Made by a program: the position numbers and the translations under genes
Shown: in pieces, positions 1-24,937 of the stretch
Position numbering within the stretch: the stretch's first letter is position 1
Layout of the letters: every line of letters starts with the position of its first letter
IMG/VR virus record: IMGVR_UViG_3300010354_000601
Location: 1 to 24,937 of that record
Source of the DNA: a virus
Length of the DNA: 24,937 nt
Strand: one strand, 5' to 3'
Notes under the pieces: generated by a model
What the model was told of the DNA's origin: nothing
The model's database searches: none
What the model saw: only the letters and a program-made list of their open reading frames with translations

Positions 1-294
1 CAGTATACTATTAAGCTAGAGCAAGCCGACCAGGTAAGCTATAATAAAGCCGGATCCGGTAGCTATGGTAAACCCGAAGATCCAGAGACCAGGGCACGTA
101 TAGCGCGTAGCGTTTGTATCGACGCGGCGGTAGCTTTACACGTGGGCCTAGGGCTTAGCCCGGAGCCTTACGACGTAGTAAATACAGCGCTTTATTTTCA
201 GCACTACATAGAGACCGGGCAAAACTTACACGCCGACGGCGCTACCGACGCTATTAAAAACCGCGACAGCGATAACGACGTAATACCCTTTTAA
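1..294 (+). CDS. 3' end of a phage ssDNA-binding-type protein with SSB-like acidic tail (5' partial)
   Basis: Frame 1 is open from the left edge to TAA at 292-294, giving 97 residues; the start lies outside the window. The last residues are N-R-D-S-D-N-D-V-I-P-F. This resembles the acidic tip ending in D-D-I-P-F of bacterial SSB proteins, which recruits replication and repair partners. The preceding helical part (RIARSVCIDAAVALHVG... FQHYIETG) resembles the C-terminal region of small phage DNA-binding or recombination proteins, but the OB fold that would prove an SSB is not in the window. The next gene starts 11 nt downstream in the same operon. The tail motif is seen directly; the SSB role is inferred. 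A recombination mediator carrying an SSB-like tail is the main alternative. Confidence 0.6.
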   Translation, partial: QYTIKLEQADQVSYNKAGSGSYGKPEDPETRARIARSVCIDAAVALHVGLGLSPEPYDVVNTALYFQHYIETGQNLHADGATDAIKNRDSDNDVIPF

Positions 295-305
295 TTTTTA
301 AAACT

Positions 306-710
306 ATGGTAAGAGACGTAACTATAACGAAAGTAAGAGCGTTAATTTTTGACCTCGTTAACTTTAAAATTTTAGACGGCGATATATACGACGTTAGTAA
401 AAAGTATAACCTAGACGTTTACCACCTGGCTAATATGCGTACGCTAGGCTGGTTAACCTACGACAAAAAGCGAAACGTAACCGTATGGCAAATTAAGGAG
501 CGCGTTAACGTGGAAGAGTTAACCGGTATAGTAATAGCTGAGTACGGTAAAACTAAAAAGCGCGTAGGTCGATCCAAAGAGGCCGCTTTTACCTGGGCGC
601 CTCCGGAGTATAAGCCGGTACCGGTAACCACTAAGACAAAAGTAAAGAAAAAAGTAAATTTTATAACCAAATTAAAAAACGCTATTTATGGCTTACTGCA
701 ACGAAAATAA
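306..710 (+). CDS. Hypothetical basic protein, possible winged-helix N-terminus
   Basis: 134 aa, not recognised. The ATG at 306 follows an A/T-rich leader (aatttttaaaact) 11 nt after the previous stop, with no Shine-Dalgarno, as is usual in Bacteroidetes. Residues about 20-65 (DGDIYDVSKKYNLDVYHLANMRTLGWLTYD) have a helix-helix-wing look that could bind DNA. The second half is Lys-rich (TKTKVKKKV) and ends in a short amphipathic helix, FITKLKNAIYGLLQRK. The C-terminus overlaps the next gene by 23 nt, so the two are probably translationally coupled. Its place between an SSB-tailed protein and a DnaA-like protein suggests a role in early replication or its regulation. That is inference from context only. 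Confidence 0.7.
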   Translation: MVRDVTITKVRALIFDLVNFKILDGDIYDVSKKYNLDVYHLANMRTLGWLTYDKKRNVTVWQIKERVNVEELTGIVIAEYGKTKKRVGRSKEAAFTWAPPEYKPVPVTTKTKVKKKVNFITKLKNAIYGLLQRK

Positions 711-954
711 AAACTTTGTAAAGTTTATACGTCAGTACTTTAAGACTACGTACGAATTTAAAAACGCTATGGGTATAAGCTGGCCCACAGCGAAACGCTG
801 GGAGGCCTGGCCGGCTTTAATGAGCCTACCAGCCGTATATAAGTTAAGCGAGTTAACCGGGGTAAAACCCGGTACACTCGTAGAGTATATATATACCTGG
901 CAATATAACAGCGTAGAAAACCCCGAAAATATAGCTTACGAGTATGGCGAATAA
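688..954 (+). CDS. Small HTH (XRE/Cro-like) protein
   Basis: 88 aa. Residues about 15-65 fit a four- to five-helix Cro/CI-type fold: a helix around FVKFIRQYF, then a candidate helix-turn-helix in KTTYEFKNAMGISWPTAKRWEAWP, followed by LPAVYKLSELTGVKPGTLVEYI. The last part matches the helix 4-5 pattern of XRE regulators (LxxLAxxLGVxxxxL). It is small and embedded in the replication operon, overlapping 23 nt upstream and 11 nt downstream. It could be an operon regulator or an accessory DNA-binding factor in initiation. The fold assignment is by eye; the role is inferred. Confidence 0.65.
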   Translation: MAYCNENKNFVKFIRQYFKTTYEFKNAMGISWPTAKRWEAWPALMSLPAVYKLSELTGVKPGTLVEYIYTWQYNSVENPENIAYEYGE

Positions 955-1510
955 TTTTTTTTACGCGATGCGTAATATATTAGAGCTCGTAGAGCCTAAT
1001 AATAGAGCCGAGGTAATGGCTACTATAGAGCGAGTAATAAATAATATACACGCCGAAAATTTACGAGTATTAACCGCTATAAATAGCTGGGCCGAAAATA
1101 ATGGCATAGTAGAGCGCGTAGACCTAGACGCCGACCTCGAGAAAATACTAGAGAGCGTTAGCGAGACGCTGGGCGTACCTATCGCCTCTTTAATGGCGCC
1201 GACGCGTAAACGTCCGGTAGTAGAGGCTCGCCAATACTGTTACTGGTTATTACATAAATTACACCCTAGGCTATCGCTGAGCGCTACCGGTCTATTATTT
1301 AATAAAGACCACGCGACAGTTATACACGCCAGGCGCGAATTTATGGCCCTTATAGAAACGAGCCCAGACTACTACGGTAAGCTCGAGCTTATAATAAAAA
1401 ATTTACGTACTCGAGGTATAAATTTAGTTCCGGCGTTTGTAGATTTGTCAAACCAAAGGCAAAAAAAAATAAATGAAAGGAAAGCTAAACGAGACGCTAA
1501 GAGCTTGTAG
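944..1510 (+). CDS. Free-standing DnaA domain IV-like (DnaA-box-binding) protein
   Basis: 188 aa. Residues about 63-135 read like the C-terminal DNA-binding domain of DnaA: ILESVSETLGVPIASLMAPTR, then VVEARQYCYWLL, then the signature region FNKDHATVIHA at 119-129. In bacterial DnaA this region is typically GRDHTTVLHA, and it contacts the DnaA box. There is no AAA+ domain, no Walker A and no DnaA domain I; residues 1-60 are a separate helical segment. The protein could therefore bind DnaA-box-like sites at a phage origin or compete with host DnaA, but could not hydrolyse ATP. A run of nine A (1461-1469) lies just before the next gene's start. The gene overlaps its downstream neighbour by 38 nt. 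Confidence 0.8.
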   Translation: MANNFFYAMRNILELVEPNNRAEVMATIERVINNIHAENLRVLTAINSWAENNGIVERVDLDADLEKILESVSETLGVPIASLMAPTRKRPVVEARQYCYWLLHKLHPRLSLSATGLLFNKDHATVIHARREFMALIETSPDYYGKLELIIKNLRTRGINLVPAFVDLSNQRQKKINERKAKRDAKSL

Positions 1511-2051
1511 CTATGAGGCTATAGGTGTATATACCTACCTGGCTAATTACTGCTACCGGTTAAACTTATATAGTATAGTCAGCGAAGACGTACTAGTAAT
1601 AGATTTTATAAATAGCATAAAGCCAGCTCCGTATTTAGACCGGGTTTTAATAGAGCTAGAGGCCGTAGGTTTAGTTATCTACGGCCCTTACTCTATAATT
1701 ATAAAGGAGCTAGTACCTAAAGAGGTGCGAGACCACAGCCTAGACGATGCGCTAGGCGGCGTTTGGTTAGCCTGGATCGAATATAAAGCTACAGAGAAAA
1801 AAAGCGCGTATAAGTCAGCTATAAGCGAGCGCCGAGCGTACGACCTATTACTAAGAGAGGTTAACGGCGACGAAAATTTAGCCGCCGGTGCCTTAGTTAA
1901 CGCTATGGCTATGGGTTGGCACGGTAGTAATACCGACGTATATTTGCGACGATTAAATAATACTAAAAACCAAAGTAAAAATGAAAGTAACCAAAGTAAT
2001 AAGCTCGGACGTATCGACCGCGACCAGCTTACCGACTGGCTTAAAAGTTGA
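1473..2051 (+). CDS. Phage replication protein-like, winged-helix N-terminus
   Basis: 192 aa. Residues about 5-75 (EAIGVYTYLANYCYRLNLYSI... LIELEAVGLVIYGPYSIII) look like a winged-helix domain of the kind found at the start of phage and plasmid replication initiators or DnaD-like loaders. Residues about 120-152 (RRAYDLLLREVNGDENLAAGALVNAMAMGWHG) match a recurring C-terminal pattern in Bacteroidetes phage replication proteins, ending in a helix with G-W. The tail is Asn/Ser-rich (NQSKNESNQSNK) and is encoded by a short DNA repeat. It sits directly after the DnaA-like gene (38-nt overlap), consistent with initiation or helicase loading. No catalytic motif is visible, so the precise role is uncertain. 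Confidence 0.6.
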   Translation: MKGKLNETLRACSYEAIGVYTYLANYCYRLNLYSIVSEDVLVIDFINSIKPAPYLDRVLIELEAVGLVIYGPYSIIIKELVPKEVRDHSLDDALGGVWLAWIEYKATEKKSAYKSAISERRAYDLLLREVNGDENLAAGALVNAMAMGWHGSNTDVYLRRLNNTKNQSKNESNQSNKLGRIDRDQLTDWLKS

Positions 2052-2787
2052 AGACCAGGAAATAATTAAAGCGAGATCCGGGCCTAAGCTGAGCGAGTTA
2101 AATATAAGTCAGTTTAAACACGTGCTAGTACGGCCCTTAGTTATTACCGGTATCAAAACTTTACCCAGCGATGAGGAAATAAACCTATTATATAACCAGG
2201 TGCTAAAATACTATCGAGCTGTAACGGTTAGCGATTTTTACCTAGCGTTTGAGTTAAACGCGTTAGGTAGAGACTGGCCGCGTATAGAACACTACGGCCT
2301 ATTAAATTTACAGTTTATAGCTAGCGTAGTCGACGCGTACCAGGGCCGGAAAGGTAAAGCTAATTTAGAGCTAACTAAAGTAGAAAACCGAGAGCGCCTA
2401 AACCAAAACGTAACGGCTCCGGAAATTAGCCTAGAGGAACGTAAGACAATTATTAAAGATATGCTAGAGCGAGACCGCGAGCGTTATATAAACGGTAAAG
2501 GTGTTAACGAAATTTACGGCGGCGTTATATGCTCGTACGTTATTACTAAATTATACGAGCTGGATATAGTTAACGATAATCTTTGGAGCGATAGCACTTG
2601 GAGCGCTATAAAAATTAAAGCGCGTACTAACGTAAATAACGACTACGCTAGTAGGCGTAAAAAAGTAATACACGACGTAGAAAAAAGAGAGTTTAAAACA
2701 GATTTCAAGCTAGAGGTATTTAGACTTTTATACCTGGATATTTTAGTAGCTAAAGATAAGTACGACCTAATAATAAGTAAACTATGA
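1981..2787 (+). CDS. Conserved-looking phage protein of the replication operon, function unknown
   Basis: 268 aa. I recognise the type only loosely: the stretch DEEINLLYNQVLKYYRAVTVSDFYLAFELNALGRDW... HYGLLNLQFIASVVDAYQGRK (about residues 64-122) follows a pattern (acidic helix, AFEL, HYG, F..SVV.AY..R) that I associate with a replication-region protein of Bacteroidetes phages. Residues 150-170 are charged and helical (LEERKTIIKDMLERDRERY). There is no Walker, zinc or nuclease motif. The ATG at 1981 lies 71 nt inside the preceding gene; no in-frame ATG, GTG or TTG occurs just after the upstream stop, so the long overlap seems real. It ends in an ATGA overlap with the methyltransferase. A helicase-loader role is possible but unproven. 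Confidence 0.6.
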   Translation: MKVTKVISSDVSTATSLPTGLKVEDQEIIKARSGPKLSELNISQFKHVLVRPLVITGIKTLPSDEEINLLYNQVLKYYRAVTVSDFYLAFELNALGRDWPRIEHYGLLNLQFIASVVDAYQGRKGKANLELTKVENRERLNQNVTAPEISLEERKTIIKDMLERDRERYINGKGVNEIYGGVICSYVITKLYELDIVNDNLWSDSTWSAIKIKARTNVNNDYASRRKKVIHDVEKREFKTDFKLEVFRLLYLDILVAKDKYDLIISKL

Positions 2788-3770
2788 GCTTTAACTATAA
2801 TTGGACGCTAAAAGACGCCGTATTTACTAAAGATAAAGGTACCGTTTTTAGTTGTTTTGCTTGCGGAGGCGGCTCTACTATGGGTTATAAATTAGCCGGT
2901 TTCGACGTTATCGGTTGTAACGAAATAGACCCTAAACTAATAGAGGTATATAAATTAAATCATAACCCTAAATACGCTTTTAATGAGCCTATACAGACGT
3001 TTAAAAACCGCGAAGACCTACCAGCTGAGCTATTTAATTTAGATATATTAGACGGCTCGCCTCCCTGCTCGGCGTTTTCTATGGCTGGCTTACGTGAAGA
3101 GGTATGGGGTAAAAATAAACATTTCAGAGAGGGGCAAGCTGAACAAGTACTAGATACTTTATTTTTTGATTTTATAGACCTAGCTAAGCGTTTACAGCCT
3201 AAAGTAGTAATAGCCGAAAATGTAAAGGGTCTATTATTGGGCGACGCCATAAATTACGTAAAACGAATTTACAAAGATTTAGAAAGCGCTAACTATTACG
3301 TTCAACACTTTCTACTAGATGCTAGTACTATGGGCGTACCTCAGCGCCGCGAGCGTGTTTTTTTTATAGCTTTACGTAAAGATTTAGCTAGTAATTTTTT
3401 AGAGTATATAGATATGTTTACAGAGGCGCCTAAGTTAAATTTAACTTTTAAAGATCCGGAAATACCTATAAAAAATTTTGTTAAAGGCGTATCTAAGCGC
3501 TCTACTCAAAATTATAGTGCTAATCGTTTCGGCGACGTTATGCTAGATTTAAACAGAGCTAGTAATACTATAACGAGGGATATAAACCGCTACTGGCTAG
3601 ACGAAAATACTTTAATAGACGATACTAGTAAAAAGTTAATAGGGTCGTATCCACTAGACTATAATTTTTTAAAAGAAAACCCGCAGTATTTAATAGGTAT
3701 GTCAGTACCGCCGGTAATGGTAGCGCGTATAGCTACGGAAATTTTTAACCAATGGCTCAGTAAATTATAA
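2784..3770 (+). CDS. C5-cytosine DNA methyltransferase
   Basis: 328 aa. It transfers a methyl group from S-adenosylmethionine to C5 of cytosine in DNA. The motifs are in the canonical order: motif I F-S-C-F-A-C-G-G-G-S at 22-31 (SAM binding), acidic residue E47 (motif II), motif IV G-S-P-P-C-S at 91-96 with catalytic Cys95, motif VI ENV at 145-147, motif VIII Q-R-R-E-R at 187-191, a short target-recognition region around 200-290, and motif X G-M-S-V-P-P near the C-terminus. Motif IV carries Ser where Gln is usual (PPCQ), which is tolerated in phage members. No restriction endonuclease is adjacent, so it is an orphan enzyme, probably protecting phage DNA. It overlaps its predecessor as ATGA. 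The target site cannot be read from the sequence. Confidence 0.95.
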   Translation: MSFNYNWTLKDAVFTKDKGTVFSCFACGGGSTMGYKLAGFDVIGCNEIDPKLIEVYKLNHNPKYAFNEPIQTFKNREDLPAELFNLDILDGSPPCSAFSMAGLREEVWGKNKHFREGQAEQVLDTLFFDFIDLAKRLQPKVVIAENVKGLLLGDAINYVKRIYKDLESANYYVQHFLLDASTMGVPQRRERVFFIALRKDLASNFLEYIDMFTEAPKLNLTFKDPEIPIKNFVKGVSKRSTQNYSANRFGDVMLDLNRASNTITRDINRYWLDENTLIDDTSKKLIGSYPLDYNFLKENPQYLIGMSVPPVMVARIATEIFNQWLSKL

Positions 3771-3774
3771 AAAA

Positions 3775-4077
3775 ATGTCTAAAATAAGTTTCGACTACGA
3801 CGGTACACTAAGTACCTCCAAAGGTAGAGCCCTAGCTCGCGAGTTAATTAAAAATAACGAGCTGTATATAATTACGGCTCGGCATAAAAGAGACGGTACC
3901 GCTGTATATAGCGCCGCTAAAGAGCTAGGTATACCCTTTAACCGTGTATATTTTACAGAGGGTAAAGATAAATACCCTTTAGTAAAACGTTTAGGCATAG
4001 CTCAGCACTACGACAATAACGAAGAGCAAATAAATAAAATAAACGAGTATACTACCGCTACCGGTATTTTATTTTAA
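3775..4077 (+). CDS. Small HAD-like phosphohydrolase
   Basis: 100 aa, a minimal HAD core without a cap domain. Motif I is F-D-Y-D-G-T-L at residues 6-12, with nucleophile Asp7 and acid/base Asp9. Motif II is probably Thr34 in I-I-T-A-R, Lys64 or Lys66 may serve motif III, and a motif IV-like Asp80 lies in H-Y-D-N-N. Small HAD proteins of this shape are common in phages and act on phosphorylated metabolites, nucleotides or nucleic-acid ends; substrate choice cannot be read here. The start at 3775 follows an A-run 4 nt after the methyltransferase stop, and the terminase starts 2 nt downstream. Position next to the methyltransferase hints at nucleotide or DNA metabolism (inference). Confidence 0.8.
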   Translation: MSKISFDYDGTLSTSKGRALARELIKNNELYIITARHKRDGTAVYSAAKELGIPFNRVYFTEGKDKYPLVKRLGIAQHYDNNEEQINKINEYTTATGILF

Positions 4078-4079
4078 AT

Positions 4080-5501
4080 ATGCAATTATTACCCAGACAG
4101 CGCGACGCCTTAGTATATCTACGTAATAATAACCCAGCGCGTACTATACTTTACGGCGGCGCGGCCGGAGGCGGTAAAACGCGCCTAGGTTGTATCTGGC
4201 AAATACAGCGGCGCCTAAAATATCCTGGTACTAGGTCGCTTATCGGTCGTAATAAACTAGACACCTTAAAAAAGACGACTATAGCCTCGTTTTTTGAGGT
4301 AGCTAGAGACCTAAATTTACAAGCTAACGTACATTTTACTTATAACCAGCAAAGTAACACTATTAACTTTTTTAACGGTAGCCAAATAGTACTAGCCGAC
4401 CTAGCGTATAAGCCTAGCGACGCCGACTATAACGATTTAGGAGGGTTGGAAATTACCGACGCTTTTATCGACGAGGCCGCAGAGGTGCACGTAAAAGCGG
4501 TTAGCGTTATTAGTTCTAGGCTTCGGTATAAATTAAATTACTTTTGTGGCGTTTGCGCTGTCCCAGGTTTAGACGCCGGCGAAATAATCGAGACTAACGA
4601 CAAAGGTAAGCCTATAAAATGGCGGTGTAATAACTGTAAAGACGTAAATAGCGGCCTACTACCTAAGCTATTACTTACTAGTAACCCGGCTAAAAACTAT
4701 TTATATAATGAGTTTTACGATCCGTGGCGTAACGATGCGCTACCGCCTAATAAGGCTTTTATACAAGCGCTTAGCTCCGATAACATTTTACTACCAGAAG
4801 AGTACCTAAGTATACTAAACGAGCTACCAGAGGTAGAGCGTAAGCGTCTATTACTTGGCGATTGGGACTATGATACTAGCGACGACCGGCTATATTTATA
4901 TACTGAGCTATTACGAGCTTTCCGCGATAAAACCGACGAAAGCAAAGACTACTATATAACCGCAGATATAGCGCGATTAGGTAAAGACCGTACCGTAATA
5001 GCCCTCTGGGCCGGGTTGCACTTACAGCGTTTAGACATATATAACGGTTTACGTGTAAACGAGGTAGCCGAGGCTATAACTAAACTACGACTAGAGTATA
5101 ACGTACCGCTAAATAGAGTACTGGCCGACGAGGACGGCATAGGCGGCGGTGTCTGCGACCTCACGCGGTGCCGCGGTTTCGTTAACGGTAGTAAAGCTAT
5201 ACGACCGCACTACGCTAATTTAAAAGCCGACGCTTACTATAAGCTAGGCGAGTTAATAGACGCTAACGCTATTACCTTTAATAGTAAATATAAAGACCTA
5301 ATAACTAAAGAGCTCGAGCTAGTACGTCGTACTAACATAGGCCGAGACGGTAAGCTAACGGTATCGAGTAAAGACGACATAGCTAAAAAAGCCGGGGGTT
5401 TATCGCCGGACGTAGCCGACGCGGTGGCGATGCGCTCCTATTTTTTACTTAGTAGTAATACCGGCCGGTACGCTATAGCTGGTAACGCCGGAAAACTTTA
5501 A
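4080..5501 (+). CDS. terL: Terminase large subunit (packaging ATPase/nuclease)
   Basis: 473 aa, a full-length motor that packages DNA into proheads and cuts the concatemer. The ATPase domain shows Walker A G-G-A-A-G-G-G-K-T (26-34), Walker B F-I-D-E-A-A-E (129-135) and coupling motif L-L-T-S-N-P (198-203). The RNase H-like nuclease domain shows Asp296 in T-A-D-I-A, acidic residues at 350-352 (A-D-E-D-G) and Asp447 in S-P-D-V-A-D-A, the usual metal-binding set. Between Walker B and motif III lie two CxxC pairs (Cys156/159 and Cys183/186), a probable zinc ribbon. It is the last gene of the plus-strand operon; its stop overlaps the stop of the opposing lysis gene. The small-subunit candidate lies about 18 kb away on the other strand. 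Confidence 0.95.
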   Translation: MQLLPRQRDALVYLRNNNPARTILYGGAAGGGKTRLGCIWQIQRRLKYPGTRSLIGRNKLDTLKKTTIASFFEVARDLNLQANVHFTYNQQSNTINFFNGSQIVLADLAYKPSDADYNDLGGLEITDAFIDEAAEVHVKAVSVISSRLRYKLNYFCGVCAVPGLDAGEIIETNDKGKPIKWRCNNCKDVNSGLLPKLLLTSNPAKNYLYNEFYDPWRNDALPPNKAFIQALSSDNILLPEEYLSILNELPEVERKRLLLGDWDYDTSDDRLYLYTELLRAFRDKTDESKDYYITADIARLGKDRTVIALWAGLHLQRLDIYNGLRVNEVAEAITKLRLEYNVPLNRVLADEDGIGGGVCDLTRCRGFVNGSKAIRPHYANLKADAYYKLGELIDANAITFNSKYKDLITKELELVRRTNIGRDGKLTVSSKDDIAKKAGGLSPDVADAVAMRSYFLLSSNTGRYAIAGNAGKL

Positions 5502-5519
5502 CGTATATATAGTAAAGTT
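5494..5519. terminator. Weak AT-rich hairpin at the convergent junction, possible bidirectional terminator
   Basis: The arms aacttta (5494-5500) and taaagtt (5513-5519) are perfect reverse complements around a 12-nt loop, exactly where the two convergent transcription units end. The stem is only 7 bp and A/T-rich, and no long U-run follows in either direction, so termination would be weak or need Rho. This is offered only because the junction otherwise holds no terminator at all. Confidence 0.25.
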
Positions 5520-5878
5520 AATAGCGCTAAATTGATTATAGCGACCACTACCAGCGCTTTATTACGCTTACCTATTTTCTCTTTTAGTTCGCCGTTTTGG
5601 AGCTCAGCGCGAGCCTGGTCTAGCCTGGCCTTTCTTACCTCGTTAGCGAGTGTATCGTTTTGGGTGTTTAAAGTACTAGCTAGTACGCGTAATAGTTGTA
5701 CCTCGCTCTCGGCTGTCGTCGCTTTATCTTTGTAGTACATAAAATTAAAATAGTTTAGGGCTATTAGCTCGTTAACGCGGTGCGGCGGTAAGCTGTCCGG
5801 CGCGCTCGAGGCTGTCGAGGTTATATAAAATAATAGTAGTAAGACTGTCAAGGCTAGCCGGTTTATTTTTGAGCTCAT
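5498..5878 (-). CDS. Spanin-like lysis protein: cleavable signal, coiled coil, C-terminal TM
   Basis: 126 aa. The N-terminus has a signal-peptide shape (basic MSSKINR, hydrophobic LALTVLLLLFYI, then an S-T-A-S-S-A site near residue 26). Residues about 55-105 are helical and charged, with coiled-coil character (ESEVQLLRVLASTLNTQNDTLANEV... KLDQ-type repeats). A C-terminal membrane segment follows (ALVVVAIINLALLTLLYI). There is no cysteine anywhere, so it is not a classical Rz1 lipoprotein. The gene is out of frame with, and overlaps by 107 nt, the upstream membrane/coiled-coil gene, as in Rz/Rz1 pairs, and lies just downstream of the lysin. Outer-membrane disruption is inferred from architecture and place. 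Confidence 0.6.
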   Translation of the reverse strand: MSSKINRLALTVLLLLFYITSTASSAPDSLPPHRVNELIALNYFNFMYYKDKATTAESEVQLLRVLASTLNTQNDTLANEVRKARLDQARAELQNGELKEKIGKRNKALVVVAIINLALLTLLYIR

Positions 5879-6143
5879 AAACGTATTTAATTTTATCTAT
5901 ATATTTTACTCGTACTTTATTTTTAACCGTCTGTAAACTATCTAGGCTATACTTTACCGCCTTAGCTTTTAGTCGTAAGCTGTCTAGCGCTCGGTTATCT
6001 ATATAAATACTCGCTTTTTGGATCCGTAGTTTATTATACTCAGCGCTTAAATTAGTTAGCTTATACGTTAAAATAATAATAGGGCTAAAAACTGCTATGA
6101 AGACGACAAAAGTAACGAGTATTATTTTTACCTCTTTACTCAT
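5772..6143 (-). CDS. i-spanin-like (Rz-type) protein
   Basis: 123 aa. A single N-terminal membrane segment (IILVTFVVFIAVFSPIIILTY, about residues 7-27) has no cleavage site. It is followed by a long periplasmic-type helix with heptad-like Leu/Ile spacing (NLSAEYNKLRIQ... LDSLRLKAKAVKYSLDSLQTV... ASLDSLTTIILYNLDSLERA). This is the usual inner-membrane spanin layout. Its 5' end overlaps the lysin gene by 8 nt. Its 3' third encodes, in another frame, the signal peptide of the next gene. Being third in the holin-lysin-spanin order supports the role. It could alternatively be another small coiled-coil membrane protein. Confidence 0.65.
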   Translation of the reverse strand: MSKEVKIILVTFVVFIAVFSPIIILTYKLTNLSAEYNKLRIQKASIYIDNRALDSLRLKAKAVKYSLDSLQTVKNKVRVKYIDKIKYVYELKNKPASLDSLTTIILYNLDSLERAGQLTAAPR

Positions 6144-6672
6144 TTAGCAAAGTATAGGTAAATACACCTTTACCGCTGTCTTCGCACGCCTTTAATAATC
6201 TACTAAAGTCGATAGGGTCGGCTACTACTTGACAGCCAGCGCTCCATTTATCTACGAAAGTACTAGTATACGCCTGGTTAGCTCGGTGTATATTTATACC
6301 AAATATACCGCGGTCTATTACGTCGCTTATTTCGGCTAGTTCGTTACGGTTTTTATCGCGGTAAACCTCTACCGGTAAAACTTGTACGAGCGCTTTATAG
6401 TTTTTATGAATACCCAGGCGCCACGTGTTCACGTATTGCCCTGGCTTTAAAACTGCGGTACCTTTCGGGTTTAGTAAATTTAGTAACCAATGGCGGCCCG
6501 GTCTAGTAGTCGCGTTATAAACTGTAACCTGGGTACCGTTTACTAATATAAGTTTATCGGTAAAGGTGTTAGGTTTATAATTTTTAGACCGTATACCTAT
6601 TAGTTGAAAGTCGTACCAATTATAGCCGAGCTCTTTAAATCTATTTTTTAAACCGTCTAGGGTAATATCCAT
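6136..6672 (-). CDS. Endolysin-like peptidoglycan hydrolase with an H-x14-SAGC (L,D-transpeptidase-like) centre
   Basis: 178 aa. Near the C-terminus, I-N-I-H-R (His129) is followed 14 residues later by W-S-A-G-C-Q (Ser144-Cys147). This matches the YkuD/L,D-transpeptidase-type catalytic pattern H-x(14-17)-[ST]-x-G-C, in which Cys attacks the peptide stem. The middle (GTTRPGRHWLLN-like stretch, LNPKGTAVLKPGQYVNTW, LVQVLPVEVYRDKNRN) is a conserved-looking beta-rich part; residues 1-35 may form a small helical domain. It is preceded by a holin-like gene (the start touches the holin stop) and followed by spanin-like genes, so a lysis role is well supported. Whether it acts as hydrolase or carboxypeptidase is not known. 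No signal peptide is seen, in keeping with holin-dependent export. Confidence 0.75.
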   Translation of the reverse strand: MDITLDGLKNRFKELGYNWYDFQLIGIRSKNYKPNTFTDKLILVNGTQVTVYNATTRPGRHWLLNLLNPKGTAVLKPGQYVNTWRLGIHKNYKALVQVLPVEVYRDKNRNELAEISDVIDRGIFGINIHRANQAYTSTFVDKWSAGCQVVADPIDFSRLLKACEDSGKGVFTYTLLNE

Positions 6673-6854
6673 TACTTTATATTACTAATTTTTTTAGCGT
6701 AGTATATAGTAGTCGTTATACCGGCGATTATAGCCACTAAACCGGCTAAAATTCTTACCGACGTCTCTACCGTTTCTAAATTACTCACTACGGCCGCGGT
6801 AATACTTAAAAACGTACCTATTACGCCGTCCGCGTGGTTATTGCTGTTTACCAT
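6672..6854 (-). CDS. Holin-like small membrane protein
   Basis: 60 aa. A polar N-terminus (MVNSNNHADG) is followed by an amphipathic segment (VIGTFLSITAAVVSNL, about 11-26), a strong membrane segment (VRILAGLVAIIAGITTTIYYA, about 33-53) and a basic tail (KKISNIK). This fits a one- or two-TM holin that opens the inner membrane for the lysin. The stop overlaps the lysin start by one base, so expression is coupled. Identification rests on size, topology and position, since holins share little sequence. Confidence 0.65.
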   Translation of the reverse strand: MVNSNNHADGVIGTFLSITAAVVSNLETVETSVRILAGLVAIIAGITTTIYYAKKISNIK

Positions 6855-6966
6855 TTTTTACTATCTTTAAATCTGTTACTTTTTGAGCGTAAAAAGCGCT
6901 TAGCTTAGTCTCGTAAAGCTCGCGCTTAGCTATTAACTTGGCTCTTTTATGTCTCTTACCGTCCAT
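6838..6966 (-). CDS. Small basic ORF (42 aa) bridging adaptor and holin genes
   Basis: ATG at 6964-6966, TAA at 6838-6840. It encodes 42 residues beginning MDGKRHKRAKLIAKRELY and ending KIVKNGKQQ, with many Lys/Arg and a likely single helix. It overlaps the adaptor gene upstream by 34 nt and the holin gene downstream by 17 nt. It thereby fills the only untranslated gap (6855-6932) in this part of the operon and keeps the overlapping start/stop habit of its neighbours. No function is recognised. A chance ORF cannot be excluded at this length, and if translated it may serve mainly to couple holin translation. Confidence 0.4.
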   Translation of the reverse strand: MDGKRHKRAKLIAKRELYETKLSAFYAQKVTDLKIVKNGKQQ

Positions 6967-7517
6967 TTTGTACTATTTACGCCGTTACCTCTGCTAAATA
7001 CTAGGCTATTAGTTAAATATACTTCGCGGCTCGGGTGCGTATCCGGGCTTACGTTACTAGTGTACTCGGGGTATAAACTACTTTTATTACATAGATATTT
7101 AACGAGCTCGTTAGTATAGTGTTTAGCGTTATTTCTAGCCGCGTCGGTTAGCTGTCCTATCTGGCCTACGCCTACGCTCTCGCTATCTTCGCTTACCTTA
7201 CGTACTAAATTACCGTTATCGTGTTTATACGCGAGGTTAGGGTAAAGCTCTACCATAGTCCACCATACCAGCGCCTTAGCTACGTAGCTTTCTAAAAGCG
7301 TTAAATAGTCCGCCGGTATAATATAACTAGTGTTTAAAATTAAAGCCTCTACCTCAGTCTTTAACCGGTTAATTAAATCGGTACCTAGGTAATTAGTTAA
7401 ATACTTATCCTGGGCTAAATACGTACACGTTCTAATTAAATTAACGTCTACCGCGTCGTTTACCGGCGTGTACTTGCGTACGTATTGCTCGTTTATTAAT
7501 AGTATTTCGCTTATCAT
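6933..7517 (-). CDS. Head-tail adaptor / head completion-like protein
   Basis: 194 aa. The helical N-terminal two thirds (EILLINEQYVRKYTPVNDAVDVNLIRTCTYLAQDKYLTNYLGTDLINRLKTEV... ADYLTLLESYVAKALVWWTMVELYPNL) follow the pattern of phage connector proteins: an early loop, then a helix with Q-x-x-Y-L-x-x-x-L-G-x-x-L. The pattern recalls a family I know from Bacteroidetes phages (DUF6712-type), named from memory only. The gene follows the portal directly, with a one-base overlap, which is the usual adaptor position. The C-terminal 50 residues are Ser/Asn-rich and variable-looking. Role inferred from pattern plus neighbour. Confidence 0.6.
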   Translation of the reverse strand: MISEILLINEQYVRKYTPVNDAVDVNLIRTCTYLAQDKYLTNYLGTDLINRLKTEVEALILNTSYIIPADYLTLLESYVAKALVWWTMVELYPNLAYKHDNGNLVRKVSEDSESVGVGQIGQLTDAARNNAKHYTNELVKYLCNKSSLYPEYTSNVSPDTHPSREVYLTNSLVFSRGNGVNSTKWTVRDIKEPS

Positions 7518-9292
7518 TACTCTAAAAATCTAGTAGGGGTATTAGCTGTAGCGTACCCGGCGTTAATATCTTTAAGGGGTACACCGGAGCGTAAAGCCTC
7601 TATAGTACTTACCTCTTTATAGTTAGCTGGATCGTCTGGTAAAAAGCCTTTTTTACCTGGGCCACTAGCTAGTTTACGTTTATAAATCTGTCGCTTGAAA
7701 GCGTGGTAACAGTGCTTACCGCCCTTAAATAAGAAAATATCATAGACAGCCTCCCCGGCGCGAGCGAAACGACTATTAACGCCGTTACTACTCATATTAT
7801 TTTCTGGGCTCTGTAGGCTTAAATCTTCCCAGCGATATACTACGCCTTGCTCGGCTAACGCTACCATTTTTTTACAAAATGTACGGCTATTAGGTCTAAG
7901 ACCGGTAGTATAGGCGTAGCGTATTTTATATAGCCCGGCGTCCATTACGCTACGTTTGTCTAAACCGCTAGCGTATTTTTTATACTGTAGTACTTGTACT
8001 AGTTTATTTTCGTCGGCTACGTCTTCTACTATTTTTTCGTCTACTAGCTCGTACTCTTCGGGGTCTATAATTTCGCCTATACTTTCTAGATGCTCTAGCC
8101 AAATCTCGCCTTGCGCGTCGGTTAAATCATTTTCGCAAACGTGCGCCGCTTGTTTAACCTGGGCCGGTTGTACCGTGGCCGGTGTCGGCTCTGGCTTAGT
8201 CGGTAGTATTTCGTTTTTTTCTATATATACACCTCCGGCTATATTATTATAGCTTAGTATTTCCTCTACGGCGTCGCTTATTAAGCGCTGAGCTGGCTCT
8301 ATTACTTGTTTAGTAAATACGTATAGACCGGTAGCTAGTTCGTCGGTATTACTACCTAGACCGCCGCCCTCTTCGCGTATACCTACGATTAGCGGCGAGG
8401 TTATTCGGTGCGCTAGTAAAATCTGTAGGCGTGCCTCTTCGCTAATATAACTATATTGTTTATCCGCGTCAGTAATCGGAAACGGTGTAATTTCCGGCGC
8501 TGTCTCATTAGTATCGCTAAAGCTCGCGAAAAATTTACCGCTGTTAACCGTACCGCTTATATTAGCCTCTATATCTGCTATTAGTTGGCGCTGAGCTTGC
8601 GGCTCTGGTACGCCTCCTTTAAAGGCGATATGGAACGACGGAAATAAACCGTTACTTAAATTATTTAGGTGGTACTCGGTTACCTTTCTAGTTATCTCGA
8701 TCCAGTCTATACTAGCGTAATAGTCTGGCCTAGCATAGTATAAGCTACCGGCGGTAAGTTGGTTAACCGCTAAAACTTGGCGCGCTTGCTCGTTTGAGTA
8801 CTCGGGGTTATACATAGGTATATACTCGGGCTTATTACGACGTTTACGCGTGTCGGCCCAGTCTCTACTATAATAAACCCCTACTATATTTTCGTCCTCG
8901 TCGGCTACAGCTAGGCGTATCGTCTCGGCTGGTAAATAATTTACTTTAGCTATACGGCTACGGTCTAGGCTATATATTACCTCGAGGTAAAAAGCGCCGT
9001 GTATCTTTAAATCTAAGCTAATAGCCGGCGTATATTTATTGAGCTCTAGGCGTTTTATTTCGTTATCTACGCTTAGTACGTCGCTTTTTAGACCTTTGCC
9101 GGCTATCATTAACGCTATATTGTTACATAGGGCTCCGTGCATAGCTGAGCCGCTGTATAGCTCTAGTAAGTACTGAGGAAATAGGTTATTACTTCCGTAT
9201 TTTGTATAGCCGTAGTTAGTCTCGGTTTCTGTGGCCTCTACTTTGGCGTAGCGTGCCATTTTTACGTTATATACGACCGGCTTTTTATCCAT
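7517..9292 (-). CDS. Portal protein with long C-terminal extension
   Basis: 591 aa. The portal forms the dodecameric ring at the capsid vertex through which DNA passes. Residues about 1-365 have portal character: YGSNNLFPQYLLELYSGS, then NIALMIAGKGL, KIHGAFYLEVIYSLDRSRIAKVNYLPAETIR, and the helical clip/stem-like IADIEANISGTVNSGKFFASFSDTNE...ITSPLIVGIREEGGGLGSNTDEL. A Pro/Thr linker (PTKPEPTPATVQPAQ) separates a C-terminal part (about 385-591) containing SRTFCKKMVALAEQGVVYRWEDL and YDIFLFKGGKHCYHAFKRQIY, with conserved-looking Cys and His. This may be a fused minor-head or MuF-like module. The adaptor follows it, but the terminase lies elsewhere on the opposite strand. Confidence 0.85.
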   Translation of the reverse strand: MDKKPVVYNVKMARYAKVEATETETNYGYTKYGSNNLFPQYLLELYSGSAMHGALCNNIALMIAGKGLKSDVLSVDNEIKRLELNKYTPAISLDLKIHGAFYLEVIYSLDRSRIAKVNYLPAETIRLAVADEDENIVGVYYSRDWADTRKRRNKPEYIPMYNPEYSNEQARQVLAVNQLTAGSLYYARPDYYASIDWIEITRKVTEYHLNNLSNGLFPSFHIAFKGGVPEPQAQRQLIADIEANISGTVNSGKFFASFSDTNETAPEITPFPITDADKQYSYISEEARLQILLAHRITSPLIVGIREEGGGLGSNTDELATGLYVFTKQVIEPAQRLISDAVEEILSYNNIAGGVYIEKNEILPTKPEPTPATVQPAQVKQAAHVCENDLTDAQGEIWLEHLESIGEIIDPEEYELVDEKIVEDVADENKLVQVLQYKKYASGLDKRSVMDAGLYKIRYAYTTGLRPNSRTFCKKMVALAEQGVVYRWEDLSLQSPENNMSSNGVNSRFARAGEAVYDIFLFKGGKHCYHAFKRQIYKRKLASGPGKKGFLPDDPANYKEVSTIEALRSGVPLKDINAGYATANTPTRFLE

Positions 9293-9692
9293 TATAAACT
9301 ATATCTTGGCTTATACTCGCCGCTGGGCTCGTATAAAGGTTATTACTGTCGGTTAGTTCGGCTAGCCCTTGCTCTATTAGACCTACTACGCTAACGTCGT
9401 TAGGGTCTAAATTAGTGGCGCTATTTTGTCCGTAAATATAGTACGAATAACGCCCACTTTTTAAAATTAGTACGGATCCGTTAACGGCGTCTAGCGTATC
9501 GGTACCTAGCAAAATTTCAGTAATACGGTCGCTCTCATTTATAACGGCCGGTATTAGTATAAATTCGCTATTACCTACCTCGCTAACTAATTTAACTAAG
9601 TAGTGGCTATAGGTTGTACCTAAAAGTAGAGCGCCCTCCTTTAAAGTAAGGTAGGCGCTCTGGTTAGGTGTATTAGTAACTAGGTATAGCAT
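9285..9692 (-). CDS. Small structural protein, unknown function
   Basis: 135 aa, beta-rich. The pattern LYLVTNTPNQSAYLTLKEGALLL... YLVKLVSEVGNSEFILIPAVI... GSVLILKSGRYSYYIYGQNSATNLDPNDVSVVGLIEQGLAEL resembles a protein found next to head/tail genes in Bacteroidetes phages, with a characteristic Y-Y-I-Y-x-Q-x-S-x-x-N-L-D-P core. It sits between tail tube and portal and overlaps the portal by 8 nt. Placement favours a virion component such as a head-decoration or connector protein, but no specific role can be stated. Confidence 0.6.
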   Translation of the reverse strand: MLYLVTNTPNQSAYLTLKEGALLLGTTYSHYLVKLVSEVGNSEFILIPAVINESDRITEILLGTDTLDAVNGSVLILKSGRYSYYIYGQNSATNLDPNDVSVVGLIEQGLAELTDSNNLYTSPAASISQDIVYNG

Positions 9693-9712
9693 CGCGCTAA
9701 GCTAGTTAAATA

Positions 9713-10258
9713 TTATAAAGACCCGGCTACTACGGTACCGTCGAAATCGTTACTTACGACAGCCTCAGCTATGCGGTACATACTGTAAGGCTCTTCGGCT
9801 AACATAGTAATAGTAGAGCCGTTTAAATCGCCTTTAGCTACGCCGGTCTGGCTAGTTTGCGCGGTAATTTCTACGCCGTCGGTAAAACCTAGTAACCAAT
9901 AGTTATCGTTATTATCGCGTACTATAGCTACGTGTCTACCTCTGGTAATAATTTCGAGCTGTTTACGTCGCTCCGGTGTTAAATACGGAAAGGTAGCCTC
10001 TAAAGTTTGGCTATAAAATACCGCGTTATTTTCTACGCTTACGGCCTGGGTTAAACTACCGGTATTACGTGGTAGGTCAAATTGGTACCAGGTTAAACTA
10101 CTTTCTAGGGCTGTAATTTGCTCGCTAGTTCCGTCTACCGTGTTAGTACCTTTAGAAAAATAATTTAAGTCTGTGAGCCAAAAGCTCTTTATACCGCCTA
10201 CCCCTTTTTTACAATCGAGTTGAAAGCCGGCGCTGGTCATACAAGTAATAGAAGCCAT
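9713..10258 (-). CDS. Major tail tube-like protein
   Basis: 181 aa, predominantly beta. The start MASITCMTSAGFQLDCKKGVGGIKSFWLTDL and the middle part (ITALESSLTWYQFDLPRNTGSLTQAVSVENNAVFYSQTLEATFPYLTPERRKQLEII, then GRHVAIVRDNNDNYWLLGFTDGVEI) match the layout of tail tube proteins seen in Bacteroidetes siphoviruses, including G-S-L-T-Q and the strand pair around the R-K-Q-L helix. It is the first gene after the capsid-gene terminator, so it may need its own promoter or read-through. Tube identity is moderately sure; another minor structural beta protein is the alternative. Confidence 0.65.
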   Translation of the reverse strand: MASITCMTSAGFQLDCKKGVGGIKSFWLTDLNYFSKGTNTVDGTSEQITALESSLTWYQFDLPRNTGSLTQAVSVENNAVFYSQTLEATFPYLTPERRKQLEIITRGRHVAIVRDNNDNYWLLGFTDGVEITAQTSQTGVAKGDLNGSTITMLAEEPYSMYRIAEAVVSNDFDGTVVAGSL

Positions 10259-10279
10259 TTTTTAAATTTTTTTTATGTT

Positions 10280-10322
10280 AAAAAAAAGAGAGCTAGGGCC
10301 TAGTAGCCGTAGCCCTCTTTTT
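10280..10322 (-). terminator. Intrinsic terminator behind the major capsid gene
   Basis: Arms 10287-10299 and 10306-10318 form a 13-bp stem with two internal mismatches (an A-C and a G-G) around a 6-nt loop. Read on the minus strand the hairpin is followed by eight U (complement of A-run 10280-10287). On the plus strand it is followed by five T (10318-10322), so it could act in both directions. It lies 14 nt after the capsid stop codon in the largest non-coding gap between genes of the minus-strand block (10259-10335). Confidence 0.8.
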
Positions 10323-10335
10323 AGTGTTCATTATT

Positions 10336-11283
10336 TTAGTAACCTATAGCAATATCTCCGGCGAAACCGACTTTAGTACCCATTCTAAATTTAAGAGCGA
10401 TATTTACTTTATCGCTAGTATCGATTAGTTTCTGGTCTACTACTACCGCCTCGTTTAAATCGCTAATAAGGTCGGTACCTACGTGGAAGTTATCCGGACG
10501 TCCAAACATTACGACGTTATCGGGGAAACCAGGACAAACGTAAATCTCGTAACCGTATACGCTAGCTAGGTTAGCATCGCCAGAGGGTACGAGTACATTA
10601 TACCCAGTCATTAACTTTTGTTTGTAAATCTGGTACGTCTTACGAGACATATAGCATTTTACCATAGGGTCGCCTACCAAAGTACTAGACAAAGTAGCCA
10701 AAGTATTATCTATAGCGTCCATAACCGGCGTAGTCGATCCGGCACCGCTAACAGTAATAGCGCTAGTTATATTATAGTCGGGCGCTCCTTTAATAGTTGC
10801 TATGTCTTTAACTAAACCGTCGAACTTAGTCCAGGTTAAAGCGCCGCCTACGTTACCGTTAAAATTACCTTTCCAAATAGTTTGCTCTAAAGCCTCGCTA
10901 GCCTTAGCTGTAGCTAGAGCTAGTAGATAGTCTTGGAAAGTAGGCGGTAGCGTTTCGTTCATAGCTCCGGCTCCCATTGTTTGAGAGTTCCACATTTTCG
11001 CGTGCTCACTCTTACATAGTTGTAAGTTTACTTTAAGGTCGGTTACTGTTAGTACCGCCTCGTCCGCGTCTACGCTAGATACGTTAGGGGTAAAATCGCA
11101 AGTACCTTCTTGTAAAATGTCGGTAATGTCAATTTTTTGTAATACCGCTTTATCCTTTACGTTTTGGTGCAAAGTAACGTAATTTTTTGCGATAGTGTCA
11201 GCGCTCAAAACTGCGGCGCTAATGTAAGGTAAAGCTAGCTCACCGGCGTAGCTATTACTAATTAAGTTCAAATCTGAAGCCAT
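10336..11283 (-). CDS. Major capsid protein (HK97-fold type)
   Basis: 315 aa. Typical of Bacteroidetes-phage major capsid proteins: an N-terminal segment LNLISNSYAGELALPYISAAVLSADTIAKNYVTLHQNVKDKAVL, an E-loop/beta region around ILQEGTCDFTPNVSSVDADEAVLTVTDLKVNLQLCKSEH, a central domain with MDAIDNTLATLSSTLVG, and a late strand set VVDQKLIDTSDKVNIALKFRMGTKVGF. It lies directly after a scaffold-like gene and two genes after an XkdF-like protease, and is followed by a strong terminator, as expected for the most abundant virion protein. Its base composition looks less TA-skewed than its neighbours, with more TG and CA, consistent with selection for high expression. Confidence 0.88.
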   Translation of the reverse strand: MASDLNLISNSYAGELALPYISAAVLSADTIAKNYVTLHQNVKDKAVLQKIDITDILQEGTCDFTPNVSSVDADEAVLTVTDLKVNLQLCKSEHAKMWNSQTMGAGAMNETLPPTFQDYLLALATAKASEALEQTIWKGNFNGNVGGALTWTKFDGLVKDIATIKGAPDYNITSAITVSGAGSTTPVMDAIDNTLATLSSTLVGDPMVKCYMSRKTYQIYKQKLMTGYNVLVPSGDANLASVYGYEIYVCPGFPDNVVMFGRPDNFHVGTDLISDLNEAVVVDQKLIDTSDKVNIALKFRMGTKVGFAGDIAIGY

Positions 11284-11302
11284 TTTTTATTTATTAAATT
11301 TT

Positions 11303-11938
11303 TTATCTGTGTTGGGCCAAAATAGCGTTAACGCGTTCCTGGGCTGTAGCGTAAGAGCTAATAGCTTTAATAGGCTCGGCGTTTCTACTTTGTTTTACGC
11401 TTACGGTTGCCGCTTGCTTACTAAGTACGTTATACTTTACTTTAAGGTCGTTTAGCTCTTTGGTTAACTGAGCTATAGTATTTTCTTTAGCGGCGTTATC
11501 GTCGTTAAACTTAGCTAACATACCAGAGACTAAAGCCTCTACGTCGCTTTTAGTTAATACCTCGCTAGCTTGCTCTACGGCTTGCTCTGTCTCTACCTCT
11601 ACTTCCGTTTCGGTTTCTGGTTGCTCTGGCATAACCATAGAGGAAATTTTACCCTCTACTACAGTAATTACCGTACCGTCCGCTACGATATACTCACCGT
11701 CGGCTAGGGGTTGGCTTACTCCGTTGTCGTCGATAGTAAAAACCTCGGCGCCCTCTTCGAAATTAGAGGCCGGGGTATAAATTTTAGTACCGTTGTCTAG
11801 CATCGCCTCGCTCATAAGGGCCATAGCCTCGAGCTCTTTTTTCTCGGCGTCTTCGGCGCTCAATTTAACGCCGTGCGGCGCTAATTTTGGCGCGTACTTT
11901 TGGATTATTTCCAAAACTTTTTTTGTCTTTACGTCCAT
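11303..11938 (-). CDS. Scaffold-like prohead core protein
   Basis: 211 aa, acidic with a coiled-coil C-terminal half. Residues about 55-100 contain a small beta module (SNFEEGAEVFTIDDNGVSQPLADGEYIVADGTVITVVEGKISSMV), then a Glu/Thr-rich linker (PEQPETETEVEVETEQAVEQ), then a long helix (SDVEALVSGMLAKFNDDNAAKENTIAQLTKELNDLKVKYNVL). An acidic linker plus coiled coil just before the capsid gene is the standard scaffold signature. The beta module with A-D-G-E-Y-x-x-A-D-G is shared by prohead core proteins of related prophages. It is probably processed by the upstream protease. Confidence 0.7.
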   Translation of the reverse strand: MDVKTKKVLEIIQKYAPKLAPHGVKLSAEDAEKKELEAMALMSEAMLDNGTKIYTPASNFEEGAEVFTIDDNGVSQPLADGEYIVADGTVITVVEGKISSMVMPEQPETETEVEVETEQAVEQASEVLTKSDVEALVSGMLAKFNDDNAAKENTIAQLTKELNDLKVKYNVLSKQAATVSVKQSRNAEPIKAISSYATAQERVNAILAQHR

Positions 11939-11969
11939 TTTTTCGTAAGGTTATATAAGTTAGTAGTTT

Positions 11970-12209
11970 TTAACTGTCTTTTTTTTCGTTTTTAGTAAAA
12001 ATTTTTTCTATAACGGTTAAACCTAAACCGCTACCAGCTATTAAAGCGAGCGCGTCGTACATAAATACCGGGCATATTTTAGCCGGATCGTTATAAGCCG
12101 CTATAAACGCTAACGTAACTATAGCCGCTAGACATACTAGCGCGCTAAATCGCTTAGCGCTTATTTCGTCGCCGGAGCCTAGTAGCTTTTTAATCGCGCT
12201 TTTAATCAT
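11970..12209 (-). CDS. Two-TM holin-like membrane protein
   Basis: 79 aa. Two hydrophobic stretches, about residues 22-39 (ALVCLAAIVTLAFIAAY) and 48-66 (VFMYDALALIAGSGLGLTV), are separated by a short Asp/Pro loop (NDPAKICP). The N-terminus is charged (KKLLGSGDEISAKR) and the tail basic (EKIFTKNEKKD). This is the outline of a two-TM phage holin, but it sits between the protease and scaffold genes instead of the lysis cluster. It overlaps the protease gene by 8 nt. It might be a second holin or antiholin, or a superinfection or head-assembly membrane factor; the role is unresolved. Confidence 0.55.
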   Translation of the reverse strand: MIKSAIKKLLGSGDEISAKRFSALVCLAAIVTLAFIAAYNDPAKICPVFMYDALALIAGSGLGLTVIEKIFTKNEKKDS

Positions 12210-12816
12210 TATTTAAACCGTCTAATAGGTTGGCCATTTCCTCGAGTTCGCGCTCTAGTTCTAAAACGTCGACGTACTCGCTATACATAGGAGTAAAATA
12301 ACCCTCTAGGCTAAAACCTTTAAAAGTACCGGCGTCTATTTGCTCTATTAGTTGGGGGTCGGTTACTTTTTGACCTATATACCAGGTACCGACCGGCGTA
12401 CTAAAACCTAGGGCTTTACTTTTGTCGTTATTTTCGTCTACTTGTAGCCAGCTCTCGACCGTTACCACGTTAGCCACCGGTACGGCGTGCTCTAGGTTGG
12501 CGTTATGGTGCATATTTCGAGCTATATACCTATGAGCCGCTTTTTTAACCGTGTCCGCGCTATACTTTACGTAGTACTCAGCTTTACTATTTTCGTCTAC
12601 TCTATATATGAGCTGGTCGGGTATAAGTACCGGGCCGTATAACATACGTACGCCCTCGGTTTTTTGTACCGAAAATTTAACTTGTTTTCTAGGCTGTTTA
12701 CTCAGCGCTATAAAATCTACCTCGATAGCCGGGTACTCTACTAGGCTCATACCATAAACGCCGTTACCGTCGTCGGTTTCGTCTATACCTAGCTCTATTA
12801 CTTTTACTTTGTCCAT
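12202..12816 (-). CDS. Prohead protease, XkdF-like
   Basis: 204 aa. The order of elements fits the XkdF-type serine protease that matures proheads: GVRMLYGPVLIPDQLIYR (about 55-72), KYSADTVKKAAHRYI, then N-A-N-L-E-H with candidate catalytic His110, a strand VVTVESWLQV, the P-V-G-T-W-Y-I-G segment, and G-T-F-K-G-F-S-L-E-G with candidate nucleophile Ser169. An acidic helix (DVLELERELEEMANLLDG) closes the protein. Location upstream of scaffold and capsid genes is what the family usually shows. Catalytic assignments are by motif, not structure. Confidence 0.78.
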   Translation of the reverse strand: MDKVKVIELGIDETDDGNGVYGMSLVEYPAIEVDFIALSKQPRKQVKFSVQKTEGVRMLYGPVLIPDQLIYRVDENSKAEYYVKYSADTVKKAAHRYIARNMHHNANLEHAVPVANVVTVESWLQVDENNDKSKALGFSTPVGTWYIGQKVTDPQLIEQIDAGTFKGFSLEGYFTPMYSEYVDVLELERELEEMANLLDGLNND

Positions 12817-12823
12817 TTTATTT

Positions 12824-14722
12824 TTATTTATCTAGTTTAGCCTGGTTTTCTATCTGGTTACGCGCGTCTAGGCTGTTAGCTACGTTACCAGCTAGTACGT
12901 ACGTCTGTATAGGTTGCGGTTGCGTCCCTTGGCCTTGTAAAAAACTTAAATTAAGACCACTAGGCGCGCTAGGCGTAGACATACTACCGCCGCCACCTAT
13001 CGAGCTACCGACAGTACTAGATCCACTAGGCCCGGCTGGGCTAGTATCGCCGCCACCGTCAAAAGTAGCCTTGTTTATTTTAACCAAATTAGCTACGCCG
13101 GTAGCCGCTACGACTGCGGCGCTCGCTATTTTTTGTACCATAGTTACGTTATCCGGAGCTCCAAAGGCCGAGACTATACCGCTAGCCATATTTATAACCG
13201 CCTGGGCTTTCTGTAGCTTTTTATTACGCTCGAAAGCTCTTTTAGCGCTAGCCTTATCGCCTTTAGCCGTAGCCTCGTTTAAGCTCATTAAAATATCTAC
13301 AGCTTGCCCGGCTAATTTTAGACCGGCTTGTATAGTGTCCATTTTAGCTTGGAGCTTTTCGGCCTCGGCTTTTTTAGTTGCCTCTAGTTCGTCTTTATCG
13401 TACTTAGTGTTAATTTCCTTTATCTTATCGCGTAGGCTTTTTTGGAGGTCGGCCTCTAACTGAGCGTTACCCTCAGCTATTAAAAATTTAGCGTCATAGC
13501 TAGCTATTAAGTCTTCTAAATCTTTATCGCGCCCGGCTTTCATTATTTCGCGAGCTAGCGCGTCTTGGGCGTCTTCTTTAGCTATCCTATCCTGGTTAGC
13601 TTTATAGGCCGCGGCCCTTGCGTCCTCTTCGGCTTTCTTTTTGTCTTCGAGCTCTTTAGCTAAACGGTCGGCCTCTTTTTTTGCGGCCTCTTCATTTTGC
13701 TTAGCTATTTTAGCGTTAGCCTCCGCGTTAGCCTTGGCCTTATCGTCTGCGGCTTTTTGGTCTATAGCTTTTATACTGAGCTGTAACCCGGCGTAGTCGT
13801 TTTCCATTGTGGCCAGCGCCTCCTGGTTTTTAGCTATCGCGTCGTTTAGTTCTTTCTCTTGTTCGGCTGGGTCTATAATAAGGCTACCTATCGCGTCGTT
13901 CATTTTGGCGCGTAGATCCCACTCTTGACCGAAAGCCTTACCTATTAAATCTATTGTACCTACTAGAGCTTGTAACGGTGCCGTTATAAACTGTAAAATA
14001 CCGTCTAAAATAGTACGGTTACGTTTGGCCGTCTCTATTTGCGTCTTAGCTTGCTCTTGTTGTATTAAAAGCTGGGCCTTTCGGTCTTGTATCGCTACGC
14101 CTAAAGCCTTTACTTTCATTTCCAGTATTTCGCGCTCGCTCTTACCTTGTAACTTTAGTATATTACTCTGTTTATCTATACTCTCGTACGCGGTCTTACT
14201 AGCGTTAGCTCTGGCCTCAGCGTTAGCGGCGGCTTGCCGTTCTAGTTCGTTAATACCGGTTAGCCCTTTCTCTATGCTCGGAAATAAACTAATAAGTTTA
14301 CTAAAGTTCATAGCTATAAGCGCTACAGCTCCGGCGATTAAAAAGAAAGGGTTAGTTAATAAGGCTTTACCGAGCGCTCCAAAGCCGGAGGCCATAGAGC
14401 TAATACCGTCCTTCACGCTTTTAAAATCTACGCCTTTTATATTACCGGCTACGCTTTTTAGCGTTTGGCCAAATCCTTCGAAATCTAGGCTTAAAAGTTG
14501 CTCGCCGGCTATCCTAGCGTTATTACCTAGGCTCTCGATAGCTGGGCCAGCGTTAGCGTTAACCGCCTCTTTTACCTCTTTCATTTTGTCGCGGAGCTCT
14601 CCGGCTTTCTGCGACAGTTTTATAAATTCGGCGCTACCTCGGTCTAGGTTAGCTAGTTGGTTTTCTATACCTTTTAACTCGGTCTTTATACCTTTGAGAC
14701 CGTCTACTATTTCCTCAGCCAT
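12824..14722 (-). CDS. Tail tape measure protein
   Basis: 632 aa, short for a tape measure. The N-terminus is a coiled coil (LKGIKTELKGIENQLANLDRG... AGELRDKMKEVKEAV). A membrane-like segment lies at about 120-140, with the L-L-T-N-P-F-F motif recurrent in Bacteroidetes-phage tape measures. It is followed by a very long Ala/Lys/Glu helix (about 250-470). The C-terminus has AKRAFERNKKLQKAQAVINMASGIVSAFGAP, a second hydrophobic stretch (IASAAVVAATGVANLVKI) and a Gly/Ser/Pro-rich tail. It sets tail length and aids DNA ejection; at about 0.15 nm per helical residue the tail would be near 95 nm (inference). An open frame of 235 codons on the opposite strand is a by-product of Ala/Lys/Glu codons. 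Confidence 0.85.
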   Translation of the reverse strand: MAEEIVDGLKGIKTELKGIENQLANLDRGSAEFIKLSQKAGELRDKMKEVKEAVNANAGPAIESLGNNARIAGEQLLSLDFEGFGQTLKSVAGNIKGVDFKSVKDGISSMASGFGALGKALLTNPFFLIAGAVALIAMNFSKLISLFPSIEKGLTGINELERQAAANAEARANASKTAYESIDKQSNILKLQGKSEREILEMKVKALGVAIQDRKAQLLIQQEQAKTQIETAKRNRTILDGILQFITAPLQALVGTIDLIGKAFGQEWDLRAKMNDAIGSLIIDPAEQEKELNDAIAKNQEALATMENDYAGLQLSIKAIDQKAADDKAKANAEANAKIAKQNEEAAKKEADRLAKELEDKKKAEEDARAAAYKANQDRIAKEDAQDALAREIMKAGRDKDLEDLIASYDAKFLIAEGNAQLEADLQKSLRDKIKEINTKYDKDELEATKKAEAEKLQAKMDTIQAGLKLAGQAVDILMSLNEATAKGDKASAKRAFERNKKLQKAQAVINMASGIVSAFGAPDNVTMVQKIASAAVVAATGVANLVKINKATFDGGGDTSPAGPSGSSTVGSSIGGGGSMSTPSAPSGLNLSFLQGQGTQPQPIQTYVLAGNVANSLDARNQIENQAKLDK

Positions 14723-14922
14723 AAATAAATAAATAATAAGGGTAAGCCTATTAGTATAGTAGTTAAAAGCGCGTTAATTAGTATAATCGACCGGCGTTTT
14801 AATTTTGGTTTATACTTACCGGTGGCCATTTCATAAACTACGCCGGTACCCTTGGCTCCGGATCGTAATAAAAATAAACTATCTTTAATTACCTCCGCGT
14901 TAAAATAGTAATCGTTTAGCAT
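14707..14922 (-). CDS. Small single-TM protein between tail genes
   Basis: 71 aa, unrecognised. A soluble N-terminal part (DYYFNAEVIKDSLFLLRSGAKGTGVVYEMATGKYKPKLKRR) is followed by one strong membrane segment (SIILINALLTTILIGLPLLFIYLWL, about 45-69) and R-K at the end. It overlaps the tape measure gene by 16 nt. Small membrane-anchored proteins next to tape measure genes may help tail or ejection complexes meet the membrane, but no function is assigned. Confidence 0.6.
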   Translation of the reverse strand: MLNDYYFNAEVIKDSLFLLRSGAKGTGVVYEMATGKYKPKLKRRSIILINALLTTILIGLPLLFIYLWLRK

Positions 14923-14925
14923 ACT

Positions 14926-17900
14926 TTAAATTTTTGTTTGTGTTAGTGTTATACTTACGCTACCGGCCCAGTCGTTACTAGGGTAAGTTAAACCGCTAAC
15001 GCTCTGTATATATACTACTATGGTAGTAGGTGTTACGCCACTATCTAAACCTACTAGCCAGGTACCAGCGGTAGCGCTCTCGGTTAGCACGTTATCCGGG
15101 TCGGTAAAACTTATTACACTACCGGTGTTATCTGTCTGTATTGCGGCCGTACCGACGTGGGTAAAGGTGTCGCCAATAGTACCGGCTACAGCTTGTACTA
15201 AACTTATTTTAATATCTAAGGTATATAGGCTATTACTGTCTAGTTTTATTTCCGATATATATAATTTATCTAGCGCGGCGTTATAGTTACCGCTTATACG
15301 CTCCACTATTACACCCCATACCGCGCTATTAGTTGTACCGTCTTTACTATTTCCGTAATATAGTCCGTCGTTAGTTACCGTAGTATTAGTACCGTATACG
15401 GCGCTGTCTTTTACGCCGTCTTTTACGATTAAATCGCTACCTACTACTACCGTATTTTTATTATCGCCTAATAGGCTTATATTATCGCCGCTGGCTACTA
15501 CGTTTTTAGTGGTATTAGTTTCGTCTTTTACGTAAACGGTACCACTACTTAAAGCTACGTTATTAGGTCTTACTCCACTTACAGCGCTAGGGTCTTTAAC
15601 CGCATCGCCACCTATACCGCCGGGGTTTACGTTTGGTTTAGTCGTAGGTTTACTAGTTTTTCTACAGTCTACGCCGTTCCAAAAGTAGCCTATTTTTTCG
15701 CAACACCCTTGCGTACCTGGTACGCTATTACCGTCGCCGTCTGCCCATAGTACTAAACCTTGTACCGTAACGGCTGTAGGTATTAGCCTACAAAGGTCGG
15801 GTAAATCTACGCTAGATAACTTACGTATAAGTTTTACGCGGCAAGGTTGCGAGCCTCCCAGTACGTAATCGGTTACCTCTAGTATACGCCAATAGGTATT
15901 AAATAAAAATATAGAGGTATTAAATTCGAGGTTAAAAATTTCCTTTACGCCTAACATAAAACTAGCCTCTAGTATTTTACTCTCTGGGCTGTATATTTCG
16001 GATAAATAAGCGTTATAATATCGGTTATATAAAGTATCTACCGGTGTGGAGTTGATAGGGTGTAAAGGTATTTCCTGGCCAAAGTTTAAATCTAAGCTAC
16101 TTAGCTCTGGTATATTGTGCGAGTAATTACCCATTAACGCGGCCGCTGGTATACTCGCTATACTTATATTTTCTTGAAAGTATAGCCACCTTGGGCCCGG
16201 AGCTTTATAGTTAAAACTTGCGTCTACAAATTTAGGTATACTCCGCGTATCGCTAGGGTAAGCGTTTAGTAGTGTATTATTAGGCGTAGGTTTCGCTTTT
16301 AACTCTACTTTCGTTTCACCTACGGTAAAATCGCTAGAGCTATCGAATAAATCAAGCCTACCAAAAGTACGGTAAGCGCCATTTTTATAAACCTCGTTTA
16401 GATAGTCGTTAGCATCGCTATAAGTAAAATACTGTCGTTTTGTTTGGTAGTCGGTAGTCGGTGCTATAACTATATCGCTGTCTATATTTATTAAGTCTGT
16501 CCAGTCGTCTATATTTCCGCTATCTAAATACTCTACCATAGATACCAGATTAACTATGTTAGGGTTATTTTTGTCTGGCACAAAAACGCCGTTATGCGCT
16601 TTTAAGACGTCGTTAATTAAATCGGTTAGTAAATACTCCGGCGCCATTTTTTCCCACCTAATAAAATAAGGCGCTGAGGTAGTAACTATATCGTTCATAA
16701 AAAACGCCGTGTTAAAACCTAAATTACTAGCCTGGTTAGTAATATATACCGTCTTACCAGCCGCGGCTACGTCAAAATTAGCCACTAGTAAAACCTCTAC
16801 GGTATCGCCTGCGTAAAATTGCCAGGCCGCGTTAGGTGTACCGGCACAAAAAGCGCTAGTAGTACCGGTAATATCATTAGGCGTGCTAGGATCGTATAAC
16901 GTATTAAATATAGTAGCTCCGGTAGTCTGGTCTATAGTTGTAAAATCTATAAAACTGTTATCCCAGGTAGCGCTAAGCATATAAGTAGTAGCGCCGCTAG
17001 TTACTTTAAAATAAACTCGTAAACCGCCGCCTATTATACCGTCCGCTTGTACTCTAAAATCTGCGGCTATTTTAGCCAAAGTATTAAAGGTAAAAGTATA
17101 AATACGCCCGGTAGCATCTAGGCCGCTTTCCTCGTCTAGTTGCGCGGTAAAATTAGGTAATACCGCCGAGTATCGCGTAACGCCGTTTATAGTAATCGGT
17201 ACCCAGCTCGTAATAGCGTGGGTAGTAAAAATACCCAGGCTAAAGACCGCGTTAAAATCTGGGTTATATAGTTCGTCGTATATATAACCGTCTTTAGTAA
17301 ATTCGTTAGCGTAAGGTATATAAACTTGTTGTAAATGTTTATCTATTAGAGTACTTAAAACTATTTTTTTACCTTGCTGTAAAAGCTGGTTATTTATTAA
17401 ATCTATTAAAAACTTAATACTAAAACACGGCGTTAAATTAAATTCGCCTATAGGGTTATTATCTACTAATTTTATACCGGTGTGGGCTAGTTTAAAACCT
17501 TTATCTATTACCGCAAATTTTAGGCGCTGGTCTGAAAAGTCGTAGGTATATATATTCCCCTCGTTAATTACTGTATAGTCTATAGTCGGTACTGTATTAG
17601 GTATACTTTCTACCGGTATTAGTACCTCGCTTAAATACTTATCTTTTAACGTAGCTAGTACGTCGGCGGTTTCACCAAAAAAAACTATATTATAGTCGGC
17701 TACCTGGTTATTAGTTACTATTGCGCTCTTAAATTGTACGTAACCGGTTATAATCGGTATAGTATCTACGCTTAGCGTCGCGGTAAACTTGCGTCGTATA
17801 TTTTGGTTACCGGTATTTATATACGTTAGTTCGTGTTGGTACCCAAATATCCGGCTATTAGTTTTATTTGCTGGTATTCTAAACTCCCTAGTAAAATTAC

Positions 17901-18021
17901 TAGATCCGGTTAGCTCTTTAAGGTCGTTAAATTTATAATTAAGGCTAATAGTGTCGCCTGGGTATAAATCTAGTACCTCAGCGTTACCGCCCTGGTCGTA
18001 AACAGTTAATAGTACACTCAT
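14926..18021 (-). CDS. Large tail/baseplate-type protein with C-terminal beta-helix-like region
   Basis: 1031 aa. The N-terminal about 130 residues (LYPGDTISLNYKFNDLKELTGSSNFTREFRIPANKTNSRIFGYQHEL... RKFTATLSVDTIPIITGYVQFKSAIV) follow a pattern recurring in Bacteroidetes siphovirus tail proteins. A long beta-rich middle follows. Around residues 771-785 is a Cys cluster, C-C-E-K-I-G-Y-F-W-N-G-V-D-C, also characteristic of that family, then a Thr/Pro/Gly linker. A region of about 100 residues has short repeats (NVVASGDNISLLGDN, NTVVVGSDLIVKDG, SAVYGTNTTVTNDG) that look like a trimeric beta-helix, and a final beta domain ends the protein. Probably a distal tail/baseplate hub or adhesion protein; exact role unproven. 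Confidence 0.7.
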   Translation of the reverse strand: MSVLLTVYDQGGNAEVLDLYPGDTISLNYKFNDLKELTGSSNFTREFRIPANKTNSRIFGYQHELTYINTGNQNIRRKFTATLSVDTIPIITGYVQFKSAIVTNNQVADYNIVFFGETADVLATLKDKYLSEVLIPVESIPNTVPTIDYTVINEGNIYTYDFSDQRLKFAVIDKGFKLAHTGIKLVDNNPIGEFNLTPCFSIKFLIDLINNQLLQQGKKIVLSTLIDKHLQQVYIPYANEFTKDGYIYDELYNPDFNAVFSLGIFTTHAITSWVPITINGVTRYSAVLPNFTAQLDEESGLDATGRIYTFTFNTLAKIAADFRVQADGIIGGGLRVYFKVTSGATTYMLSATWDNSFIDFTTIDQTTGATIFNTLYDPSTPNDITGTTSAFCAGTPNAAWQFYAGDTVEVLLVANFDVAAAGKTVYITNQASNLGFNTAFFMNDIVTTSAPYFIRWEKMAPEYLLTDLINDVLKAHNGVFVPDKNNPNIVNLVSMVEYLDSGNIDDWTDLINIDSDIVIAPTTDYQTKRQYFTYSDANDYLNEVYKNGAYRTFGRLDLFDSSSDFTVGETKVELKAKPTPNNTLLNAYPSDTRSIPKFVDASFNYKAPGPRWLYFQENISIASIPAAALMGNYSHNIPELSSLDLNFGQEIPLHPINSTPVDTLYNRYYNAYLSEIYSPESKILEASFMLGVKEIFNLEFNTSIFLFNTYWRILEVTDYVLGGSQPCRVKLIRKLSSVDLPDLCRLIPTAVTVQGLVLWADGDGNSVPGTQGCCEKIGYFWNGVDCRKTSKPTTKPNVNPGGIGGDAVKDPSAVSGVRPNNVALSSGTVYVKDETNTTKNVVASGDNISLLGDNKNTVVVGSDLIVKDGVKDSAVYGTNTTVTNDGLYYGNSKDGTTNSAVWGVIVERISGNYNAALDKLYISEIKLDSNSLYTLDIKISLVQAVAGTIGDTFTHVGTAAIQTDNTGSVISFTDPDNVLTESATAGTWLVGLDSGVTPTTIVVYIQSVSGLTYPSNDWAGSVSITLTQTKI

Positions 18022-18028
18022 ATATTTT

Positions 18029-19816
18029 TTAATCTGGGCACGTGTCCGTACCTACGGTTATAGTTATAGTTCCGCTCCACGTTGCGCCGCCTAAAAAATT
18101 AGGCAATTTAACGCGCATATAATTAGAGCCGCTAGTAGTGTGAGTACCCCAAATACCAGAGGCTAAAAACGTCAGCGTGTTACCGTCAAAGTAAACCCGG
18201 TTAGCTGTATCGTCGCCTCGCTGTATATAACCGTCGTAATTACTCGCTGGCATTGTGCTATCCAAAGTTACACTAACGTAATAAAAAGTACCAGGTACTA
18301 ACGTCTGACCTAAACTATTGGTTATACTAAATACTATATATCTAGACCTACCAGCCGCTACCGCGGTTATTAAAGCGTTACCGCCTAAAGTAGATAAAGT
18401 TAAACCAGTACTACCGCCCATACTAGTAAATATATCGTAATACTCGCAAGGTACCGGAGGCGGCGGTAATATAGCGTAATCTATAGCCTCGTAAACTTGG
18501 CCGTATCTTAGGGTTAATTTAAGGCTATACTTTTTAGTATTACGCTCGCGACGTTCTAAATAAGTTTTATTTTCAATTACGACAGTCTTAAAACCAGTTT
18601 CTTCTAGCTTATATATATGCTCAGCGATTAGTAAACTTTTAAGGTAGTTAAATTCGGTTTCTGTCAGCCAGTCGCTAGTAATATCTAAATAAGTATTTAT
18701 ATTAGGCGCTCTATTAACTACATTACGTAGGTCTCGAATATCTGGCCCAAATAAACCGGCGTCTGTCTCGCTTATACCGGCTCCTACCGTACCATAGTTA
18801 CCGAAAGGTTTAGTATATTGTTTACGCTCTACCTCATAGGTACGCTCGTTACGCTGTGGAAAGTTAAAATACTCAAAGCCTCCATTTTCACCGATCCAGG
18901 CTAAGCGTACGTTATCGTAACGTACCTCGGGGCATTCTATAACTACTAAGTATTTTTTACTTACCGGCGTCTCTGTAATACTGTCTATTAACTGTATCGA
19001 ATAAAAACGAGTATCGTAATTTAAACCTATAAAATTACCTACGTTTTTAGGGTAGGCGTGTATATAGGCTAGCTCTCTAGGTAAAGGGTTTATTTGCGAG
19101 GTATCTACCGTATTTACGATAGCGCCGGTATAATCGTAAAAAATATATTTAACGTAATACTTGTTAGTATTATTTATAGGTATATACGTCGCATCGTCGT
19201 TATTAAAAACTAGTACGCCCTGGTCGTTATTAGTACAAGGTAAATAAATATAACCAGTACTTAAATTAGCCGGTAATAAGTGGCGTACGCGGTCGTAAAA
19301 TGTATTAGCGTCTACGTCTGTATACGCGGTACTAAAGCCGTCTACTCTATTTATACCAGGTAATAAATTACCTCTTTTACCGTGTAGTACGTTTTGGCTT
19401 TCCGTTACAGCGCCATAGCCTAAAGGATCTTCGGTAAATACTCCGCTTACATCGTAACCCTCATATACTCTAATTTCGGCCCTAAAGTTTAAATAGCCGT
19501 CGGCGGTTAGGTATTCTTGGCCGTGAAAAAATATAAACGGATATATAGCGTTAATATCGTGGACGGTTACCACTCTTTTAAACTCTTCGTAAATAGTTTT
19601 AGGGTTAAATATACCGTATCCGTAAGGGTTAGGCTGTATATATAATTTAATAGTACTACTACCGTCGTAAAAATCAAAAAGTTCTATTTCAAAAATATAC
19701 CTAAAATTAGGCTCGTTTATATTAGTACTGTTAGCCACTATTACGTTATCTATACTACCAGCGTGTATATAGAGAAAAGTTTGAGAGCCTTTTTTTACAT
19801 TTAAAGTTATAGCCAT
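18029..19816 (-). CDS. Tail protein, probably distal tail/baseplate
   Basis: 595 aa, beta-rich with no catalytic motif visible. The N-terminal part (NVKKGSQTFLYIHAGSIDNVI... NFRYIFEIELFD... YGYGIFNPKTIYEEFKRVVTVHD) and the central region (VRLAWIGENGGFEYFNFPQRNERTYEVERKQYTKPFGNY, ITSDWLTETEFNYLKSLL) recall a tail protein common in Bacteroidetes siphoviruses. The last 130 residues, starting at CEYYDIFTSMGG, look like a separate jelly-roll or carbohydrate-binding-type module (SNYMRVKLPNFLGGATWSGTITITVG). Its stop is 7 nt before the start of the 1031-aa tail protein, and it overlaps the gp10-like gene by one base. Confidence 0.65.
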   Translation of the reverse strand: MAITLNVKKGSQTFLYIHAGSIDNVIVANSTNINEPNFRYIFEIELFDFYDGSSTIKLYIQPNPYGYGIFNPKTIYEEFKRVVTVHDINAIYPFIFFHGQEYLTADGYLNFRAEIRVYEGYDVSGVFTEDPLGYGAVTESQNVLHGKRGNLLPGINRVDGFSTAYTDVDANTFYDRVRHLLPANLSTGYIYLPCTNNDQGVLVFNNDDATYIPINNTNKYYVKYIFYDYTGAIVNTVDTSQINPLPRELAYIHAYPKNVGNFIGLNYDTRFYSIQLIDSITETPVSKKYLVVIECPEVRYDNVRLAWIGENGGFEYFNFPQRNERTYEVERKQYTKPFGNYGTVGAGISETDAGLFGPDIRDLRNVVNRAPNINTYLDITSDWLTETEFNYLKSLLIAEHIYKLEETGFKTVVIENKTYLERRERNTKKYSLKLTLRYGQVYEAIDYAILPPPPVPCEYYDIFTSMGGSTGLTLSTLGGNALITAVAAGRSRYIVFSITNSLGQTLVPGTFYYVSVTLDSTMPASNYDGYIQRGDDTANRVYFDGNTLTFLASGIWGTHTTSGSNYMRVKLPNFLGGATWSGTITITVGTDTCPD

Positions 19817-20418
19817 TATTTTCGTTTTACTAGTCTAAAGGTTTTTAATAGTTCTATGTTAATATCCTCGCTGGCTGTCTTCACTATTTCGGGGCCGTAC
19901 TTTTCTAACATTTCGAGGTAAGCATTTTCGAAATAGTGTAAGCCTACGCGGCCGCGTTTCTCTATAGCCTTAGCTATCGCGTACGCTATACTTTTACGCC
20001 TAGCGTCTGTTACTTTAGTAAATCGACCGGTACCAGCCTCGCGTAGTTTTACGTTTTTAGTTATTAACCATTTTTCTATAGCGCTACTAGGCGGCATAGA
20101 GGCCCTGGGTAATTTATTAGGCGTCGGCATAAAATTAGGGTCGTTGGTCGGCGCCTCGCTTTTACCCATCTGTCCGTACTCGATAACGTGCGCGTATTTT
20201 TTCGCCGGGCCTACAGCGTAAAAACTTAAACTTAAATCGCTATTAACTCTACCGCGTAAACTACTTTTAAGCTGTCCGCTGGCTACGAAATTTTTACGTA
20301 TAGACGTACTAACTTTAAACCGGCTTACGCTCTGGGTCGCGCCTATATTTTGCTGAGCCTTTAAAACGGTCTCGCTTACGAAAGTATCGAGTAATTTACG
20401 TAGCTCTTTATAGTCCAT
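19816..20418 (-). CDS. HK97 gp10-like neck/tail completion protein
   Basis: 200 aa. Features of the HK97-gp10 group are visible: an N-terminal helix (YKELRKLLDTFVSETVLKAQQN), F-V-A-S-G-Q-L-K-S-S-L, a strand pair with FYAVGPAKKYAHVIEYGQMG, and a Pro-containing loop leading to P-P-S-S-A-I-E-K-W-L. These proteins join the head connector to the tail tube or complete the tail top. The C-terminal half is basic and helical (ARRKSIAYAIAKAIEKRGR). It overlaps the following tail gene by one base and the preceding 69-aa gene by 11 nt. Its position among tail genes, far from the portal, is unusual but matches the generally scrambled order here. Confidence 0.7.
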   Translation of the reverse strand: MDYKELRKLLDTFVSETVLKAQQNIGATQSVSRFKVSTSIRKNFVASGQLKSSLRGRVNSDLSLSFYAVGPAKKYAHVIEYGQMGKSEAPTNDPNFMPTPNKLPRASMPPSSAIEKWLITKNVKLREAGTGRFTKVTDARRKSIAYAIAKAIEKRGRVGLHYFENAYLEMLEKYGPEIVKTASEDINIELLKTFRLVKRK

Positions 20419-20617
20419 TACAAAAAATAGTAAAAGCTGTCGAGGGGTCGGCCGCTAATAGCTCAGCGAATAATTTAACGCCTTTAATTTCGAGCGATTG
20501 CCTAAATACTATATAGTCGTCGCTATAGTCCCAGCCGAAAACGACAGTACTACCGTCTAATTTATATACGTATAATCTTAAACCATTATCTACCTCTATT
20601 ACCTCGTACGTTATCAT
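20408..20617 (-). CDS. Hypothetical protein, 69 aa
   Basis: Not recognised. A small beta-then-helix protein: ITYEVIEVDNGLRLYVYKLDGSTVVFGWDYS reads as a beta hairpin and VKLFAELLAADPSTAFTIF as a helix plus strand. It is linked at both ends to tail genes, starting one base after the fibre gene stops and ending 11 nt inside the gp10-like gene, so it is probably translated. A role in tail or neck assembly is possible from context only. Confidence 0.5.
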   Translation of the reverse strand: MITYEVIEVDNGLRLYVYKLDGSTVVFGWDYSDDYIVFRQSLEIKGVKLFAELLAADPSTAFTIFCNGL

Positions 20618-20618
20618 A

Positions 20619-22709
20619 TTATATATTTTTAATTACGAAATTAGCGCCGCGTAATGCGGCCGTATTACCGTTAGCTTGCATACTAAGACTATCGCCGGCG
20701 GCATAGTTAACCGCGACAGCTTGCGAGTAATAACCTATAGCTGAGCCGCTAGCTATTACTAGCGTCGGCGTCTGGTTTACTTGGTTTTTACGCAAGGTTA
20801 AAGTAATCGCTACCGGTGCTAATATATTATTTATTACGCCTATCGTAGTTACCTGGGCGCTATGTCCAAACACGTAACGCTGGTTATTATCGTTTCCACC
20901 TTGCCAGGCCGCTACGCCTGGGCACGTAAACCAGTTTAAAGTATTCATAGTTACAACATTATTACCACCGCAAAGCGTAACTTTATTAGCTAAATCTATA
21001 GCTGTCTGTTGCGCCGTACTTACCGGTTTATTTACGTCGCTAGTGTTATCTACGTTACCCAGTCCTACCTCGCTTTTACTCAAAGTACCGTTAACCCAAA
21101 GGCCGCTACTATCGTATTTTAGTACGTCGTTAGTACTCGGGCTAGGACATTGTACGCCGTGTAGCTCTGTTAGCTCGTAGCCGTTTTGGATCGCGTAAAG
21201 TACTCTACCGTTTACGTTTTGCGAGCGTGTAACGTGTCCTATAAAAACTACGTGGTTAGGCTCGGCCGGTGGCGTCGTCGTTACCTCGCCCGGTGTCGTA
21301 CTAAGCCAAAGTAAACTACCGGTATTATAAGCGCTGGTATCTAAATTACGTACCTCGCCGCTAGTTACCAGTAAACCGGTCGCGTCGTTTGGTATGTCTT
21401 CAAAAATAGCGCCCATAGTTTTAGAGCTCGTAGCCTCTGTAGTCGCGTCGGCCTTTAATACCTCGGGGTGTGTACCGCTAGAGCTCGTACTCTTTATATA
21501 GCATATAGTACCTTTAGTTAAAGTAGCGCCGGTTTTATTTATTACCTCTACTACCTCTTTTTTAGCCGCGTCTACTATACCGTCGTTATCGGTGTCGTAA
21601 GTACTTTTAAGCATATCGCCGTAACCGGTTAGGTCGGGCGTGTTTATTAAGTCGTTATAGTCGCCACTAAATAAAGTAGGCTTATTTAAAATCTGGTTAT
21701 CGCCGGTAGTGGCGGCCCAGTCGCTAGCTTGCTGTCGCGTTTGGTAGCCGGTGCCTACTAGTACCCAATAGCTCGGGTTAGTTACAGCTATACCGCTATT
21801 AGTTGCAATACACCGGTATATATTACCGTTATCGTGTACTACGTCGCCTACCTGGTACTCGTTATTAAGTACCGCCGAGCGTGCGCTATCTAGGTCGGGA
21901 GCTGTTAGCTGTAAACTAGGTAAGTTATTAAGGTCGTTATAATCGCCGCTAAAAGCTACCTCGCTAAGCGCTGAAACGTCGGCTTTATCCGTCTGTAAAT
22001 TGCTAACGTCTTCGAGCAAAGTAACAATAGTAGGGCAAGCGTCCACGTCGTTACAAGTAAAAGAGCTACCGCTAGGTAAAGTATACCAGCCTTTAAGGCC
22101 GATTTCATTGGTGCCATAGTAAAATAAGTTACCCGGAGCCTCTACGTCGTTATCTAGTGTAACGCTAGCGCCGTCTAAGTTTAAACTTTTGTCGTAGTGT
22201 ACCTGGCCGTACTGAGTACTACCAGGGCTTAAAGGTGCGAAATTATTAAAGCTAGCCGGAACGTCGCAAGCGTTCCAATTATAATCTAGGTTTAAAGTTA
22301 TAGTACCCTCTACGCCGGTAAGGTCGTTAGTTTTTTCGTCTATAAAAGCCTCTACGTTAATAGGTGTATTTAGTACTATGTCGGTACCAAAAAGTACACC
22401 GTTTTCTATAGTCGCTACCAGGTCGCCGAAAATCTGTAAACAGTCGCTTATTATTTCGCGCTGGTTTAAATTTTTGTCGGCCTTAGTTCTAGGTAGGTCG
22501 GCTATAGTAACCATAAAATTAAAAGTACGCGTACCCTCGCTATAAGCCATACCCTCCGGGGCCACGTGTAACCAGGGGTATACGTTACTTTTACTTATAT
22601 CCGCGTCGCTTATCTGGCCGTGGGTAAATCGCTGTAGTATATAGTGGCCGTCTGTAAAGTCTTTAAACCTTTGTATTAAGACGTTATACGTGTGGTTAGT
22701 ATTGCTCAT
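20619..22709 (-). CDS. Tail-terminator-like domain fused to a tail fibre / receptor-binding protein
   Basis: 696 aa. Residues 1 to about 150 (NVLIQRFKDFTDGHYILQRFTHGQISDADIS... YPWLHVAPEGM... RTFNFMVTIADLPRTK... LNQREIISDCLQIFGDLVATI) resemble the tail-terminator protein of Bacteroidetes siphoviruses. The rest is fibre: two F-S-G-D-Y-N-D-L motifs (about 252 and 346), a chitin-binding-like module at about 283-317 (QVGDVVHDNGNIYRC... NPSYWVLVG), the classic L-G-N-V-D-N-T-S-D-V-N-K-P motif at about 549-561, and a C-terminal beta-sandwich tip (TLNWFTCPG... VAITLTLRKN... YAAGDSLSMQANGN). The fibre part probably binds the host surface; the fusion ties a tail-top-type domain to an adhesin, or the N-terminal domain is a virion anchor. 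Confidence 0.75.
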   Translation of the reverse strand: MSNTNHTYNVLIQRFKDFTDGHYILQRFTHGQISDADISKSNVYPWLHVAPEGMAYSEGTRTFNFMVTIADLPRTKADKNLNQREIISDCLQIFGDLVATIENGVLFGTDIVLNTPINVEAFIDEKTNDLTGVEGTITLNLDYNWNACDVPASFNNFAPLSPGSTQYGQVHYDKSLNLDGASVTLDNDVEAPGNLFYYGTNEIGLKGWYTLPSGSSFTCNDVDACPTIVTLLEDVSNLQTDKADVSALSEVAFSGDYNDLNNLPSLQLTAPDLDSARSAVLNNEYQVGDVVHDNGNIYRCIATNSGIAVTNPSYWVLVGTGYQTRQQASDWAATTGDNQILNKPTLFSGDYNDLINTPDLTGYGDMLKSTYDTDNDGIVDAAKKEVVEVINKTGATLTKGTICYIKSTSSSGTHPEVLKADATTEATSSKTMGAIFEDIPNDATGLLVTSGEVRNLDTSAYNTGSLLWLSTTPGEVTTTPPAEPNHVVFIGHVTRSQNVNGRVLYAIQNGYELTELHGVQCPSPSTNDVLKYDSSGLWVNGTLSKSEVGLGNVDNTSDVNKPVSTAQQTAIDLANKVTLCGGNNVVTMNTLNWFTCPGVAAWQGGNDNNQRYVFGHSAQVTTIGVINNILAPVAITLTLRKNQVNQTPTLVIASGSAIGYYSQAVAVNYAAGDSLSMQANGNTAALRGANFVIKNI

Positions 22710-22724
22710 ATATTACTTAGTAGT

Positions 22725-23485
22725 TTAAAATACTTTTTTTGGTGTGTTTAAATCTTTATAATCTATTAAATAACTAGCGTGAGTAAATACCGCGGCCGCT
22801 GGTAGTCTTAGTATAGCTTCGTGTTTAGTTAAATCGCGGTCGCTTAGCTCTTCTAGGAGGTGTATAAATTTATAACGATCCGCTAGGGTATTGGTTGCCT
22901 CGTTTCCGTCTGTAGCGTTTCCGTCGTTAGCGTCTCTACCTCTGTTAAAATTTGCGTCGTCTGGCTGTTTAAATAGTCGAGGGTAGTGTTCATTAAATCG
23001 CTCCTTAATAGATAAAAAAAAACCATTACGCCGTTAACAGCCTCTACCGCTACTTGTCTAAATAGGTTAGCGTTAGCCGTATGTTTAAGCGCGTCGTACT
23101 CTTCGATTAAATACCGGTCGTTTAGCTCTGCGGTAATAGGTCGGTATAGTATGGACATTATAGAGGGTAGCGACTGCGGAAAGGTCTCTAGTAGTGTATT
23201 TATGTCTATATACTCGCTAAAGCTCATATATTCAAGGTTAGGGTGAAAGCCTACGCGTAAAGTAGTACCGTCTGGTTTTAATAGTTTTAGCTCTTTAAAT
23301 AATCGCTTACCGGTATTTTTTTTAAGGTCGTCGGCGTACCGGTTAATAATTGTAACCAGTTCGGGTACGCTGAGCTTTAAAATTTCCTCGCGCGTTTTAC
23401 CGGTTATAGCTTGCGCTTGTAGTACGTCGTTATCGCCGGCTTTTAAGACGTCTAGGTATTGGCCCAGGTTAATAGTTTTACTCAT
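22725..23485 (-). CDS. Tail assembly chaperone, long (frameshifted) form, 253 aa predicted
   Basis: The 200-aa frame at 22883-23485 is followed in the -1 frame by an open frame that runs from a stop at 23034 to TAA at 22725-22727. It has no ATG, GTG or TTG of its own. It encodes LSIKERFNEHYPRLFK, a Gly/Asp/Asn-rich linker, then a well-formed domain DRYKFIHLLEELSDRDLTKH... AVFTHASYLIDYKDLN. A -1 slip at the T run (forward A9, 23014-23022), in the context GTT TTT TTT TAT (zero frame), joins residue 157 of the upstream frame to 96 further codons. A short form and a frameshifted long form are the hallmark of tail chaperones such as lambda gpG/gpGT. The extension fills the otherwise empty gap 22725-22882. 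A homopolymer sequencing error is the alternative. Confidence 0.6.
22883..23485 (-). CDS. Tail assembly chaperone-like protein, short (unshifted) form
   Basis: 200 aa when read without frameshift. The N-terminus (MSKTINLGQYLDVLKAGDNDVLQAQAITGKTREEILKLSVPELVTIINRY) and the middle (LKPDGTTLRVGFHPNLEYMSFSEYIDINTLL... MSILYRPI) are of the helical kind seen in small tail chaperones. Residues 153-160 (GVMVFFYLL) cover the T9 tract. The zero-frame tail (residues 158-200) is Thr/Glu/Gln-rich and low in complexity. The start overlaps the 80-aa gene upstream as ATGA. Chaperones normally bind the tape measure; here the tape measure gene is about 8 kb downstream, so the assignment rests on the frameshift layout and fold impression. 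Confidence 0.6.
   Translation of the reverse strand: MSKTINLGQYLDVLKAGDNDVLQAQAITGKTREEILKLSVPELVTIINRYADDLKKNTGKRLFKELKLLKPDGTTLRVGFHPNLEYMSFSEYIDINTLLETFPQSLPSIMSILYRPITAELNDRYLIEEYDALKHTANANLFRQVAVEAVNGVMVFFYLLRSDLMNTTLDYLNSQTTQILTEVETLTTETLQTETRQPIP
23014..23022 (-). promoter_or_regulatory. T9 slippery site for probable -1 frameshift
   Basis: Nine consecutive T on the coding (minus) strand. The zero-frame codons GTT TTT TTT TAT place a T-TTT-TTT heptamer (23015-23021) in the X-XXY-YYZ phase needed for tandem -1 slippage. It lies within the window where both frames are open (22886-23033), and no other phase-correct heptamer was found there. A stretch AAGGAG lies shortly downstream, just before an in-frame ATG (22991-22993). 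A T9 run could equally give transcriptional slippage. Confidence 0.55.
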
Positions 23486-23724
23486 ACTTTATAATTTTGG
23501 TTATAGTAGTTATCTACGCTAATATCTATAGCCCTTTCGCGCGCGTACATATAGCCGTTATTTTGTCCGTGGCTATAAGCGTTTTTTATATCTCGCTCGA
23601 ATTTAGCGCGCGCCTCCGCTATTAAATTATTATACCACTCTTCAAGCTCAGAGCCCGGTCTAAATTCTATTTTACTAGTAAACTCTTTTATAAACCACTC
23701 AAAAGTATTTTGTTTTTTACTCAT
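23482..23724 (-). CDS. Hypothetical protein, 80 aa
   Basis: A small, charged, mostly helical protein (EWFIKEFTSKIEFRPGSELEEWYNNLIAEARAKFERDIKNAYSHGQNNGY) ending in a Tyr/Asn-rich tail (ISVDNYYNQNYKV). The pattern of a central A-x-x-x-x-x-x-I-x-x-A-Y helix and a terminal Y-Y-N-x-x-Y is one I associate with small unknown proteins of Bacteroidetes phages. It is coupled to the chaperone gene by an ATGA overlap and starts 4 nt after the terminase-small-like gene. No function assigned. Confidence 0.55.
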   Translation of the reverse strand: MSKKQNTFEWFIKEFTSKIEFRPGSELEEWYNNLIAEARAKFERDIKNAYSHGQNNGYMYARERAIDISVDNYYNQNYKV

Positions 23725-23728
23725 AGGT

Positions 23729-24109
23729 TTATATTAAGCTGTCTATAATTATTTTAAGCGGCCCACCGTCGCCGGTCTCTATAGTTTTAGTCTCTATATA
23801 ACCGCGCTTACGGCCCTTAGTTTTGAGCATAAATATAATAGCTGTAGTATCGCCCTCTTTAATACGATTAAGTAGCGCGTTTTCTGCTATATCTAGTACC
23901 AGGTTTTCTATTTCCATTACTTGCGCGTAATAGTCGGTATCGTCTTTTAACCAACGGTAGTGAGTACAAGGGTCGAGCTCGATAGCTTGCGCCGCCCTGG
24001 TTACTATACCGGCGCTTTTTTTTAAGGCGTCTAGCATAGCTTTTTTACGTACTATAGTACTCGGCTGGCTATCCGTCTTTTTAGATATTGCTTTTTGTTG
24101 CTTAGCCAT
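23729..24109 (-). CDS. Terminase small subunit-like DNA-binding protein
   Basis: 126 aa. Residues about 25-56 form a helix-turn-helix (LDALKKSAGIVTRAAQAIELDPCTHYRWL), followed by DDTDYYAQVMEIENLVLDIAENALLNRIKEGDTTAIIFMLKTKGRKRGY. This is the arrangement of small terminases and related phage packaging proteins: HTH, oligomerisation helices, then the G-D-T-T-A-x-x-F-x-L-K motif. It would recognise the packaging site and load the large subunit. The large subunit gene is on the other strand about 18 kb away in this window. Other HTH proteins share part of the pattern, but the combination favours TerS. Confidence 0.72.
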   Translation of the reverse strand: MAKQQKAISKKTDSQPSTIVRKKAMLDALKKSAGIVTRAAQAIELDPCTHYRWLKDDTDYYAQVMEIENLVLDIAENALLNRIKEGDTTAIIFMLKTKGRKRGYIETKTIETGDGGPLKIIIDSLI

Positions 24110-24111
24110 TA

Positions 24112-24426
24112 CTAGCCCTTACGTATTTTAACTAGGTTATTTTCTACCGTGTTAACGCGTAGGGCCTCTAGGTAGTCGTCTACTTTAAAAGTAAAAAAAG
24201 CTACGCGGTCGCTACTTGATCCGGTTTCTAAGCTCATAGCCTCGAGGCGTGTACTAAATACGGTAAAAGCTGTTACGTTATTTACCCGGTCTATATTTAG
24301 GGCCTCAATAAAATCGGTTAATTTAATACTCGCGTGTATTAAATCTATTTCGCCGGCGTTACAGTTTATTACCTGGTCTTTAAAATAACTAAACCCGGTT
24401 AGGCTCTCGTTAGTCGTTTCTGTCAT
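24112..24426 (-). CDS. Hypothetical protein with internal repeat, 104 aa
   Basis: Unrecognised. Two similar segments are visible: LTDFIEALNIDRVNNVTAF (about 36-54) and VDDYLEALRVNTVENNLVKI (about 82-101), suggesting an internal duplication of a helix-strand unit. The start lies 17 nt inside the ParB-like gene and the stop 2 nt before the terminase-small-like gene, so it is part of the same operon. Possible roles in packaging or regulation are guesses from position only. Confidence 0.5.
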   Translation of the reverse strand: MTETTNESLTGFSYFKDQVINCNAGEIDLIHASIKLTDFIEALNIDRVNNVTAFTVFSTRLEAMSLETGSSSDRVAFFTFKVDDYLEALRVNTVENNLVKIRKG

Positions 24427-24937
24427 TTTCTTTTTTTAAGTTAGTTAACGCTCTGGTATATAGCTCGTAGTCGTCGTAAATACCGGTACGGTCTTTTACT
24501 TCCTCTACTAGCTCGGTAAAATTAGTTATTTTATCCGGGTCTATAGAAATTTTTACATACTTTTTTTTAACCGGCTTAGGTTTATAATCGTCTGGCCCTT
24601 GCCAAAGGTCTAAACCTACAGCTATTAGCTCGTTTACGTCGTACTCGTTAGCGAGCGCGTCATAGTCCCAGGTACCAGCGTGTAAGTTATCGACTAATTT
24701 AAAGCGGTCTAGTTCCTCTTTAGACCAGCCGACGCAAATAATAACCGGTACTTTAGTCAGTCCCACCGCCTTGGCGGCACGTAGTCGCATATTACCGCCG
24801 TATACTATTAGCTCTTCGCTTGCGATTATAGGCCGTTTTTCTAACATTTGAGGAAATACCCTTATACTCTCTTTTAAAGTCGAAAATTGACGCTTATTTA
24901 ACGTCCTAGGGTTATTTTCTAAAATCTTTAGGCGCGA
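24410..24937 (-). CDS. ParB/Srx-like nuclease-fold protein (N-terminus beyond window)
   Basis: The frame stays open from the right edge: 30 codons precede the first ATG at 24845-24847 and are clearly part of the protein, reading LKILENNPRTLNKRQFSTLKESIRVFPQM. With LEKRPIIASEELIVYGGNMRLRAAKAVGLTKVPVIIC this is the ParB N-terminal/sulfiredoxin-like core: N-P-R, then F-x-x-L-x-x-S-I, then G-G-N-M-R with the conserved basic residue. The sequence continues LVDNLHAGTWDYDALANEYDV, as in ParB-like phage proteins near terminases. The true start lies outside the window. The C-terminal 60 residues (KPKPVKKKYVKISIDPDKI... DDYELYTRALTNLKKEN) are an extra domain. It may bind DNA or CTP, act as a nuclease, or take part in DNA modification. 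Confidence 0.75.
   Translation of the reverse strand, partial: SRLKILENNPRTLNKRQFSTLKESIRVFPQMLEKRPIIASEELIVYGGNMRLRAAKAVGLTKVPVIICVGWSKEELDRFKLVDNLHAGTWDYDALANEYDVNELIAVGLDLWQGPDDYKPKPVKKKYVKISIDPDKITNFTELVEEVKDRTGIYDDYELYTRALTNLKKENDRND

Follow-up and report, generated by a model that had tools for sequence, protein, structure and literature searches.

Background

The textbook example of conserved ribosomal frameshifting in phages is provided by the frameshifted tail assembly chaperones; in phage lambda the G and GT products arise by a ribosomal slip at a G_GGA_AAG site. The slip at lambda G/GT is a ribosomal mechanism (PMC5009743), and the locus combines overlapping frames in the -1 relation, a short and a C-terminally extended product, and a position among the tail genes, next to the tape measure gene. 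The gpE/gpE+E' pair of phage P2 (PF10109; phrog_103 and phrog_166) likewise depends on a T-rich -1 site, P2-type sites being of the form X_XXY_YYZ and made up of six or seven T's or of other letters. Of eleven P2 gpE/E' relatives, eight carried TTTTTTG; the remaining three had TTTTTTC, AAATTTT or GGGAAAG, and a run of nine T's was found in none of the eleven.

Overlapping frames can also be fused by RNA polymerase. Insertions of one base in A/T runs climb steeply with run length, the RNA:DNA hybrid being 9 bp long (PMC5574713), and the E. coli RNA polymerase slips at runs of at least seven T's with a bias toward poly(T) (PMC6260861). In Shigella the longer MxiE protein is produced via insertion of a U at a run of U's (PMC1088944), and in both mxiE and spa13 it is a base inserted by RNA polymerase at a homopolymer that fuses ORF a to ORF b (PMC1088944, PMC5009743). 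Insertion sequence (IS) elements with A/T runs and the Citrobacter tssM1 gene (A11) display homopolymer slippage without ribosomal stimulators (PMC1088944, PMC4256274). In the case of dnaX, E. coli uses ribosomal frameshifting and Thermus transcriptional slippage (PMC1088944).

Here we describe a two-frame gene from a virus record of 24937 b, analysed over its whole length and hereafter called the window, whose two products are probably generated by slippage of RNA polymerase on a run of nine T's.

Arrangement of the two-frame gene

The zero frame of the gene (22883..23485, minus strand) codes for a protein of 200 aa, the "G-like" short product, which is homologous to phrog_32199. Overlapping it in the -1 register is an open frame at 22725-23033 with 102 sense codons, among which ATG, GTG and TTG are all absent; the coordinates and codon content given for this startless frame in a preliminary description of the sequence were confirmed. 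Within the overlap the minus strand carries G-TTTTTTTTT-A at 23014-23022, a T9 run read in the zero frame as GTT TTT TTT TAT, and this contains T_TTT_TTT in the zero-frame phase, as had been noted. A slip after the second Phe codon would give a 253-aa fusion that has residues 1-157 in common with the short product and continues for 96 residues into the "T-like" extension (22725..23015 including the stop, minus strand), which lacks a start of its own and is conserved in the family alignments; the predicted long form includes the stretch ...VNGVMVFFLSIK... The earlier figures of 200 and 253 aa with 157 shared residues were all reproduced. Past the run both frames remain open for 131 nt (22883..23013, minus strand).

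Gene neighborhood

On the same strand the gene order comprises a small-terminase-like gene, an 80-aa gene with no clear family match (23482..23724), the two-frame gene, a 696-aa gene with a tail-fibre-like part (20619..22709), an HK97-gp10-like gene and further tail genes; farther along lie a likely tape-measure gene and then genes for the protease, capsid and portal. Relatives of the 696-aa gene follow the two-frame gene in 230 of the 369 loci compared below, and in the relatives terminase genes lie upstream and fibre- or neck-like genes downstream. Inspected by eye, the 696-aa gene resembles a short tail protein fused to a fibre-like part, and the former, again judged by eye, has its counterpart in a free-standing 138-aa protein, gp41, of the Nonlabens phage.

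The likely tape-measure protein (12824..14722, minus strand) matches phrog_24676 and phrog_339, tail length tape measure, with a PHROG match E of 3e-6. In contrast to lambda, where the G/GT gene directly adjoins the tape measure gene, the two genes are non-adjacent here, the tape-measure gene lying on the same strand some 8 kb further downstream, in line with the earlier remark that a tape measure gene was far away.

Two further features of the window were observed. The large terminase (4080-5501, plus strand) is on the opposite strand from the two-frame gene; in relatives where a large terminase was found, it is on the same strand and upstream of the two-frame gene in 54 of 71. There is also an A9 run (1461-1469, plus strand) close to where a DnaA-like ORF (944-1510) ends and immediately ahead of the ATG that opens the following ORF (1473-2051); the two ORFs overlap, and the frame of the second is closed right before its ATG, so that no fusion like that at the T9 run is evident.

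Predicted structure and family affinities of the products

The AF2 model of the 200-aa product has a mean pLDDT of 92.9 and predicts with high confidence a small alpha/beta domain with a long helix at its end that contains the slip site. In the extension this helix is predicted to continue, followed by a loose linker and a compact helical C-terminal part (block pLDDT 89-94). Comparison with folds in the PDB recovered no solved structure resembling either the zero-frame part or the extension, and the significant matches among viral predicted structures were uncharacterised or unnamed phage proteins, including that of Nonlabens phage P12024S.

At the sequence level phrog_32199 is matched by all 96 of 96 family members. 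PF10109 (Phage_TAC_7; P2 gpE, 41, 14) is matched weakly by 8/96, with a best E of 2.7e-4, below the curated cut-off, and phrog_166, which P2 gpE matches also, by 6/96 (best 8.7e-8); a profile-profile comparison of the family with the P2 gpE relatives by hhalign gave no match. The weak Phage_TAC_7 match of a sublineage supports a tail assembly chaperone without proving it. The organization, with a short ORF and a startless -1 extension joined in the overlap, is that of the G/GT type. Taken with the tail-gene neighborhood and the weak Pfam and PHROG matches, this plan suggests that the gene probably codes for a tail assembly chaperone. The likeness to lambda gpG/gpGT drawn in the preliminary description is one of two-product plan rather than of clear homology.

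Conservation of the -1 arrangement

As the preliminary description had suggested, we compared relatives for the T-run and for both frames. Eight scans of IMG/VR and one of bacterial genomes recovered about 500 related loci; five of the IMG/VR scans were run with queries devoid of the slip site and hence cannot favour it. The 506 loci considered here are those in which hidden Markov models for the part preceding the site and for the -1 part both matched, and counts of the site itself are based on 369 non-identical sites, obtained by collapsing contigs fetched twice according to an identical 300-nt context. With both parts located in this way, the -1 relation is kept in 504 of the 506 loci. A fused frame, or an extension with its own start, had been named beforehand as contrary to a programmed fusion, and both are almost everywhere missing: a single continuous frame is found only in L088 (T10) and L391 (T11), and just 8/369 extensions have an ATG among their first 30 codons. 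The conserved -1 residues begin right at the run, ahead of any start codon. L088 and L391 are either natural fused variants or homopolymer errors of metagenome assemblies.

The substitution pattern in the overlap points the same way. Between relatives, zero-frame positions 1, 2 and 3 of the overlap have accumulated 589, 1000 and 851 substitutions; counted as -1 positions 1, 2 and 3, to which the same sites contribute as positions 2, 3 and 1, these are 851, 589 and 1000, versus 686, 371 and 1759 where the -1 frame alone is read. This pattern supports constraint from both frames and the dual coding that had been suspected for part of the region. As nearly all related loci retain the -1 relation, we conclude from comparative sequence evidence that the gene is a real programmed frameshift with two products and not a chance overlap, which agrees with the fusion first proposed.

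Members of the family include the Nonlabens phages P12024S and P12024L, and in the named isolate P12024S the site could be read directly as T9 with a -1 extension. As a member of the same phrog_32199 family with the same arrangement, P12024S (Inhavirus) has the two parts annotated as two hypothetical proteins, gp38 and gp39, with the frameshift unrecorded. Searches of named phages with tblastn gave no match with the protein from the window, and with six distant family members as queries recovered the Nonlabens phages only. The hosts are known for the Nonlabens isolates; the scan of bacterial genomes recovered just three contigs from metagenome-assembled genomes (MAGs), and for this group of aquatic phages in general the hosts are probably Bacteroidetes. 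Two family contigs (L188, L189) lie in MAGs labelled Euryarchaeota and Pseudooceanicola, probably as a result of binning contamination.

Run length and codon phase at the slip site

Of the 369 non-identical sites, 342 carry T9, 25 carry T10, and one each carries T12 and T7, with T8 in none; elsewhere on the same strand of the same 2.3 Mb, runs of T7, T8 and T9 number 240, 69 and 36, respectively. T_TTT_TTT is in phase at all sites. The run as a whole occupies different codon phases: it is in phase 1 in most, in phase 0 in 63 and in phase 2 in 14. In phase 1 a single T precedes the core heptamer and, with one exception, one or two follow it; in phase 0 two T's precede the core and mostly none follow; in phase 2, apart from L190, no T precedes it and two follow.

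This distribution is mirrored in the choice of flanking codons. After GTT, CTT or ATT, the next codon beyond the core begins with T in every case, encoding Tyr, Ser, Trp, Cys, Leu or Phe, and after TTT it is usually GTN, GCT, CTN or ATC, i.e. Val, Ala, CTN-Leu or Ile. Since these latter residues are allowed where nine T's are already present, the type of residue in the protein is not the constraint. On a tree of 166 representatives built without the slip site, the run moved between phases 0, 1 and 2 with at least 17 changes; for the codons that flank the core, the minimum is 41 changes on its upstream side and 66 on its downstream side. These counts are subject to many weakly supported branches and possible misplacement of long ones by FastTree. 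In 8 independent pairs the loss of a T from one flank of the core was offset on the opposite flank, with 0 against and 1 tie (sign test p 0.008), and when the downstream codons were shuffled among the 166 representatives on average 32 sites fell below nine T's versus 1 observed.

A further indication comes from the end of the second Phe codon, where T and C are silent in both frames: T is present in 166/166 sites and 80/80 representatives, whereas C accounts for 36% at the remaining positions of this doubly silent kind in the representatives. A C here would still leave the ribosomal heptamer T_TTT_TTC. The compensation is nevertheless the cleaner evidence, because T_TTT_TTT is intact throughout and a ribosomal model could prefer UUU over UUC. 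A synonymous-resampling null that keeps the zero-frame residues gave a probability of 0.91 for at least nine T's given the core; once the heptamer is required, this null is uninformative because the zero-frame residues already encode T's, and we therefore relied on phase drift, compensation and the doubly silent positions. Judged from these patterns, what is selected is a run length of nine T's or more, irrespective of the codon phase.

Nine is not an absolute requirement, the sole T7 site being that of L190 (1761-1767, CAT TTT TTT ATA), a contig binned as a Muriicola MAG. L190 keeps the -1 arrangement, and a plain heptamer may suffice in its lineage. There are also several T10 clades (L306, L369 and relatives) that retain the -1 relation, implying that the frame was re-set around the longer run.

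Mechanism of the frameshift

These observations lead us to favour slippage of RNA polymerase on a length-selected U9 as the main mechanism, with a probability of roughly 0.7. Most transcripts would carry U9 and give the 200-aa short form. In a fraction of them, the elongating polymerase would slip back by one base while the RNA:DNA hybrid consists of rU:dA only and insert one extra U, and ordinary ribosomes would read the resulting U10 mRNA directly into the -1 frame to make the 253-aa form. Because a single extra U shifts reading by the ribosome into the -1 frame, the outcome would be exactly the same fusion as from a -1 ribosomal slip. We infer that the extra base arises at transcription, and likewise infer the ratio of short and long forms. 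By analogy with lambda gpGT, the additional C-terminal helical domain of the long form would serve as the "T" part and contact the major tail protein. Polymerase slippage fits better because nine or more T's are selected whatever the codon phase and the RNA shows no sign of a stimulatory structure. The locus has two features expected of it: the ORF overlap contains an A/T homopolymer reaching the required length of about 8-9 or more, and it is the run length rather than the codon phase that is conserved, with the T7 of L190 as the one exception. Simple folds of 60-nt windows starting 6 and 14 nt past the run in 166 sequences gave no folding signal (mean z 0.06 and 0.00). The polymerase of the host, probably a flavobacterium, would have to be prone to such slippage.

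The alternative closest to the described tail genes is a classic programmed -1 ribosomal frameshift, in which two Phe-tRNAs would slip in tandem on U_UUU_UUU, as at lambda G/GT or P2 E/E', with the extra T's being incidental. That mechanism is established for tail chaperones (PMC5009743), P2 gpE/E' uses a T-rich site with the same frame direction, and a heptamer conforming to X_XXY_YYZ lies in phase in 369/369 sites, so that ribosomal slippage is possible everywhere and could contribute; the missing C at the doubly silent position could likewise reflect UUU being shiftier than UUC. Yet the ribosome needs only the seven letters T_TTT_TTT and has no obvious gain from two more T's that switch sides. 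At least nine T's are kept through three codon phases and many flanking codons; instead of a kept heptamer with free flanks and a free Z, we find flanks that compensate to nine T's. Moreover, T8 is absent although the heptamer would survive in it, and none of the 369 sites has C, G or A as Z, whereas P2-type sites are TTTTTTG or TTTTTTC. A stem-loop stimulator was also missing in the simple folds, though not every ribosomal site has a stimulatory structure. Ribosomal slippage on T_TTT_TTT, the mechanism put forward in the preliminary description, is thus probably not the main one, and as a full account of the locus we consider it unlikely. A possible, if doubtful, reading that overlaps with polymerase slippage is that both act, the polymerase setting most of the ratio and ribosomes also slipping on the same U-run: the heptamer is unavoidable within T9, so each site bears both signals, while the sequences do not require a ribosomal part and stimulators are not seen downstream.

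Two further explanations fare much worse. If switching between T9 and T10 in the phage population decided the product, as in phase variation, many fused or other-frame copies should be left behind; L088 and L391 could be taken as such, yet 504/506 loci are in the -1 state and the T10 clades re-set the frame and did not fuse, which makes such switching very improbable. Homopolymers are error-prone, and in the Nonlabens phages the extension is annotated as an ORF of its own, which could suggest a single gene with a wrong homopolymer length, a decayed gene or a separate gene. These readings were rejected as practically untenable: the same -1 arrangement recurs in 504 relatives drawn from many different samples, and an isolate has it as well; evolution is constrained in each of the two frames; and conserved residues of the -1 frame start at the run itself, upstream of any start codon.

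Conclusions

Polymerase slippage at this gene would differ from the systems outlined above in several respects. Relative to lambda and the P2-type sites, the signal here is a run of at least T9 selected by its length. Shigella mxiE and spa13 are bacterial secretion genes of a narrow lineage, and the IS elements and Citrobacter tssM1 represent transposase or T6SS genes without a role in phage tails, whereas the present gene is a phage assembly gene found across hundreds of phages. The literature searched, the coverage of which was incomplete, yielded no description of a tail chaperone that uses transcriptional slippage. It appears reasonably probable that in these aquatic phages, probably of Bacteroidetes, RNA-polymerase slippage on U9-U10 sets the tail-chaperone ratio as a transcriptional replacement for lambda-type ribosomal frameshifting, perhaps the first such case in a phage tail gene. 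Should the transcriptional model hold, a higher slippage rate would be expected in the T10 clades.

Annotation currently divides the two-frame gene into two separate entries, as seen with the Nonlabens phages, and, if our reading is true, predictors that consider only the ribosome search for the wrong signal. The signature recovered here, a fixed minimum run length combined with a drifting codon phase, offers a simple comparative test of mechanism for other overlapping gene pairs. Slippage by the polymerase, if true, would also mean that what is conserved in these phages is the protein pair and its ratio and not the ribosomal mechanism, in parallel to dnaX.
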